Assembly (NCBI RefSeq): GCF_030362835.1
Contig: NZ_JAUCGQ010000001.1
Location: 1,529,461-1,593,460 of the forward strand
DNA: 64,000 bases
Direction of reading: 5' to 3'
From: Cellulomonas alba
GTDB taxonomy: Bacteria > Actinomycetota > Actinomycetes > Actinomycetales > Cellulomonadaceae
In this document: positions 1 through 64,000 of the stretch, one piece after another
Layout: each line of letters starts with the position of its first letter
Position numbering within the stretch: position 1 is the first letter of the stretch
Program-made: the position numbers and the translations under genes
The notes under the pieces: generated by a model
Told to the model about the DNA's origin: nothing
Databases searched by the model: none
What the model saw: the letters and a program-made list of their open reading frames with translations, nothing else

Positions 1-107
1 CGGTCGTCGTGACGGCCGAGGACCGCGCGCGCGACGCCGAGCTGCGCGGCGGGTTCGAGCGCGTCGTCGGACCGGACGGGCGGCCGTACCTCGTCGAGCG
101 CGACTGA
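1..107 (+). CDS. C-terminal fragment of an unrecognised protein
   Basis: The reading frame is open from the window edge (codons beginning at base 3) to a TGA at 105-107. The last 34 residues include VVVTAEDRARDAELRGGFE and end in PYLVERD. Codon choice, with G or C at nearly every third position, fits a real gene. The start lies outside the window, no motif identifies a family, and no function is proposed. It converges on cel48A, with a strong hairpin between the two stops. Confidence 0.6.
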   Translation, partial: VVVTAEDRARDAELRGGFERVVGPDGRPYLVERD

Positions 108-142
108 CGGGCGGGGCAGCGAGAGGCCGCCGGCGAACGACG

Positions 143-178
143 GAGAGCCGGCCCCGGGCGAACCCGGGACCGGCCCTC
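143..178. terminator. Hairpin between convergent genes
   Basis: Bases 143-158 pair with 163-178 around a CGAA loop, with two mismatches. The core is GCCGG plus CCCGGG. The hairpin lies between the stop of the upstream plus-strand gene (107) and the stop of cel48A on the minus strand (193). There is no U-run, which is usual for terminators in very GC-rich actinobacteria. It could serve both strands. Confidence 0.6.
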
Positions 179-192
179 GTGCGTCAGCGGCG

Positions 193-3100
193 TCAGCCCA
201 CGGTGCAGGTCGCGCCGTTGAGCGTGAACGACGTCGGCGTCGCGTTCGAGCCGGAGTACGACCCGTTGAAGCCGATGTCGGTGCTGCCACCGACCGGGAT
301 CGACTTGTTCCAGTCCATCGCCGTCGCCGTCACCGCGGAGCCGGACTGCGACCACGTCGCGCTCCAGCCCTGCGTCACCTGCTGGTTGCCCGCGAACGAG
401 AACTTGAGCGTCCACCCGTTGATCGCCGACGTCCCCGTGTTGGTGAGGTGCAGCTGCGCGGTGAAGCCCGTGTTCCAGTCGCTGTGGCCGTACGTGACCT
501 TGCACGCGCCCGTGGAGGAGCCCGCCTTGGTCGTGACGGACAGCGCCGAGGAGGCGGCCGAGACGTTCCCGGCGACGTCCTTGGCGCGGACCGTGTACTG
601 GTACGCCGTCGAGGCCGTGAGGCCCGAGTCGGTGTACGTGGTCGCCGCCGCACCGGTCGAGCCGACCTTGGCGCTGCCGCGGTACACGTCGTAGCCCGCG
701 AGGCCCGAGCCGCCCGTGTCCGTCGAGCCGGTCCACGTCAGCGTCACCGAGGTGTCGGTGACCGTCGTGGCCGTCAGGCCCGAGGGGACGGAGGGCGCGG
801 TGGTGTCCTGCGTCGGGCCGGACGTCGTCACCGAGAGCGCCGACGACGCCGCCGAGACGTTGCCCGCCACGTCACGGGCCCGGACGGTGTACGAGTACGC
901 CGTCGAGGGGTTGAGGCCCGTGTCCGTGAACGACGTGGTGGTCGTCGAGCCGACCTTCGTCGTGCCGCGGTAGACGTCGTAGCCCGCGAGGCCCGAGCCG
1001 CCGGTCTCGTCGGTCGACGCCGTCCAGCTGATCGACACGCTGTCCTGGCCGACCGTGCCGGCCTTGAGACCCGTCGGCACCGAGGGAGCCGTCGTGTCGC
1101 CGGACGCCGCCTTCGTCGTCACCGACAGCGCCGACGAGGCCGACGAGACGTTGCCCGCCACGTCGCGCGCCCGCACCGTGTAGCTGTACGCCGTCGAGGC
1201 CGTCAGCCCGGTGTCGGTGAACGACGTGGTGGTCGGCGAGCCGACCTTCGTCGTACCCCGGTAGACGTCGTAGCCGGCGACGCCGGAGTCGGCGTCGGTC
1301 GACGCCGTCCAGCTGAGCGCCACCGAGTTCGACGTGACCGTCCCGGCCTGCAGGCCGGTCGGCGTGGTCGGCGCGGTGGTGTCGGTCGTCGTCGTGGTGC
1401 CGAACAGGCGTGCGTAGTCCGCAAGCGCGGCCGCGATGGCCGTCTGCGCCCAGAACCGGTGGTAGTTGAAGGTCGGCGCGGCGCCGCCCTTCAGGTAGGT
1501 GTCGACCTTCGAGAACGCCGGGTCGTTCTTGTAGAACGAGCGGATGTCCAGGAAGGAGACGCCCGGCTTGATGGCGTCGCCGTTCGGCATCGTGCCGGTC
1601 CAGCCGGACGGGATGTACGTGCCGTCGGAGCCGGCGCCGCTGTAGACGTCGTCGAACCGCCCGTAGTCGGTGCGGGTCTCGGTCGTCGACACGCCCTTGG
1701 TGTCCTGGTCCGAGGCCCAGATGGCGTCGAGCAGCGCCTTCGCCTTCGCCTGGACCGTCGTGTCCTTCGCCTTGGCCGCGTAGAACAGGAGCGCACGGGC
1801 CGTGTCACCCGCGACACCCACGTCCTGGCCGTAGCTCTTGACCGTCACGTGCAGGTTGGTGTTCGCCTTGGGCGACGTGGGGTTCCACGTCTCGGGCGCG
1901 CCGCTCCACGTGAGGTCGGACGGGATCTGCCAGTCGGTGCCGTTGATCTTGATGTTGGCGACCACCCACGGGACCCACTTGTCGAGCACGGCCTTCGCCT
2001 GCGCGTTGCCCGACGTGTTGTAGAGCTCCGCCACGCGCTGCATGCTCCACGCCTGCATGCCGAACCACTGGTTCGACGGCGGGTCGTGGTAGACCGGCGC
2101 CTCGACGTACGAGAGGCCGTAGAAGGTCGGCGTGCCCGAGGGCGGCGCCGAGTACGAGCCGTCCCAGCTGTTCGTCGCGCCACCGGCGATGCCCCCCTCG
2201 GACGACTGCAGCCACGTGTAGAACTCGAGCTGGCGCGTCAGTGACGTCGCCCAGTCGGTCTTGGCGGTCGGGGACTTCGGCGTCAGCGACGGGTCGGTCG
2301 ACAACGCGTACGCCGCGAGCGGGTTCTGGTAGCCGAAGTGCGACGTCGACGAGCCGATGCGCCAGGCCCAGCCGGCGCTCGTGTCGAGCGCGCCGCCCCA
2401 CGCGTAGTACCAGGACAGCAGGTAGTTCGAGCTGTCCTTGCCGCTGCCCGCGGGGCACGACTGCGACGTGCAGCCGGGCTGCTTGAAGTACTTGTCGTAG
2501 AACGAGTACCGCAGGTAGTCGCCGAGCTTCGCGGCCTTGGCCACGGTGCCGGCGATGTCGGCCTGCTTGCCCTGCGCGGTGGCCCACTGGTTCGCCCAGT
2601 AGACGGCCTCGATCGCGCGCGCGTCGGCGTCGGGCGCATCCGTGTACTTCCACTGCTTGGCGTACGACGAGTCACCCGTGAACAGGTCGAGGTAGCCGTT
2701 CTTGCCGCCGTACTTGAACTCGTCGCACGAGGGCTGCGGCACGGTCTCCCACACCGACTCCTGCGGGCCGCGCTGGAACGTGTTGATGAACGACGTGCCG
2801 GTCGCCGACGGGCCGAGCTCGCAGCCCGTGCCCGGCGTCGCGCCGAAGCCGTACTTGTTGTCGACGTCCGCGAGCCAGTGCATGGCGTAGATGTCCGACG
2901 TGCCGTACGTCGACTTCAGCTCGGCCGCGAGCGGGTCCTTGCCGACCGACACGCCGCTGTTGAGCTGCGACGGGTACTTGTCGGGGGTGTTGTACTCCGA
3001 CGCGTACGTCGCGGGCTTGCTCGGGTCGTAGAACGAGTTGGTGGGCTGGTCCACGCTGGCCGGGATCATGTACTTCTCGAGCGTGTTCCACGCGGTGTTC

Positions 3101-3483
3101 AGCGTCGACCAGTCGCCCGTCACCTGGCCGTACAGCGCCTCGAGCCAGACGTAGTAGCTGTACGCCTCGGACGTGGTCTCGTGGCCGTAGTCGGGTGCCT
3201 CGACGATGAGCGTCTCGACCGAGTGGTACGGGATCCCCTGCGGCGAGAAGTAGCCGTTCGCCGGGTCGTGGATCTTGTTGTACATCGTGAGGAAGCGCTG
3301 CTTGTAGTCGTCGTCGCTCGTCGCCGCCGCCAGCGGGGCTGCGAGCTTGACGTTCGACGGCAGCGCCTGGATCAGCGACGGTGTCGCCGCCTGCGCGGAC
3401 GTGACCCCGGCGACAGCCAGGAGCGACGCGGCGCCGAGGAGCGACAGCGCCGCCCTCGCCGTCCGTCGGTGTGGTGAGGACAT
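193..3483 (-). CDS. cel48A: GH48 cellobiohydrolase with three FnIII modules and CBM2
   Basis: This is a secreted, processive, reducing-end cellulase for crystalline cellulose. The 1096-residue protein has a signal peptide of about 33 residues ending in SAQA, a GH48 catalytic module (about residues 35-695), three fibronectin III repeats starting with DTTAP near residues 701, 795 and 892, and a C-terminal CBM2 (about 990-1095) with paired cysteines and tryptophans. The [14 protein letters not shown] stretch contains the glutamate regarded as the GH48 general acid. Length and module order match C. fimi CbhB/Cel48A. The ATG at 3483 is chosen because a signal peptide follows it and GAAAGG precedes it. 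An in-frame upstream extension to 3792 looks untranslated. The FnIII repeats are near copies at DNA level. A candidate operator lies about 100 bases upstream. Confidence 0.96.
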
Positions 3484-3814
3484 GTGCGGGCCTTTCGCGG
3501 GTGGTGGGCCGCGCGACGATGCGCGTGCCGGTGCCGTGCCGGCGGCCGTGCCACCCTCGCCAGGCGCACAGGGGGCGTCCAGGCACCGAAACGGTTCACC
3601 ACCGGCGCGCCCCTCGACACCGATTCCCGCGAGGATTAGTGCGCCAGGCATTTGAACGCGGGTCCATGTCATTCCGTGGACGTCCGCTTGGCGGCGCGGT
3701 TCGGATTGCGCAAGCATCGGCCCGCCGCGGGGGCACGGCAGCTCTTGTTCACCCGAGTTCCGCGGTGCACGAATATCGACAAGAAAGTTCAACGCACACG
3801 GAAAGAGGTGTCAC
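3484..3814. promoter_or_regulatory. Divergent intergenic region, cel48A / bacteriocin cluster
   Basis: These 331 bases separate the start of cel48A (minus) from the start of the bacteriocin-like gene (plus) and must hold both promoters. The left part carries the CGAAACGGTTC element at 3586-3597. The right part (about 3640-3810) is richer in A and T than its surroundings and ends in AAAGAGG just before the peptide ATG. A TTGTTC at 3745-3750 with GAATAT at 3771-3776 has a 20-base spacer, too long to call a promoter with confidence. No tRNA or further gene is visible. Confidence 0.5.
3586..3597 (-). promoter_or_regulatory. Candidate operator upstream of cel48A
   Basis: On the minus strand this reads GAACCGTTTCGG, about 100 bases before the cel48A start. 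Closely related sequences occur at the same distance before the CBM2/Cip1-like gene (13867-13877) and, with one base missing, before the GH51-like gene (52621-52630). The CGAAA half resembles LacI-type operators of actinobacterial glycosidase genes. The regulator is unknown; a LacI-type gene is present at 61714-62793. Confidence 0.4.
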
Positions 3815-4084
3815 ATGAGCAATGTCTCACGTCGCGGTGTCCAGACCCTGGCGCTCGCCGCCGGTGGCCTCGGGCTGGTCGCCGCCAGCCTGAGCGTGAT
3901 GTACATCGCGGGCCTGTTCGGCCTGTCGACGGCGTTCGCGAGCCAGATCGTCGCAGCGGTCAGCGTGGGCGGCTGGGTCCTGGCCGTCGTCATGGCCGCG
4001 ATCTCCGGTGGCATCGCCGGCGTCGTCGTCGCCACCGCGCGCTGGGCCATCACCCAGTGGGGCAAGGCCGCGGCCGTCGCCTGA
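3815..4084 (+). CDS. Circular bacteriocin-like precursor peptide
   Basis: The 89-residue peptide is very hydrophobic and glycine/alanine-rich. The segment from Ile31 (IAGLFGLSTAFASQIV, then VGGWV) aligns with circularin A (VAGALGVQTAAATTIV) and enterocin AS-48 (FGIPAAVAGTVL, then AGGWV). These are precursors of head-to-tail cyclised, membrane-permeabilising peptides. If cleavage falls before Ile31, the leader is 30 residues (MSNVSRRG plus a hydrophobic stretch) and the core is 59 residues, Ile31-Ala89. That core has only two charged residues, Arg76 and Lys84, and three tryptophans (54, 77, 82). AAAGAGG supports the ATG. It is the first gene of a long run that includes a SpoIIM-type protein and ABC genes, as in known circular bacteriocin clusters. 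The alignments are from memory. Confidence 0.8.
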   Translation: MSNVSRRGVQTLALAAGGLGLVAASLSVMYIAGLFGLSTAFASQIVAAVSVGGWVLAVVMAAISGGIAGVVVATARWAITQWGKAAAVA

Positions 4085-4101
4085 CGTCCGAGCCGATCCC
4101 T

Positions 4102-4653
4102 ATGACCGACACGGTCGTCGCCGGTGCCGCGACGTGGCGACGCGGCCTCGGCCGAGCGCTCGTCGCGGCGCCGGTGGTCGCCCTCGCCGGCGCCGCGCTC
4201 GGCTACGTGAGCCTGCGCGGCAGCCACGGCGGCACGGCTGCCGCGATCACGTCGAGCGCGACGTTCGGCGAGATCCTGGCGCGCAACGTCCCGGCCGCTC
4301 TCCTGCTGTTCTCCGGCGTCGCCACCGCGGCCAGCTCGACCGTCGTCGCGTTGCTGCTGCTCGGAGGGTACGTGGGCGCGACGTTCGCGACGGCCGCCAC
4401 CGCGGTCGGCACGGCGAGCGCGTTCGGGTCGATCGCGTCCTACGCACCGATCGAGCTGGCCGGCCTCGTGGTGGCCGCGGTCGGGGGCCTGCTCCCGGCG
4501 GCGGCGGTCGCCGCTCGTCCCGAGCCCGTGCGCCGCCGAGACGCGTACGCCGCCGCACTCCCACCCAGCCTCGGCCTGCTGCTGCTGTCGATCGCGCTGC
4601 TCGTGGTCGCCGCGGCAGTCGAGGCCCTCGTCATCCACGGACGGACACCATGA
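4102..4653 (+). CDS. SpoIIM/DUF95-type membrane protein of the bacteriocin cluster
   Basis: The 183-residue protein has about five membrane segments. It carries the family pattern of an Asn before a small-residue helix (ARNVPAALLLFSG), a GGYVGA turn, and a Pro-Ile-Glu near a helix start (SYAPIELAGL). Proteins of this type accompany almost all described circular bacteriocins (for example the As-48C and CclB group) and are thought to help maturation, secretion or immunity, though the step is unresolved. It starts 17 bases after the peptide gene and its stop overlaps the next ATG by four bases. Family membership was judged by pattern rather than a profile search. Confidence 0.7.
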   Translation: MTDTVVAGAATWRRGLGRALVAAPVVALAGAALGYVSLRGSHGGTAAAITSSATFGEILARNVPAALLLFSGVATAASSTVVALLLLGGYVGATFATAATAVGTASAFGSIASYAPIELAGLVVAAVGGLLPAAAVAARPEPVRRRDAYAAALPPSLGLLLLSIALLVVAAAVEALVIHGRTP

Positions 4654-5252
4654 CCGACACGTCCACGCTCGCCGGCGCGCGCGTCCGCGAGACCGACGGC
4701 GCACCGCCGGCGCGCGACCCCGGCGCCGACCGCCCGCGGCCGACCGCACCTCTGATGTGGCGGGTCGCCTTCGCGCTGACCGGCGTGCTGCTCGCGGCGC
4801 GCACACCCGTCCTGCGGGGCTACGTGGACGACCTCCTCGCCGACCACCCCGGCGTTCTCGACGGCCTCGACGACCCGCACCTGCGGCGCCTCGCCGTGAA
4901 CATCGGTCTCGGCCTGGCGGTCGCGACCAGCCTCGCGCTGCTCCTTCTCTATCAATCGCTCGCGCGAGCGCTGGAACGCCATGTCTTCACGCCGAGCATC
5001 GGCCGCCCGCGCATTCGCGTCGGATTGTTCTTCGTCATTTCTGTCGCGGTGACGCTGCCATTCCAGGCGGCGTGCGTCGTTCTTTCCCGGGTGACGCTGC
5101 GCACGAGCCCGTGGTATTACGTCGCGGTGCTCGTGCTCGCGGCGGGGGCGCCGTTGCTCTACCGCCGGCACTGGCGTGACGTCGGTGCCGGCCGCATCGC
5201 GGTGCTGTTCGCGGCGGCCACCGTCTTCGGCCTGCTGGCCACCCTCATCTAG
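4650..5252 (+). CDS. Membrane protein of the bacteriocin cluster
   Basis: The 200-residue protein has a polar N-terminus of about 35 residues and then roughly five hydrophobic segments (starting near WRVAFALTGVLL, LAVNIGLGLAVA, VGLFFVISVAV, YYVAVLVLAAG and IAVLFAAATVFG). The start ATG overlaps the previous stop (ATGA). No family is recognised. Position between the SpoIIM-type gene and the transport genes suggests a part in maturation or immunity. Bases about 4930-5140 use codons ending in T or A (ctt, tat, att, tct) unusually often for this genome, which hints at a foreign or recently acquired segment. Confidence 0.65.
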   Translation: MTDTSTLAGARVRETDGAPPARDPGADRPRPTAPLMWRVAFALTGVLLAARTPVLRGYVDDLLADHPGVLDGLDDPHLRRLAVNIGLGLAVATSLALLLLYQSLARALERHVFTPSIGRPRIRVGLFFVISVAVTLPFQAACVVLSRVTLRTSPWYYVAVLVLAAGAPLLYRRHWRDVGAGRIAVLFAAATVFGLLATLI

Positions 5253-5271
5253 GCCCGATCGGAGGCAAGTC

Positions 5272-5649
5272 GTGCTCTCGTCCCTCTACCGGAAGGCCCT
5301 CGCACCCGCCGCGGCGGTCGCGGGCGGCGTGCTCGTGCTCGTCGCGGTGCTGGTGCTCGTCGCCGACCACCTCGACGTGCCGGTCGCGGTGCCGCTCGCC
5401 CTCTGCGCCGTGGGGGTCGCGGCGGCCGTCGTGCTGGTCGGCCAGCGTCGGCGTGCCGTCTCGCTGGGCGCCGTCGTCACCGCCGTGCTCGGCCTCGTCG
5501 CGACGGCGGGGCTGTGGGGTGCCGTCCGCGCCACCGTGGCCGGGGGCGTGGCGGTCGTCCCGCTCGTGCTGTTCTTCGCGATCGCGGTCGTGGCGACGCT
5601 CGTGCGTGCCGAGGCCGCCGAGTCCGCGCGCACGTCGTCGATCGACTGA
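5272..5649 (+). CDS. Small four-helix membrane protein
   Basis: The 125-residue protein is made almost wholly of about four hydrophobic helices (AAAVAGGVLVLVAVLVLVAD, LALCAVGVAAAVVLV, AVVTAVLGLVATAGLWG and VVPLVLFFAIAVVATLV). The GTG start at 5272 follows GGAGG at 5261-5265. The next gene begins after three bases, so the two are probably co-translated. Small multi-helix proteins of this kind often provide self-immunity in circular bacteriocin clusters, and this is the best immunity candidate by size and place. That role is inferred only. Confidence 0.6.
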   Translation: MLSSLYRKALAPAAAVAGGVLVLVAVLVLVADHLDVPVAVPLALCAVGVAAAVVLVGQRRRAVSLGAVVTAVLGLVATAGLWGAVRATVAGGVAVVPLVLFFAIAVVATLVRAEAAESARTSSID

Positions 5650-5652
5650 GCC

Positions 5653-7140
5653 GTGCACCTGGTTGTCGCGCAGTGGCGCGCGGGCGCGACGCTGCGCGCG
5701 TTCCTGCAGGTGGACGCGCTCGGCTGGGACGTCACGACCTCGTGGTTCCGCCGCTCGGCGCGTCTCGGCATGGTGGTCGGGCTCGTCTGCCTCGCCGGCG
5801 CGGCGACGTTCGCGGCGGACCTCGCGCGGTCCGTGGTCGACCCGGTGCCGCAGGGCCACCTCGTGCCGCTCGCCGTCGCCGGGGTCGGCTACCTGGTCGG
5901 GCTCGGGGTCTGCCGGGAGACGCTCACCCGGCGGCGGGACCTCGTCGCCCACCCCGCGCACGTCGACGTGTACCGCGCGGTCGACCTCAACGCCGTCACG
6001 GTGTTCGTGCTCTGGGTGGCCTGGCCGATCGTGCGCCGGTGGCTCGTGGTCCTCGTGGTCGCCGTGCCGTTCCTGCAGGAGTTCACGCCCGAGCTGCGCA
6101 CCGAGGTCGATCCGCCGGCGCTCCTGCTCGGCGTCCTCGCGGCCGGCGCGTGCCTCGAGGTCGCCGTCGCCGCCGTGCTCGCCACGAGCGCGCGCACGTC
6201 GCGCACGGCCGTCGTGGTGGTGCTCCTCGCGGTCGGCGCCGTCGCGCTGGCCGGGCGCCGGGCTGCCGGCGTCGTCGACGGCACGGCGCTGGCGACGGCC
6301 CCGACGGCGTCGGCGGCGACGACGTCGCTCGTGCTCCGGCTCGCGACGTCGGTCGCGGTCGTGGCGAGCCTCGCGACGGTGGGCCACCGGCTGTGGGTGC
6401 TGGCTCTCGACGGCTTCCCGCTGCGCGACGAGGGTGCGGGGCCGCGACGGCCCCGGCGCCGCAGCGGCGCGCGCCGACCGGAGACGTGGTCCGTGGCCGC
6501 GACCGCGTCGGCGATGCTCGCCGGTCGACCGGGCCGGGTCCGCACGCGCATCCACGTCGGCCTCGTGCTCGCCCTGGTCGCCGCGCTCGGGCTCGCGCCC
6601 CTCGTGCGGCGGGTGCCGGGGCTGTCGCTGCACACCGCCGCCTTCTCGCTGACGTTCGTGGTCTCGCTCGCGCTCGTCGAGGTCGTGCTGTCGGCGGCCG
6701 GCCCGAACGCGCTCGCCGGCCAGCGCCGCATGACGTGGGAGCTCGGCGTGCCGCGCTGGTGGCTCGGCGCCAGCACGGTCGCGCTGGTCGCCGTCGACGT
6801 CGCGGCGGTCGGTGCCGGCGTCGCGCTCGTCGCCGGCCTCGTCGCGCCGCCCCTGGACGCCTCGCCGGTGCTCGTCTCGCTCGGGGTCGCGGGTGCCCTC
6901 GTGCTGGCCGACGTCGTGGTCCCGCCGCGGCGCGCGCCCGACGGCTCCGTCACCCCCTCCGTCTCCGGGGCGACGCTCGGCGTGATGCTCGCGGTCCCCG
7001 TGCTCGGCGTGCTCGCCGCCGGGCCTGCCGCCGTCCGGACCGCAGCCGCCGCGACGGTCGTCGCCGTCCTCCTGGGAGGAGGTGCCGCATGCGCGACGCG
7101 CGCCGTGACCACGATGTCGCACTCCGCCTCCGCGGCGTGA
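5653..7140 (+). CDS. Large multi-pass membrane protein, probable ABC transporter subunit
   Basis: The 495-residue protein has around ten hydrophobic segments in two halves, separated by a basic stretch near residues 260-280 (GPRRPRRRSGARRPET). The C-terminal half resembles the membrane part of ABC-2 type exporters. The last 52 bases overlap the following ATPase gene, a strong sign that the two products act together. Each half may correspond to one permease domain, giving a complete export channel with a homodimer of the ATPase. It is a candidate exporter for the bacteriocin-like peptide. No family name is assigned. Confidence 0.65.
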   Translation: MHLVVAQWRAGATLRAFLQVDALGWDVTTSWFRRSARLGMVVGLVCLAGAATFAADLARSVVDPVPQGHLVPLAVAGVGYLVGLGVCRETLTRRRDLVAHPAHVDVYRAVDLNAVTVFVLWVAWPIVRRWLVVLVVAVPFLQEFTPELRTEVDPPALLLGVLAAGACLEVAVAAVLATSARTSRTAVVVVLLAVGAVALAGRRAAGVVDGTALATAPTASAATTSLVLRLATSVAVVASLATVGHRLWVLALDGFPLRDEGAGPRRPRRRSGARRPETWSVAATASAMLAGRPGRVRTRIHVGLVLALVAALGLAPLVRRVPGLSLHTAAFSLTFVVSLALVEVVLSAAGPNALAGQRRMTWELGVPRWWLGASTVALVAVDVAAVGAGVALVAGLVAPPLDASPVLVSLGVAGALVLADVVVPPRRAPDGSVTPSVSGATLGVMLAVPVLGVLAAGPAAVRTAAAATVVAVLLGGGAACATRAVTTMSHSASAA

Positions 7141-7736
7141 CCGCCGGCTACGGGGAAGGGCCGGCCGTGCTCGAGGGGCTCGACCTCGAGCTGACCGGCA
7201 CCGGCCTGGTGTGGCTCGTCGGCCCGAACGGACGCGGCAAGTCGACCTTCGTGGAGCTCGCGAGCGGCTACCTGCGACCCCGCGTGGGCACGGTCGACGT
7301 CTTCGGCGTCCCCGCGCACCTGCCGACCGCGCGCGACCGTCGCCGCGTGTGCCGCAGCCGCGTGGCGCTGTTCCCCCAGATGACGGTCCGCGACCACCTC
7401 GCGTTCGGCTCGCTCGCCCGCGCGGTACCACGCGACGACGCGCTCGCCCGCGCGGAGCGGCTCGGCCTGGGCCCGTGGCTGGACTCCCGCGCCGGCACGC
7501 TCTCGACCGGCACCGCGCGCAAGGCCTGGATCGCGCTGTGCACCGTGGGCGCCGCCGACCTGCTGCTGCTCGACGAGCCGTTCGACGGCCTCGACGCTGA
7601 CTCGCGTGCCGCGCTCACGGAGGAGATCGCCACGTGGGCGCGCGACGCGCTCGTCCTGCTCGTCAGCCACACCGCCCCGACCGGCAGCGCTGCCGCGCGC
7701 CGGCTCTCGCTCGACCCCGAGGAGCTCCCCGCATGA
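7089..7736 (+). CDS. ABC transporter ATPase with atypical signature motif
   Basis: The 215-residue protein is one nucleotide-binding domain: Walker A GPNGRGKST (from residue 45), Q-loop Gln97, Walker B LLLLDEP (158-164) and switch His194. The signature position reads LSTGT (138-142) where LSGGQ is usual, so the Gly and Gln that contact ATP and the partner domain are changed. The start at 7089 lies 52 bases inside the preceding membrane gene behind GGGAGGAGG, and the stop overlaps the next start (ATGA). It probably powers the 5653-7140 protein in exporting the bacteriocin-like peptide. Confidence 0.85.
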   Translation: MRDARRDHDVALRLRGVTAGYGEGPAVLEGLDLELTGTGLVWLVGPNGRGKSTFVELASGYLRPRVGTVDVFGVPAHLPTARDRRRVCRSRVALFPQMTVRDHLAFGSLARAVPRDDALARAERLGLGPWLDSRAGTLSTGTARKAWIALCTVGAADLLLLDEPFDGLDADSRAALTEEIATWARDALVLLVSHTAPTGSAAARRLSLDPEELPA

Positions 7737-8617
7737 CGACCATCGACGTCCGCTCGGTCTCACGTCGCTACGGCGACGCGCTCGCCGTCGACGACGTGAG
7801 CTTCACGGTCCCGTCGGGCACCGTCACCGGGCTGCTCGGACCGAACGGGTCCGGCAAGTCCACGCTGCTGCGCCGCATCCTCGGGATCGATCCGGGGCAG
7901 GGAACGGCGCTGTTCGACGGCCGCCCGTACGTCGCGCTCGACGAGCCCGCCACCGTGGTGGGAGCCGTCCTCGACGCGAGTGGCATCCACCCCGGCCTCC
8001 GCGCGCGCCGGCACCTGCGGGCGGTCGCCGCCGCGCTGCGCGCGCCCGCGAGGCGCGTCGACGAGCTGCTCGCGCTCGTCGACCTGCCTCACGCCGGAGG
8101 AGTGCGCGCCCGGGCGCTCTCCCTCGGCATGCGGCAGCGCCTCGCGGTGGCGACCGCGCTCGTCGGGTCGCCGAGCGTCCTCGTGCTCGACGAGCCGACG
8201 AACGGGCTCGACCCGCACGGCGTCCGGTGGCTCGGGCGGTTCCTGCGCGGGTTCGCCGACAGCGGCGGCACGGTGCTCATGTCGTCCCACCTGCTCTCCG
8301 AGGTCGAGCACGTCGCGGACCGCGTCGAGGTCATCGCGCACGGTCGCCTCGTCGCCTCGGGGACCTGCGCCGAGATCGTGCGCTCCGTCGCCCCATCGGT
8401 CGTCGTCGCGCGCTCCACGGAACCAGGCGCCCTCCGTGACGCCCTCGTCGCCCGCGGCGCCGACGTCACGCGCGACGGCGACGAGCTGCGCGTCCGCGGC
8501 CTCGCGGTCGCCGACGTGGCGACAGTGGCGAAGACGGCACCGGGCCTCCTCCTGGCGCTCGGCACCGACGAGGGCTCCCTCGAGAGCGCGTACCTGACGA
8601 TCGCGGGCGCCCGGTGA
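7733..8617 (+). CDS. ABC transporter ATPase (second system of the cluster)
   Basis: This 294-residue protein has an ATPase domain with Walker A GPNGSGKST, signature LSLGMRQR, Walker B VLVLDEP and SSH switch, followed by a C-terminal domain of about 90 residues as in CcmA/drug-resistance type ATPases. It resembles the ATPases of antibiotic and lantibiotic self-protection exporters (DrrA/BcrA/NisF style). Its start and stop overlap its neighbours by four bases, and the next gene is its likely permease. In bacteriocin clusters such a pair commonly removes the peptide from the producer membrane, and immunity is the inferred role here. Confidence 0.85.
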   Translation: MTTIDVRSVSRRYGDALAVDDVSFTVPSGTVTGLLGPNGSGKSTLLRRILGIDPGQGTALFDGRPYVALDEPATVVGAVLDASGIHPGLRARRHLRAVAAALRAPARRVDELLALVDLPHAGGVRARALSLGMRQRLAVATALVGSPSVLVLDEPTNGLDPHGVRWLGRFLRGFADSGGTVLMSSHLLSEVEHVADRVEVIAHGRLVASGTCAEIVRSVAPSVVVARSTEPGALRDALVARGADVTRDGDELRVRGLAVADVATVAKTAPGLLLALGTDEGSLESAYLTIAGAR

Positions 8618-9405
8618 GCGGGCTGCGGTTCGAGCTCGTGCGCGCCGCGGGGCTGCGCTCGACGTGGCTGCTCGTGGGCCTCGGGCTCGGCGTGCACACG
8701 CTCGTGACGGGCGCCGTCGCGGCTTTCGTCGCGTACGGACCGGCGCCCGCCGGCGGGTACACCCCGGTCGACGTCGCGCGGCTCGTCGTCTCCGGGCCGC
8801 CGTTCCTGCCGCTCGCCGCGGCGATCCTCGGTGCCGTGCTCGGGGGGATGGACCACCGCCACCGGCTCCTCGAGCTCTCGCTGCTCGTGACGCCACGACG
8901 CGGGCGGCTGCTCGCCGGCAAGGCGGCGCTCGTCACGCTCGCGGCGGCGGCCCTCGCGGTGGCCGGCGTCCTGGCAGCCTGCGCCCTGCTCGCGGCGACC
9001 GGCCTCCCGCTCGGCGGCGTCCGGGCCGACCTCGTGCTCGGCCAGGTGGCGCGCGTGCTCGCCTGGGGCCTGGGCGCGCTGATGCTGGCGCTCGCGCTGC
9101 GCTCCCAGACCGCCGCCGTGGTCGCGGTGGTCGCGGGCGCCTTCCTCGTCGAGCCGGCGGTCCGGGCTGCCACCACGGCGGCGCCGCGGGGCTGGTGGAC
9201 GCACGTGCCGGACCATCTGGTGTTCGCGAGCTTCGACGGCCTCGTGCCGACCGCCACGGGGGGCGTGTTCACCAGTGCGGCGCGCCCGGGGCCGGCGAGC
9301 GCCGCGCTCGTCACCTGCGCGGCGCTCGGCCTGCTGACGTGGGGCGCGTGGCGCTCGCTGCGCGGTGGCGGTGCCCGCGGGCGCGGGGGCGCGGCGGTGG
9401 CGTAG
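8614..9405 (+). CDS. ABC-2 type permease (probable self-protection)
   Basis: The 263-residue protein has about six membrane segments and the outline of ABC-2 permeases: an N-terminal amphipathic start (MSGLRFELVRAAGLRSTWLL), a long first loop, and a basic turn PRRGRLLAGK near residue 95. The GTG start overlaps the stop of the ATPase (GTGA). The pair forms the last transport unit of the bacteriocin-like cluster. A four-copy 26-base repeat follows the stop, which makes this the likely cluster end. Confidence 0.8.
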   Translation: MSGLRFELVRAAGLRSTWLLVGLGLGVHTLVTGAVAAFVAYGPAPAGGYTPVDVARLVVSGPPFLPLAAAILGAVLGGMDHRHRLLELSLLVTPRRGRLLAGKAALVTLAAAALAVAGVLAACALLAATGLPLGGVRADLVLGQVARVLAWGLGALMLALALRSQTAAVVAVVAGAFLVEPAVRAATTAAPRGWWTHVPDHLVFASFDGLVPTATGGVFTSAARPGPASAALVTCAALGLLTWGAWRSLRGGGARGRGGAAVA

Positions 9406-9497
9406 CCACGGGGGCGCGGCCGGTGGGCACAGCCGCGGGGCGCGGCCGGTTGGCACAGCCGCGGGGCGCGGCGGGTGCCGTAGCCGCGCCCCTGCGG
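9394..9497. repeat. Four tandem 26-base repeats
   Basis: Units at 9394-9419, 9420-9445, 9446-9471 and 9472-9497. The two middle units differ at one position and the outer two are diverged. Each contains a version of GCACAGCCGCGGGGCGCGG. The first unit runs over the last codons of the permease gene, and the array stops three bases before the asd stop codon. It lies between convergent genes and may act in termination. The unit is too short and has no spacers, so it is not a CRISPR array. Confidence 0.8.
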
Positions 9498-9499
9498 CG

Positions 9500-11863
<2,364 letters not shown>

Positions 11864-12074
11864 TCAACGGCCCGCCGGGTGGGATTGGTCGCGGCGATGG
11901 TAGGCGCGTCGGCTGCCCGCCCGCCAACCCGATCACGATGCGAGCACGACCGCGGGCCGACGGCGTGTCGCCGCACGATCCACAGGCGGGTGGCCTGAAC
12001 TCCGGGGCCTCGCGTGCCGATGACAGTCCGGACCCACCCCGGGGCGGCACCACGCCCCCGACACCGGAACCTCG

Positions 12075-13847
12075 ATGCGCCACCGTCACCGCCACCGCCT
12101 CCGGCGCCTCGCGCCCGTCACCCCCCTCGTCGTCATCGGCCTCGCCGTGGCCTCGTTCACCGCCTCCCAGGCCTTCGCGCAGGAGCCGCGCATCGAGCCC
12201 GTCGGTCCCGTCGCGGTCAGCTCGGTCGGCTGGCGGTCGTTCCACGTCGACTGGGCGCGACCCGAGGGCGCGGCGAGCACCCGCATCGCCGTCGCGACCG
12301 ACCCGCTGATGCGGCACGTCGTCTGGAGCGAGCGCAGCGCCGCCGCGCGTCCGCACGCGTACGTCGACCGCGGGCTGACGGAGGGCACCGAGTACTTCCT
12401 CCAGGTGACGCCGTCGAACGGGAAGCGCGTCGGCGACCCGACCCCGGTGCGCGAGCTCCGGACCGGCTGGCGGCTGCCGGGCTACCTCGACGCGGTGCAC
12501 GTCGGCCAGGTCGGCACGGGCGGGTTCTCGCTCTCGTGGGCCAGGCCCACCGACGCGAGCTCGTACCGCGTCGTGGCCTCGGCGCACCCGGACCTGTCGC
12601 AGCCGTTCCTGGACGACGTGGTGTGGGAGACGTCGACGCGCGTCGCCGCGCCGCGCGACGGCGCCCGGTACTACGTCAGCGTGCTCCCGCTCCGCGGCAG
12701 CCACGAGAGCGCGCCGACCACCGCGAGCGTCACGCTGCCCGTCAAGCACGTGGCCGCCGTCCGGGCGCCGGTCGCGCAGCCGCGGTCCGACGGCACGTTC
12801 GACGTCCGCTGGCCCCAGGTCGCGAACGCGACGGGCTACACCGTGTCGCTGGCGAGCTCGCAGCACGGCCGGGCCGTCTGGACGTCGAAGCCGACCGCCG
12901 CCGCGTCGATGCGCACCCCGGCCGGCGTCGCCCGGTCGCTCCGGGGCATCGTCTGGGTGCGCGTCACCGCCAGCCGGTTCGGCCGCGTGCCGCGGACGTC
13001 GGGCTCGGTGGCCACCGCGCGCGTCCAGGGTGCCGTCACGGGCCGTCCGCGGCTGACGATCAAGGTCGCGTCGTACAACCTGCTCGGCCCGCAGTACCGG
13101 GCGCACGGCGGCGAGAGCTGGCGGACGCGGTTCGCGGCCGAGGGCAGGGCGTTGCGCGGCTTCGACGTGGCGGGCGTCCAGGAGGCGCCGCGGACCTTCC
13201 ACGGAGGGTCTCCCCAGCAGGTCGTCGCGCGCCATGCCCGTCTGACGATCGCGCGGCACCCGTCGAGCCACCGCGACTGCGCGGCCGGCAGCACGCCGAT
13301 CCTGTACCGCGCGTCGCGCTTCCAGCTGACGGCCTGCGGCTCGACCCGCGTCTCGGACACGCGGCGCGACCAGCCGCGGTACGTGACGTGGGCCGTGCTG
13401 CGCGACAAGGCGACGCACCGCTCGGTGCTCGTCGCGGACACGCACCTGACGGCGCACCTGGAGGGCGCGGGCTCGCGCGCGGCGGCGGCCGAGCGGCTGC
13501 GGCAGGCCCGCCGGGTCGCCGCGGTGATCCGCCGCCACAACCCGCACCACCTGCCCGTCGTGCTGGTCGGCGACCTCAACAGCTACCTCGGCAGCGCCCC
13601 GGCGACGCCCGTCGGCGTCTTCGCGCAGGCCGGCCTCGCGGACGGCGAGCTCACCGCGGACCGGCTCGTGGGCACGCGGTGGAACTCGTACCACGGGTTC
13701 CACGCGACGAAGGCGCGCGGCCACCACCTCGACCATGTGCTGACGTCGAGCGGCACGCGGGTCGTGAGCCTCGAGGTACGCCGGACGAACGAGCGGCACG
13801 CGCCGTCGGACCACCACCGGGTGTCGGCGGTCATCGCGATCGGGTGA
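12075..13847 (+). CDS. Secreted FnIII plus endonuclease/exonuclease/phosphatase-family protein
   Basis: The 590-residue protein has a signal peptide (positive start [12 protein letters not shown], hydrophobic core, cut near SQAFAQ), about 290 residues that look like three fibronectin III-type modules, and a C-terminal EEP domain from about residue 330. The EEP metal and catalytic motifs are present: VASYNLL, the Glu in VQEAP, DTHLTAH, GDLNSY and HAPSDHHRV. Such enzymes cleave phosphodiesters in DNA, RNA or phospholipids, and the substrate cannot be read from sequence. It stands alone on the plus strand beside lysC. The 245-base gap upstream shows no clear element. Confidence 0.85.
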
Positions 13848-13866
13848 TCGGGCGAGCGCGCCGCCG

Positions 13867-13877
13867 AACCGTTTGGG
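13867..13877 (+). promoter_or_regulatory. Candidate operator upstream of the CBM2/Cip1-like gene
   Basis: AACCGTTTGGG matches AACCGTTTCGG of the cel48A upstream region at 10 of 11 positions and sits about 95 bases before the start. It is part of a larger inverted repeat, GAACC at 13866-13870 and GGTTC at 13880-13884, with nine bases between. The shared position relative to two other secreted carbohydrate-active genes suggests a common regulator. Confidence 0.4.
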
Positions 13878-13969
13878 CGGGTTCCGCGCCGCGTCGGCCG
13901 GCTGGTGCCGTGGGGTGCTGAGAGCACCGACTGCGCGCGCCGTCGCGCCGCGCGACCCCGGGAGGACCC

Positions 13970-15262
13970 ATGCCCCGCACCGACCACGCCCTGCCCGGAC
14001 GGACGCGCCTCGCCGTTCGCCCGCGGACGCGGCGGCCGCGGCTGCCGCGGCTGCCCGGCGTCGCGCTCACCGTCGCGGCGGTCGCGCTCGGCACAGGAGT
14101 CGCCGGGCTCGCGGGCGAGGCGGCGGCGAGCGCGGCGTCGCCCGCGTGCCAGGTGAGCTGGCGGACGAGCTCGTGGCCGGGCGGCTTCACCGCCGACGTG
14201 GCGGTCACGTCGGCGAGCACGGTGCACGGCTGGACGCTCGCCTGGACGTGGCCCGCCGGGCAGCACGCGACGCAGTCGTGGAGCTCGACCGTCACCGAGT
14301 CCGGGCCGACGGCCACCGCGACGAGCGCCGCCTGGAACGCCGACATCCCCGCAGGCGGGAGCGTCAGCTTCGGGTTCCAGGGCACGTGGTCGGGGTCGAA
14401 CCCCGCGCCCGCGGCGTTCACGCTGAACGGCGTGGCCTGCGGCGGCGGCTCGGGCACGCCGACGTCGCCGAGCCAGACCCCCACGGTCACGGCCACGCCG
14501 ACCCCGACCGTCACACCCACCCCGACGCCGACCCCGACGTCCACCCCGACATCCACCCCCACCACCCCGCCCGCGACCGGCTGCGGCGGCGCGGCCTTCT
14601 GCGACGGCCTCGAGTCACAGACCGGCACGACCCCGAGCGGCCCGTGGACCGTCGTGACGCCCGACTGCTCGGGCGCGGGCCGCGCGAGCATCGACTCCTC
14701 CGTCGCGCACGGCGGCTCGCGGTCGCTGCGCGTCGACGGTGCCGCCGGGTACTGCAACCACCTGTTCGTCCAGGCGCAGGCGCCGGTGAGCAGCGTGTCG
14801 CCGGTGTTCGTGCGGTTCTGGGTCCGGCACTCGACCGCGCAGCCGACGTCGCACACGACGTTCCTCGCGATGAACGACGCCGCCGACGGCGACCGCGACC
14901 TGCGCATGGGCGGCCAGAACGGCGCGCTCCAGTGGAACCGCGAGTCCGACGACGCGACGCTGCCCGCCCAGAGCCCCGTCGGCGTCGCGCAGAGCACCCC
15001 TCTGCCGACGGGGACGTGGCACTGCGTCGAGGCCGAGGTCGACGGGTCGGCGGGCGCCCTGACCACGTGGCTCGACGGATCGGTCGTCCGCGGGCTCGTC
15101 GCGGACCGGACGCCGACCGCCGACGTCGACAGCCAGTGGGACAACCGCACGTGGACGCCGCGACTCACCGACCTCCGGCTCGGCTGGGAGTCGTACGGCG
15201 AGGGTGCCGACACCCTCTGGTTCGACGACGTCGCGGTGAGCGCGCAGCGGGTCGGCTGCTGA
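13970..15262 (+). CDS. Secreted CBM2 protein with Cip1-like C-terminal domain
   Basis: The 430-residue protein has a long twin-Arg-like basic N-terminus and signal segment (cut near residue 55), an N-terminal CBM2 (about 57-157, starting ACQVSWRTSSWPGGF) that should bind cellulose, a Pro/Thr linker (about 160-198), and a C-terminal domain of about 230 residues from CGGAAFCDGLE. That domain, with FVRFWVR, DLRMGG and WFDDVAVS, resembles the fungal Cip1 / polysaccharide-lyase-like jelly roll, whose activity is uncertain. GGAGG at 13961-13965 supports the ATG. A motif shared with cel48A lies upstream. CBM2 is firm and Cip1 similarity is from memory. Confidence 0.8.
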   Translation: MPRTDHALPGRTRLAVRPRTRRPRLPRLPGVALTVAAVALGTGVAGLAGEAAASAASPACQVSWRTSSWPGGFTADVAVTSASTVHGWTLAWTWPAGQHATQSWSSTVTESGPTATATSAAWNADIPAGGSVSFGFQGTWSGSNPAPAAFTLNGVACGGGSGTPTSPSQTPTVTATPTPTVTPTPTPTPTSTPTSTPTTPPATGCGGAAFCDGLESQTGTTPSGPWTVVTPDCSGAGRASIDSSVAHGGSRSLRVDGAAGYCNHLFVQAQAPVSSVSPVFVRFWVRHSTAQPTSHTTFLAMNDAADGDRDLRMGGQNGALQWNRESDDATLPAQSPVGVAQSTPLPTGTWHCVEAEVDGSAGALTTWLDGSVVRGLVADRTPTADVDSQWDNRTWTPRLTDLRLGWESYGEGADTLWFDDVAVSAQRVGC

Positions 15263-15437
15263 CGCGCGGCCGCCGAGACGGGCGCGCTGCGGTCGCCGTG
15301 CCGCCGGGCGCGCCCGCGGCGAGCGCCCTCGCACGCGCGAGCCGATGGGCTCTCCGCCGCGAGGACCGCACGCGACACCCGGCACTCATCCCCCGGGCTG
15401 ACGACACCGCCTGCGTCGAGCGCCTACCGTCGCGGGC

Positions 15438-16433
15438 ATGACGACGCAGGACGCGGCCGCGGAGGCCGCCGGCAGCGGGACGACGACCGACGACGGCATC
15501 GTGGTGCGGGGCGTGACGCGCGCGTTCGGCGCGGTGCAGGCTCTCGCGGGCGTGGACCTCGAGGCGAGGCCGGGCGCGGTGACGGCGCTCGTCGGCCCGA
15601 ACGGCTCGGGCAAGACGACGCTGCTGCTCGTCCTCGCGGGGCTGCTGACGCCCGACGGCGGCGAGGTCAGCGTCGCCGGCCACGACCCGGTGACGGCCGG
15701 CCCGGCCGCGCGGGCGCGCACCGGCTGGATGCCCGACGCGTTCGGCACGTGGGACTCGCTGACCGCGCGCGAGGTGCTGACCACGTTCGCCGACGCGTAC
15801 CGCCTGGACCGGGCGCCGTCGCGACGCCGCATCGACGAGCTGCTCGCCACCGTGCACCTCACCGAGTACGCCGACCGGCCCGCGAGCGTCCTGTCGCGCG
15901 GCCAGAAGCAGCGCCTGGGCCTCGCGCGCGCGCTCGTCCACGACCCGCAGGTGCTGCTGCTCGACGAGCCCGCCTCCGGTCTCGACCCGCGCTCGCGCGT
16001 CGACCTGCGCCAGCTCCTGCGCCGCCTCGCCGACGAGGGCCGCACCGTGCTCGTGTCGAGCCACGTCCTCACCGAGCTCGAGGAGATGTCCGACGACGCC
16101 GTGTTCCTGTCGCGCGGTCGGACCGTCGTGCCGGACACCTCGCACGGCGTCACGAGCCCCGGCGACGGACGCCGCACGTTCCACGTCCGCGCACTGTCGC
16201 TGCCCGCGCTGACGGCGTGGCTCGACGCGGCCGGCGCCGCCTGGCGACCCGACGAGCCCTGGACCGCGCCAACCACCGGACCGGGCGGCGTGCTGGTCGA
16301 GGTGAACGGCGACGAGGGCGCTGCCGCGCTCATCCGCGACGCGGTCGCGGGAGGCGTGCCGCTCGTGTCGGCGGCGCCGGCGGCGGGCGCGCTCGAACGC
16401 GCCTACCTGACGCTCGAGGAGGAGCGGCGATGA
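15438..16433 (+). CDS. ABC transporter ATPase
   Basis: The 331-residue protein has Walker A GPNGSGKTT, signature LSRGQKQR, Walker B VLLLDEP and switch SSH, plus a C-terminal domain of about 110 residues typical of ABC-2 partner ATPases. TACCGT at 15425-15430 with seven bases to the ATG suggests a leaderless transcript. The stop overlaps the permease start (ATGA), so the two form one exporter. The substrate is unknown. Confidence 0.88.
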   Translation: MTTQDAAAEAAGSGTTTDDGIVVRGVTRAFGAVQALAGVDLEARPGAVTALVGPNGSGKTTLLLVLAGLLTPDGGEVSVAGHDPVTAGPAARARTGWMPDAFGTWDSLTAREVLTTFADAYRLDRAPSRRRIDELLATVHLTEYADRPASVLSRGQKQRLGLARALVHDPQVLLLDEPASGLDPRSRVDLRQLLRRLADEGRTVLVSSHVLTELEEMSDDAVFLSRGRTVVPDTSHGVTSPGDGRRTFHVRALSLPALTAWLDAAGAAWRPDEPWTAPTTGPGGVLVEVNGDEGAAALIRDAVAGGVPLVSAAPAAGALERAYLTLEEERR

Positions 16434-17530
16434 CGACGGTCGAGCTCGACGAGCACCCGGTGGCGGTCCCCCCGGCCCACCCGGGTCACTGGCACGTCAC
16501 GTGGCACGGCGTTCGGACGGTCGCGGCGCTCGAGCTGCGCCAGCGCGTGCGGTCGACGCGCTGGGTGGTCGCGCTCGTCGCGTGGTTCGTCGTGGTGGGC
16601 GGCCTGACGCTGCTCATCTCGGGCGCGCTCTCGGCGGTGGACGACGGCGCCGACCGCCAGCGTGGTGCGCTGCTCTTCGCTGCCGTGACGTTCCTGGTGC
16701 TGGGCCTCGGCCTGCTCGTGACGCCGACGCTGGCCTCGACGTCGATCAACGGCGACCGCGCGGCCGGCACCCTCGCGACGCTGCAGGTCACGCTCCTGAC
16801 CCCCGCCGAGATCGCGCTCGGCAAGGTGCTCGCCGCCTGGACCGCGTCCTGCGCGTTCCTGCTGGCGAGCGTGCCGTTCCTGGGGTTCGCCGCGGCCGTC
16901 GGACCGACGCCGTGGTGGTCCGTGCTCCGGGTGGTGGTGCTCGTCGCGGTGCTGCTCGCGGCGGTCTGCGGCATGGGCCTCGGGTTCTCCGCGCTGGTCG
17001 CGCGGCCCGCCGGCTCGACCGTGCTGACGTTCGTCACGGTGGCGGCGCTCGTGCTCGGCACTCCCCTGCTGTTCGGCGTCACCTACCCGTCCGTCGAGCA
17101 GACCGAGTCGGTCCAGGTCCGCGTCCAGCGCACCGACGACGTGACCGGCAACCCGACGACGTGCGAGCTGACGACGCAGCAGCGCTCCGTCGCGCACACC
17201 GAGCGCACGTGGTGGCTGCTCGCGCTGAACCCGTTCGTCGTGATGGCGGACGGCGCCGGGACGTCGAGCTCGCTGGACCAGGCCGAGGCCCGCAACGACC
17301 CGCTCGGCGTGCTGCGCGAGGGCGTCCGCCTGGCGCGCACCGGGGCGTCCGCCACGATCGACGAGTGCTGGGGCGTCGACGGCGGCCGGGTCGAGCCGAC
17401 CGCGGACGCGCCGATCTGGCCGTGGGGCCTGGGCGTCAACCTGCTGCTCGGGGCCGCCGGGTTCGTGGTCGCGGTGCGGCGGCTGTCGCTGCCGCAGGGG
17501 AAGCTCGCGCGGGGCACCCGGGTGGCGTGA
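16430..17530 (+). CDS. ABC-2 type permease
   Basis: The 366-residue protein has six or seven membrane segments, the first near residue 48 (WVVALVAWFVVVGGL) and the last near 335. A conserved ABC-2 stretch, INGDRAAGTLATLQVTLLTPAEI, follows the second helix. A large extracytoplasmic loop (about 215-320) has two cysteines, in TTCELTTQQ and IDECWG, that could form a disulfide. It partners the ATPase encoded just upstream. The pair lies as an island on the plus strand within the minus-strand lysC/recR/dnaX block. Confidence 0.85.
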   Translation: MTTVELDEHPVAVPPAHPGHWHVTWHGVRTVAALELRQRVRSTRWVVALVAWFVVVGGLTLLISGALSAVDDGADRQRGALLFAAVTFLVLGLGLLVTPTLASTSINGDRAAGTLATLQVTLLTPAEIALGKVLAAWTASCAFLLASVPFLGFAAAVGPTPWWSVLRVVVLVAVLLAAVCGMGLGFSALVARPAGSTVLTFVTVAALVLGTPLLFGVTYPSVEQTESVQVRVQRTDDVTGNPTTCELTTQQRSVAHTERTWWLLALNPFVVMADGAGTSSSLDQAEARNDPLGVLREGVRLARTGASATIDECWGVDGGRVEPTADAPIWPWGLGVNLLLGAAGFVVAVRRLSLPQGKLARGTRVA

Positions 17531-17563
17531 GCGGCCGCGGGCCGGACTCGCGAGCTGCGCGCG

Positions 17564-17587
17564 GGCCGGGCGCGGGGCGGCCCGGCC
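17564..17587. terminator. Hairpin between convergent genes
   Basis: GGCCGGGC (17564-17571) pairs with GCCCGGCC (17580-17587) around an eight-base loop. It lies between the stop of the ABC permease (17530, plus) and the stop of the DUF5063 gene (17598, minus) and could serve both strands. There is no U-run. Confidence 0.5.
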
Positions 17588-17597
17588 GGACGTCCCG

Positions 17598-18164
17598 TCA
17601 GGGCTGCAGCGCGTCGTACTCCGCCTCGGCGGCCACGTCGTCGGCGACGTCCAGCCGCAGGTGGGCGAGCATCGTCTGCAGCGTGCGCAGGACGCTCGCC
17701 GCGCGCTCGCCCCAGTCGGACAGGTAGGAGAACTGCCACCACCACAGCGCCTCGGTCGTGCGCCCCGCGGCGTAGTGCCGCAGGCCCTGCGCGAGCGCAC
17801 CGGCGATCGCGACGAGGTCACCCGAGATCGTCGACTGCTCGACCTCGACGCCGAGCATCGGATCGACCACCTCGGAGTACTCGTCGACGCCGTCGAAGAC
17901 GTTGGCGAGGTTCGCGCGCAGCGGGTCGACGTCCGGGTCGGGACCCGCGTCGGGCTCGAACCGCTCGGCCGGGACGACGTCCGTCGTCGCACCGAGGCGG
18001 GCTCCCGCGGCGAGCACGTCCGAGACGGCGAGCAGCGCCAGCGGCAGCGCCGCCTCCGGGTTCGTGCCCGCTGCCACCTCGGTGACCGTGGTCAGGAACG
18101 CGCGGGCCTCGTCGGACACCGCACGGGCGAGCTCCAGCAGGTCGACGTCGACGGCGTCAGCCAT
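17598..18164 (-). CDS. DUF5063 family protein
   Basis: The 188-residue acidic, mostly helical protein (MADAVDVDLLELARAV at the start, then SDEARAFL; WWWQFSYLSDWGERA in the C-terminal half) has no membrane segments and matches the DUF5063 proteins found beside recR in many actinobacteria. Function is unknown. GAGGAGG lies just before the ATG. It is downstream of recR, 184 bases away, on the same strand. Confidence 0.8.
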   Translation of the reverse strand: MADAVDVDLLELARAVSDEARAFLTTVTEVAAGTNPEAALPLALLAVSDVLAAGARLGATTDVVPAERFEPDAGPDPDVDPLRANLANVFDGVDEYSEVVDPMLGVEVEQSTISGDLVAIAGALAQGLRHYAAGRTTEALWWWQFSYLSDWGERAASVLRTLQTMLAHLRLDVADDVAAEAEYDALQP

Positions 18165-18348
18165 GGTCGCCTCCTCGTCGGTCGGGCCGGGCAGCCGGCG
18201 CGTGATTCGTTGGTCCCCAGACTGCTGGACGCGGCGGGCCGCGTCATCCCGGCGGCGCGTCGCGCCCGGCGTGTCGAGCGGCGACGGGCCCGGTCGGCGG
18301 TCGCCGGTGTGTGCCCGTGCGCACGGGCAGCGGAGCCGGCCACCGCCC

Positions 18349-18948
18349 TCAGGCGCTGATCCGCCGGCGGCCCTCGAACGCGCGGCCGAGCGTGACCTCG
18401 TCGGCGTACTCGAGGTCGCCGCCGACGGGGAGCCCGCTCGCGAGCCGGCTCACCGTCAGGCCCATCGGGACGAGCAGCCGCGCGAGGTAGGTGGCGGTCG
18501 CCTCACCCTCGACGTTCGGGTCGGTGGCGAGGATGACCTCGGTGACCGTGCCGTCCGCGAGCCGGCTCATGAGCTGCGCGATCCGCAGGTCGTCGGGCCC
18601 GACGCCCGCGATCGGGTTGATGGCCCCGCCGAGCACGTGGTACTTGCCGCGGAACTCGCGCGTGCGCTCGATCGCGACGACGTCCTTCGGCTCCTCGACG
18701 ACGCAGATGGTCGTGGGCGAGCGGCGCGGGTCGCGGCAGATCCGGCACTGCTCCTCCTGCGCGACGTTGCCGCAGATCTCGCAGAACCTCACGCGGGCCT
18801 TGACCTCGATGAGCGCGTCCGCGAGGCGCCGCACGTCGGCCGGGTCGGCCGCGAGCAGGTGGAAAGCGATGCGCTGGGCGCTCTTCGGACCGACGCCGGG
18901 CAGCCGCCCGAGCTCGTCGATCAGGTCCTGGACCGCGCCCTCGTACAC
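18349..18948 (-). CDS. recR: Recombination mediator RecR
   Basis: RecR works with RecF and RecO to load RecA at single-strand gaps. The 199-residue protein has the HhH region at the start ([20 protein letters not shown]), a zinc finger ([16 protein letters not shown], residues about 57-72), and a Toprim domain with VVEEPKDV and [12 protein letters not shown]. Length is typical. The GTG start lies six bases after TAGGCT (18955-18960), which suggests a leaderless mRNA separate from dnaX, 46 bases upstream. Confidence 0.96.
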
Positions 18949-18994
18949 GGGTTCAGCCTACGTGCGCGGGCCGCGTGCTCGGCCGCGCGGCGCG

Positions 18995-21382
18995 CTAGGG
19001 CCGGGGCTCGTCCAGCTGCTCGTCGATGACGGTCCCGCCGAGCATCTGCGCGATCAGCGGGGCGCCGACGAGGCCGGACGACGTGATGTCCGGATCGTCG
19101 GGCGACGGTTCGTCGTCCTCGTACCGGGCCGTCGCCTTCTCGGCCGCCGCCGAGGCGCGAGCCGCGGCCACGGCACGCTCGCGCGCGCTCGGCGCACGAG
19201 GCGGCTCGGCCGGGTCGCCGACGGGCTCGCCGCCGGGGAACGTCGGCTCCGACGCGTCCGCGCCAGGGTCGGGCGGCTCGGGCTCGTCCCACGGCACGTC
19301 GTCCTCGGCGGCCGCGCTCGCGGCCGGTCGACCGCCGGGCGCGCGGCCGGAGGACGCCGTCGACGCCGGTCGTGGCGCGGCCGCACCGGGGGTTTCCGTC
19401 CCCGGACGACCCGCTGCCTCGCCGCCCGACGGGCGCGGCGCCGCCACCGGGGCGTCGCCGACCACGGGCTCGACGCGGACGTCGAACCCGAGCGTCTCGC
19501 GCACGGCGCGCGAGACGACGTCGCTGTGACCGCCGTTGCGGAACGTCGCCGCAAGGTTCGCGTTGCCGAACGCGAGGCGCAGTGTGGTCGCGTCGAGCTC
19601 GGCGACCTGCGCGTTGTCGGGGCCGACGAGCGCCCACGTGACACGGCGCAGGCCCTTGACCGTCTCGAGCACCTCGGGCCAGCGCCGGCGCAGCACCTCG
19701 GTCTGCCCACCCGCGGCGGGCACGGCGACGGGAGCCGTCACCGGCACGTCGGGCTCGACGTCGTCGACGGGTGCACCGGCCGGTGCGGCGCCGGCGGCCA
19801 CTGCCGGCGCGACCGCGGCCGGCTCGACCACTGCGGACCCGGCCACGAAGCCGGAACCCGGCGCTGCATCGCCGTCGATCGCGGACCCGATCTCGGCGTC
19901 GGCGTCCCCGTCGATGCCATCCGTGTCGGCGCCATCCGTGCCGGCGCCGCCGTCCGTGTCGGTGCCATCCGTGTCGGCGCCGGCGTCCGTGTCGGCATCG
20001 CCAGCGACGTCCGCGTCGGCGCCACGCTCAGCGTCGGCGTCCGTGCCGGCAGGGACGACGGGCACGGGCAGCGGTGCCGACGCTCGCTCGGCCGCGGCCG
20101 CAGCGAGCGCAGCGCGCGCCTGCGCGGCGCTCGCGCCCGACGGCTCGGACGCCGCAGACGACCCTCCGCGGAGCGCCTCGTCGGCCTCGGCCGTCGCAGC
20201 ACCCGCGCCGGCGGGCACCCCGCGCTCGAGCCGGTCGAGCCGCGCACCGAGACCCGAGCGCGAGTCGTCGGCCGCAGGCAGCAGCAGCCGCGCCATGAGC
20301 AGCTCGAGGTGCAGCCGCGGGGACGTGGCGCCCGTCATCTCCGTCAGCGCGGCGTTCGCGAGGTCGGCGGAGCGCGAGAGCTCCGACGCCCCCAGGTGCC
20401 GCGCCTGCTGGCGCATCCGCTCGAGCTGGTCGGCGGGCACGTGCCGGAGCACCGCGTCGGCGGCGTCGCCCGACGCCGAGATGACGATCAGGTCGCGCAG
20501 CCGCTCGAGCAGGTCCTCGACGAACCGCCGCGGCTCGTGACCCGTGGAGATGACGCGCTCGACGACCCGGAACGCCGCCGCACCGTCGCGCGCCGCGACG
20601 GCCTCGACGAGGTCGTCGAGCAGCGACGCCTGCGTGTAGCCGAGCAGCGCCGCGGCGCCCTCGTAGTGGATCCCGTCGTCGCCCGCGCCCGCGATCAGCT
20701 GGTCGAGCACCGACAGCGTGTCCCGGACCGAGCCGCCGCCCGCACGGACCACGAGCGGCAGCACGCCCGAGCCGACCTGCACGCCCTCGGTGGCGCAGAG
20801 CTGCTCGAGGTACGGCACGAGCACGTCGGGCGGCACGAGCCGGAACGGGTAGTGGTGCGTGCGCGACCGGATGGTGCCGATGACCTTGTCCGGCTCCGTC
20901 GTCGCGAAGATGAACTTCACGTGCGGCGGCGGCTCCTCGACGATCTTGAGGAGCGCGTTGAAGCCCTGGTTCGACACCATGTGGGCCTCGTCGAGGATGA
21001 AGACCTTGAACCGGTCGCGTGCGGGCGCGAACGTGGCACGCTCCCGCAGCTCGCGCGCGTCGTCGACGCCGCCGTGGCTGGCCGCGTCGATCTCGACGAC
21101 GTCGAGCGAGCCGGGGCCGCCGCGCGCGAGCTCGACGCACGACTCGCACTCGCCGCAGGGGGTGTCGGTCGGCGACGCCTCGGTGTTCCGCGCGCAGTTG
21201 AGGATCCGCGCGAGGATCCGCGCGCTGGTCGTCTTGCCGCACCCGCGCGGGCCCGAGAAGAGGTACGCGTGGTTGACCTGGCCGCTGCGCAGCGCCTGCC
21301 GCAGCGGTGCGGTGACGTGGTCCTGACCGATCACCTCGGCGAACGTCTCCGGCCGGTAGCGGCGGTAGAGGGCTGTCGTCAC
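18995..21382 (-). CDS. dnaX: DNA polymerase III subunit gamma/tau
   Basis: This is the clamp-loader ATPase of the replisome. The 795-residue protein starts MTTALYRRYRPETFAEVIGQ and has Walker A GPRGCGKTT, four zinc cysteines around CGECESC, Walker B FILDEAH, sensor FATTEPDKV and a domain III up to about residue 370. A long Ala/Pro/Asp-rich linker follows, then a C-terminal tau-like domain (about 555-660) and another acidic linker. GTG at 21382 is chosen because the protein start then matches the family and TAGGGT lies seven bases before it. The linker contains acidic tandem repeats. Confidence 0.96.
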   Translation of the reverse strand: MTTALYRRYRPETFAEVIGQDHVTAPLRQALRSGQVNHAYLFSGPRGCGKTTSARILARILNCARNTEASPTDTPCGECESCVELARGGPGSLDVVEIDAASHGGVDDARELRERATFAPARDRFKVFILDEAHMVSNQGFNALLKIVEEPPPHVKFIFATTEPDKVIGTIRSRTHHYPFRLVPPDVLVPYLEQLCATEGVQVGSGVLPLVVRAGGGSVRDTLSVLDQLIAGAGDDGIHYEGAAALLGYTQASLLDDLVEAVAARDGAAAFRVVERVISTGHEPRRFVEDLLERLRDLIVISASGDAADAVLRHVPADQLERMRQQARHLGASELSRSADLANAALTEMTGATSPRLHLELLMARLLLPAADDSRSGLGARLDRLERGVPAGAGAATAEADEALRGGSSAASEPSGASAAQARAALAAAAAERASAPLPVPVVPAGTDADAERGADADVAGDADTDAGADTDGTDTDGGAGTDGADTDGIDGDADAEIGSAIDGDAAPGSGFVAGSAVVEPAAVAPAVAAGAAPAGAPVDDVEPDVPVTAPVAVPAAGGQTEVLRRRWPEVLETVKGLRRVTWALVGPDNAQVAELDATTLRLAFGNANLAATFRNGGHSDVVSRAVRETLGFDVRVEPVVGDAPVAAPRPSGGEAAGRPGTETPGAAAPRPASTASSGRAPGGRPAASAAAEDDVPWDEPEPPDPGADASEPTFPGGEPVGDPAEPPRAPSARERAVAAARASAAAEKATARYEDDEPSPDDPDITSSGLVGAPLIAQMLGGTVIDEQLDEPRP
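19890..20050 (-). repeat. Acidic tandem repeat inside dnaX
   Basis: About 160 bases made of variants of the 18-base unit around CATCCGTGTCGGCGC (written on the plus strand). On the coding strand they give an Asp/Ala/Gly/Thr string such as DTDGTDTDGGAGTDGADTDG in the tau linker. Repeats like this change length easily by slippage. The frame is kept throughout. Confidence 0.8.
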
Positions 21383-21467
21383 GCGGCACACCCTAGACGC
21401 CTCCGCCGACACCGCCGCCAGGGCGTGTGGGTGCCCGGTCGTAGCGTCCGCGGAGGAGGTGGCCGCC

Positions 21468-22265
21468 GTGCCCGACGAGCGCGTGGCGTGGGTCTCGGGA
21501 GCGAGCCGCGGGGTCGGTCGCGGCGTCGCCGTGGCGCTCGGCGCGGCCGGTTGGACCGTCTGGGTCACGGCGCGCTCGTCGGGCGGACACCGGACGAGCC
21601 ACCTGCCCGGCACCGTCGAGGAGACCGCCGCCGCCGTGGACGCGGCCGGCGGCCGGGGCGTCCCGGTCGCGTGCGACCACACCGACGACGCCGCGGTCCG
21701 TGCCGTGGTCGAGCGGCTGCGGACCGAGCACGGCGGGCTCGACCTGCTGGTGAACAACGTCTGGGGCGGCTACGAGCGGCTGAACGCCGGTGCGTGGCCC
21801 GAGTGGACGGCGCCGGTGTGGGAGCAGCCCGTCGAGCTGTTCGACCTCATGTTCGCCGCCGGGGTCCGCGCGCACTACGTCGCGCTCGCGCTCGCCGCTC
21901 CGCTGCTCGTCGCCCGCCGCGGGCTCGTCGTGGGCATCTCGTTCGACGTCGCGGCGCCCGAGGAGAGCCATGGCGTCGCCTACACGATGGCGAAGGCGGC
22001 GGACGACGAGCTCGCCCGCGTCGCGGCCCGCCAGCTGGCCCCGCACGGCGTGTCGTCCGTCGCGCTCCACCCGGGGCTCGTGCGCACCGAGGGCGTCATG
22101 CAGTTCGCGGAGCACCTCGACCTCGCGCGGTCGCAGTCCGCCGAGGGCGCCGGACGCGTCGTGGCCGCGCTCGCCCGGGATTCGGCGCTCGTCGCCGAGC
22201 AGTCCGGCCGCGTGCTCCACGTCGACCGGCTCGCCGACCGGTACGGCGTGGACGTCCGGACGTGA
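21468..22265 (+). CDS. Short-chain dehydrogenase/reductase
   Basis: The 265-residue protein is an NAD(P)-dependent oxidoreductase of the SDR family: cofactor motif VSGASRGVGRG, NNVWGG, Ser in VVGISFD, and the catalytic YTMAK with the usual spacing. The pattern resembles the DHRS1-like subgroup. The substrate is unknown. GTG at 21468 is chosen because GGAGGAGG ends eight bases before it; a GTG nine bases earlier overlaps that ribosome site. The gene stands alone, divergent from dnaX and convergent with the next gene. Confidence 0.88.
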   Translation: MPDERVAWVSGASRGVGRGVAVALGAAGWTVWVTARSSGGHRTSHLPGTVEETAAAVDAAGGRGVPVACDHTDDAAVRAVVERLRTEHGGLDLLVNNVWGGYERLNAGAWPEWTAPVWEQPVELFDLMFAAGVRAHYVALALAAPLLVARRGLVVGISFDVAAPEESHGVAYTMAKAADDELARVAARQLAPHGVSSVALHPGLVRTEGVMQFAEHLDLARSQSAEGAGRVVAALARDSALVAEQSGRVLHVDRLADRYGVDVRT

Positions 22266-22271
22266 GCCGCG

Positions 22272-23123
22272 TCAGCCGCCGAGGGCCGTCTGCGCGTCGC
22301 CGGGCAGCGTCGGCGCGTCGCGCGGCACCACCGCGTCGAGAGCGGCACGCAGCGAGGCCGGCGCCTCACGCAGGTGCCACAGCACCGACTGGTCCGGCCG
22401 AGCGCTCGCCGCCGAGACCGGCACGCCGACCACGTCGATGCCCGCGTGGCGGCACGTGAACAGCGCGCGGGGCAGGTGGTAGTCCTGCGTGATGACGACC
22501 GCGCGGTCCACGCCGTAGACGTCGTGCGCCCGCACGCACGACGCGTGCGTGTCGAGCCCGGCGTCGTCGCGGACGATCGCGGACGCGGGCACGCCGTGCG
22601 CCAGCAGGTACGTGCGCATGACGGTCGGCTCGTCGTGGTACGGCGTCGAGTGGTCGCCGCTGACGAGCACCGTCGCCACCCGCCCGTCGCGGTAGAGCGC
22701 CGCCGCGGCATCGAGCCGGCGCCGCAGGTACGGCGACGGCTGCCCGTTGGCCGCGATGCCCGCGCCGAGCACGAGCGCGACCGGCTCGTGGGGCACGTCC
22801 GCCAGCGCCCGCTCGTCCGCCCGGCCCGAGAGCTGCACCCACGCGACCGGCAGCGCGACGAGCACCGCCACGGCGAGCGCGCCGAGCGCGAACCGCCGCA
22901 CCCAGCGCCACCGACGCCGGCGACGAGACGGACGCGGCGGCCGCGCAGCCGACATCCCGGCCCCGTCCGCGGCGCTGGCCCGATCCGGCGCCCCGGCACG
23001 GTCGGGCGTCCCGGCACGCTCCGGCGCCCCGGCACCGTCACGCGAGGCGGCGCCGACGTGCGGGATGGATCCCGTACCCGGGCCGGCCACGTCGCCGGAC
23101 CGCTCGCCACCGACGGTCGTCAT
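22272..23123 (-). CDS. SanA/YdcF (DUF218) family membrane protein
   Basis: The 283-residue protein has a low-complexity cytoplasmic N-terminus with repeated AG(A/T)P(D/E)RAG units, a basic patch (SRRRRRWRWVRR), one membrane helix, and an extracytoplasmic DUF218 domain with VALVLGAGI, VSGDHS, and VITQDYHLPRALF. SanA-type proteins affect envelope permeability, for example vancomycin exclusion in enteric bacteria. The mechanism is unknown. TACATT six bases before the ATG at 23123 supports that start. A second possible ATG (22955) would remove the repeats. Confidence 0.82.
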   Translation of the reverse strand: MTTVGGERSGDVAGPGTGSIPHVGAASRDGAGAPERAGTPDRAGAPDRASAADGAGMSAARPPRPSRRRRRWRWVRRFALGALAVAVLVALPVAWVQLSGRADERALADVPHEPVALVLGAGIAANGQPSPYLRRRLDAAAALYRDGRVATVLVSGDHSTPYHDEPTVMRTYLLAHGVPASAIVRDDAGLDTHASCVRAHDVYGVDRAVVITQDYHLPRALFTCRHAGIDVVGVPVSAASARPDQSVLWHLREAPASLRAALDAVVPRDAPTLPGDAQTALGG

Positions 23124-23237
23124 GCGCGGAATGTAGGCCCCGGGCGCCCCACGGCACCGGCGAACGGCATGACGCGCACAGACGCTCCACATCTTGCCGC
23201 GTCGCGTCGACCGGGTCCGCCGCGGCGACGCGAGCCG

Positions 23238-24170
23238 TCAGGCGGGCGCCACCTCCGACAGCCACTCGAGCAGGAGTGACGTGACCCGCTCGGGCGCCTC
23301 GTCGGCGAGGAAGTGGCCCGCGGTCGCGAGGAGCTCGAACCGGTACCCGGCACCGAACAGCGCGGCGGTCTCGCGCGTCAGCGCCGCGTGCCCCGCGGGA
23401 CGCAGGCCGTCGCGTGCACCGTGGATCTGGAGCGCCGGCACGGGCCGCGTCCGCTCGAGCCCCGCGTGGTAGCGCCGCCCGTCGAGCCGCGGCACGGACC
23501 GCACGAGCCAGCGGAGCTGCTCCATCTGCGAGTGCGCCGCGAACGGCACGCGGATGGCGGTGCGGTACGTCTCCTCCGTGGCGGCGTCGGGCCACCCCGG
23601 CGTGCCGCCCCACTCGTGCAGCAGGCGCGAGACGAGGTCGCCGCCGGTCAGCGCCCGCTCGGGGAGCGACGGGAGCTGGACGTACGCGAGCCGCCCGGCG
23701 CCCGCGGGGCGTAGCGCGGTGGCGGGGTGGCCGCGGGTGTCGAGCGGGTGCGGGGACGAGAGCACGCCGATCGCCGTGACGATCTCCGGGTGGAAGCCGG
23801 CCATGGCCCACGCGATCTCGCCGCCGGTGCCGCTGCCGACGACGACCGCGTGGGACGCGCCGAGCGAGCGCACGACGCCGGCGACGTCGGCGGTGAGGGT
23901 CGGCACGTCGTACCCGCGCGGCGGCTTGTCCGAGCCGCCGGTGCCGCGCAGGTCCATCGCGGCGACGCGGTAGCCCGCGGTGGCGAGGGCGGGCAGCTGG
24001 TGGCGCCACGCCCACCAGAACTGCGGCACGCCGTGCAGGAGCACGACGAGCTGCGCCTCGCGGTCGTCCGGCCCGGCGACGGCGACGTGGAAGCGCGCAC
24101 CGTTCGCGGGGACGAACTTGTGCTGCCAGGGGCCGTCGATGAGGAGCGCGGCGGAGTCGACGGTGCTCAT
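23238..24170 (-). CDS. Alpha/beta hydrolase, epoxide-hydrolase-like, nucleophile replaced
   Basis: The 310-residue protein follows the epoxide hydrolase/dehalogenase fold: oxyanion motif HGVPQFWWAW (46-55), DLRGTGGSD (73-81), a late acid in HGARDG and a late histidine in TAGHFL. At the nucleophile elbow, where VGHDWGG or GxSxG is expected, it reads VGSGTGG, so Gly114 sits where the Asp or Ser should be. It may bind ligand without hydrolysis or use another mechanism. The gene is alone between SanA-like and nhaA. Confidence 0.82.
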   Translation of the reverse strand: MSTVDSAALLIDGPWQHKFVPANGARFHVAVAGPDDREAQLVVLLHGVPQFWWAWRHQLPALATAGYRVAAMDLRGTGGSDKPPRGYDVPTLTADVAGVVRSLGASHAVVVGSGTGGEIAWAMAGFHPEIVTAIGVLSSPHPLDTRGHPATALRPAGAGRLAYVQLPSLPERALTGGDLVSRLLHEWGGTPGWPDAATEETYRTAIRVPFAAHSQMEQLRWLVRSVPRLDGRRYHAGLERTRPVPALQIHGARDGLRPAGHAALTRETAALFGAGYRFELLATAGHFLADEAPERVTSLLLEWLSEVAPA

Positions 24171-24182
24171 CGGGGCACGAAC

Positions 24183-25409
24183 CTACCGGGTCGGTCCCGC
24201 GCGACGTCCAGCGGCGGCCGCATGACGGTGGTCGCGCCAGCGCAGCGCGGTCCCGCCCAGCAGCGCCGCGAGCGCCGATCCGACGAGCACCGCCACGATC
24301 ACGTGCTCGTCGTGGCTGCTGCCCTCGCCGAACGCGAGCTCGCCGACCAGCAGCGAGACGGTGAACCCGATCCCACCGACGAGGCCGACCGCGCCGACGT
24401 CCGCCCACGTGAGCGTCGGCGCGAGCCGCGCTCGCGTGAACCGCGCGACGAGCCAGGTCGCCACGAGGATGCCGAGCGGCTTGCCGACCACGAGCCCGAG
24501 CGCCACGCCGCGCGCGACGGGGTCGTGGAACGCCTCGGTGAACGCCGCGGCGCTCAGCGTCACGCCCGCCGCGAACAGCGCGAACACCGGCACCGCGAAC
24601 CCCGCGGAGATGGGTCGCCACCGGTGCTCCCACCGTTCAGCCGCGGCGTGCGGACCGGTCACCGGCGTGACGAGGCCAAGCGCCACCCCCGCGATGGTGG
24701 CGTGCACGCCCGACGCGTGCACGCACGCCCACGCGAGGACGCCGAGCGGCACGAGCACGAACCCGGTTGTGACGCCGCGCCGTGCGAGGAACGCGAACGC
24801 AGCGACGGCCACCGCGCCGGCCCCGAGCCACCCGAGCCCGACGTGATCGGTGTAGACGACGCCGATCACGACGATCGCGAGCAGGTCGTCGACCACCGCG
24901 AGCGTCAGCAGGAACGCCCGCAGCGCGTCCGGCAGCGACCGCCCGACGAGCGCGAGCACCGAGACCGCGAACGCGATGTCCGTGGCCGTCGGCACGGCCC
25001 AGCCGCGCGGCTCGCCGCCGGAGGCCGTGAGGTTCACCGCGAGGTAGAGGAGCGCCGGCACGACCATGCCACCGACGGCCGCGACGGCGGGCACCACGGC
25101 CGTCGCGGCGTGCCGCAGCTCCCCCACGGTCAGCTCGCGCGCGAGCTCCAGCCCGACCACGAAGAAGAAGATCGCGAGGAGCCCGTCGCTCGCCCACGCG
25201 TGCACGCTCAGGTGCAGGCCGAGCGCCGCGGGTCCGAGCTCGGCGTCCGAGACCGTCGCGTAGGACGCGGGCCACGCGTTGGCCCACACGAGCGCCGCGA
25301 CCGTGCCCACGAGCAGCAGCACGCCGCCGGCCCGCTCCGACCGCAGCGTGTCGGCGAGGTTCCGCTCCGACTCCGCGCCGAGCGCGCCGAACAGCCTGTC
25401 CCGCGCCAC
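24183..25409 (-). CDS. nhaA: Na+/H+ antiporter NhaA
   Basis: NhaA exchanges sodium for protons to control pH and salt. The 408-residue protein has about twelve membrane segments, the FFFVVGLELARE motif, the unwound-helix region ATDIAFAVSVLALVG, and the paired aspartates VVDDLLAIVVI that bind ions. The C-terminal tail is short and basic. Only four bases separate its start from the glnR stop, so it may be cotranscribed with glnR. Confidence 0.94.
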   Translation of the reverse strand: MARDRLFGALGAESERNLADTLRSERAGGVLLLVGTVAALVWANAWPASYATVSDAELGPAALGLHLSVHAWASDGLLAIFFFVVGLELARELTVGELRHAATAVVPAVAAVGGMVVPALLYLAVNLTASGGEPRGWAVPTATDIAFAVSVLALVGRSLPDALRAFLLTLAVVDDLLAIVVIGVVYTDHVGLGWLGAGAVAVAAFAFLARRGVTTGFVLVPLGVLAWACVHASGVHATIAGVALGLVTPVTGPHAAAERWEHRWRPISAGFAVPVFALFAAGVTLSAAAFTEAFHDPVARGVALGLVVGKPLGILVATWLVARFTRARLAPTLTWADVGAVGLVGGIGFTVSLLVGELAFGEGSSHDEHVIVAVLVGSALAALLGGTALRWRDHRHAAAAGRRAGPTR

Positions 25410-25413
25410 GGCG

Positions 25414-26142
25414 TCAGGCGTCGGCGGTCTCGGGAACCTCGGCGCGGCCGTCCGTCGGAGGGCGCCGCTCCTTCGGGGGGTCGAACCGGTAGCCCACGTT
25501 GCGCACCGTGCCGATGAGCTGCTCGTGCTCGGGACCGAGCTTCGCGCGCAGGCGCCGCACGTGGACGTCGACGGTCCGCGTGCCGCCGTAGTAGTCGTAG
25601 CCCCAGACCTCCTGGAGCAGCTGCGCGCGGGTGAACACGCGGCCCGGGTGCTGCACGAGGTACTTGAGGAGCTCGAACTCCTTGTAGGTGAGGTCGAGCG
25701 GGCGGCCGCGCAGGCGGGCCGTGTAGCCGCCGGCGTCGATCGTCAGGTCGCCGCTGCTGATCTCCTGCGGGCCCTCGTCGTACGTCGTGCGCGCCGAGCG
25801 CTCGATGACGAGCCGGAACCGCGTCTCGACCTCGGCCGGGCCGGCCGACTCGAGCAGGATGTCGTCCGCGCCCCACTCGGCGGTGACGACGGTGAGGCCG
25901 CCCTCGGTGAGGACGAGCACGAGCGGGGTGGTCAGGCCGGTGGCGCGGAGCAGGCGGCACGTGGTCCGGGCCGTCACGAGGTCGCGGCGCGCGTCGAGCA
26001 CCACGATGTCGGCGTCGGGGGCGTCGACGAGCGCCGACGGCTCGACGGGCAGCACGCGCACGCGGTGCGACAGCAGCCCGAGGGCCGGCAGGACCTGGGC
26101 GGACCCCCCGGACGACGGCGTGAGCAGCAGCAGGTCTGCCAC
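25414..26142 (-). CDS. glnR: GlnR, OmpR-type global nitrogen regulator
   Basis: The 242-residue protein has a degenerate receiver domain ([20 protein letters not shown]; conserved Asp in VVLDARRDL) and a winged-helix DNA-binding domain ([20 protein letters not shown], then [20 protein letters not shown]). It is close from memory to Streptomyces GlnR over most of its length. GlnR is an orphan regulator that does not need phosphorylation and controls nitrogen assimilation genes such as glnA and amtB. GTG at 26142 is chosen from GAGGAGG at 26148-26154. The proline- and acid-rich C-terminus differs from relatives. Confidence 0.9.
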
Positions 26143-26315
26143 CACCACCTCCTCACGGACTGTGGCGCACACGCTACCGTGCAGCCAGCGACCGACGTGC
26201 CCACGCCCGAGGGGCGTCGCCCGTCTGCGACAATCGTCCGCGTGCTGACCCCCTTCGACGTGCCCCTCGTGCGCCGCGACCTGCGGCGCGACCTCGTGGC
26301 GCGGTAGGGCCTCGC

Positions 26316-27050
26316 ATGCAGCTCGCCACCCGCGCGGTCGTCACGGCCGTGCTCGCCGCGGTCGTCGCGGTCGCCGGATTCCTGGGCAACCTGCCGCTGA
26401 CGCTCGCCGTCGGCGTGCTCGCCGTCGTGTTCGCGGTCGGCTGGCCGGCGCTCGCGGGCCTGCCGTTCAAGCCGGGATCGACGGTGGTGGTCGCGCTCGG
26501 CGGTCTCGCCGCCGTGCTGACCGTGCACCTCACCGACGGGCAGCCCTACCTGCGGCTGCTGCCGCTCGTGCTCGCGGCCGCGATCCTGCTCGCGTTCATC
26601 AACGAGATGATGCGGCGCGACGGCCGCGAGCGGCTCGTGGAGTCGGTGACGGGCACCGTGGCGGGTGTGGCGGTGGCGCTCGCGGTGGCCGGCTGGGTCG
26701 CGACCGGGCGCGAGCCGGGCGGGGAGAACCTCGTGGTGGCGGGCGCGCTCGCGCTCGCGGTGGGGTCCGCCGTCGTCGCCGTCCACCTGTCGCCGTGGTT
26801 CAGCGCGCTCGTGACCGCGGCCGCCTCGGCCGGTGCCGGCGCGCTCGCGGGGCTGCTGCTGCCCGACGTCGCGGTCTCGGCAGGCGCGCTGCTCGGCCTC
26901 GCGATCGGGGTCCTGGTCGCCGCGCTGCACACGCTGTTCGACAAGCTGCCGTCGCTCTCGCGCCGGATCCCGCCGCTCGCCGCGGTGACATTGCCGGTCA
27001 TGGTGACTGGTTTTGTCGTCTATGTGGTCGAGCGGGTCCTGGTGGGGTGA
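26316..27050 (+). CDS. Multi-pass membrane protein of unknown function
   Basis: The 244-residue protein has eight or nine hydrophobic segments. A single polar loop, [18 protein letters not shown], lies near residue 90. No family is named. It starts an apparent operon: two bases separate its stop from the thioredoxin-like gene. TAGGGC lies five bases before the ATG, so the mRNA may have little or no leader. Related proteins stand beside glnR in other actinobacteria, as far as I recall. Confidence 0.7.
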
Positions 27051-27052
27051 TC

Positions 27053-27535
27053 ATGGTGCGCGTGCTGCTCCTCGTCGTCGTCCTCGCCGCGGCCACCGGC
27101 CTCGGGCTGTGGTGGCGCGCGCGCAACGGGCGCTACGCCGCGGTGGACGCGAGCCTGCTCCGCCGGGACGCCGGGACGCCGGACGACGACGGCCGCACCG
27201 ACCGGCTGACGGCCGACGACCTCGGCGCGGAGCTCGGCACCCGCGCGACGTTCGTCCAGCTGTCGTCCGAGGTCTGCGCGCCCTGCCGCCGCACGCACTC
27301 GGTGCTCGCAGGGCTCGTCGCGGACCGTCCTGACGCGGTGCACGTCGACCTCGACGTCGAGGAGCATCTCGACCTCGTGCGGCGGTTCCAGGTGCTGCGC
27401 ACTCCCACGACCCTCGTGCTCGACGCGCAGGGCACCGTGGTCGGCCGCCTGTCGGGCGCGACCGACCGTCGCCACGCCCTCGCGGCGCTCGACGCCGTGC
27501 CGGGCTCCTGTACCGACGGCGTCGCCGCGCGCTGA
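27053..27535 (+). CDS. Membrane-anchored thioredoxin-fold protein
   Basis: The 160-residue protein has one N-terminal membrane helix and a thioredoxin domain with the redox motif CAPC (SSEVCAPCRRTHSVL) and cis-proline segment LRTPTTLVLD. It should reduce or isomerise disulfides or pass electrons, probably at the cytoplasmic face if the basic WWRARNGR stretch stays inside. It is next to a DUF4395 membrane protein, a pairing common in actinobacteria near sulfur-transfer genes. Confidence 0.85.
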   Translation: MVRVLLLVVVLAAATGLGLWWRARNGRYAAVDASLLRRDAGTPDDDGRTDRLTADDLGAELGTRATFVQLSSEVCAPCRRTHSVLAGLVADRPDAVHVDLDVEEHLDLVRRFQVLRTPTTLVLDAQGTVVGRLSGATDRRHALAALDAVPGSCTDGVAAR

Positions 27536-27645
27536 CGACCGTCACCGGTCCCGCGCGAGCTCGGCGCTTGCGCGGGGGTCCGGCGTCTCGACCGGGCTCG
27601 CGCGGAACCACCGAACTCCCGCCCGTCCCCTCCCAGGAGCCCACC

Positions 27646-28125
27646 ATGTCCGGTCCCGAGACCACCCCCGCCGAGGTCGCTGCCCGTCCGACGCCCGCGG
27701 GCATCGACCCGCGCGGCCCCCGCTTCGGCGCCGCCGTCACCGCCGTGCTGCTCGCCGTCGTGCTGCTGCTCGGCACGAGCACCGCGGCGACGGTCCTGCT
27801 CGCCGTGATCGTCGCGAGCTTCGCCGTGGGCGCGGTACGCGGTGCCCAGGGGACGTGGCAGGGCTGGCTGTTCCGCACGCTCGTCCGCCCGCGCCTCGCC
27901 CCGCCGACCGAGCTCGAGGACCCGCGGCCGCCGCGGTTCGCCCAGCTCGTCGGGCTCGTCGTGACCGGCGTCGGCCTGCTGCTCGCGCTGGTCGGCGTCG
28001 GCGTCGCCGTGCCGGTGTCGGCCGCTCTCGCGCTCGTCGCGGCGTTCCTCAACGCGGTGTTCGGGCTGTGCCTCGGCTGCGAGCTCTACCTGCTGGGCCT
28101 GCGCCTGCGGTCCCGCGCGGCCTGA
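27646..28125 (+). CDS. DUF4395 membrane protein
   Basis: The 159-residue protein begins after AGGAG, has the family start GIDPRGPRFGAAVTAV, about four membrane segments, a basic loop (LFRTLVRPRLAPP) and the cysteine pair FGLCLGCELY near the end. The cysteines probably work with the neighbouring thioredoxin-like protein or DsrE protein in thiol or sulfane sulfur chemistry, an inference from gene order. Function is not established. Confidence 0.85.
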   Translation: MSGPETTPAEVAARPTPAGIDPRGPRFGAAVTAVLLAVVLLLGTSTAATVLLAVIVASFAVGAVRGAQGTWQGWLFRTLVRPRLAPPTELEDPRPPRFAQLVGLVVTGVGLLLALVGVGVAVPVSAALALVAAFLNAVFGLCLGCELYLLGLRLRSRAA

Positions 28126-28144
28126 CGCCGGGGCGTGCGGGCGC

Positions 28145-28510
28145 TCAGTACACGAGCGCCTGCGCGCCGTCCGCGAGCGCTTCCTCGACGAACACCGCGG
28201 CGCCCGCGATCCGGATGCCGGGCAGCACGTCGTCCGGCCCGATGTCGCGGCGCGCGGCGCACTGCGTGCAGACCGTGACGGTGCCCGCCTCGAGCACGAC
28301 GGCCAGCAGCTCGGCGAGCGGCGTGGCGTGCGCGAGCTCGAGGTCGTCCGCCCGACCGGGCAGCGCGAACCACGCGGACTCGCCGGTCAGCCACAGCGAG
28401 ACGGGCGCTCCCGCGGCCGCGGCGGCAGCCGCCACGGTGAACGCCTGGTTCGCCGCCTCCGGCCGGTCGGTGCCCGAGGTGGCCTTGATCACGAGCGCGC
28501 GGGTCGTCAC
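28145..28510 (-). CDS. DsrE-family protein
   Basis: The 121-residue protein has the DsrE fold pattern: a start ALVIKATSGTDRPEAANQAF, alternating strands and helices, and a conserved cysteine pair VTVCTQCAARR. Such proteins carry or transfer sulfane sulfur. It converges with the DUF4395 gene and diverges from a 35-residue membrane peptide, sharing a 39-base promoter region that contains the palindrome CGAGCGCTCG (28527-28536). Confidence 0.82.
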   Translation of the reverse strand: MTTRALVIKATSGTDRPEAANQAFTVAAAAAAAGAPVSLWLTGESAWFALPGRADDLELAHATPLAELLAVVLEAGTVTVCTQCAARRDIGPDDVLPGIRIAGAAVFVEEALADGAQALVY

Positions 28511-28549
28511 GCGGGCAGCCTACGGGCGAGCGCTCGTTAGGCTGGGTGC

Positions 28550-28657
28550 ATGAGCGCGCTCGAGGGTGTCTTCATCGGCCTGCTGGTCGCCGCGACGCTG
28601 GCCATCGTCTGGTTCGCGGGCTTCGTGGTCTACCGCCTCGTCAAGAGCCCGAACTGA
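28550..28657 (+). CDS. 35-residue single-span membrane peptide
   Basis: ATG at 28550 to TGA at 28655-28657 encodes MSALEGVFIGLLVAATLAIV plus a second half ending in YRLVKSPN. It is one membrane helix with a short basic tail. TAGGCT at 28538-28543 lies six bases before the ATG, the spacing of leaderless mRNAs. The next gene starts two bases after the stop, so the pair is surely cotranscribed. Function is unknown. It could be a small subunit or regulator. Confidence 0.75.
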   Translation: MSALEGVFIGLLVAATLAIVWFAGFVVYRLVKSPN

Positions 28658-28659
28658 CC

Positions 28660-29268
28660 ATGCCGTTCGTCCTTCCGGAGGGCCTCGCGCCCGAGGTGTA
28701 CCCGCTCGCCTGGCTCGTCGGCCGCTGGCGCGGCGAGGGCGTCGTCGGCTACCCCGGCGTCGAGGAGACGACGTTCACGCAGGACGTCGTCTTCGACCAC
28801 GACGGCGGCCCGTACCTCGCCTACACCTCGACGATCCGCCTGGTCGTCGCACCCGACGACGCCGCGGCGCTCGACGCGGAGAGCACGCCGGACACCGGCG
28901 GCGACCCGGACGCGGCACCGGCGCCCAGCGAGCCCGACCACGACGCGCCCGTCTGGTCGACCGAGACCGGCTACTGGCGCGTGCCGCCGCAGCGGCCCGA
29001 CGGACTGCGCGACGAGCAGCACCCGGTCGAGGTGCTGCTCGCCGACCCGTCCGGCCACGTCGCGGTCTACATCGGCGCGGTCGGCAACGGACGGATCGAC
29101 CTCGTGAGCGACGTCATCGCCCGCACCGAGACCGGCGCCGAGGTCACGGCCGCCAAGCGGCTGTACGGCCTGGTCAACGGCGAGCTCATGTGGGCGCACG
29201 ACCTCGCGGCGTTCGGCGAGCCGATGCAGTCCTACGCGTCGGCCCGGCTGTCGCGGGTCGAGGACTGA
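28660..29268 (+). CDS. Nitrobindin-like (FABP/DUF1794) protein
   Basis: The 202-residue beta-barrel protein has the heme-barrel entry LAWLVGRWRGEGVVGYPGVE, and later ETGYWRVPPQ, VYIGAVGNGRIDL and KRLYGLVNGELMWAHDLAAF. Nitrobindins bind heme and handle nitric oxide or peroxynitrite. An insertion rich in Asp, Glu and Pro (about residues 62-98) is unusual. It lies between the small membrane peptide and ygfZ, a common actinobacterial order. Confidence 0.87.
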   Translation: MPFVLPEGLAPEVYPLAWLVGRWRGEGVVGYPGVEETTFTQDVVFDHDGGPYLAYTSTIRLVVAPDDAAALDAESTPDTGGDPDAAPAPSEPDHDAPVWSTETGYWRVPPQRPDGLRDEQHPVEVLLADPSGHVAVYIGAVGNGRIDLVSDVIARTETGAEVTAAKRLYGLVNGELMWAHDLAAFGEPMQSYASARLSRVED

Positions 29269-29270
29269 CG

Positions 29271-30485
29271 ATGACGACGCCCGGTGCACCGGACAGCGCC
29301 GCCCCCGAGCAGCGGCTCGTCGAGCCGGCGCGGCACACGTCCCCGCTGCTGACTCGGCGCGGCGCCGTGCCCGCGGGTGGCGCCGACACGGGCGTCGCGT
29401 GGCACTACGGCGACCCGACCGCCGAGCAGCGCGCGCTGGCCCGCGGCGGGGCGGTCGTCGACCAGTCGCACCTCGGGGTCGTCCGCGTCGCGGGGCCCGA
29501 CCGGCTGAGCTGGCTGAACTCGATCACCTCGCAGGAGCTCACGGCGCTGCGGCCGCGCACGTCGACCGAGCTGCTCGTGCTGTCGCCGCACGGCCACGTC
29601 GAGCACGCAGCCGGGGTCGTCGACGACGGCGAGTCGACCTGGCTGATCACGGAGACGCCCGTCGCGCTCGCCGCGTGGCTCGACCGGATGCGCTTCATGA
29701 TGCGCGTCGAGGTCGCGGACGTGACGGACGAGTGGGCCGCGATCGGCGAGCCCGTGGACGCCGAGGGCGCGCCCGACGAGCCCGTCACCTGGCGCGACCC
29801 CTGGCCGACGACGGCCCTCGGCGGCACGCGCTACGGCCCGGCGGACGACGAGCACCCCGGGGCCGACCGGCCGTGGCGCCTCGTGCTCGTGCCGCGCGCG
29901 ACGCTGGCCGACGCGGTCGCCGCGCGCGAGGCCGCAGGCTGGACGGTCGTCGGCACCTGGGCCGCGGAGGCGGCGCGCGTCGAGGCCTGGCGCCCGCGCG
30001 CGAGCCACGAGGTCGACCACCGCACGATCCCGCACGAGCTCGACTGGCTGCGGACCGCGGTGCACCTGCACAAGGGGTGCTACCGCGGCCAGGAGACGGT
30101 CGCGCGCGTGCACAACCTGGGCCGCCCGCCGCGCCGGCTCGTCATGCTGCACCTCGACGGCTCGGGCCACCTGCTGCCCGAACCGGGCGCCGCGGTGCAC
30201 GAGGCGAGCGACGGCGGGGCCGGCGAGCTGGGCCGCGAGGTCGGCGTCGTCACGACCGTGGCGCGCCACCACGAGCTGGGACCGATCGCGCTCGCGGTCG
30301 TGAAGCGCTCGACGCCCGTCGACGTGCCGCTGGGCGTCGAGTGCGAGGGCGGCGCGGTCGCGGCCGGCCAGGAGCCGGTCGTGCCGGGCGACGGCGTCTC
30401 GGTCGACCGGCCCACCCAGCGGGGCCCGCTCACGCGCGGCCTCGCACAGCCCGGCAGCGGGCTCACGCCGCGCGCCGGGCTGTAG
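29271..30485 (+). CDS. ygfZ: YgfZ-type folate-binding protein
   Basis: The 404-residue protein is related to glycine cleavage GcvT. It carries the YgfZ signature KGCYRGQETVARV (residues about 267-279), with the conserved cysteine, and the N-terminal GAVVDQSHLGVVRVAG region. YgfZ proteins use tetrahydrofolate in iron-sulfur cluster assembly or repair and in some tRNA modification. It begins two bases after the nitrobindin-like gene stop and is followed after three bases by a FUSC-type gene, so the run is one operon. Confidence 0.9.
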   Translation: MTTPGAPDSAAPEQRLVEPARHTSPLLTRRGAVPAGGADTGVAWHYGDPTAEQRALARGGAVVDQSHLGVVRVAGPDRLSWLNSITSQELTALRPRTSTELLVLSPHGHVEHAAGVVDDGESTWLITETPVALAAWLDRMRFMMRVEVADVTDEWAAIGEPVDAEGAPDEPVTWRDPWPTTALGGTRYGPADDEHPGADRPWRLVLVPRATLADAVAAREAAGWTVVGTWAAEAARVEAWRPRASHEVDHRTIPHELDWLRTAVHLHKGCYRGQETVARVHNLGRPPRRLVMLHLDGSGHLLPEPGAAVHEASDGGAGELGREVGVVTTVARHHELGPIALAVVKRSTPVDVPLGVECEGGAVAAGQEPVVPGDGVSVDRPTQRGPLTRGLAQPGSGLTPRAGL

Positions 30486-30488
30486 ACC

Positions 30489-31625
30489 GTGGCGGACGCG
30501 CGGGCGGCCGACGGTCGCCGACTCCCGTCCGACCGCCGCTCGGGCCGCGTCGTCCTCGAGGCGCAGACGCGGCAGGGCTGGGCCCGCGTGCGCACCTCGT
30601 TCCTGCCGGTGCTCCAGGCGGCCGTCGCGGTCTCGATCGCGTACTCGATCGCGCACTACGTGGTGGGGCATCCGTACCCGTTCTTCGCACCCGTCTGCGC
30701 GTGGGTGGTGCTCGGGTTCACGATGGACCGGTCGCTGCGTCGCGTCGGCGAGCTCGCGATCGGGGTCGCGGTGGGCGTCGGCCTGGGCGACCTGCTGAGC
30801 CACCTGATCGGCTCGGGCTGGTGGCAGATCGCGCTCGTGCTCGTCGCGTCGGCGCTGGTGGCGCGCTTCCTGGACCGCGGCGCGATGCTGACCACGCAGG
30901 CCGGCGTGCAGTCGATGGTGCTCGTCGGGCTCCCCGCGGCCGCCGTCAGCGGCGGGGCGTTCGGCCGGTGGCTCGACGCGGCCATCGGTGGCGCGGTCGC
31001 GTTCCTCGTCGCGGTCCTGACGCCGCACGACCCGCGCCGCCACCCGCGCGCCCTCGCGCGGCGCGCCACGGAGGAGCTCGCGGGCGTCCTGCACGTGCTC
31101 GCGCGCGGCCTGCGCACCTCGGACGCGCAGGAGGTCGACGACGCGCTCGCGCGCGCCCGGCTGACGCAGCCGGTGCTCGACGAGTGGTCGGACGCGGCGT
31201 CGAGCGCCCGCGAGCTGGCCCGCGTGGCGCCCGCGTCGTTCCGCCACCGCGACGAGCTCGGCCGGCTGGGCGCGACGTCGGTCCTGGTTGACCGGGCCGT
31301 CCGGAACGCGCGCGTGCTCGCGCGCCGTTGCCGCGCCGCGGTCGAAGTCGACCCGCCGCACGACACCGGCGAGCTCGGCGCACGGCTCGACGACCTCGCG
31401 CGGGCGTGCGACGAGCTCGCGGCGGCGCTGGGCTCGGGCCGCTCCACGGACCGCGCCGCCGCCGTCGCCCAGGAGGTCGCGCGCGCGCTCGACCCGTACG
31501 TCCTCGCGCCCGACGACTGGCAGGCCCAGAGCCTCGTGCTGCTCGCGCGCTCGCTCACGGTCGACGTGCAGGAGGCGGCGGGCGTCCGGCAGCGCGACGC
31601 GCGGGCCGCGCTGCCCGAGCTCTGA
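30489..31625 (+). CDS. FUSC-type membrane protein
   Basis: The 378-residue protein has six helices in the first 180 residues (from VLQAAVAVSIAYSIAHYVVG to AFLVAVLTP), with PYPFFAPVCAWVVLGFTMD, a motif region of aromatic acid exporter/fusaric acid resistance proteins. A long soluble C-terminal half is rich in helices. It probably exports aromatic or other organic acids, and the substrate is not known. GTG start, three bases after ygfZ. Confidence 0.8.
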   Translation: MADARAADGRRLPSDRRSGRVVLEAQTRQGWARVRTSFLPVLQAAVAVSIAYSIAHYVVGHPYPFFAPVCAWVVLGFTMDRSLRRVGELAIGVAVGVGLGDLLSHLIGSGWWQIALVLVASALVARFLDRGAMLTTQAGVQSMVLVGLPAAAVSGGAFGRWLDAAIGGAVAFLVAVLTPHDPRRHPRALARRATEELAGVLHVLARGLRTSDAQEVDDALARARLTQPVLDEWSDAASSARELARVAPASFRHRDELGRLGATSVLVDRAVRNARVLARRCRAAVEVDPPHDTGELGARLDDLARACDELAAALGSGRSTDRAAAVAQEVARALDPYVLAPDDWQAQSLVLLARSLTVDVQEAAGVRQRDARAALPEL

Positions 31626-31696
31626 GCCGCTCGAGCTCGGCCCCGGCCATGCCCTGAGCCGGTGACCGGGCGAGACGCGCCCCGTAGGCTCTGCCC

Positions 31697-32041
31697 GTGG
31701 CGCAATCCATCGGGCACCTGCTGTACCTCGTCTTCTACGTCGCGATCCTCGTGCTCTGCGTGTGGGCGCTGGTCGACGCGACCCGGCGCCCCGCGGGCGG
31801 GTTCGTCGCGGCCGGCAAGCGGACCAAGCAGTTCTGGACGTGGATCCTCGTCGCCGCGACCTTCCTCGCCCTCGCCGCCGTCGTGGGTTCGGGCATCCCG
31901 TTCCTCGGCTTCCTCACGCTGCTCGCCGCGGTCGCGGCGATCGTCTACCTCGTCGACGTCAAGCCCGCGCTCGGTCCGTCGGGCCGGGGACCGCGGGGCG
32001 GCGGCCCGCGCCGGCCGCCGTCGTCGACGGGCGGTTGGTGA
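31697..32041 (+). CDS. DUF2516 membrane protein
   Basis: The 114-residue protein has three membrane segments ([20 protein letters not shown], then [16 protein letters not shown] and [19 protein letters not shown]) and a Gly/Pro/Arg-rich tail. The [22 protein letters not shown] loop is typical of DUF2516. Function is unknown. TAGGCT (31685-31690) is six bases before the GTG, so the mRNA is probably leaderless. It is followed by dtd, an order conserved in several actinobacteria. Confidence 0.82.
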
Positions 32042-32054
32042 CGGGCACCCTCGG

Positions 32055-32489
32055 GTGAGGGCGGTCGTCCAGCGGGTCACACGCGCCTCGGTGACGGTCG
32101 ACGGCATCGTCGTCGGCGCGATCGACCGCCCCGGGCTGCTCGCGCTCGTCGGCGTCACGCCCGGCGACGGGCCGGCGCAGGTCGAGCTGATCGCGCGCAA
32201 GATCGCCGAGCTGCGCGTCCTGCGCGACGAGCAGTCGGCGGTCGACGTGGGCGCACCCGTGCTCGTCGTCAGCCAGTTCACGCTCTACGGCGACACGCGC
32301 AAGGGCCGCCGTCCGACGTGGAACGCCGCGGCGCCCGGACCGGTCGCCGAGCCGCTCGTCGACGCCGTGGTCGAGGCGCTGCGCGGGCGCGGGCTCGACG
32401 TCGCGACGGGCGTGTTCGGCGCGGACATGGCGGTCGAGCTCGTCAACGACGGGCCCGTGACGATCCTGCTGGAGTCGACGCCGGCCTGA
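32055..32489 (+). CDS. dtd: D-aminoacyl-tRNA deacylase
   Basis: The enzyme removes D-amino acids, and glycine from tRNA-Ala, mischarged onto tRNA. The 144-residue protein starts [17 protein letters not shown] and has both active-site motifs, [15 protein letters not shown] and [12 protein letters not shown] (the family GP motif). Length is standard. GTG at 32055 lies 13 bases after the DUF2516 stop. It ends a plus-strand run, followed by a long non-coding stretch. Confidence 0.95.
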
Positions 32490-32536
32490 CGCCGACGGCA
32501 CAGGCGCGCACGCCGACCGCGCGACCACACGGAAAA

Positions 32537-32565
32537 GGCCCCTCGGAGTAAGCGTCCGAGGGGCC
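32537..32565 (-). terminator. Intrinsic terminator, copy 1 of a repeated hairpin
   Basis: An 11-base perfect stem (GGCCCCTCGGA at 32537-32547, TCCGAGGGGCC at 32555-32565) has a seven-base loop. On the minus strand the stem is followed by TTTTCC, so it is best read as terminating minus-strand transcription, the candidate RNA at 32537-32873. It may also stop dtd transcripts. An identical stem and loop occurs at 33077-33105. Confidence 0.75.
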
Positions 32566-32873
32566 CTTCCGGTGACCACAGGCCTCGTGTCTCCGGCCTG
32601 AGCCGGTGAACCTGGCGCCGCTTCGACGATGCGGCCTCACCCGACACCCGACGGTCCGGCGAACCGGTCCCTCGCGGGCGGGATCCCTGCGATCGACCTT
32701 CCGGTCCGTAGCTCCCACTGCGGCGTCGCCCGCAGCTCTCCGGGTTGCCCCTTCGATGTGGTCGCCCGTTCTCCGGTCGGCCCGGCTTCGATGGACCTGT
32801 CCCCGTTTCGGCCGGTTCGGTGCTCCGAGGAGCTCCGTCGTTCCTTGCGGTTCTTCGATCCGTCGAGGTCGAT
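32537..32873 (-). ncRNA. Candidate non-coding RNA between repeated hairpins
   Basis: No plausible protein is encoded in 32490-33184 on either strand. On the minus strand there is a promoter-like pair at 32880-32909 and a hairpin with U-run at the other end, which predicts a transcript of about 335 bases. The strand is purine-rich and contains the heptamer ATCGAAG three times (32751-32757, 32786-32792, 32853-32859 as the complement CTTCGAT), two of them in related 36-base units. It does not show the signatures of RNase P RNA, tmRNA or SRP RNA that I know. Existence is inferred only. Confidence 0.4.
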
Positions 32874-32879
32874 GTGAGA

Positions 32880-32909
32880 GTTCTAGTCCTGCTCGTGAAG
32901 GGCCTGCAA
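32880..32909 (-). promoter_or_regulatory. Candidate promoter of the non-coding RNA
   Basis: On the minus strand: TTGCAG (32909-32904), an 18-base spacer, and TAGAAC (32885-32880). Both hexamers are close to the primary sigma factor consensus and the spacer is acceptable. The predicted transcript start is near 32873. Confidence 0.4.
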
Positions 32910-32925
32910 GGGGGTCGCGAGGGGT

Positions 32926-33019
32926 TATTTCGTCCACCGCTCGCTCCACATGCGTGTCCACAGGCGAACCTGCGAGAACGCGCGGCAAACACAGGCCTGT
33001 GGACGAAATATGTGGACGG
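32926..33019. repeat. Nested inverted repeats with DnaA-box-like GTCCACA sites
   Basis: TATTTCGTCCAC (32926-32937) is a perfect inverted repeat of GTGGACGAAATA (32999-33010), and GTCCACAGGC (32956-32965) of GCCTGTGGAC (32995-33004). Three nonamers end in GTCCACA: GTGTCCACA at 32954-32962 (plus), TCGTCCACA at 33006-32998 (minus) and CCGTCCACA at 33019-33011 (minus). Two of them match TTGTCCACA at 8 of 9 bases. The stretch is richer in A and T than its surroundings. It could be a DnaA-binding cluster or the operator of another protein. Confidence 0.5.
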
Positions 33020-33076
33020 TTGGCGCGTCGTTCACCCGTCCGGGCGCGCCCGACTCGTACCCTTGAACCCGGCGAA

Positions 33077-33105
33077 GGCCCCTCGGAGTAAGCGTCCGAG
33101 GGGCC
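33077..33105. terminator. Second copy of the repeated hairpin
   Basis: It has the same 11-base stem and seven-base loop as 32537-32565, exactly 540 bases away, with two further identical A residues before the stem. No U-run follows on either strand, so it is a weaker terminator than copy 1. It lies 80 bases before the macrodomain gene. A duplicated segment or a genome-wide repeat would explain the identity. Confidence 0.6.
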
Positions 33106-33184
33106 TTGTCGCGTCTGCGGCCGTGCCGGCCCTCGGGGCCGTCCGGACGAGACGGCGACCGGCGGCCAGGGCCACGATGGCGGC

Positions 33185-33751
33185 ATGCAGATCGAGGCCG
33201 TGCACGGCGACATCACGCTCGAACGCGTCGACGCGATCGTCAACGCCGCGAACTCGTCGCTGCTGGGTGGCGGTGGCGTCGACGGTGCCATCCACGCAGC
33301 TGCGGGACCCGAGCTCCTCGAGGCGTGCCGCGAGCTGCGTCGGACGCGCTACCCCGACGGGCTGCCGGTCGGCGACGCGGTCGCGACGCCGGGCTTCCGC
33401 CTGCCGGCGTCCTGGGTGATCCACACGGTCGGCCCGAACCGGCACCGCGGCGAGACCAGCGGCTCGATGCTCGCGTCCTGCTTCGCGACGTCGCTCGCGG
33501 TCGCCGTCGAGATCGGGGCGCACAGCATCGCGTTCCCGGCCGTGAGCGCGGGCGTCTACGGATGGGAGATGGCCGAGGTCGCGCGCACCGCCGTCCGCGT
33601 CGCGTTCGGCTGGCGAGCCGGCACGGAGGACCTGTGGGTCGAGGGCCAGACCCACGGCCACGGCATCGACCTCGTGCGGTTCGTGCTGTTCAGCGAGGAG
33701 GCGCGCCGCACGTTCCAGGCGGCGATCGACGAGCACGAGCGGGCGGCCTGA
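33185..33751 (+). CDS. Macrodomain protein (ADP-ribose / O-acetyl-ADP-ribose hydrolase)
   Basis: The 188-residue protein is a single macrodomain: VNAANSSLLGGGGVDGAIH (ligand loop with the catalytic Asn-Asn pattern), VIHTVGPNRHRGE and FPAVSAGVYGW (diphosphate loop). Such enzymes hydrolyse O-acetyl-ADP-ribose or remove ADP-ribose from proteins, and bind ADP-ribose in the cytoplasm. CACGAT ends six bases before the ATG, so the mRNA may be leaderless. The stop codon is inside a strong hairpin. Confidence 0.92.
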   Translation: MQIEAVHGDITLERVDAIVNAANSSLLGGGGVDGAIHAAAGPELLEACRELRRTRYPDGLPVGDAVATPGFRLPASWVIHTVGPNRHRGETSGSMLASCFATSLAVAVEIGAHSIAFPAVSAGVYGWEMAEVARTAVRVAFGWRAGTEDLWVEGQTHGHGIDLVRFVLFSEEARRTFQAAIDEHERAA

Positions 33752-33798
33752 CGACAGGCGGTGCGGCGCTCGCGCGGCCGCACGGCCCGTCGTCAGGC
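33746..33798. terminator. Bidirectional hairpin between macrodomain and aldo/keto reductase genes
   Basis: Bases 33746-33767 pair with 33777-33798 at 20 of 22 positions (arms begin GCCTGACGAC and end GTCGTCAGGC), with a nine-base loop. The macrodomain stop (33749-33751) is inside the left arm, and the aldo/keto reductase stop is 14 bases beyond the right arm. It is a likely terminator for both. Confidence 0.7.
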
Positions 33799-33811
33799 GG
33801 CCTCCCGCGGG

Positions 33812-34690
33812 TCAGCCCTGCGGCGACCGGACCGCCGCGTCGAGCCGCGTGATCTCCTCGGGTCCGAGCACGAGCTCGGCGGCCGCCACGGAGTCGCGGA
33901 TCGTCTCGGGACGCGACGACCCCGGGATCGGGATGACGACCGGCGCCTGTGCGAGCTCCCACGCGAGCGCGACCTGCTGCGACGAGACGTGATGGTTGGC
34001 CGCAACGTCGGCGAAGGCGTCGAAGCGGTCGCCCAGGCCGCCCGCGCGGCCGATGCCGCCGAGCGGGCTCCACGGCAGGAACGCGAGGCCGAGCTCGGCG
34101 CAGAGCTCGAGCTCGGGGTGCGACGACTGGAACGCCGGCGAGTACTGGTTCTGCACCGACACCAGCCGGCCGCCGAGCACCTCCTGCGCCTGGCGGATCT
34201 GCTGCGGGTCGGCGTTCGAGATGCCCGCCATGCGGATCTTGCCCGCGTCGAGCAGCTCTGCCAGGACGCCCACCGAGTCGGCGTACGGGACCGTGTTGTC
34301 GGGGCGGTGGAACTGGTAGAGGTCGATGGCCTCGACACCGAGCCGGCGCAGCGACCCCTCGACGGCCTCGCGCAGGTGGGCGGGCGAGCCGTCGACCGTC
34401 CACGAGCCGTCGCCGGGACGCAGGTGGCCGCCCTTCGTCGCGACGACGACGCCCGAGGTGTCGCCGCCCCACGAGCGCAGCGCCTCGGCGATGAGCTCCT
34501 CGTTGTGGCCGACCTCGCCCGCGAGCAGGTGGTACGAGTCGGCGGTGTCGATCAGCGTGACACCGGCGTCGAGCGCGGCGTGGATGGTGGCGATGGAGCG
34601 GTCCCGGTCGGGGCGACCCTCGATCGACATGGGCATGCCGCCCAGTCCGATGGCGCTGACCTCGATGTCTCCGATGCGGCGTGTGTGCAT
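33812..34690 (-). CDS. Aldo/keto reductase
   Basis: The 292-residue NADPH-dependent oxidoreductase has a TIM barrel. Catalytic residues are visible: Asp and Tyr in LIDTADSYHLL, Lys in VATKGGHL and His in YQFHRPDN. The coenzyme-binding end IPIPGSSRPETIRDS is standard. The start MHTRRIGDIEVSAIGLGGMP at 34690 matches relatives, and an in-frame start 18 bases upstream is less likely. The substrate is unknown. Confidence 0.92.
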   Translation of the reverse strand: MHTRRIGDIEVSAIGLGGMPMSIEGRPDRDRSIATIHAALDAGVTLIDTADSYHLLAGEVGHNEELIAEALRSWGGDTSGVVVATKGGHLRPGDGSWTVDGSPAHLREAVEGSLRRLGVEAIDLYQFHRPDNTVPYADSVGVLAELLDAGKIRMAGISNADPQQIRQAQEVLGGRLVSVQNQYSPAFQSSHPELELCAELGLAFLPWSPLGGIGRAGGLGDRFDAFADVAANHHVSSQQVALAWELAQAPVVIPIPGSSRPETIRDSVAAAELVLGPEEITRLDAAVRSPQG

Positions 34691-34817
34691 GCCCCCATCA
34701 GAACCCACCGGACCCGGACCCGGCCAATCGCGCGGCTCGCCGCCGCCCGGGCGCAGGGATGCGGGGCCGCGGCCGCCGATCGCGACCGTGGGCCCGCATC
34801 CCTGGTGACCAGACGCC

Positions 34818-36932
34818 TCAGACCGACGCGGTGACCGGCTCCGGCTCCGGCGGCGCGGCGGGCTCCGCGGCGGGCTCGGGACGACGTGCCAGCGCGCTCG
34901 GCCACCACATGCGCGAGCCGATGTCGAGGTTGAGCGCGGTGACGAGCACCGAGCGGACCACGATCGTGTCGAGCAGCACGCCGAACGCGACCGCGAACCC
35001 GATCTCCGCGAACCCGACGATCGGCAGCGTGCCGAGCACCGCGAACGTGCCGGCGAGCACGAGCCCGGCCGACGTGATGACGCCGCCCGTCGCGGCGAGC
35101 CCGACCAGCGAGCCGCGGTGGTGGCCGACCCGCAGCGCCTCCTCGCGGACGCGCGTCATGAGGAAGATGTTGTAGTCGATGCCGAGCGCGACGAGGAACA
35201 CGAACACGAACAGCGGGAACGACGTGTCCGCGCCGGCGAAGCCGAACACGTGGCGGAACACGAGTGCCGAGAAGCCGATCGCCGCGGCGAACGACAGGAT
35301 CACTGTCCCGATCAGCACGAGCGGCGCCAGGATCGCGCGCAGCAGCACCGACAGGATCAGGAACACCACGAGCAGGATGATCGGGATGATCACGCGGTTG
35401 TCGTGCGCCGCGGCACGCTCCACGTCGAGGTTGATCGCGGTCGCGCCGCCGACGAGGGCGTTCGCGTCCGGCACCGCGTGGACCGCGGTCCGTACCCGGT
35501 CGATCGTGTCGGCCGCGGCGCTGCTGTCGGGGGCCGCCGTCAGCGTGCCCTCGAGGTAGGCGACGCCGCCCTTGACGACCGGCTCCGTGACGGTCGATCC
35601 GTCGATCCCGTCGACACCCGCGAACGCCACCCTCACCGCGTCGCCCTGCGCCGCGTCCGCCACGACGACGACCGGCGAGCCGGCGCCGCCCGGGAAGTGC
35701 GCCTCGAGCACCTGCTGACCCGTGATCGACGGCATGTCGCCCCGGAACGACTCGGCGTCCGAGAGGCCGGTCGCGTTGAGCTGCACCACGCCGAACGACA
35801 CGACGACGAGCACGAGCGACGTGACGACCCACGTCCGCCGCGGGCGGTGCGAGATGCGCGTGCCGACGCGCGCCCAGAAGCCGTGCTCGGTCGGCTCGGA
35901 GTCGCCCAGGTGCGGCACGCGCGGCCAGAACACCCACCGCCCGCAGACGACGAGCAGCGCGGGCAGCAGCGTCAGCATGACCGCGAGCGCGACCACGATG
36001 CCGATCGCGGCGACCGGGCCGAGGCCCGAGGTCGAGGCGACGGTCGCGAGGAGCAGTACGAGCATGCTGATCGCGACGGTCGAGCCGCTCGCGATGATGG
36101 CCGGGCTCGCACGGTGCAGCGCGACGGCCATGGCCTCGTGCCGGTCGCCGTGCTTGCGGAGCTCCTCGCGATATCGGGCGACGAGCAGCAGCGCGTAGTC
36201 CGTCCCCGCTCCGAAGACCAGCACGGTGAGGATCCCCGCGCTCTGCGCGTTGACGGTCAGGCCGGTGTTGTCTGCCAGCAGGTAGATGACGCCCTGCGAC
36301 ACCGTGAGCGCGATGCCCGCGGAGATCACGGGCAGGAGCCAGAGCACCGGGCTGCGGTACGTCAGCAGCAGGATCACGATGACGACGCCGACGGCCGCGA
36401 ACAGCAACGTGCTCTCGATGCCGGAGAACGCCGCGGACGAGTCGGCGGCCTGGCCGGCGGGACCCGTGACGTAGAAGGCGAGCCCGTCGGCGGTCGTCGC
36501 CTCGGCCTTGATCTGGTCGACCGCGTCGGCGGCCTTGTCCCAGCCGTTGCTGCCGAGGTTGAGCGGCACGATCACCTGCGCCGCCTCGCCGTCCTGCGAC
36601 TGCACCGGACCGACGACCTTGCCGTCGACCGTGTCGAGCGTGCCGAACTTCTGCGCGTCGGCGGTGATGGCGGCGAGGTCCTGCTGCGTGAGCCCGCCGT
36701 CCCGCTGGTAGACGAGGACCGCGGGGATGGTGTTCTGGTCGACGAACACGCCGGCCTTGTCGAGCGCCTTGGTCGACTCCGCGCTCGCGGGGAGCCAGCT
36801 CTTGGCGTCGTTGTGCTCGACGCTCGTGAGCTTGCCGCCGAGCGGCGCGAGCACCGCCACGACGACGAGCCAGAACGCGATGACGACGAACTTGACGTAG
36901 CGGTGGGTGACCCAACCCGCGACCTGCGACAT
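34818..36932 (-). CDS. MMPL-family transporter
   Basis: The 704-residue RND-type exporter has two repeats, each with a first helix, a large extracytoplasmic domain and a five-helix bundle. Proton-relay features are present: GTDYALLLVARYREEL in repeat 1 and GIDYNIFLMTRVREE in repeat 2. It probably exports lipids, siderophores or drugs, driven by protons. The start MSQVAGWVTHRYVK has GAGG eight bases upstream. An in-frame extension to 37070 lacks sequence sense. Confidence 0.92.
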   Translation of the reverse strand: MSQVAGWVTHRYVKFVVIAFWLVVVAVLAPLGGKLTSVEHNDAKSWLPASAESTKALDKAGVFVDQNTIPAVLVYQRDGGLTQQDLAAITADAQKFGTLDTVDGKVVGPVQSQDGEAAQVIVPLNLGSNGWDKAADAVDQIKAEATTADGLAFYVTGPAGQAADSSAAFSGIESTLLFAAVGVVIVILLLTYRSPVLWLLPVISAGIALTVSQGVIYLLADNTGLTVNAQSAGILTVLVFGAGTDYALLLVARYREELRKHGDRHEAMAVALHRASPAIIASGSTVAISMLVLLLATVASTSGLGPVAAIGIVVALAVMLTLLPALLVVCGRWVFWPRVPHLGDSEPTEHGFWARVGTRISHRPRRTWVVTSLVLVVVSFGVVQLNATGLSDAESFRGDMPSITGQQVLEAHFPGGAGSPVVVVADAAQGDAVRVAFAGVDGIDGSTVTEPVVKGGVAYLEGTLTAAPDSSAAADTIDRVRTAVHAVPDANALVGGATAINLDVERAAAHDNRVIIPIILLVVFLILSVLLRAILAPLVLIGTVILSFAAAIGFSALVFRHVFGFAGADTSFPLFVFVFLVALGIDYNIFLMTRVREEALRVGHHRGSLVGLAATGGVITSAGLVLAGTFAVLGTLPIVGFAEIGFAVAFGVLLDTIVVRSVLVTALNLDIGSRMWWPSALARRPEPAAEPAAPPEPEPVTASV

Positions 36933-37095
36933 GGCTGACCTCGCGACTGATCGGCGGCCTGGTGGCCGCGCGCTTCTCGGGGGGATTTCGATCCTAGGTT
37001 TCCGCCGCGCACGGGCACAGGGATATCCGGGACCTCCCCGGAAGAACCCCTGACCGGACCCCTGATACACCGGGTGCTGGCACCCACGACGCGGT

Positions 37096-37119
37096 CGGCC
37101 CGTCCCCGCAGACGGGCCG
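37096..37119 (-). terminator. Hairpin downstream of the ABC permease
   Basis: CGGCCCGTC (37096-37104) pairs with GACGGGCCG (37111-37119) around CCCGCA. On the minus strand it starts 12 bases after the stop of the PadR-operon permease and separates it from the MMPL gene. No U-run. Confidence 0.65.
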
Positions 37120-37130
37120 GCCGCGACGGG

Positions 37131-39959
37131 TCAGCCGACGACGCGTCGCACCATCGGCAGCCGCGACCGGGTGCAGGCCGCCGCTCCTGCCATGGCCAGC
37201 GCGGGCACACCGACGGCGATGGCCGCCAGAGGCGCCCAGGGCACGACCGGCTGCCAGTACTGGTCGAACCCGCCACCGCTGAACCGGGAGGCGACCACGA
37301 CGACGTGCCCCAGCGCCGCGCCCGTGACGACCCCGAGCGTGGTGCCGAGCACGGCGACCACGCCCGCCTGCGACGCGGCGAACCGGCGCCGCACCGAGGG
37401 GCTGGCGCCGACCGCGCCGAGCGTCGCGAGGTCGGGGCGCGACTCGGCTGCCGAGAGGGCCAAGGCGATCGCGGTCGCGCCGATGCCGGCGACCAGCGCG
37501 GCGGCCACGAGGACGAGGAGCACGAGCCGGGTGTCCGCCGAGCGGTCGTGGTCGACGAGCGACAGGTACGCGTTCTCGTCGACGGCCTGGACGGCCTCGA
37601 CGGCCTTGCCGACCTCGTCCCACGTCACGGCGCGCGACGTCGTGACGACGCCACCCCGGAGCTCGGTCGAGACGCCGAGCCGCGCCGCGACGGCGGGCGG
37701 GAGCACCGGCTGGTCGGTCCACTCCCCGGGCTGCTCGACCGCGACGGCGGGGACCACCACCGTCCGCGGGTCGTCCTGCCCGGAGACCGGGATCTCGAGG
37801 TGCGCCGTGCCGTCGGGCCAGATCTGGTAGGGCGAGCCCACGACGACCGTGCCGGCAGCGAGCGCGGCCGCCGCGCGGTCCGCGCCGGGGACACCGGTCG
37901 CCCCGACGAACGTGCCGTCGTCGACGAGGCGACCGAACCCTTCGCCCATCGAGCCCCGACCGAGCCAGCAGCGAGGGTCCTTGGCGACCGCGTGCGGGTG
38001 CCGCTCCGGCTCGGCCACGGGGCACGCACCACCGGGCGCGAGCGCGGCGCTGATCCACTCGGGGTGCTCGAGGCCGTCCGCGTCGACGTCCGCGCCCGGC
38101 GGTGCAGCGATCGTGCGGGCCGGCGCGAACGCCGCGACCGGCAGGGCCGTGCGCAGCACGTCGAGGTCCCGGGCGACGAGTGCGGAGCCGTCGTCCGTCC
38201 GCGCGACGGCACGAGGGTCCTCCTGGAGCCCGGTCTCCAGGACGACCCGTCCGTCGGCGACCGCCTGCACGTACGCGTTCTCGTCGTGGGCCGCCTGCGA
38301 CGCCGTGTACACGGCGCCCGCACTGACGCCCGCGATCGCCGCGATCACCGCCGCGACGGCGGGAGCGGTGCGGCCTCGCTGCCGGGCCGCGTCTCGCAGC
38401 GCGAGTCGTCCGGCCACCCCCGCGAACGGCGCGATCCGCGCCACGAGCGACACCAGCCCGCCGGACGCGGCCACCATGCCGAGCTCGAGCAGGAGCATCC
38501 CGGCCACGAGCACGCCGGTCTTCGAGTTGGCCGCCCCGAAGGTCGCGGCGACGGCGCCGGCGACGAACATCGCGAGCCCGACGATCGGGACCGCGCGCCG
38601 CGCCCTCGGCTCCGCGCGGCGCCCCGCGAGCGCCGCGGTGACGTCGACACGGGCCGCCCGCCGCGCCGGGAACCACGCGGCCGCGGCCGCGACCAGAGTC
38701 CCGAGCGCGACCGCGCCGACCACGAGCCACCAGTAGACGCGCAGGTCCGGGAAGCCCCAGAGATGGTGCGCGAGCTGCCACGCCCGCACGCCGGCCGCGA
38801 TCGCGAGGCCTGCCGCCGCTGCGACGACGGACGCGAGCAGGCCGATGACGACCCCGCCCGTCAGCACGACGTGGCGCAGCGTGCGGCGCTCGGCACCCGA
38901 GGCGGCCAGGAGCGCGAGCTGCCGCTCGGAACGGCGTGCGCCGACGGCGAAGGCGGGCCCGATGAGCAGCACCGCCTCGACGAGCGCCATCACGGTCACC
39001 GCGGCGACCAGGGCGACCGTCCCCGTCGACACGGGCGACTCGCCGAACGTGTCCGCCGGGGGGATCTGCTCGGGGTGCTCGACCACGTCGCGGCTGACCA
39101 CGTGCGAGCCGACCGCGTTCACGGCGCGGACGTCGTGCCATGTGACCGGGGCGTCCCCGAGCACGACCCACTCGGTCGTGAGCGCGTCGAGGTCCCGGGC
39201 GACCGACCCGCCCGCCAGACCCACGTAGCCGTCGCCGGCACCCGGCACCGCGTCGGTGTCGAGCGGCCGGTCCGGGACCGCGGGCAGCACCGTGCCGGTC
39301 GTCGTGACGATGCCGGGCGAACCGTGCGGGTTGCGGCCCGCCACGATGCCCACCACACGGACCTCGGTCGGCGTGGTGGCCTTGCCGAGCGTCGTCGTGA
39401 ACGCGTCGCCGACCGCGAGGCGGAGCCGGCGCGCGAGGTCGCGGTCGACCGCGACCTCACCGGCCGCGGAGGGCAGGCGGCCGTGGAGCAGCGGGCTCGT
39501 CTGGACCCGCGCGAGGTCCTCGGGCGGATACTCGGAGACCGAGACGTTCCAGTGCGCGTCGGGCGTCGCCGCCCGCACCGTCGCCTGGACGACGCGGACG
39601 AGGCGATCGGCGGCGGGGAGCGCGTCCGCGAGGAGCGCCTCGTACTGCGTCAGCGTGGCGTCCCGGTGGTCGGGCCCGGCACCGCCGGACATCCCTCCGC
39701 CTTGGTCACGGGCGTCCTGCATGACGCCCGGGCCCTGGGCGCGGCCCTGGACGAGCGCCTGCGCCTCGTCGCCCAGCGCGTACCGCGCGTACGTCGCCGC
39801 CGTGGGCAGCGACGACGCGATGAGCGTCCCGCCCGCCACGCCCACGAGCACCGGCACCCCGATCATCGCCGCCACCAGAGCCGTGCGCCCCCTGCTGCGC
39901 ACGGCGTCCCGGCGGGCGATGCGGACGGCGGCCCGCAGCGCGTGCCAGCCTCCGGCCAT
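37131..39959 (-). CDS. FtsX-like (MacB-type) ABC permease
   Basis: The 942-residue protein has the 3+1-style FtsX layout twice: an N-terminal helix (near residues 28-48), a periplasmic-type domain, then membrane triplets near 320-470 and again near 810-930. A further membrane region lies around 500-600. Such permeases work as mechanotransmitters with LolD/MacB-type ATPases in peptide or lipid extrusion and antimicrobial resistance. The ATG overlaps the ATPase stop by one base (TGATG). Third gene of the PadR operon. Confidence 0.9.
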   Translation of the reverse strand: MAGGWHALRAAVRIARRDAVRSRGRTALVAAMIGVPVLVGVAGGTLIASSLPTAATYARYALGDEAQALVQGRAQGPGVMQDARDQGGGMSGGAGPDHRDATLTQYEALLADALPAADRLVRVVQATVRAATPDAHWNVSVSEYPPEDLARVQTSPLLHGRLPSAAGEVAVDRDLARRLRLAVGDAFTTTLGKATTPTEVRVVGIVAGRNPHGSPGIVTTTGTVLPAVPDRPLDTDAVPGAGDGYVGLAGGSVARDLDALTTEWVVLGDAPVTWHDVRAVNAVGSHVVSRDVVEHPEQIPPADTFGESPVSTGTVALVAAVTVMALVEAVLLIGPAFAVGARRSERQLALLAASGAERRTLRHVVLTGGVVIGLLASVVAAAAGLAIAAGVRAWQLAHHLWGFPDLRVYWWLVVGAVALGTLVAAAAAWFPARRAARVDVTAALAGRRAEPRARRAVPIVGLAMFVAGAVAATFGAANSKTGVLVAGMLLLELGMVAASGGLVSLVARIAPFAGVAGRLALRDAARQRGRTAPAVAAVIAAIAGVSAGAVYTASQAAHDENAYVQAVADGRVVLETGLQEDPRAVARTDDGSALVARDLDVLRTALPVAAFAPARTIAAPPGADVDADGLEHPEWISAALAPGGACPVAEPERHPHAVAKDPRCWLGRGSMGEGFGRLVDDGTFVGATGVPGADRAAAALAAGTVVVGSPYQIWPDGTAHLEIPVSGQDDPRTVVVPAVAVEQPGEWTDQPVLPPAVAARLGVSTELRGGVVTTSRAVTWDEVGKAVEAVQAVDENAYLSLVDHDRSADTRLVLLVLVAAALVAGIGATAIALALSAAESRPDLATLGAVGASPSVRRRFAASQAGVVAVLGTTLGVVTGAALGHVVVVASRFSGGGFDQYWQPVVPWAPLAAIAVGVPALAMAGAAACTRSRLPMVRRVVG

Positions 39960-40702
39960 CAGCGCCCGCCGGCAGTGCTGAGAAGCGAGTCGGCGTCCGA
40001 CGGGCCACCCGTCGTGTCGACGAGCCGGCCGTCCCGCAGGAACACGGTCCGGTCGGCCCACGCCGCGAACCGGGGCTCGTGCGTGACGAGCAGCCCTGCG
40101 GCACCGCCGTCGACGCGCGCCCGCAGCACGCGCATGATCTCCTCGCCCGTCACCGAGTCGAGCGCCCCGGTGGGCTCGTCCGCCAGCACCAGGCGACGCG
40201 GCCCGACGAGGGCACGCGCGATCGCGACGCGCTGCTGCTGGCCGCCCGACAGCTCGTCGGGGAACCGGTCGGCCAGGTCGGCGACACCGACCTCGCCGAG
40301 CGCGGCCAGCGCCTCGCCCCGGGCCGTCCGCGCCGAGACGCCGTCGAGCTCGCGCGGCAGCGACACGTTCTCGGCCGCGGTGAGCGCCGGGATGAGGTTG
40401 AAGTCCTGGAACACGTACCCGACGCTGCGGCGTCGCAGCCGCGCACGGGCCTTGGCATCGAGCGCGGACAGCTCGGCCCCGGCGAGCGTCACGGTGCCGC
40501 CCGTCGGGGTGTCGAGGCCGCCGACGATGTTGAGCAGCGTCGACTTGCCCGACCCCGACGCGCCCATCACGGCCACGAGCTCTCCGAGCCGCACGTCGAG
40601 GTCGACCGCGTCGAGCGCGCGGACCTCGGTGGTGCCCGCGCCGTGCAACCGCGTGACGCCGCGCGCGCTCAGCAGCACCGGCCCGAGCAGACCCCGCGTC
40701 AT
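39959..40702 (-). CDS. LolD/MacB-type ABC ATPase
   Basis: The 247-residue protein has Walker A GASGSGKST, Q-loop VFQDFNL, signature LSGGQQQR, Walker B LVLADEP, and switch His in VTHEP. All positions are canonical. It pairs with the FtsX-like permease downstream. The start overlaps the padR stop by four bases. Confidence 0.93.
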   Translation of the reverse strand: MTRGLLGPVLLSARGVTRLHGAGTTEVRALDAVDLDVRLGELVAVMGASGSGKSTLLNIVGGLDTPTGGTVTLAGAELSALDAKARARLRRRSVGYVFQDFNLIPALTAAENVSLPRELDGVSARTARGEALAALGEVGVADLADRFPDELSGGQQQRVAIARALVGPRRLVLADEPTGALDSVTGEEIMRVLRARVDGGAAGLLVTHEPRFAAWADRTVFLRDGRLVDTTGGPSDADSLLSTAGGR

Positions 40703-41307
40703 CGGGCCACCGCCGGACGGCTCGCCGCAGCGCCCCGCTCCGCCTCGCCGCGGGGAGGACTCGCGCCCTCGCCGGACGACGACGCGCGGGCGACCCGGGC
40801 CTCGACGTGGTCGAGCCAGCGGACCTCGGCCTCCGCCGCGAACACGAGGTTGTCGAGCACGAGCGACCACGCGAGGTCGTCGCCGACGCCGCCGGCCGGC
40901 AGGTCCGCCTTGAGGCGGGTGAGGTCGCGCAGCGCGCGGAGCGTCTCGGTGCGCTGCGCCTGGACGATCGCGCGGACGTCGACGCCGGACGCCGTGACCG
41001 CGAGCGCGAGCTTGATGGTGAGCTCGTCGCGGGACGGCGCGCTGCGCACGACCGGCGTGGCCCACCAGTGCGCGAGCTCGGCGCGGCCCGGGTCGGTGAG
41101 CCGGTAGCGCTGCACGTCGTCGTCGGCACCGCGCTCGGGCTCGGGCTCCACGAGGTCGTCGCGCACCAGCCGGTCGAGCGTCGTGGAGACCTGCCCCATG
41201 TTGAGGGGCCACGTCCCCCCGGTGCGCAGCTCGAACTGCTGGCGGAGCTGGTAGGCGTGCATCGGCTCGTCGGCGAGCAGGGCGAGCAGCCCTTGGCGGA
41301 CGGACAC
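40699..41307 (-). CDS. PadR-family transcriptional regulator
   Basis: The 202-residue protein has an N-terminal winged helix (VRQGLLALLADEPMHAYQLR, then LNMGQVSTTLDRLVRDDLVE) and a C-terminal helical dimerisation region. PadR proteins repress nearby exporter genes and release DNA on ligand binding. GTG at 41307 is chosen because GGGGAGG lies just upstream. It is the first gene of an operon with the ABC exporter, and two palindromes sit directly before it, so it probably represses itself and the exporter. Confidence 0.9.
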   Translation of the reverse strand: MSVRQGLLALLADEPMHAYQLRQQFELRTGGTWPLNMGQVSTTLDRLVRDDLVEPEPERGADDDVQRYRLTDPGRAELAHWWATPVVRSAPSRDELTIKLALAVTASGVDVRAIVQAQRTETLRALRDLTRLKADLPAGGVGDDLAWSLVLDNLVFAAEAEVRWLDHVEARVARASSSGEGASPPRGEAERGAAASRPAVAR

Positions 41308-41320
41308 GGGACCTCCCCGG

Positions 41321-41351
41321 GTTATCGAGTAACCAGAAGTTACCGAGTAAC
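41321..41351 (-). promoter_or_regulatory. Tandem PadR operator candidate
   Basis: Two 13-base palindromes occur in tandem: GTTATCGAGTAAC (41321-41333, four paired bases each side) and GTTACCGAGTAAC (41339-41351, five paired each side), with five bases between. They differ at one position. Centre distance is 18 bases, so two dimers would bind on nearly the same DNA face. They lie 13 bases before the padR start codon, overlapping its likely promoter. Confidence 0.65.
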
Positions 41352-41444
41352 CACGGACCTCGTCAACGCCCTCTGCCCGGTTCGTCACGGAACCTCCGCA
41401 CGCGGCAGCCGGGGCGCGCGTGGCCGTCCCCCTAGAATCTGCGC

Positions 41445-41741
41445 GTGATCTTCAAGGCGGTGGGCGAGGGCAGGCCCTACCCGGACCACGGGCACGAGTC
41501 CGTCAAGGACTGGGCCGAGGTCGCGCCCCGCCTCGTCCGGCTCGACGAGCTCGTGACGACCAAGCGCACGCTCGACCTCGACCACCTGCTGGCCGAGGAC
41601 TCGACGTTCTACGGCGACCTGTTCGCCCACGTGGTGCAGTACAAGGGCGTCATGTACCTCGAGGACGGCCTGCACCGGGCGGTCCGCGCCGCCCTCCAGC
41701 AGCGGCCCGTGCTCCACGCCCGCGTGCTGGTGATCTCATGA
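41445..41741 (+). CDS. Small conserved actinobacterial protein
   Basis: The 98-residue protein (MIFKAVGEGRPYPDHGHESV at the start; EDSTFYGDLFAHVVQYKGVM in the middle) is of a kind conserved across actinobacteria beside a LytR C-terminal domain gene. Some databases call relatives VapB-like antitoxins, but no toxin gene is beside it. TAGAAT at 41433-41438 is six bases before the GTG, which strongly suggests a leaderless mRNA. The stop overlaps the next start by four bases. Confidence 0.75.
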   Translation: MIFKAVGEGRPYPDHGHESVKDWAEVAPRLVRLDELVTTKRTLDLDHLLAEDSTFYGDLFAHVVQYKGVMYLEDGLHRAVRAALQQRPVLHARVLVIS

Positions 41742-42370
41742 CGGACCCCGAGCGGGCGCGGAACCTGCGCCGGCGCCGCGTCCACGAGCGCCAGGCCGTC
41801 GTGTTCGGCGTGCTGCTCGCCGGGATCGCCGTGATCGGGCTCGGCGCCGCGGCCGTCTACACGGGCAGCGTGAGCGTCCCGTTCCTCTCCCGCGGGTTCG
41901 CCGCGGAGCCCACGGCGACGCACGCGGTCGACCCGTACCCCTGCCCGCCGAAGGGCGCCAAGCCGGTCGCGTACAACAAGATCGTCGTCAACGTCTACAA
42001 CACGACGGACCGCGCAGGCCTCGCGAGCGCGACCGCCGCGGAGTTCGAGGAGCGGCACTTCAAGCTCGGCAAGACGGGCAACGCGTCCCCCTACTCGGGC
42101 GTCGCCGTCATCGTGTTCGGCCGGCAGGGCATCGCCGCGGGCTACACCGTCGCGGCCCAGGTGCCCGACTCCGTGCTCAAGCTCGACGCCCGCAAGGGCA
42201 CGTCGGTCGACGTGCTGATCGGCGACGGCTGGGACGACGTGGCCGCCGTGGACGACGTCGACCTCGACCCCGGCACCGCGATCCCGACGCCCAGCACGTG
42301 CACGCCCCTCGACCAGCTGGGCGTGCTGAAGCCGACGGCGACGCCGCACACGACCCCCGCGAAGAAGTAG
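41738..42370 (+). CDS. LytR C-terminal domain membrane protein
   Basis: The 210-residue protein has a basic cytoplasmic start (ARNLRRRRVHERQ), one membrane helix (about 22-44), and an extracellular LytR_C domain with VVNVYNTTDRAGLASATAAE and the conserved turn before VIVFGRQG. The domain often binds or helps ligate cell-wall polymers, but here no LytR catalytic domain is present. Pro/Thr-rich tail. It is translationally coupled to the 98-residue protein. Confidence 0.85.
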   Translation: MTDPERARNLRRRRVHERQAVVFGVLLAGIAVIGLGAAAVYTGSVSVPFLSRGFAAEPTATHAVDPYPCPPKGAKPVAYNKIVVNVYNTTDRAGLASATAAEFEERHFKLGKTGNASPYSGVAVIVFGRQGIAAGYTVAAQVPDSVLKLDARKGTSVDVLIGDGWDDVAAVDDVDLDPGTAIPTPSTCTPLDQLGVLKPTATPHTTPAKK

Positions 42371-42480
42371 TCGCGGCCGGCGCCCGGCCGACCCCTCGCG
42401 CACGCCGTGCGGCGCGTGCGCCGACGTGCCACCGTGGACGCAACGGGCGCGTCGCGCCCCTCGCCAGGGAGATCTGTCCG

Positions 42481-42759
42481 ATGACCGAGCCGAACCCCGA
42501 AGCCCAGGACCTGCCGCTCCCCGACCACGTGCTGACGGGCGACGACGCGGACGCCGCGCGCGCCAGGTACGGCGGCTCCGGCCCCGACCCCGTCAGGGCG
42601 ACCGCGCCGCGCCACCGCTCCGGCGACCCCGACGACGACCGCCTGGACGACGACGAGGACGACCAGTCGGCCGACGAGGTCGAGCCGCCCGTCGCGTTCC
42701 CCGCCGGCGGTCCGATGCAGGGCACGGCCGTACCCCCGGGGTACGTGAACCCGCAGTGA
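42481..42759 (+). CDS. Small acidic hypothetical protein
   Basis: The 92-residue protein is polar and acidic, with a DDDRLDDDEDDQSADEVEPP core and little predicted structure. Codon use fits the genome, and GGGAG lies ten bases before the ATG. No family is recognised. It stands between the LytR_C gene and a glycosyltransferase gene. Confidence 0.55.
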   Translation: MTEPNPEAQDLPLPDHVLTGDDADAARARYGGSGPDPVRATAPRHRSGDPDDDRLDDDEDDQSADEVEPPVAFPAGGPMQGTAVPPGYVNPQ

Positions 42760-42922
42760 CCTTCGCGTGCCGGTCGGCTCCTGACGGCCGGCCGGCACGC
42801 CCCGGCCCGGCGCCGGCCTCGTGCGGCGTCGCCCTCGGACGCGCACACGTGCGTCACGGGGAGGCTCGCTAGCCTGTCCTCGCGCGCGGCCGACGACGGC
42901 CGCCACTGCCTGGGAGGCTCCC

Positions 42923-44392
42923 CTGCACACGACGTGGTCCCGCCTTGCCCGCTCGACGTCCGCCCTGTGGGCGGCCTTCGTGGTCGTGCACGCGTGGCTC
43001 GCCTTCGTGGGCGTGGTGTGGATCCCCGCGCGCGCCTTCTGGGACCTCGACCTCTACCGGTACTGGATGTGGCTCGGCCTGCACCGCGGCGAGTGGCCGG
43101 TGCTGTCGGGCCCGTCGGTGTACCCGGCGGGCGCCCTGGTCCCGATGCTGCTGGCTTCCGTGGCGGGGACCGTCGGCACCGCGGCGTACGCGACGTCGTG
43201 GTCGGTGATGATCACGCTGCTCGACGCGCTCGCGATGGTCGCGCTGCTCCACGCGCCGCGGCTGGTGCGGCACGGGCTCGCGGGTGGCGGCGACGAGCCG
43301 GTGCCCGACGACCTGCCCCGCCGGCGCACGCTGCTGGGCGCGTGGTGGTGGCTCGCGTTCCTGCTGCTGCTCGGGCCGATCGCGATGGGGCGCCTCGACG
43401 CGGTGGTGGCACCCGTGACGATCGCGGCGCTCGCGCTCGCGCTGCGCCACCCGCGCGTCGCGTCCGTGCTGCTGACCATCGGCGCGTGGATCAAGGTCGC
43501 GCCGGGCGCGCTGATGCTGCCGCTCTTCGTCTCCGCGCGCCGGCAGTGGCGCGATGTCGTGCTGCCCGCGGCGGTCGTCTGCGTGGTGGTCGTCGTCGCG
43601 GTCGCGCTCGGCGGCGGCGCCGCGAACATCGCCTCGTTCCTCACGGAGCAGACGTCGCGAGGCCTGCAGATCGAGGCCCCCGGAGCGACGCCGTGGCTCG
43701 TGTGGGGCCTCTGGTCGCCGAGCGTCACCCGGTTCCTCGACCAGGAGATCATCACGTGGGAGATCACCGGGCCGGGCTCGGGGGTCGCGGTGGACGTGCT
43801 GGGCTGGCTGATGCCGCTCGCGCTGCTCGCGTCGGTCGCGCTGCTGTGGTGGCGGCGCGAGCGCGTCGGCCAGGGTCTGTGGAGCGACGAGCGCGCGGAC
43901 GTCGAGCTGCTCACGCGCGGGTCGATGCTGATGGTGCTGGTGCTGCTCGTCTTCAACAAGGTCGGGTCGCCGCAGTACATGGGCTGGCTCGCCGCTCCGG
44001 TGGCCGTCGCGCTCGCGCTGCGGCTGCCACGCTGGCGGACGACCGCGCTCGTGACGCTCGGCATCGGGCTCGCGACCCAGACCGTGTTCCCGTGGCACTA
44101 CGACCAGGTGGTCGGCGGCGTGTGGCCCGTGACGCTCGTGCTCGCGGCACGCAACGCGGCGCTCGTCGCCCTGCTGGTGCTCACGGTCCGCGAGCTCGTG
44201 CGACGCCCGGAGGACGCCGACGCGCCGCTCACGGACCCGCGGCCCGCGGCGAGCCTGGCGGGCAGCCCGCGACGCGCGCCGGCCGACCCGGTGGCGGGGC
44301 CGGCCGGCGGTTCGTCACGAGGCCGGGTGGGCCTGGGCGGCGGCGACGAACGCGAGCGTCGCGGCGTGCGACGAGCCGTCGTCGACCGCTGA
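42923..44392 (+). CDS. GT87-like (DUF2029) polyprenol-dependent glycosyltransferase
   Basis: The 489-residue protein has about ten membrane segments. The first loop has the paired aspartate region ARAFWDLDLYRYW, and the YPAGALVPMLL and GAWIKVAPGAL stretches fit GT-C enzymes that add sugars from polyprenyl phosphate outside the membrane. GGGAGG at 42912-42917 is five bases before an in-frame CTG (42923), which is the best-placed start although unusual. The alternative is GTG at 42821, which adds 34 residues unlike the family. The last 78 bases overlap the convergent GH81 gene, so the C-terminal tail is probably not conserved. Confidence 0.78.
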   Translation: MHTTWSRLARSTSALWAAFVVVHAWLAFVGVVWIPARAFWDLDLYRYWMWLGLHRGEWPVLSGPSVYPAGALVPMLLASVAGTVGTAAYATSWSVMITLLDALAMVALLHAPRLVRHGLAGGGDEPVPDDLPRRRTLLGAWWWLAFLLLLGPIAMGRLDAVVAPVTIAALALALRHPRVASVLLTIGAWIKVAPGALMLPLFVSARRQWRDVVLPAAVVCVVVVVAVALGGGAANIASFLTEQTSRGLQIEAPGATPWLVWGLWSPSVTRFLDQEIITWEITGPGSGVAVDVLGWLMPLALLASVALLWWRRERVGQGLWSDERADVELLTRGSMLMVLVLLVFNKVGSPQYMGWLAAPVAVALALRLPRWRTTALVTLGIGLATQTVFPWHYDQVVGGVWPVTLVLAARNAALVALLVLTVRELVRRPEDADAPLTDPRPAASLAGSPRRAPADPVAGPAGGSSRGRVGLGGGDERERRGVRRAVVDR

Positions 44393-46474
44393 GTCCGGGA
44401 GCGACAGCGCCTGGGTCCACGCTTTCGCGGCGTCGGCCTTCCCGGCGAGCGCGGCGTACCCGAGCAGGTAGCCGCCGAACTGCACCGACGTGCCCCCCGG
44501 GGTCGCCTCGTGGACCTGCGCGCGGATGCGCGCCGGGTCGCCCGCGAGGTAGCGCTGGACGGGGCCCATCGGGATCAGCTGGATCGCGAGGATCGCGTTC
44601 GGGTCGGGGCTGAACCATGTGGCGTAGTCGCGCTTGCCGCCCCAGTTGAGCGACACGACCTGGTGCCCGAACCCGTCGGGGAGCGCCGTGTCCGTCCAGT
44701 AGGTGCGGGCGGCGAGCGCCTCGTTCGACGCGAGCCACGACGCCTCGGTGCCGAGCGCCGCCTGGCCCGAGGCCGCGGCCCACAGGCCGAGCCCGTTCCA
44801 GGCGTTGACCGCCTCCGACGACGACTCCTGGTTGTTGCCGTCCGCGAACGGCGCCGTCCCGCTGGCCCACGAGTGGCCGGCGTACGGGTCGACCATGCGC
44901 AGCTGAGGCAGCTGCTCGGACGGCTGGGCGGCTGCGACGTCCTGCGCGAGCAGGTTCATGACGGGCGCCCAGCGCTTCGCGAGGTCGGCGTGCCCGTCCG
45001 CGAGGAGGCCCGCGGCGGACAGCAGGTAGCCGTCGTGGAAGTGGTGGTCGTTGAGCTGGTCGGAGCCGAACGACGCCTCGAGCCCGAGCGCGGAGTGCGC
45101 GCCCGCGTCGTAGACCACGCACTCGACCGGTCGCTGCGTGCAGCCCTTCGGCTCCGTCCAGCGGTCGAGCGCCTGCTCGGTCGTCGTGCGCAGCTTCGCC
45201 ACCTGCTGCGTCAGGCCGAGCTGCTCGCCGAGCGTCACGAGCGTCGCGGCCCGGTAGAGCGCCTTGCCGCCGAAGTACGTGTCCGTCGGGAACGGCTTCG
45301 TCGCGGCGACGTCCTTGACGAGCGCCGCCCTGATCGCCGCCACCCGGCTCGCGGGGACGCCGTCGAGGTCGAACGCCCCCGTCGCCGCGAGGGTCGGCGC
45401 GAACGCGGTGAGCGTGCGACCCGCGCAGAGCTCGAGGTCGCCATAGATGCTCGGGTACGTGCCGAGCGCGCAACCGGTCCGCTTCGGCTGGTCGCCGGTC
45501 CGGTGGTGCGGCATGAGCACGTAGGCGCCGGGGCCGTCCGTGCGGTAGCCGAGCGTGGTGCGCGCGACGTCGCGGTCGACGCCGTAGGAGACGTCGACAC
45601 CCGTCACGGGGTGGCGGGCCGCGGCGGCGAGCGCCTTGGCGGCCGGCGGCTTCGCGCCGTCGGGCAGCGCGTACCAGCCCGCGGTGGCCCCCGCGTCGAG
45701 GTGGGTGCTGCCCGCGTGCGAGCCCGAGCCCGGCGCGACGAGGCCCCACGTGCGGCCGGCGACCGTGGCCGACGCGGTGGCGCCGTCGGCCGCAGCCGCG
45801 CCGGCCGTCGCGTCGGGTCCGCCCGCGCCGGCGGCGCCAGCCCCTGAACCGCCCGCGCCGGCGGCGAACGTGCCGCCCTGCGCGGTCGAGGTCACGTCGA
45901 CGCCGCGCTTCGCGGTGAACGTGACGTACGGCGTGCCCTCGGCCAGCCCGACCGTGCCGAGCACGGTCCCGGAGCCGTCGAGCAGGTCGACCGTCACGCC
46001 CACGGGGTCGGCCGCGGCGATCCGCGACGACGCCGCGCCGGCGACCGCGACGGTCACGGCCGGCACGTGCGGGCCCGCGATCGTCTTCTCGGTGGGCACC
46101 GGCTGCGGGAGGCCGAGCGTGAACCCGGAGCCCGTCAGCGCGAACGACAGCGGCTCGGCGAACACGGGCTGCGGCGCGTCGCCGAACGCGAGGCCGCTGT
46201 ACCAACGGTCCGTCGGCGGCAGCACGCCGGGCGCGAGCCGGGACCTGCCGAGCTTGGTCGCGTCCTTGTGCGTGACGCCCGCGACGAGCGCCGCGGTGTC
46301 GACCGTCGGCGGCGTCGCGCTCTTCGGTCCCTGCACGGGCCCGGTGTGGGGCGCGCTCCCGGTGGCACCGGTCGCGGCGTCCCCCTGCGGCCCGCAGGCC
46401 GCCAGCGCGAGTGCGGTCACGGCCGCCGCGGCGGTCGTCATCAGGGTGGTGGGCAGGCTTCGGTTCCTCGTCAT
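44315..46474 (-). CDS. GH81 endo-beta-1,3-glucanase lipoprotein
   Basis: The 719-residue protein has a lipoprotein signal with lipobox LALAAC, an N-terminal beta domain (from PTDRWYSGLAFGD) with a Gly/Ala-rich insertion near residues 205-240, and the GH81 catalytic (alpha/alpha) region with LNDHHFHDGY, DPYAGHSWASG and GNNQESSSEAVNAWNG, which holds the proposed catalytic glutamates. It should cut beta-1,3-glucan at the cell surface. GAGGAGGGG precedes the ATG. It is the last gene of an operon with a GT2 synthase and a membrane-fusion protein, which suggests it trims a polymer the cell makes. Confidence 0.92.
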   Translation of the reverse strand: MTRNRSLPTTLMTTAAAAVTALALAACGPQGDAATGATGSAPHTGPVQGPKSATPPTVDTAALVAGVTHKDATKLGRSRLAPGVLPPTDRWYSGLAFGDAPQPVFAEPLSFALTGSGFTLGLPQPVPTEKTIAGPHVPAVTVAVAGAASSRIAAADPVGVTVDLLDGSGTVLGTVGLAEGTPYVTFTAKRGVDVTSTAQGGTFAAGAGGSGAGAAGAGGPDATAGAAAADGATASATVAGRTWGLVAPGSGSHAGSTHLDAGATAGWYALPDGAKPPAAKALAAAARHPVTGVDVSYGVDRDVARTTLGYRTDGPGAYVLMPHHRTGDQPKRTGCALGTYPSIYGDLELCAGRTLTAFAPTLAATGAFDLDGVPASRVAAIRAALVKDVAATKPFPTDTYFGGKALYRAATLVTLGEQLGLTQQVAKLRTTTEQALDRWTEPKGCTQRPVECVVYDAGAHSALGLEASFGSDQLNDHHFHDGYLLSAAGLLADGHADLAKRWAPVMNLLAQDVAAAQPSEQLPQLRMVDPYAGHSWASGTAPFADGNNQESSSEAVNAWNGLGLWAAASGQAALGTEASWLASNEALAARTYWTDTALPDGFGHQVVSLNWGGKRDYATWFSPDPNAILAIQLIPMGPVQRYLAGDPARIRAQVHEATPGGTSVQFGGYLLGYAALAGKADAAKAWTQALSLPDSAVDDGSSHAATLAFVAAAQAHPAS

Positions 46475-46528
46475 GCCCCTCCTCGGGGTCGGCCCGGGCG
46501 GGCCGGTGGTGGCGGGTCAGCCGGTCGG

Positions 46529-47257
46529 TCAGCCGAACGTCTTGTGCAGGTATCCCTTCACGGCGTCGGCGACGGTCGTCACGGGGCCCTCGTTGTCGAG
46601 CGCGAGGGTCGCGGTGACGGGCGCACCGGACGAGACGACCCCGTCCTGCGCACCGTCCGTCAGGCCGGGGACGGCGACGGTCATGATCGCCTCGGCCTTG
46701 CCGCCCGCGGTGCGGACGTCGATGCGCCCGACGTGCCCGGTCACCGTGTGGTGGTTGGGCAGCTCGACGTCGACGCGGGCGTGCGGCGCGACGCGGGCGT
46801 ACTCCTTGGCGCTGAGCGTGTACTCGGCCTGGACGTACAGCGTGCTCGCGCGCTCGACGGTCGCCAGGTCGGCGGACCCGCCCACGAACGTGCCGCGCTC
46901 GGCGTCGATCTTCGTCACGATGCCGTCGCCGCTCGCGAGCACCACGAGGTGGCCGGCGGCGTCGACCTTCGTGCCCTCGGTCGTGTCGACGTGGTACGTC
47001 TTGCGGTCGTACTCGAGCGTCGCCGAGTCGATGGTGAACAGCGGCTGGCCGGCCTTCACGGTGTCGCCGACCTCGACCTGCTGGCCGATGACGAGGCCCG
47101 AGTAGGGCGTGCCGACCTCGTACGTCTTGGCCAGGATCTGGGCCGAGTCGGCGACCGCGCGGCCGCGCGACTCGTTGAGGTGGTAGGTGGCCAGCGCCGC
47201 GATCACGAGGACCACGAGCAGGCCCACCAGGAGCTTGAAGCGGTTGGCGAGGGTCAT
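46529..47257 (-). CDS. HlyD-like membrane-fusion protein
   Basis: The 242-residue protein has a short cytoplasmic start, one membrane helix (about 8-26), and an extracytoplasmic barrel-sandwich: GTPYSGLVIGQQVEVGDTVK and later VVLASGDGIVTKIDAERGTF are the paired lipoyl-like halves, followed by a beta-barrel domain. In synthase operons such proteins connect the synthase to secretion across the envelope. The ATG overlaps the GT2 stop by four bases. Confidence 0.82.
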   Translation of the reverse strand: MTLANRFKLLVGLLVVLVIAALATYHLNESRGRAVADSAQILAKTYEVGTPYSGLVIGQQVEVGDTVKAGQPLFTIDSATLEYDRKTYHVDTTEGTKVDAAGHLVVLASGDGIVTKIDAERGTFVGGSADLATVERASTLYVQAEYTLSAKEYARVAPHARVDVELPNHHTVTGHVGRIDVRTAGGKAEAIMTVAVPGLTDGAQDGVVSSGAPVTATLALDNEGPVTTVADAVKGYLHKTFG

Positions 47258-48942
47258 GCGGCACCTCCGGCGACGAGGGCGGGACGGGTGTCGGCCCGGG
47301 CCGCCAGCCGCGCGGCGCGGCGGCCACGGTGGCCCTCGCGCCAGGCGGTCAGCACGAAGCTGCCCAGGATCAGCGTGTTGGTGGCGTTCCAGGCGAGCGC
47401 GAGGCTGAACGTCCCGTTCGCGGCGTCCTTCCAGACCCCGACCGCGGTCGTCAGCAGCAGGAACCAGAAGAACAGCACCTGCGGCCCGATGAACGCGAAG
47501 GGCGACCGGTAGGCACCCTTGCGGCCCGTGACGTGCCAGACCTGCTCTCGCTTGAAGAACGCGTTGACCAGGGCGCGCGTGTAGATGGGGAACGACGCCG
47601 ACGCGAGGAGCAGCACCTCCCAGCGGAACGAGCCCAGCGTGTAGAACGCGAGCACGATCTGCAGGACGTAGAACCCGGCGTAGTACAGGAGCCACTGGCC
47701 CAGCGAGATGTGCAGGTTCATCGGCGTCATGCCGAAGTAGATCTGCAGCGGCGGCACGAGCAGCAGGAGCAGCGGCGCGATCCCCGTCAGGTAGTGCGTC
47801 GCGGTCACCGTGTACTGCAGGCGCTGGTCGAGCGTCAGCGTGCGGCGCGGCGACAGCGGGTTGTGGCCGAGCATGATCTCGAACCCCCCGGTCGCCCACC
47901 GCTGCTGCTGCTTGGTGTACGCCTCGATCGTCTCCGGGGTGTCGCCGACGGCGAGGGTCGTGGGGATGTAGACGGTGCGCCAGCCCTTCTCGTGCAGCAT
48001 CAGCGACGTCCAGACGTCCTCAGACTTCGAGTCGGAGTACATGCCGCCGATCGAGTTCACCGCGGTGCGGCGGAAGATCACGTTGGTGCCGACGCAGAAC
48101 GCGGCGTTGAACCGGTTCCGCCCGGGCTGGATGAAGCGGTAGAAGACGGCCTGCATGTAGCCCGCGCCGCGGCTGACCACGGTGTGCAGGTTGCCGTACG
48201 TCTGCGGCGTCTGGACGAACGCGACGTCGCCGCCCGCGAAGAACGGCACCGTCTCGTGCAGGAACTCGGGGTACGGCACGAAGTCGGCGTCGAGCACCAC
48301 GAAGTAGTCGCCGTGCGTGATCGACAGCGCGTGGTTGACGTTGCCCGCTTTGGCGCCGCCGCTCGAGAGCCGGCGGATGTAGCGCGCGCCCAGCTGGGTC
48401 GCCAGGTCGCGGACGTCGTCCGAGCGGCCGTCGTCGAGCACGTACGTCTCGTGGCGGCCCTGCATCGCGACGGCGGCCGTGACCGTGCGCCGGATCGTCT
48501 CGAGGTCCTCGCCGTACGTCGTGATGAAGACGTCGACGGTGACCGGCCTGTCGTGGAGGTACATCTGCCAGTTCTGGGGCCGCTCCTCGTCGTGCGCGCG
48601 GGCGATGTCGGCGAGGTCGTAGAGGCGGTCCTGCGCGGCGTGGAACGCCCAGTCGCGCGGGTTGTGGCCGCTGGCGAGCACGGTCCACATCGCCAGCAGG
48701 GCGTGGGCGACCAGCACCGTCTCGGCGAGGATCACCATGACGTAGGGGAGCCAGTCGCCGCGGTTGTGCGGGTTCAGCAGGAACGCGGCGTAGACGAGGA
48801 TGCCGGCCGTCGCGAGGAGCACCAGGAGCGCGAGGCTCGGGCTCTGCGCCGCCTCGTTCTCGGGCGAGCTGCGCGGCGCGGCGTCGGGGTGGTCGGAGAG
48901 TCGGGGCTCGGTCGCGAGCCGGTCGAACGCGGTCGTCGTCAT
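47254..48942 (-). CDS. Processive GT2 synthase, cellulose/curdlan-synthase-like
   Basis: The 562-residue protein has two N-terminal membrane helices, a GT-A domain and four or five C-terminal helices. Processive GT2 motifs are in order: Asp in DVFITTYGED, the DxD in VLDADFVPYPEF, the acid in SKSEDVWTSL and QQQRWATGG (the QxxRW motif). It should polymerise a beta-linked glycan from a nucleotide sugar while extruding it. Operon partners, a fusion protein and a beta-1,3-glucanase, fit a beta-1,3-glucan (curdlan-type) better than cellulose. The ATG at 48942 is chosen because a longer in-frame start (48993) overlaps the palindrome upstream. Confidence 0.88.
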   Translation of the reverse strand: MTTTAFDRLATEPRLSDHPDAAPRSSPENEAAQSPSLALLVLLATAGILVYAAFLLNPHNRGDWLPYVMVILAETVLVAHALLAMWTVLASGHNPRDWAFHAAQDRLYDLADIARAHDEERPQNWQMYLHDRPVTVDVFITTYGEDLETIRRTVTAAVAMQGRHETYVLDDGRSDDVRDLATQLGARYIRRLSSGGAKAGNVNHALSITHGDYFVVLDADFVPYPEFLHETVPFFAGGDVAFVQTPQTYGNLHTVVSRGAGYMQAVFYRFIQPGRNRFNAAFCVGTNVIFRRTAVNSIGGMYSDSKSEDVWTSLMLHEKGWRTVYIPTTLAVGDTPETIEAYTKQQQRWATGGFEIMLGHNPLSPRRTLTLDQRLQYTVTATHYLTGIAPLLLLLVPPLQIYFGMTPMNLHISLGQWLLYYAGFYVLQIVLAFYTLGSFRWEVLLLASASFPIYTRALVNAFFKREQVWHVTGRKGAYRSPFAFIGPQVLFFWFLLLTTAVGVWKDAANGTFSLALAWNATNTLILGSFVLTAWREGHRGRRAARLAARADTRPALVAGGAA

Positions 48943-48989
48943 GGTGCTCCCGTCGTCGGTCCGGATGACGGGGGCTCGGTCGGAGGCGC

Positions 48990-49004
48990 GCACGAATCTC
49001 GTGC
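48990..49004. promoter_or_regulatory. Palindrome upstream of the GT2 operon
   Basis: GCACGAATCTCGTGC is a perfect six-base inverted repeat with a three-base centre, 47 bases before the GT2 start. It is a likely operator for the operon. The rest of the 536-base region 48943-49478 shows no gene. Apart from this palindrome and the hairpin at 49367-49424, nothing else stands out there. Confidence 0.5.
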
Positions 49005-49366
49005 ACGGCCGCCGGGGCAGAGCTCCCGCCGGTGCGACGGCGTCGATGGCGCCGGTTGCAACAGGGGACCTCGCGCCGCTCCGGCGGCGGGGTTCTGCCG
49101 CCGGGCGTGCCGCGGCGGTGCGATCCCTCGTGGATGTCGACGACGCTAGGGGGCGGCTCCGGGAGCAGTCGACCGGAGGACGGTGTGGCGGGGGTCACAC
49201 GGTGGGGGGCCGCGGCGAGCTCCGTCGGCGCGTCGGTGCAGGTCGGTACGCGTCCTGCGCCCGGGCGCGCCGTCCCGGAACTCGACGGCTGTCCATCTCA
49301 GGACGCGAGACGATCGGGGAGCCGGCGACGCTCTGCACGCGCGCCGGGTGCGGCTTCGTCACGAGA

Positions 49367-49424
49367 TGCGTCCATCCCGCCGAGCTGCGTACCTGCACGT
49401 ACGCGTCCGGGCGGGATGGACGCA
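49367..49424. terminator. Long hairpin downstream of the LLM oxidoreductase gene
   Basis: TGCGTCCATCCCGCC (49367-49381) is a perfect 15-base inverted repeat of 49410-49424. Its loop contains a second smaller inverted repeat, GCGTAC and GTACGC. It begins 55 bases after the LLM gene stop on the minus strand. There is no U-run, so it may be a terminator or a repeated intergenic element. Confidence 0.55.
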
Positions 49425-49478
49425 GCTCGGCGGATCGGCGAGGGCGGGCGGGGCGGGCGCCGCCGCCGCCCGGCCGGG

Positions 49479-50420
49479 TCAGACGTGGGGCGCGACCTCG
49501 TCGGCCACCAGGGCCAGGTGGTCGAGGTCGTGCAGGTCCAGCGTCTGGAGGTACACCCGGGTGATGCCGAGGCCCGCGAGCCAGCTCAGCCGGTCGACGA
49601 CCTCCTGCGGCGAGCCCGCGAGGCCGTGCTCGCGCAGCTCGGCGGCCTCCCGGCCGATCGCCGCGGCGCGGCGGGCGAGCTCGTCGTCCGTCCGTCCCAC
49701 GGCCAGCACGAGCGCGACGGACAGCACGAGGCTCTCGGGGTCGCGGCCCGCGTCGGCGCACGCCTGGCGCACCCGCTCGAGCCGCGGCTCGACGTCCTCG
49801 AACGCGGGGAACGACTGGTTGTACTCGGCGGCGAACCGGGCCGCGAGCGCCGGCGTCCGCGACGGGCCGCTGCCGCCGACGATGATCGGCACGCCCGCAC
49901 GCGACGCGTCGAGCGGCGACCGCTGCACGGGCTTCGGCAGCGCCGGCGAGTCCGTCAGCATGTAGTGCTCGCCCGCGTAGTCGAAGCGCTCGCCCAGCGG
50001 CGTGCCCCACAGGCCGCTGACGACCTCGAGCTGCTCGGTCAGCAGCCCGAACCGCTTGGCGGGGAACGGGATGCCGTACGCCGCGTGCTCGCGCTCGAAC
50101 CAGCCCGCCCCCAGGCCGAGCTCGACCCGGCCGCCGCTCATCTCGTCGACCTGCGCGACCTGGATCGCGAGCACCCCGGGGTGGCGGAACGTCACCGGCG
50201 TCACGAGCGTGCCCAGCCGGATGCGGCTCGTCTCGCGCGCGAGGCCCGCGAGCGTGGTCCACGCGTCCGTCGGCCCGGGCAGGCCGTCGGTGCCCATGCC
50301 GAGGTAGTGGTCGGAGCGGAAGAAGGCGTCGAACCCGAGGTCCTCCGTGGCCTTCGCGACCGCGAGGATGTCGGAGTACGTGGCGCCCTGCTGGGGCTCG
50401 GTGAAGATGCGCAGCTGCAT
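49479..50420 (-). CDS. LLM-class F420-dependent oxidoreductase
   Basis: The 313-residue protein has the luciferase-like TIM barrel: MQLRIFTEPQQGATYSDIL, the loop FFRSDHYLGMG, GTLVTPVTFRHPGVLA and GRVELGLGAGWFEREHAAYG. Relatives use coenzyme F420 to reduce or oxidise small substrates. The substrate is unknown. GGTGAGG precedes the ATG. It has no operon partners. Confidence 0.92.
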   Translation of the reverse strand: MQLRIFTEPQQGATYSDILAVAKATEDLGFDAFFRSDHYLGMGTDGLPGPTDAWTTLAGLARETSRIRLGTLVTPVTFRHPGVLAIQVAQVDEMSGGRVELGLGAGWFEREHAAYGIPFPAKRFGLLTEQLEVVSGLWGTPLGERFDYAGEHYMLTDSPALPKPVQRSPLDASRAGVPIIVGGSGPSRTPALAARFAAEYNQSFPAFEDVEPRLERVRQACADAGRDPESLVLSVALVLAVGRTDDELARRAAAIGREAAELREHGLAGSPQEVVDRLSWLAGLGITRVYLQTLDLHDLDHLALVADEVAPHV

Positions 50421-50481
50421 GGGCCTCACCCTCGCACGCGGATGCCGCCGCCTCCGTCCCGCGGCGGCATCCGGACCGCGG

Positions 50482-52515
50482 CTACCGCGTCGTGCAGGTC
50501 TTGCCGTTGAGCGTGTAGAGCGCCGGGAGGACGTTGGGCCCCTGGTAGGCGCCGACGAACCCGACGTTCACGGTCGCGCCGGGCGCGATCGCGGCACCCG
50601 AGTCGGCGCCGCGTACGGCGACGGTGCCGCCCGACTCGCTCCAGGTGGCGTTCCACCCGCTCGAGAGCTGCTGCCAGGCGGTCGGCCAGGCGAAGCGCAG
50701 CGTCCACGTGCGCAGGGTCTCGGAGCTCGTGTTGGTGATGTCGATGCTGCCCACGTACCCGTTCCCCCAGTCGTTCGTGTCGCTCAGCCTCACCGCGCAC
50801 GCGGCCGGGTCGGGCGTGCCGGTCGTGAACGTGACCGGGGGCGACGCCCACGAGACGCGCCCGGCGGAGTCGCGCGTCACGACGTTGGCCGTGTACGTCG
50901 TGCCCGGCTCGAGGTTGTGCACCGTGAACGAGGTGCCGGGCGTCTCGCCCCACTGCTCGCTCACGGCGCCGTTCTGCCGGAAGACCTCGTACTTCACGCC
51001 GCTGCCGGCGGCCGGCCACGACAGCGTCGCGTCGTGCACCGTCACCGCCGAGGCCGTGGGCCGGCCGACCGCCGCCGGGCCGGCCGGGGTCGACGACGGG
51101 TGCAGCAGCAGCACCGTCAGCGAGTACGGCGGCAGCATGCGCGTCGCGGCGCTCCCGGACGAGGTGGTGATCCGGCTGTCGCCGTTCCCGTAGCTCAGCA
51201 CCTGCGCGGACGCGGCCGGCTGGTAGCCCTGGTAGCTCATCGTGACCGCACGCGCCGCGTCGGGGTCCTCGTTCGCCAGCAGCACCGCGAGGTCGCCGTC
51301 CGGCTGCCGCGCCGCATGAGCGACGACCAGCGGGTCGGAGCTCCCGGTCCGCAGGAACTCGGCGCCGGGTCGCGCGAGCCGCGAGACGAGCGAGATGCCG
51401 TAGTACGGCGCGAACGGCGTGTTCCGCGGCGGCTCGCACGCGCTGCCGTCCGACGTGCAGGTCCCGCTCGAGAGCAGGCCGAAGTCGTTGAAGTCCGTCT
51501 GGCCCGCGACCGTCGACGCCGTGCCCGGACCGTTGTGCACGTCCCACCAGTCGACGGTGAAGACGCCGTTCTCGAGCAGCGCGGCGTACGCGTCGGCCGC
51601 GAACAGCGCGCCCGGCTGCGTGTTCTCGCCGTAGCCGGCGTTCATCTCGGTGACGGCGATGCCGAGCCTGCGGTCGGGCGAGTACCGGTCGAGCAGCTGA
51701 CGCGTCATCGCGGTGATGTCCCGGACCTGCGCGACCTTGCCGAGAGCCACGGGGGCCGACGAGCCGCCCGGGTACCAGTGCAGGATCGCGAAGTCGATGT
51801 CGGGCGCCGCGATCGACAGCACCACCTGGTTCCATGTGCCCGCATCGCCGTCTCCGACGAGCCCGTCGGGCCAGTTGCCGGGCGTCGTCAGCACCGCGCC
51901 GATCTTGATGGTCGGGTCGACCGCCTTCATCGCGCGCGAGAACTGCACGAGGTTCGTCGCGTACTCGGCGGGCGTCTTGGCGGGGTGGTCGTCGGACTCC
52001 CAGCTCGCGCCGTAGTGGCCGTTGCCGTAGAGCTCGTTGCCGATCTCCCAGTACCTGACGCCGTCCTGCTTCTCGACGTTCGCGTACCGCACCCAGTCCG
52101 CCGCCTCCTGCGGGGTGCCGGTGCCGTAGTTGGCGATCACCATCGCCTGCGCGCCCGCGCGGTGGACGCCCGCCATGAAGTGGTCGAAGTCGGTGTCCGG
52201 CGCGACGTACCCGCCCGGTGCCGTGTTGTCCTTCCAGTGGTAGATGTCGGAGTACGAACCGCCGGGGTACCGCATGATCTGCGTCCCCGCGTCGTGCAGC
52301 AGGTCGGCGACCGTGTCGGTGCCGAGGTCGGTGTCCCAGACCGCGTGGTTGACGCCGACGGCCGCGTCGCCCGTGGTGGCGAGGCCTGCGCGTGAGTTGA
52401 CGGTCACCTGGACCGGTACGGGCGCGGGCGTGTCGGCGGCCTGCGCGACGGGCACGGCGGCGACCCCGCCCGCCGCGACGACGAGGGCGACCAGGGCGGC
52501 ACGGGCAGTTCGCAT
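50482..52515 (-). CDS. Secreted GH51-like glycoside hydrolase with FnIII and CBM2
   Basis: The 677-residue protein has a signal peptide (cut near AQAAD), a clan GH-A barrel with MRYPGGSYSDIYHWKD, the acid/base glutamate in WEIGNELYGNG and the likely nucleophile in IAVTEMNAGYGE, a beta domain to about residue 465, one FnIII module (about 475-565), and a C-terminal CBM2 (about 570-677). It is probably an alpha-L-arabinofuranosidase or a related beta-glycanase that binds cellulose. GAGGGGA precedes the ATG. A motif related to the one before cel48A is about 105 bases upstream. GH51 is the best guess, though GH39-like is possible. Confidence 0.85.
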   Translation of the reverse strand: MRTARAALVALVVAAGGVAAVPVAQAADTPAPVPVQVTVNSRAGLATTGDAAVGVNHAVWDTDLGTDTVADLLHDAGTQIMRYPGGSYSDIYHWKDNTAPGGYVAPDTDFDHFMAGVHRAGAQAMVIANYGTGTPQEAADWVRYANVEKQDGVRYWEIGNELYGNGHYGASWESDDHPAKTPAEYATNLVQFSRAMKAVDPTIKIGAVLTTPGNWPDGLVGDGDAGTWNQVVLSIAAPDIDFAILHWYPGGSSAPVALGKVAQVRDITAMTRQLLDRYSPDRRLGIAVTEMNAGYGENTQPGALFAADAYAALLENGVFTVDWWDVHNGPGTASTVAGQTDFNDFGLLSSGTCTSDGSACEPPRNTPFAPYYGISLVSRLARPGAEFLRTGSSDPLVVAHAARQPDGDLAVLLANEDPDAARAVTMSYQGYQPAASAQVLSYGNGDSRITTSSGSAATRMLPPYSLTVLLLHPSSTPAGPAAVGRPTASAVTVHDATLSWPAAGSGVKYEVFRQNGAVSEQWGETPGTSFTVHNLEPGTTYTANVVTRDSAGRVSWASPPVTFTTGTPDPAACAVRLSDTNDWGNGYVGSIDITNTSSETLRTWTLRFAWPTAWQQLSSGWNATWSESGGTVAVRGADSGAAIAPGATVNVGFVGAYQGPNVLPALYTLNGKTCTTR

Positions 52516-52620
52516 CGGAGGTCCCCTCGCGTCGACGGTGCAGCGCAGACGTTCTCGCCGTGGCGACGCTAGCGAGGGCGCGGGCCCGCGGGAGGGGCCA
52601 TGCGCCGCCTTCCTGACCGT

Positions 52621-52630
52621 CGAAAGGTTT
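52621..52630 (-). promoter_or_regulatory. Candidate operator upstream of the GH51-like gene
   Basis: On the minus strand this reads AAACCTTTCG, followed by ACGG. With one base inserted it equals the AACCGTTTCG of the cel48A element, and its distance to the start (about 105 bases) is nearly the same. It is the weakest of the three members. Confidence 0.3.
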
Positions 52631-52678
52631 ACGACCTCCGCGCGGGCCGCCGGCGTGGCGGCCCGCGCGGTCGAGGGC

Positions 52679-53857
52679 TCAGTCCCCCTTGACGTTGACC
52701 AGCTGACGCAGCACGTGCCGGACCTCGACGAGGTCGGCCGCGTCCTCCATCACCTGGTCGATGTCCTTGTACGCGGCCGGGATCTCGTCGAGGAACGCGT
52801 CGGTCTCGCGGTACTCGATCCCGACCATCGCCTCGCGGAGCTGGTCGCGCGTGAACGTCCGCCGCGCCGCCGCCCGCGAGTACTGCCGGCCCGCGCCGTG
52901 CGGGCTCGAGTCGAGCGCGAGCTTGTCGCCCTTGCCCACCACGACGTACGACGCGGTGCCCATCGAGCCCGGGATCAGTCCGGGGTCCCCTGCCCGCGCG
53001 CGGATCGCGCCCTTGCGGGACACCCACACGTCCTTCCCGAAGTGGTGCTCCTTCTCCGTGAAGTTGTGGTGGCAGTTGACCCGCTCGTGCTCGACGACCG
53101 CCTCGCCGACGTGCTCGGCGATCGCCGTCACGACCCGGTCCATCATCTCCTCGCGGTTGAGGGCCGCGAAGTCCTGCGCCCACCGCAGCTCGCGGATGTA
53201 CGACCAGAACTGGTCGGTGCCCTCGGCGAGGTAGGCGAGGTCGGGGTCGGGCAGCGCGATCCACCACTTCCGGCAGAGCTCGGCCGCGACCTGGATGTGC
53301 CGCTGCGCGATCTTGTTGCCCACGCCGCGGCTGCCCGAGTGCAGGAACAGCCAGACGCGGTCGCTCTCGTCGGCCGTCACCTCGATGAAGTGGTTGCCGG
53401 ACCCGAGCGAGCCGAGCTGCAGCCGCCAGCCGCCCGCGTACTGCCCGGGGTCGAACCCTGCCTTCGCGGCGGCGGCCTCGAGCGTGTCGACCCGGGCGGC
53501 CGCGGACGGCGTCAGCGAGCCGTTGTACGCGCCGGCCGACAGCGGAACCGCGGCCTCGATCGCGCGCCGCAGGTCGGCGAGCGGACCGGCGGCGCGGACC
53601 TCGTCGGCGGTCCACTGGGTGCGGACCGCGATCATGCCGCAGCCGATGTCGACGCCGACCGCGGCGGGGATGATCGCGCCGAGCGTCGGGATCACCGAGC
53701 CGACCGTGGCGCCCTTGCCCAGGTGGGCGTCGGGCATGAGCGCGACGTGCGGGAACACGAACGGCAGCGACGCCGTCGTGACCGCCTGGTCGCGCGTCTT
53801 CGGCTCGAGGATCGACGCCCAGGAGAGCAGGGTGGGAGTGATCTTCTCGCGAGTCAT
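52679..53857 (-). CDS. rtcB: RNA-splicing ligase RtcB
   Basis: RtcB joins RNA ends with 2',3'-cyclic phosphate or 3'-phosphate to 5'-OH, using GTP and manganese, in RNA repair. The 392-residue protein has the metal motifs MPDAHLGKG and GVDIGCGMIA, SLGSGNHFIEV, HSGSRGVGNKIA and HHNFTEKE, and the guanylylated histidine in SPHGAGR. It is complete. No archease or RtcA gene is adjacent. The ATG at 53857 is used; an ATG 18 bases upstream (53875) is possible. Confidence 0.95.
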   Translation of the reverse strand: MTREKITPTLLSWASILEPKTRDQAVTTASLPFVFPHVALMPDAHLGKGATVGSVIPTLGAIIPAAVGVDIGCGMIAVRTQWTADEVRAAGPLADLRRAIEAAVPLSAGAYNGSLTPSAAARVDTLEAAAAKAGFDPGQYAGGWRLQLGSLGSGNHFIEVTADESDRVWLFLHSGSRGVGNKIAQRHIQVAAELCRKWWIALPDPDLAYLAEGTDQFWSYIRELRWAQDFAALNREEMMDRVVTAIAEHVGEAVVEHERVNCHHNFTEKEHHFGKDVWVSRKGAIRARAGDPGLIPGSMGTASYVVVGKGDKLALDSSPHGAGRQYSRAAARRTFTRDQLREAMVGIEYRETDAFLDEIPAAYKDIDQVMEDAADLVEVRHVLRQLVNVKGD

Positions 53858-53931
53858 GGGGCGGGATCGTGCCATCCGCGAGCGCGGTGCGGCACGCCGA
53901 TATCCACAGGCCGGTGGCGGACCGCCGGCCC

Positions 53932-55842
53932 TCAGCGGCGGCGCGTGCCGAAGATCGAGCGCGTGATCTCGCGGCCGATCTGCGTGCCCGCCGAGCGGAG
54001 CACCGACGTGAGGATGCTCTCGGCCTCCGACTTCGTGTGGCGCGTGGCGGCGTCGCGGGCCTTCGCCTCGCGCGCGGCCTCGTCGGCGCGCGCCTTCGCC
54101 GCGGCGGCGTCGAGCTTGGCCTGGGCCGCGGCCTCGTCGGCGGCCTGCTTCTGCGCCTGCGCGGCGGCCTCGGCCTCGTGCGCGGCGGTCGCGGCCTCCT
54201 CGGCCCGCTTGCCCAGCAGCTCGTAGGCGGACTCGCGGTCGACGGCCGCGCCGTACCGCGACGCGAACGGTGACGCGGCGACCGCGGCCGCCATGCCGTC
54301 GGCGGGCGCCGGGCTCATCGACGACTCGGGGGCGCGCAGCCGCGTCCACGCGACGGGCGTCGGGGCGCCCTTCTCGGACAGCACGGTGACGATCGCCTCG
54401 CCCGTGCCGAGCGCCGTCAGCACCTTCTCGAGGTCGTACGGCGACGTCGGGAACGTGCGGGCGGCCGCGCGCAGCGCCTTCGCGTCGTCGGGCGTGTAGG
54501 CGCGCAGCGCGTGCTGCACCCGGTTGCCGAGCTGACCGAGCACGTCCTCGGGCACGTCCTTCGGGCTCTGCGTCACGAAGAAGACGCCGACGCCCTTCGA
54601 CCGGATGAGCCGGACGGTCTGCGTCACCTGCGAGAGGAAGTCGTCGGACGCGTCGTGGAACAGGAGGTGCGCCTCGTCGAAGAAGAAGACGAGCGTCGGC
54701 TTCTCGGGGTCGCCGACCTCGGGCAGCACCTGGAACAGCTCGGCGAGCAGCCACATCAGGAAGGTCGAGAACAGCGCGGGTCGGTCCTGGACGCCGGGCA
54801 GCTCGAGCGCGCTGATCACGCCGCGGCCGTCCGACGCGGTGCGGAGCAGGTCGCTGACGTCGAACGCCGGCTCGCCGAAGAACGCGTCGGCGCCCTGGCT
54901 CTGGAGCGTGACGATCTCGCGCAGGATGACGCCGGCCGTCGCCGCGGAGAGTCCTCCGATGCCCTGCAGCTCGGCCTTGCCCTCGTCGCCGACGAGGTAC
55001 GCGATGGTCGACTGCAGGTCCTTGAGGTCGAGCAGCGCCAGACCGCGGGTGTCCGCCCAGTGCATGATCAGGCCGAGGCTCGACTCCTGCGTCGGGTTCA
55101 GCCCGAGCACCTTGCCGAGCAGCAGCGGCCCGAAGTCCGTGACCGTCGTCCGGATCGGGTTCCCGGTGCCCACGCCGCCGAGCGTCAGGAACTCGACCGG
55201 GAACGCCGTCGGCTGCCACTCCTGACCGAGCGCCGCCGTCCGTGCGAGCAGCTTCTCGTCCGCCGCGCCGGGGACCGACAGGCCGGAGAGGTCGCCCTTG
55301 ATGTCGGCGACGAACACCGGCACGCCGGCGGTCGACAGACCCTCCGCGAGGCCCTGCAGCGTCTTCGTCTTGCCCGTGCCGGTGGCGCCGGCGACGAGGC
55401 CGTGGCGGTTGAGCATCGCGAGCGGGAGCCCGACCTGGACGGCGGGGACCGGGGCGTCGCCCTCGACCAGCGCGCCGAGCGGGAGCTTCGCGCCGGCGAA
55501 CGCGTAGCCCGCGGTGACCCGCTGGGCGTACTCGGACAGGGCAGGAGCCGCGGTGGGCGGGTGCGGGGCGGGGGACGCCTCCGGGCCTGACGGACCTGCC
55601 GCGGCGACCGGCGGGTCGGCGGACGCCGCTGCGGCCGGCGCTGCCGTCGACTCGTCGGCGACCGGCGGGTTCGACGCATCAGCGACCGGCGGGGCAGGCG
55701 CGGACGCGGCCGCCTCCGCGGCGGCGAGCGCGGCTGCCGCGGCATCGGCCTTGGCCTGCGCCGCCTCCGCGGCGGCCTGGGCGGCGGCGGCCCGCAGTGC
55801 GGCGAGGTCGGCCGAGGACTGTGGGGCAGCGCTGTCCGACAT
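53932..55842 (-). CDS. HerA-like ATPase (DUF853)
   Basis: The 636-residue protein has an Ala/Pro-rich, partly coiled-coil N-terminus of about 105 residues, an ATPase core with Walker A GATGTGKTKT and Walker B VFFFDEAHLLF, the arginine region KGVGVFFVTQSPKDVPEDVL, and an Ala/Glu-rich C-terminal coiled coil (about 540-610). DUF853 proteins are FtsK/HerA-type ATPases of uncertain role, perhaps DNA translocation. TACGAT six bases before the ATG suggests a leaderless mRNA. Confidence 0.88.
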   Translation of the reverse strand: MSDSAAPQSSADLAALRAAAAQAAAEAAQAKADAAAAALAAAEAAASAPAPPVADASNPPVADESTAAPAAAASADPPVAAAGPSGPEASPAPHPPTAAPALSEYAQRVTAGYAFAGAKLPLGALVEGDAPVPAVQVGLPLAMLNRHGLVAGATGTGKTKTLQGLAEGLSTAGVPVFVADIKGDLSGLSVPGAADEKLLARTAALGQEWQPTAFPVEFLTLGGVGTGNPIRTTVTDFGPLLLGKVLGLNPTQESSLGLIMHWADTRGLALLDLKDLQSTIAYLVGDEGKAELQGIGGLSAATAGVILREIVTLQSQGADAFFGEPAFDVSDLLRTASDGRGVISALELPGVQDRPALFSTFLMWLLAELFQVLPEVGDPEKPTLVFFFDEAHLLFHDASDDFLSQVTQTVRLIRSKGVGVFFVTQSPKDVPEDVLGQLGNRVQHALRAYTPDDAKALRAAARTFPTSPYDLEKVLTALGTGEAIVTVLSEKGAPTPVAWTRLRAPESSMSPAPADGMAAAVAASPFASRYGAAVDRESAYELLGKRAEEAATAAHEAEAAAQAQKQAADEAAAQAKLDAAAAKARADEAAREAKARDAATRHTKSEAESILTSVLRSAGTQIGREITRSIFGTRRR

Positions 55843-55926
55843 GTCGGGATCGTACGGCGGCGGGCTGCACGCGGCAGGGCGTGGGACGTCGGCCCCGCCG
55901 CTCGCGACCGCCCCTCTCAGCCCCCG

Positions 55927-56361
55927 TCAGGCCCCGAGGCTCGCGACCGCCTGCGCGATCCGGCGCTCGCGCGTCTCGGCCCTCTTCGCACCGAGCACGC
56001 CCGTGACGATCTCGCGCTGGGCCGTGAACGAGAGCGCGTCGAACGCGGCGCGCGCCCCGGCGTCCGCGAGCGCGGCTGCGAGGTCGTCGGGGACCTCGAC
56101 CGTGCGGGGCTCGTCGTCGACCTCGAGGTCCAGGTCGACCTCGTCGCCCGCCTCGATGCCCGCGCCCGCGCGGTTCTCGGCGTTGAGCGGGATCAGGTTG
56201 CGGCCGCCGTAGGGCGCGACGGTGGTCCGGTAGGAGTACCCGTTGATCGTCACGACGACGGGCACGCGCCGGCCGCGACCGAGCTCCGCGACCACGTCGT
56301 CCGGCACCTCGAAGCCCGTCGCGGTCTTGCCGTGCAGCAGCAGCGTCGTCCGGTAGCGCAT
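55927..56361 (-). CDS. DUF1905/YdeI-type protein
   Basis: The 144-residue protein has a DUF1905 beta-barrel (KTATGFEVPDDVVAELGRG, then NGYSYRTTVAPYGGRNLIPL) and a C-terminal YdeI/OmpD-associated helical segment (FDALSFTAQREIVTGVLGAK, then ETRERRI). Function is unknown, and relatives bind small ligands or take part in stress. TACGGT six bases before the ATG suggests a leaderless mRNA. Confidence 0.85.
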   Translation of the reverse strand: MRYRTTLLLHGKTATGFEVPDDVVAELGRGRRVPVVVTINGYSYRTTVAPYGGRNLIPLNAENRAGAGIEAGDEVDLDLEVDDEPRTVEVPDDLAAALADAGARAAFDALSFTAQREIVTGVLGAKRAETRERRIAQAVASLGA

Positions 56362-56422
56362 GGCCGGACCGTACCCGCGCGCTGAGTCGCGCGCAGGCGC
56401 GCGGGCGTGCGACCGTGGGCGG

Positions 56423-57196
56423 GTGCCCGCCCCGCTCGTCACCGACCCGCTCCTCGTCGCCGACTGGCGGCGCCGCGTCGCGGAGGCGTACGCCGAGGTC
56501 AGGCGGATCGCGGCCGACGACCCGGCCGGCGCGCACGCCGTGTGGGTGCAGCGGCGGGACGAGCTGTTCGCCGACCACCCCGCGTCGCCGCTCGACGCCG
56601 CGACGCGCGCGTCGTTCGCCGGGCTCGACGTCGCGCCGTACGACGCGTCGTTCCGGTTCGAGGTCGAGGTGCGCCCCGGTACCCGGCAGCGCCTCGACGT
56701 GTCGACCGGCACGGACGGCGTCGTGACGTTCGAGCGCGTGGCCTCGGTCGAGCTGCCCGGGCTCGGGTCGCTCGCGCTCTGGGCGCTGCAGGGGTACGGA
56801 GGCGGGCTGTTCCTGCCGGTGCGGGACGCGCTCGCGGGCCGGCCGGGCGGCACGTTCGGCGGCGGCCGCTACCTGCTCGACACGATCAAGGGGGCGGACC
56901 TCGGGACCACCCGGGGGCTGCTGGTGGTCGACCTCAACTTCGCGTACAACCCGACGTGCGCGTACGAGCCCGCGTGGGCCTGCCCGCTCGCGACGCGCGC
57001 GAACACGCTGACCGCCGAGGTCCCGGTGGGCGAGCGGGTCTGGCCGACGCGCTCGTGGGACGACGAGCCGCATGCGGCCGCCGCCTCGGACGAGGCCCCC
57101 CGCGACGTGCCGCACGGCCACGCGCCACCCGACCGCAAGCCGCCCAAGGCCGACCGCAAGCCGGACCGCACGAAGAAGCCGCACAAGCAACGGTGA
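56423..57196 (+). CDS. DUF1684 family protein
   Basis: The 257-residue protein shows the DUF1684 pattern: WRRRVAEAYAEVRR, RDELFADHPASPL, the GGGRYLLDTIKGAD stretch and FAYNPTCAYEPAWACPLA with two conserved cysteines. The C-terminal tail of about 45 residues is Lys/Asp/Pro-rich. It is presumed cytoplasmic and its function is unknown. GTG start. The stop overlaps the next start by four bases. Confidence 0.85.
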   Translation: MPAPLVTDPLLVADWRRRVAEAYAEVRRIAADDPAGAHAVWVQRRDELFADHPASPLDAATRASFAGLDVAPYDASFRFEVEVRPGTRQRLDVSTGTDGVVTFERVASVELPGLGSLALWALQGYGGGLFLPVRDALAGRPGGTFGGGRYLLDTIKGADLGTTRGLLVVDLNFAYNPTCAYEPAWACPLATRANTLTAEVPVGERVWPTRSWDDEPHAAAASDEAPRDVPHGHAPPDRKPPKADRKPDRTKKPHKQR

Positions 57197-58032
57197 CGGC
57201 TCCCCCTGCGATCACCGCCATGTGGGCCTGGGACAACCCGGTGCCCCGCGGCGTCGACGCGCGCGGAACCGGCTACGCGCCGGCAGCGCCGGAGGCCCTC
57301 AGCGTGTTCTGCGTCGAGCGGTGCATGACGCGCGTGCACCTGGCGGCACCCTGGGCGGCCGACGAGGGACCCGTCGGCGAGTGGTTCACCGCTGCGACCG
57401 CCGCGCTGGCGGACGCGGGGCTGCGCGCGGGTCCGCTCGGCGGCGATCCCGGCTGGCTGGCGGATCCCGGGCTCGCGGTCACCTGGGCGGCTGCGGCTGT
57501 GCGGGCCGCACGCGGGCGTGCGGACCACGTGCAGCTCGACGTCGAGCCGTGGGCCACACCCGCGTGGGGCACGGACAGGGCGGGCGTCACCGAGCGATGG
57601 CTCGAGCTCCTGACGCGCGTGCGGGCGTCGCTGCCGGCCGGGGTCGCGCTCGGCGTGGACGCGCCGTGGTGGCTCGCCTCGACTCCCGGCGCGCGCGGCA
57701 CGCTTCTCGACGACCTGCTGACGCGCGTGGACCGGGTCGCGGTCGTCGCGTTCCGGGACCGCGCGGGCGGGCCCGACGGCATCGTCGCGATCGCCGAGCC
57801 CGCCGTCCAGGCGGTCGCCCGTGCGGGGCTGCCGTGCGAGGTCGGTGTCGAGACCGACACGCCCGCGGTCGCCGGCGGCCCGCAGTACACGTTCGGCGAC
57901 GACGATGCCGGCACCCTCGCGCGCGAGACCGCGCTGGTCGCCGCCGCGTTCGCCGCGGTGCCGCGGTTCGAGGGCGTCACGGTGCAGCACCACCGCGCGT
58001 GGCGGCGCCTGCTCGGCCTCGACCCGGCCTGA
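57193..58032 (+). CDS. Unrecognised protein, possible glycosidase-like TIM barrel
   Basis: The 279-residue protein has no signal peptide. Alternating strands and helices with acidic residues at strand ends suggest a TIM barrel: VQLDVEPW (Asp116, Glu118), LGVDAPWWL (Asp156) and CEVGVETDT (Glu220), with aromatic neighbours as in glycoside hydrolases, and VQHHRAWRR near the end. No family is recognised and the function is open. It is translationally coupled to the DUF1684 gene. Confidence 0.7.
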   Translation: MTAPPAITAMWAWDNPVPRGVDARGTGYAPAAPEALSVFCVERCMTRVHLAAPWAADEGPVGEWFTAATAALADAGLRAGPLGGDPGWLADPGLAVTWAAAAVRAARGRADHVQLDVEPWATPAWGTDRAGVTERWLELLTRVRASLPAGVALGVDAPWWLASTPGARGTLLDDLLTRVDRVAVVAFRDRAGGPDGIVAIAEPAVQAVARAGLPCEVGVETDTPAVAGGPQYTFGDDDAGTLARETALVAAAFAAVPRFEGVTVQHHRAWRRLLGLDPA

Positions 58033-58071
58033 GCCCCGCTGGCCGCAGTCCGCGGTCCCGCGGCCCGGCCG

Positions 58072-58578
58072 TCAGCCGACCGCGAGCGTCTGCTCCGAGT
58101 CGACGTGCAGCGCCGCGACAGCGTCCGACGCGCGCTGCTGGACGTACCCGCACCGGTCGAGCGGCCACGCGACCCGCACGGTCCGCCCCTGCGCGTCGAC
58201 CAGGTAGAGCACCGGCTGGATCTGCCCCATGGCCGGGCACACGTCGGCGGCGCGGTCCGACGGCCGGTCGAGCGTCGTCACGAGAGCGGCGAGGTCGCCC
58301 GACATCCGGCGCTCCACCACGGCCTGCGCGCCGCCGGCGCTCGAGCACTCGACGGCGGCGGCGGGAACGAACCCGCTCGGCACGCGCCCCGGAGTCGTGG
58401 CCGGCGTCGGGTTGCCGCGGCCGCCGAGCAGCTGCGCCACGACGTCGCTCGCCCGGCAGTCCGGCGCCGCGGACGTGACCGAGGCGACCGGCCGCTGCGG
58501 CGCGCCGTGCGTCGCGGTGCACCCGACGAGGGCGACCAGCGCGACAGCGAGGGCCGCGACCTTGATGCGGTGGCTCAC
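58072..58578 (-). CDS. Lipoprotein of unknown function
   Basis: The 168-residue protein has a lipoprotein signal with lipobox LVALVGC (Cys20). The mature part has four more cysteines (PDCRASD, VECSSAG, DVCPAMG and DRCGYVQ) that could form two disulfides. Its layout resembles small exported actinobacterial proteins with no assigned role. AGGGGG lies before the GTG start. It stands alone. Confidence 0.75.
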   Translation of the reverse strand: MSHRIKVAALAVALVALVGCTATHGAPQRPVASVTSAAPDCRASDVVAQLLGGRGNPTPATTPGRVPSGFVPAAAVECSSAGGAQAVVERRMSGDLAALVTTLDRPSDRAADVCPAMGQIQPVLYLVDAQGRTVRVAWPLDRCGYVQQRASDAVAALHVDSEQTLAVG

Positions 58579-58717
58579 GCGAACCCCCTGGTCGGCGGGC
58601 TGGGACGGGCGTGCGGACCTCACGCTAGGGGCGGATCCTGGTGGTTGGCTGAGACCGGCGCGCGCCGCGCTGCGCACGTCGTGCTCGCGTGCCGGACCGG
58701 TTGCGTCCGACTGCGCG

Positions 58718-59647
58718 TCAGGCCTGGCAGACCGGGCAGCGGTACAGCTTGCGCGTCGCCATCTCCTCGACCAGCACCGGCGTCCCGCACACGCGGCACG
58801 GCAGCCCCGCGCGGCCGTAGACCCAGTGCCGCTGCTCCGGGTCGGCGAGCGCGCGCGCCCGCCCGTCGGCGTCGAGGTCCTCGCGCGTGAGGATCGCGCC
58901 CGTCTCGATCCCGTCGGCGAGCAGCACGGCCCAGTCGTGCCAGATCGCACGCACGAGCTCGCGCGGCACGTGCCGGCCGGGCGTCCACGGGTCGAGCCGC
59001 GCGCGGAACAGCAGCTCGGCCCGGTAGATGTTCCCGATGCCGGCGACGACCGACTGCTCCATGAGCAGCTGTCCGACAGGCACGCCGCGCGCCACCACCC
59101 GGTCGACGACGACCTCGCCCGCGGCCCGCAGGTCGGGCGCGGTGACCGGGTCCGGTCCGAGCCGCTCGACGACGAGCGCGGCCGCATCCTCGTCGATCAC
59201 CTCGCACGCGGTCGGTCCGCGCAGGTCGGCCACCGACTCGGGCGCGGCCAGCCGCACGCGCACCTGGCCGACGGGCGGCGGCGGGAAGTCCTCCGCGCCA
59301 CCGTCCGGACCGCGCAGCGCGGTCTCCCCCTCGCCCATCCGCACGGCGCGCCGCAGCCGAGGCGCGCCCATCGACCCGCGCGCCTCCTGCCCCGCGACGA
59401 CCGGCGAGACGCGCCCGTAGAAGTCCCACGCGCCGTAGAGCCCGAGGTGCACGCGCAGCACGTCGCCGCCCTCGAAGCCGAGGAACAGCTGCTTGCCGAC
59501 CGCCGTCGCGGACTCCAGGCGCCGTCCGTCGATCCGCGCGGCACCCGCGGCGAACCGGCCCTGTGGCGAGCTCACGCGGAGCGCGTGCCCCACGAGGTCG
59601 GCACGGAACTGCCGCGCGATCCGGTGGACGGTGTGGCCTTCGGGCAC
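58718..59647 (-). CDS. Fpg/Nei-family DNA glycosylase (Nei type)
   Basis: The 309-residue base-excision repair enzyme begins MPEGHTVHRIAR (catalytic Pro2 and Glu3 after Met removal). PEGH is the Nei/Nei2 form. The helix-two-turn-helix SVVAGIGNIYRAELLF and a C-terminal zinc finger (CRVCGTP, then CPVC) are complete. It removes oxidised bases and cuts the abasic site. TAGCCT six bases before the GTG suggests a leaderless mRNA. Confidence 0.93.
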   Translation of the reverse strand: MPEGHTVHRIARQFRADLVGHALRVSSPQGRFAAGAARIDGRRLESATAVGKQLFLGFEGGDVLRVHLGLYGAWDFYGRVSPVVAGQEARGSMGAPRLRRAVRMGEGETALRGPDGGAEDFPPPPVGQVRVRLAAPESVADLRGPTACEVIDEDAAALVVERLGPDPVTAPDLRAAGEVVVDRVVARGVPVGQLLMEQSVVAGIGNIYRAELLFRARLDPWTPGRHVPRELVRAIWHDWAVLLADGIETGAILTREDLDADGRARALADPEQRHWVYGRAGLPCRVCGTPVLVEEMATRKLYRCPVCQA

Positions 59648-59656
59648 CGCCGCAGG

Positions 59657-61570
59657 CTACGCGAGCGCGGTGTCCGAGTGGTCCACGGTCGGCTCGAGCA
59701 CCACGGGCGGCCGCGAGACGCCGTCGTGCGCGTCGCGGGCGATCGCGAGCACGTCCGTGATCTCCTCGCCGATCAGCTCGTGCCGGTCGAGCAGCGCGTC
59801 GCGCAGCGCCTCGACCAGGTGGCGCTGCTTCGACAGCAGCCGGCGCACGGAGCTGCGCGCGTCGTCGAGCACGCCCTCGAGCTGCTCGCGCGCCACGGCG
59901 TCGGCGAGCACCGCCGAAACGAGGTCTTTGCCCGTCGCCGCGAACGACACCAGCGAGCCCGTCATGCCGGCCGCGCCGACCATCTGCGCCGCCGTCCGCG
60001 TCGCCGCCGCGAGGTCGCTCGCCGGACCGGTCGACGTCTGCCCGAAGAACAGCTCCTCGGCGACCCAGCCGCCCATCGCGATCTGCACGAGCGCACGCAG
60101 GTCGTAGTGCGAGTGGGTCCAGACCTCCTCGCAGTCGTCGTGCGCGAGCATGCCCAGCGCGCTCCCGCGGCGGACGATCGTCAGCACCTCGAGCGTGCGG
60201 TTGGGCGCGACGAGCCAGGCGGTGACGGCGTGGCCGGCCTCGTGCGTCGCGATCAGGCGGCGCTCGTGCTCCGTGTACCGGACGGGCTGGCCGATGCCGA
60301 CCATCTCGGTGATGCGCGCCCGCTCGACGTCCTCGAACGACATCGCGGTGACGCTGCGGCGCAGCGCGTTGACGAGCGCCTCGTCGAGCAGGTGCTCGAT
60401 CATCACGGGCGTCCAGCCGATGGTCGCCGCGGCGAGGCGGTCGCGCGCGGCGGGGTCGTCGAGGCCCGCGTCGTGCGCGCGCTTGGCGAGGAAGTGGTCG
60501 ACGAGCGCGCGGCGGCCGTACGCGTCGGGCGGCGAGAAGGTCAGGTGCCGGTCGAACCGGCCCGGCCGCAGCAGCGCGGGGTCGAGCGAGTCGGCGCGGT
60601 TCGTCGCGGCGATGAGCAGGATCGGCGCGCGGCCGGGCTTGCGCTGCTTGAGCTGGCGGTGCGCCGGCAGCAGCAGGTTGACGCGGGCCGTCGCGCGGTT
60701 GACGAGCTTGTCCCAGCCGGCGGGCTCGTCGAACGACTGCATCTGTACGAGCAGCTCGTTGACGACGCCGCCCGTGCCCTCGGACACGACGCGGTTCGTG
60801 ACGAGGCCGAGCGGGCCACCGTGCATCGCCCCGAGCCCCGCGGGCACCGAGCCGCCCAGCATGCCGCCGCGCGCGAGCGCGATCGCGTCGATCTCCTCGA
60901 TGAACCCGATCGCGCCGCCCTCGGTGCGGGCCGCCTTGCGGAGCGCCTTGAAGTACGCGCGGATCTTCTTGGCGGTCGCGCCGTAGTACATCGACTGGAA
61001 CGACGTCGCGGAGACGAACAGGAACGGGACCCCGGCCTCGGCGGCCATCGCCTTCGCCGTCATCGTCTTGCCCGTGCCCGGCAGGCCCTCGAACAGCAAG
61101 CCGCGGCGCGGCGTGCCGCCCATCTGGTCCGCGAACCGGCGGTGCGTCTGGAAGAGGTCGATCGAGCGGCGCACGTCCTCGAGCACGGGGTCGATGCCGA
61201 TCACGTCCTCGAGCCGGACGTCGACCTGCTCGGGCCGGTAGACGAGGTGCGGCGAGCGCGCCGTGCCCATCGTCATGCCGAGCATCATCACGGTGAGCAG
61301 CACGAAGAAGAGGACGGGGACGACGATCATCGGGTCGAGCGTCGGCAGCGCCGGCAGGATCCGGCGGCCCATCAGCGCCGCCGCGATCACGTAGACCTCG
61401 ACGGTCAGCGCCGTGAGCGCGAGCCGGTACACACGGCGGCGCCGCACGCGCTCGCGCTCGAGCGCGATGTCGTGCGCGCCGGCGCGCAGCGGGCTGGCCG
61501 GGAGGTCGGCGGGCGCGTCCTTCGCGGCAGGGATGGCGGGGCGGGCGGCGGGCGCGGCGGGCTGGTCCAC
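59657..61570 (-). CDS. FtsH-like AAA+ membrane metalloprotease
   Basis: The 637-residue protein has two N-terminal membrane helices (near VYRLALTALTVEVYVIAAAL and MIVVPVLFFVLLTVMMLGM), an AAA domain with Walker A GLPGTGKT and arginine fingers in LRPGRFDRHL, and an M41 protease with zinc motif HEAGH and the third ligand in ASDLAAAT. Walker B reads GFIEEIDA, with Glu replacing the usual Asp. It is a divergent FtsH paralogue for membrane or damaged proteins. GTG at 61570 is chosen from GGAAGG eight bases upstream; GTG at 61600 is possible. Confidence 0.88.
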   Translation of the reverse strand: MDQPAAPAARPAIPAAKDAPADLPASPLRAGAHDIALERERVRRRRVYRLALTALTVEVYVIAAALMGRRILPALPTLDPMIVVPVLFFVLLTVMMLGMTMGTARSPHLVYRPEQVDVRLEDVIGIDPVLEDVRRSIDLFQTHRRFADQMGGTPRRGLLFEGLPGTGKTMTAKAMAAEAGVPFLFVSATSFQSMYYGATAKKIRAYFKALRKAARTEGGAIGFIEEIDAIALARGGMLGGSVPAGLGAMHGGPLGLVTNRVVSEGTGGVVNELLVQMQSFDEPAGWDKLVNRATARVNLLLPAHRQLKQRKPGRAPILLIAATNRADSLDPALLRPGRFDRHLTFSPPDAYGRRALVDHFLAKRAHDAGLDDPAARDRLAAATIGWTPVMIEHLLDEALVNALRRSVTAMSFEDVERARITEMVGIGQPVRYTEHERRLIATHEAGHAVTAWLVAPNRTLEVLTIVRRGSALGMLAHDDCEEVWTHSHYDLRALVQIAMGGWVAEELFFGQTSTGPASDLAAATRTAAQMVGAAGMTGSLVSFAATGKDLVSAVLADAVAREQLEGVLDDARSSVRRLLSKQRHLVEALRDALLDRHELIGEEITDVLAIARDAHDGVSRPPVVLEPTVDHSDTALA

Positions 61571-61713
61571 GGGCGAGGCCTTCCGGTCGAGATGCGCCAC
61601 GACCAGGCGGCCGCGATCCTGTCATCGTCCGGCCCACCGGAGAACCCGGCAACATCGGACAATTCGGACCACCCGATCGGCGTAACCCTCGATCCCCGTG
61701 GAGGGCCGGCGGC

Positions 61714-62793
61714 TCAGCCCCGGGGTGGCGCGGTGCTCCCGCGCACGACGAGCCGGGTCGGGATCGTCACGTGCTCGGGCCCGTCCGGCGCCCCCGGCAG
61801 GCCGCGCGAGCGAGCGATCTCGTGGTCGAGCAGCGTCGCGGTCGCGCGACCCTTGGCGTCGAGGTCCTGGCGGACGGTCGTCAGCTCGGGGGCCGTGCTG
61901 CGGGCGATCGGGCTGTCGTCGTAGCCGACCACCGAGACGTCGCCCGGCACGTCGAGCCCGAGCTCACGGGCCACCCGCAGCACGGTCCACGCGACGAGGT
62001 CGGAGAAGCAGAGAATCGCGGTCGGCCGGTCGGGCCGGTCGAGCAGCAGCCGCGCCGCGGGCTCCGCGTACCGCTCGGTGTTGTCGTACATCTCCGCGGC
62101 GAGCACTTCGGCACCCGCGGGGCCGAGCTCGGACATCCAGCCGTCGACCCGCTCGCGCGAGACGTAGCCGTCGCCCGCGGTCGCCGCGTCGGGCGCGATG
62201 CGCGCGCTGTCGCCGGGCCGGAGGCTGCCCCACGCCGTGACGAGCAGCCCCACGCGTCGGTGCCCCAGCTCGAGCAGGTGGCGCGCCGCCTCGGCCGAGC
62301 CGGCGCGGTCGTCGAGCAGCACGCTCGAGGCGCCCTCGACGGGGGCCTGGTCGACGAACACCAGGGGGAGCCGCCGGCGCTGGAGCCAGTCGAGCGCCTG
62401 GCTGTCGGCGGTGCACGCGTAGAGCAGCGCGCCGTCCATCGCGATGTCGCGCGCGGGGATCGTGCCGCCCGCGCCCGTCGACGGCAGCAGCGTCATGCCG
62501 CGGCCGGTCCCGCCGAGCTCGGTCGCGACCGCGCCGAGGAACGACGCGGCGATGGGGTCGCGGAAGGCCTCGCCGACGGACTCGGTGAAGACGACGCCGA
62601 TGGTGCCGGCGCTCCCCCGCGCGAGTGCTCGCGCGGCGGGGTCGGGGCCGACGTAGCCGAGCTCGTCGGCCGCGGCGAGGATCTTGCGACGCAGCTCGGC
62701 GGAGAGCTGGTCGGGGCGCGAGAAGGCGTTCGAGACCGTCATGCGGCTGACGCCGACCTTGTCGGCGACGGTCTGCAGCGTCACGCGGGCCAC
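61714..62793 (-). CDS. LacI-family transcriptional regulator
   Basis: The 359-residue protein has an N-terminal helix-turn-helix with hinge (TLQTVADKVGVSRMTVSNAF and LAAADELGYVGPDPAARALA) and a periplasmic-binding-like sensor domain (GTIGVV, LLDDRAG, VSVVGYDDSPIA). LacI proteins of actinobacteria commonly repress sugar-use genes and respond to oligosaccharides. Its targets are unknown; the motif before the three secreted glycosidase-type genes is one candidate. GTG at 62793 gives the family-like start MARVTLQTVAD. An upstream in-frame start (62889) adds 32 residues of no family character. Confidence 0.9.
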   Translation of the reverse strand: MARVTLQTVADKVGVSRMTVSNAFSRPDQLSAELRRKILAAADELGYVGPDPAARALARGSAGTIGVVFTESVGEAFRDPIAASFLGAVATELGGTGRGMTLLPSTGAGGTIPARDIAMDGALLYACTADSQALDWLQRRRLPLVFVDQAPVEGASSVLLDDRAGSAEAARHLLELGHRRVGLLVTAWGSLRPGDSARIAPDAATAGDGYVSRERVDGWMSELGPAGAEVLAAEMYDNTERYAEPAARLLLDRPDRPTAILCFSDLVAWTVLRVARELGLDVPGDVSVVGYDDSPIARSTAPELTTVRQDLDAKGRATATLLDHEIARSRGLPGAPDGPEHVTIPTRLVVRGSTAPPRG

Positions 62794-62898
62794 GACGTCA
62801 CCCTGACCCGCACGGTCGCTCGCACCATGCAGGTCAGGGTAGGCGTCGCCGGCCGTCGCGACGGCCACGTCCTGGCTCACCTCGGGCACGCCGCCCGC

Positions 62899-63120
62899 TC
62901 ACCACGCGCCGTGGGGCACGTGGTCGCACGGGGCGGCGGGCGGGGTGAGCGCGTCGGCCGCGCGGTGCAGGACGCCGGCGAGCGCGAAGCGCGTCCGGAC
63001 CGCGTGCGGGCGGCGGACGCGGGGCGCCCGGGGCTCGACGACCGGCGAGTCGGGTCGCGCGTTGTCGGCGTACTCGACGGCCTTGCTGTTCATGATCAGG
63101 GCGAGCGGTGCGGTGTCCAT
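62899..63120 (-). CDS. 73-residue protein of unknown function behind an operator array
   Basis: The protein begins MDTAPLALIMNSKAVEYADN and ends DHVPHGAW. It is basic and proline-rich with no membrane helix. GAGGAGGG lies nine bases before the ATG, an excellent ribosome site, and a repeated operator sits just upstream, which together make it likely real. No family is recognised. It is on the same strand as the LacI gene 105 bases downstream. Confidence 0.6.
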   Translation of the reverse strand: MDTAPLALIMNSKAVEYADNARPDSPVVEPRAPRVRRPHAVRTRFALAGVLHRAADALTPPAAPCDHVPHGAW

Positions 63121-63137
63121 GGCGGGTCCCTCCTCGT

Positions 63138-63196
63138 TGCTGTACCGGTCAAGTTCTGTACCGCTACAGTATGACCGTCTGCTGTACCGGTCAAGT
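63138..63196 (-). promoter_or_regulatory. Operator array: repeated CTGTACCG sites
   Basis: TGCTGTACCGGTCAAGT occurs twice, at 63138-63154 and 63180-63196 (42 bases apart, four helix turns). Between them CTGTACCGCTACAG (63156-63169) is a perfect five-base inverted repeat. All three contain CTGTACCG. The form suits a TetR- or MarR-type dimer. The array begins 18 bases before the start of the 73-residue gene. The remaining 63197-63381 shows nothing else. Confidence 0.65.
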
Positions 63197-63381
63197 GGAA
63201 TCGCGAGATTTCTTCCGAGTGCGGTCGAGCTGCCTGTCGCCGGGATGACGAGCGGGCTCCGGCGCGCTCGACACCCGGCACACCCGCCGCGCGGGCGGCG
63301 TCGGACCGCCGCGTGCTCGGCGCGCGGGCGGGATCGGACGGGCCGCTCTCGGCAGGTGGTCGGCGGGCCGCCGCGACGTGG

Positions 63382-64000
63382 TCAGTCGGCGCGCAGCACG
63401 TTCCGCAGAGCCTCGACGCGCAGCGGCGTCAGACCCAGCCCGTCCGACAGGTACGCGTCGAACGAGCCGAACCGCGCGCGCATCGCGTCGAGGGCGGCCG
63501 CCAGGTAGTCGGGCCGGACCTCGAGCAGCGGAGCGAGCACCGTCGGGTCGCCGCCCACCGCCTCGAGCTGCGCGAGCATCGGTGCGAACGTCGCCCGCAC
63601 CGCGGGGTTCACCGCGAGGAACTCCTCGATCGCGCCGTCCTCGTCGACACCCGCCGCCAGCAGCAGCACCGTCACGCCCCAGCCGGTCCGGTCCTTGCCC
63701 GCGGTGCAGTGGAAGAGCAGCGGGACACCGGCCGGGTCGAGCACCGCGTCCACCAGCCCGCGGTAGGCCGCGAGCGCGCTCGGCGCGACGACGAGGTCGC
63801 GGTACGTGTCGCGCATGCGGGCCGCGGCGTCGACGCCCGCGAACGCGTCGGCGACCCCTCCCGGCGCGCGCACGACGTCGGCGACCTGCGCGGCTCCGGA
63901 CCGCGCGGCGGCGGCCTGCGTCGCGTCGGCGAGCACGTCGAGGGCGAGGCCCCGCGCACCGTCGGGGAGCAGGTCCGGGCGCGTGGCGCGCTCGCCCGCG
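63382..64000 (-). CDS. Tyrosine/serine phosphatase, 5' end beyond the window
   Basis: The frame is open from the window edge; 205 residues are visible. The active-site loop FHCTAGKDRTGWG fits the C-x5-R signature of Y_phosphatase3 proteins. The preceding RDTYRDL-like stretch and the C-terminal VRPDYLAAALDAMRARFGSF are family-like. These dephosphorylate tyrosine, serine or phosphoinositides, and some are exported effectors in other genera. The N-terminal part with the signal or start is not in the window. Confidence 0.88.
   Translation of the reverse strand, partial: AGERATRPDLLPDGARGLALDVLADATQAAAARSGAAQVADVVRAPGGVADAFAGVDAAARMRDTYRDLVVAPSALAAYRGLVDAVLDPAGVPLLFHCTAGKDRTGWGVTVLLLAAGVDEDGAIEEFLAVNPAVRATFAPMLAQLEAVGGDPTVLAPLLEVRPDYLAAALDAMRARFGSFDAYLSDGLGLTPLRVEALRNVLRAD

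Follow-up and report, generated by a model that had tools for sequence, protein, structure and literature searches.

The locus at positions 3815 to 9405 of the window, the 64,000 nucleotides of Cellulomonas alba contig NZ_JAUCGQ010000001.1 analysed here, raises the question of whether an actinobacterium carries the genes for a circular (head-to-tail cyclised) bacteriocin, a class known mainly from Firmicutes. Re-checking of the ORF coordinates recovered eight intact frames (A to H, Table 1), as described in a first-pass annotation of the same DNA, namely genes for a small peptide, a SpoIIM-like protein, three further membrane proteins, two ABC ATPases and a permease. The tight order claimed for these genes was also confirmed, with gaps (+) and overlaps (-) from A to H of +17, -4, +19, +3, -52, -4 and -4 nt, and their third-position G+C (0.89-0.96) is coding-like. 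The locus is, with high confidence, a complete class I circular bacteriocin cluster, and the head-to-tail cyclised system that had been proposed is supported by profile matches, by synteny and, more weakly, by predicted fold.

Table 1. Features of the putative circular bacteriocin cluster in the window.
Feature	Position	Strand	Length
A, circular bacteriocin precursor	3815..4084	+	89 aa
A, predicted leader, residues 1-30	3815-3904	+	
A, predicted core, residues 31-89	3905-4081	+	
B, SpoIIM (DUF95) membrane protein, class-marking gene	4102..4653	+	183 aa
C, membrane protein without family	4650..5252	+	200 aa
D, small membrane protein	5272..5649	+	125 aa
E, polytopic protein	5653..7140	+	495 aa
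F, ABC ATPase	7089..7736	+	215 aa
G, ABC ATPase, second transporter	7733..8617	+	294 aa
H, permease, second transporter	8614..9405	+	263 aa

The peptide encoded by A gave weak matches to the profiles of the circularin A-uberolysin family, PF09221 (21.4 bits, E 2.9e-4, under the cut-off of 23.6 bits) and TIGR03651 (21.8 bits, E 1.8e-4, under the cut-off of 30.7 bits). The lack of a profile match for the peptide or the SpoIIM-like protein, named in the first-pass annotation as a refutation, did not come about: both gave matches, that of the peptide staying under the cut-offs. As curated, the circularin A/uberolysin subfamily TIGR03651 takes scores of at least 30.7 bits, and A is not filed under it. 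When A was searched against PDB sequences with phmmer (E up to 10), two matches only were returned, both to AS-48 (E 0.024-0.025), and the AS-48 precursor aligns with A, leader included. Against a profile of 11 relatives, built without the window peptide, A scored 105.7 bits, as compared with 7.2 bits for the next frame of the window and 8.2 bits for the best of 2000 shuffled A peptides. The likeness of A to circular bacteriocins exceeds chance. At E 0.01, PF09221 was matched by 11 of the 12 precursors of the lineage, those of locus L025 (30.5 bits) and Cutibacterium avidum (29.9 bits) exceeded its cut-off, and the lineage precursor profile found the AS-48 precursor; on these grounds, the core domain of circular bacteriocins was counted as present.

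When the 12 precursors are aligned and flexusin A is taken as a model, the most likely product of A is a 59-residue circle, cut between Y30 and I31 and closed from I31 to A89. Among the 12 precursors, the core is conserved in length and in the residues on both sides of the junction, the C-terminal Ala is kept, and 11 have an aromatic residue before the predicted cut. The predicted core is very hydrophobic and weakly cationic (net charge +2), and the circle would have an average mass of 5666.6 Da (monoisotopic neutral mass 5663.12 Da), 18 Da below the linear core. The two hydrophobic segments that a simple count gives for A would also suit a linear peptide that acts on membranes, is either leaderless or anchored by a signal sequence, and is never cyclised, encoded in a cluster that resembles those of circular bacteriocins, and a saposin-like fold is described as common to circular and leaderless bacteriocins (PMC5695211). 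However, the conserved core length and junctions, the matches of A to circular-bacteriocin models (below cut-off) and its alignment with the AS-48 precursor all argue against a linear product, as does the gene next to A, given that PMC13289728 calls a SpoIIM gene adjacent to the precursor class-defining for circular bacteriocins and PMC8659200 lists it as part of their typical cluster. A peptide that stays linear is very improbable.

The neighbouring gene, B, starts 17 nt past A, the position expected of a SpoIIM gene in circular bacteriocin clusters, and its product matched SpoIIM (PF01944, formerly DUF95) at 38.6 bits, above the cut-off of 26.9 bits, which bears out the SpoIIM-like assignment made earlier. 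Eleven of the 12 B orthologues match SpoIIM at E 0.01, and E118 and E174 are invariant in all 12. Two observations would suit a membrane stress or housekeeping complex, made up of SpoIIM, an ABC transporter and a small subunit and producing no bacteriocin: SpoIIM is widespread in ordinary genomes (8 of 14 control genomes gave matches), and no Pfam or NCBIfam cut-off is passed by C, D, E or H of the window. Yet of 81 genomes of the genus just two carry the cluster, and in the congener G002 the genes that flank it are adjacent, with the cluster absent between them and no precursor match anywhere in the genome. Furthermore, a separate and stronger SpoIIM gene (126.5 bits) lies elsewhere in the window's genome, and PF09221 was matched in none of the 14 control genomes. 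Nor was any relative found in which the peptide belongs to a housekeeping complex, the finding named beforehand as contrary to a bacteriocin. A housekeeping function is extremely improbable.

Pfam scans covered the orthologues for B to E and the window copies for F, G and H. C, present in 12 of 12 clusters, scored 100.7 bits against a profile of 11 orthologues and would act in maturation or immunity. A Colicin_V match to C was distrusted, being seen in a single orthologue of the 12 (E 1.1e-4) in a membrane-rich sequence. D, with about four hydrophobic segments as counted, keeps its position and size (119-133 aa) in all 12 clusters and is a candidate immunity or accessory protein. It is 16-27% identical to the other Ds, with no invariant columns, and was not reached by the orthologue sequence profile at E 0.01. 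The names TgpA_N (E 2.2e-4), AA_permease, TM7S3_TM198 and DUF2108 were each returned for one of the 12 members of this membrane-rich group and were likewise distrusted.

E scored 113.1 bits against its orthologue profile and has about 12 hydrophobic segments; none of the 12 orthologues matched a Pfam family at E 0.01. By predicted fold, E most resembles ABC-2 permeases, namely NosY and a mycobacterial pump (at moderate Z). It probably unites the two halves of the permease of an ABC-2-type exporter in a single chain, and F, conserved in 12 of 12 clusters, is presumed to be the motor of E. Both F (67.5 bits) and G (93.3 bits) exceed the Pfam ABC_tran cut-off and supply the ABC ATPase expected in a circular bacteriocin cluster. 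The top NCBIfam match of G is a lantibiotic-protection ATPase model (177.3 bits, below the cut-off of 309.75), and G is the ABC ATPase of a second transporter, which likely serves immunity. H, which overlaps G by 4 nt, scored 70.0 bits against its orthologue profile and matched ABC2_membrane_4 weakly (E 0.091, under cut-off). G and H follow F in 9 of the 12 clusters, and the other three are reduced to six genes.

The A-F order is common to all 12 clusters compared, the hosts of which include Arthrobacter, Microbacterium, Pseudarthrobacter, Galliscardovia and C. avidum, among others; start codons of the relatives are approximate, as they were assigned manually on the basis of frames and motifs. 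One relative with a precursor match, which belongs to the same genus as the window, is Cellulomonas triticagri, in agreement with the earlier placement of the window in Cellulomonas. The weakest of the 12, L029 (genome G836), scored 18.7 bits against PF09221, under the cut-off, and was kept because of its precursor and SpoIIM matches and its gene order. In a concatenated tree, the window joins the MAG locus L036 with a support of 100, and as several deeper splits have a support of 25-49, no further history was drawn. Searches with tblastn of viral contigs and of a plasmid collection gave no relative, and hence no link to a phage or plasmid was found. The actinobacterial branch is small and patchily spread.

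Other matches were set aside. Six in five genomes (L004-L009) were judged to be chance matches, as they lie inside long frames of other proteins or lack a peptide-sized gene. L015/L028, L016/L026, L020/L030, L031, L032, L034 and L035 were also dropped as chance matches, with the gene layout checked for L026 and L030, L028 searched, and the remainder judged by partial matches in long frames. L027 (G407) and L022-L024 (G281, G207 and G303) look like circular bacteriocin clusters with a different arrangement; they were left out of the count of 12, L023 and L024 being judged from searches alone.

As a circular bacteriocin precursor, A would be made with a 30-residue hydrophobic leader. Cleavage behind Y30 would take off the leader and expose I31 as the N-terminus, and linkage of I31 to the C-terminal A89 would give a 59-residue circle of four helices. 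The E-F exporter would pump the circle out, and it would kill related Gram-positive bacteria through membrane damage, the mode of action of circular bacteriocins. B, C and D, as membrane proteins, would be the best candidates for aiding maturation and self-protection, and the G-H transporter would most likely confer immunity.

According to PMC8659200, no enzyme for leader removal and ring closure of circular bacteriocins had been identified as of 2021. Among lineage members, C, D and E have diverged almost beyond recognition. A bolder proposal, which we regard as doubtful, starts from the six genes always shared by the lineage (precursor, SpoIIM, C, D, E and F), among which no peptidase is recognised. 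Cyclisation and leader cleavage would in this lineage be carried out by the membrane proteins B, C and D, next to the tandem ABC-2 exporter E-F, and not by a host protease. If so, circular bacteriocins would be matured by a new type of membrane complex. A compact syntenic branch, with six genes in 3 of 12 clusters, offers a small defined set for the maturation question, and the Cellulomonas cluster is an uncharacterised antibacterial candidate that would be simple to check.

The suggestion that an actinobacterial cluster with this gene set could be new holds for the anatomy of the branch and its conserved set without a recognised peptidase; actinobacterial circular bacteriocins as such were already published, as two precursors among the 6,928 mined in one survey (PMC8534725) and as avidumicin. 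The class is spread, patchily, over more Actinomycetota than those two precursors indicate.

Among structures, the sole PDB match of the predicted core (E up to 10) was NKR-5-3B (2mp8), named as a circular bacteriocin in PMC13289728, which has 64 residues as compared with 59 and is 24-28% identical over aligned residues. Flexusin A, as described in PMC11943950, shares the core opening IAG-x-[FL]G-[LI] and cleavage between Y and I, but ends in Tyr where the window core ends in Ala; the predicted leader of 30 residues contrasts with 6 in flexusin A and 3 in circularin A given in the same source.

The enterocin AS-48 locus resembles the window in its long-leader precursor, SpoIIM, large polytopic protein, ABC ATPase and second ABC set. 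The names As-48A to As-48H on Enterococcus plasmid pPD1 were assigned here by gene order. The F family profile scored As-48D at 80.2 bits and As-48G at 39.1 bits. No sequence match was detectable between E and As-48B. In AS-48, the large membrane gene precedes SpoIIM, which in the window directly follows A, the chain has 70 residues, as compared with the 59 predicted, and the second transporter has an annotated adaptor subunit that the window lacks.

Avidumicin is a cyclic bacteriocin of C. avidum (Koizumi et al. 2023, cited in PMC11943950). The single PF09221 match at E 0.1 in C. avidum ATCC 25577 is locus L043, and its peptide is presumably avidumicin. This locus differs from the window in the absence of the G-H transporter after F and in a predicted core net charge of +5 rather than +2, but shares the A-F order, with a precursor 51% and a core 66% identical to those of the window.

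The eight genes proposed in the first-pass annotation, encoding the 89-residue precursor (A), a SpoIIM protein (B), three membrane proteins (C to E), two ABC ATPases (F and G) and a permease (H), were all found intact on the plus strand. They are closely packed, with spacings from A to H of +17, -4, +19, +3, -52, -4 and -4 nt, and third-position G+C is coding-like in 8/8 genes (0.89-0.96). Purine-rich stretches upstream of A and F resemble ribosome-binding sites. The GH48 gene, whose product contains a CBM2 and three fn3 stretches, directly adjoins the cluster in divergent orientation to A, and the two have a common upstream region of ~330 nt (GH48 start placed by eye), through which their expression may be coupled.

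Features of the cluster surroundings and of related loci (positions within the window or locus)
Feature	Sequence	Position	Strand	Remark
GH48 cellulase gene	window	196-3480	minus	one flank of cluster; Pfam
Cluster A-H	window	3815-9405	plus	
asd, aspartate-semialdehyde dehydrogenase	window	9500-10552	minus	other flank of cluster; Pfam
ABC ATPase and ABC-2 permease pair	window	15438-17530	plus	further pair, outside bacteriocin cluster
Precursor of C. triticagri	L044	7938-8228		
Circularin-type locus	L027 (G407)	~9111-13047	reverse	same class

In the profile search suggested in the first-pass annotation, the peptide matched two circular bacteriocin models, with both scores under the curated cut-offs: 21.4 bits (E 2.9e-4, cut-off 23.6) for Pfam Bacteriocin_IId (PF09221) and 21.8 bits (cut-off 30.7) for NCBIfam circ_ocin_uber (TIGR03651). 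Routine annotation could therefore miss A. The only PDB sequences matching at E up to 10 were two of AS-48 (E 0.024 and 0.025). Against a profile of 11 relatives, from which the window was left out, the A frame scored 105.7 bits, as compared with 7.2 for the next window frame and at most 8.2 among 2000 shuffled peptides. The relatives, through this profile, settle the matter left by the weak matches below the cut-offs.

With the 12-member profile, the AS-48 precursor scored 36.2 bits and the next of 20 test proteins 3.5, and hhalign placed residues 10-89 on 21-115 of the AS-48 precursor (95% probability); thus, both the leader and the core, the predicted circular part, align. In the leader, which is hydrophobic in the actinobacterial precursors, the alignment with AS-48 includes a GLALxSxS-like stretch, although poor conservation of leaders has been described (PMC5695211); the likeness could be a chance hydrophobic resemblance. 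The predicted core of the C. triticagri precursor has 63 residues versus 59 in the other 11, with a four-residue insertion ahead of the last two residues.

Relatives were sought with a three-row alignment in a collection of 84,980 species genomes; of the 112 pattern matches, nine encode a relative: an Actinomycetales MAG (L036; dolphin mouth by isolate name), Arthrobacter bambusae, Arthrobacter sp. MI7-26, Pseudarthrobacter sp. HLT1-5, Microbacterium paulum, Microbacterium sp. GCS4, Galliscardovia ingluviei, Cutibacterium avidum ATCC 25577 and Cellulomonas triticagri (G035). Family-profile searches added two loci, L025 (G819) and L029 (G836), so that, with the window, 12 clusters were compared. 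The order A-B-C-D-E-F is kept in all 12, and the proteins are of comparable length (A 89-96, B 180-209, C 179-200, D 119-133, E 377-531 and F 182-221 aa; gene starts partly hand-set). At E 0.01, 11/12 A matched PF09221 and 11/12 B matched SpoIIM. G-H, a second ABC transporter, follows F in nine clusters and is absent there in Galliscardovia, C. avidum and L029; the Galliscardovia locus (L041) and L029 contain, elsewhere in the examined locus, an ATPase to which the G profile gives a score.

The 12-row precursor alignment matched 2/81 genomes of the genus (the window genome and G035) and 1/268 in a sample of the order (the window genome), where at most 19 candidates were scored per genome, G035, G819 and G836 may have lain outside the sample, and the count may be too low. 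Searched individually, these three all matched, as expected because all are rows of the alignment. PF09221 at E 0.01 matched 7/396 genomes drawn from the phylum and 5/396 from the order, the window genome being in both; several of these matches are due to chance. Its cut-off was exceeded by G819 and three genomes of another class. TIGR03651 at E 0.01 matched 5/394 genomes of the class, none reaching its cut-off. No relative was found in the viral and plasmid sequences searched.

The precursors of the three genomes of another class (L022, L023 and L024 in G281, G207 and G303; also numbered L012-L014) scored 44-46 bits, well above the PF09221 cut-off, and in L022, the one whose gene order was examined, a large membrane gene lies upstream of a SpoIIM-like gene. 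In L027, a circularin-type precursor different from A, ending in KYAAAW, is accompanied by genes for a SpoIIM-like and a large membrane protein, in an order unlike that of the window cluster.

The window precursor is 71% identical to that of L036 but only 34% to that of its congener C. triticagri. B (40 versus 34%) and C (37 versus 29%) are likewise nearer L036, D (21 versus 19%) and E (26 versus 24%) are near-equal, and F is the opposite (44 versus 47%). The asd gene is present in 53/57 other relatives searched, and the region beyond it was inspected in 29 (two with <1 kb). In one of these, G002, a GH48 gene adjoins asd at the site of the window cluster, with ~350 nt between, and no precursor match was found anywhere in that genome. 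The simplest reading is that the cluster was gained through horizontal transfer, though its absence from relatives may instead reflect loss there.

Precursor, SpoIIM and ABC genes together form a known kind of circular bacteriocin cluster (PMC8659200, PMC8534725, PMC5695211, PMC7132975, PMC13289728). The suggestion that an actinobacterial example could be new is thereby narrowed: one survey lists precursors from Firmicutes (6,925), Actinobacteria (2) and Thermotogae (1) (PMC8534725), and avidumicin (2023), a cyclic bacteriocin of C. avidum, is cited in PMC11943950. The C. avidum locus (L043) is presumably that of avidumicin, since it holds the single PF09221 match in the ATCC 25577 genome. The word Cellulomonas was not found in the main texts of four mining papers, nor together with 'circular bacteriocin' in any text searched; subscription papers lay mostly outside the texts searched, and an earlier report is possible. 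Of greater interest is the conserved set of six genes, A-F, in which no peptidase is recognised, because as of 2021 the enzyme for cleavage and cyclisation of circular bacteriocin precursors had yet to be found (PMC8659200).
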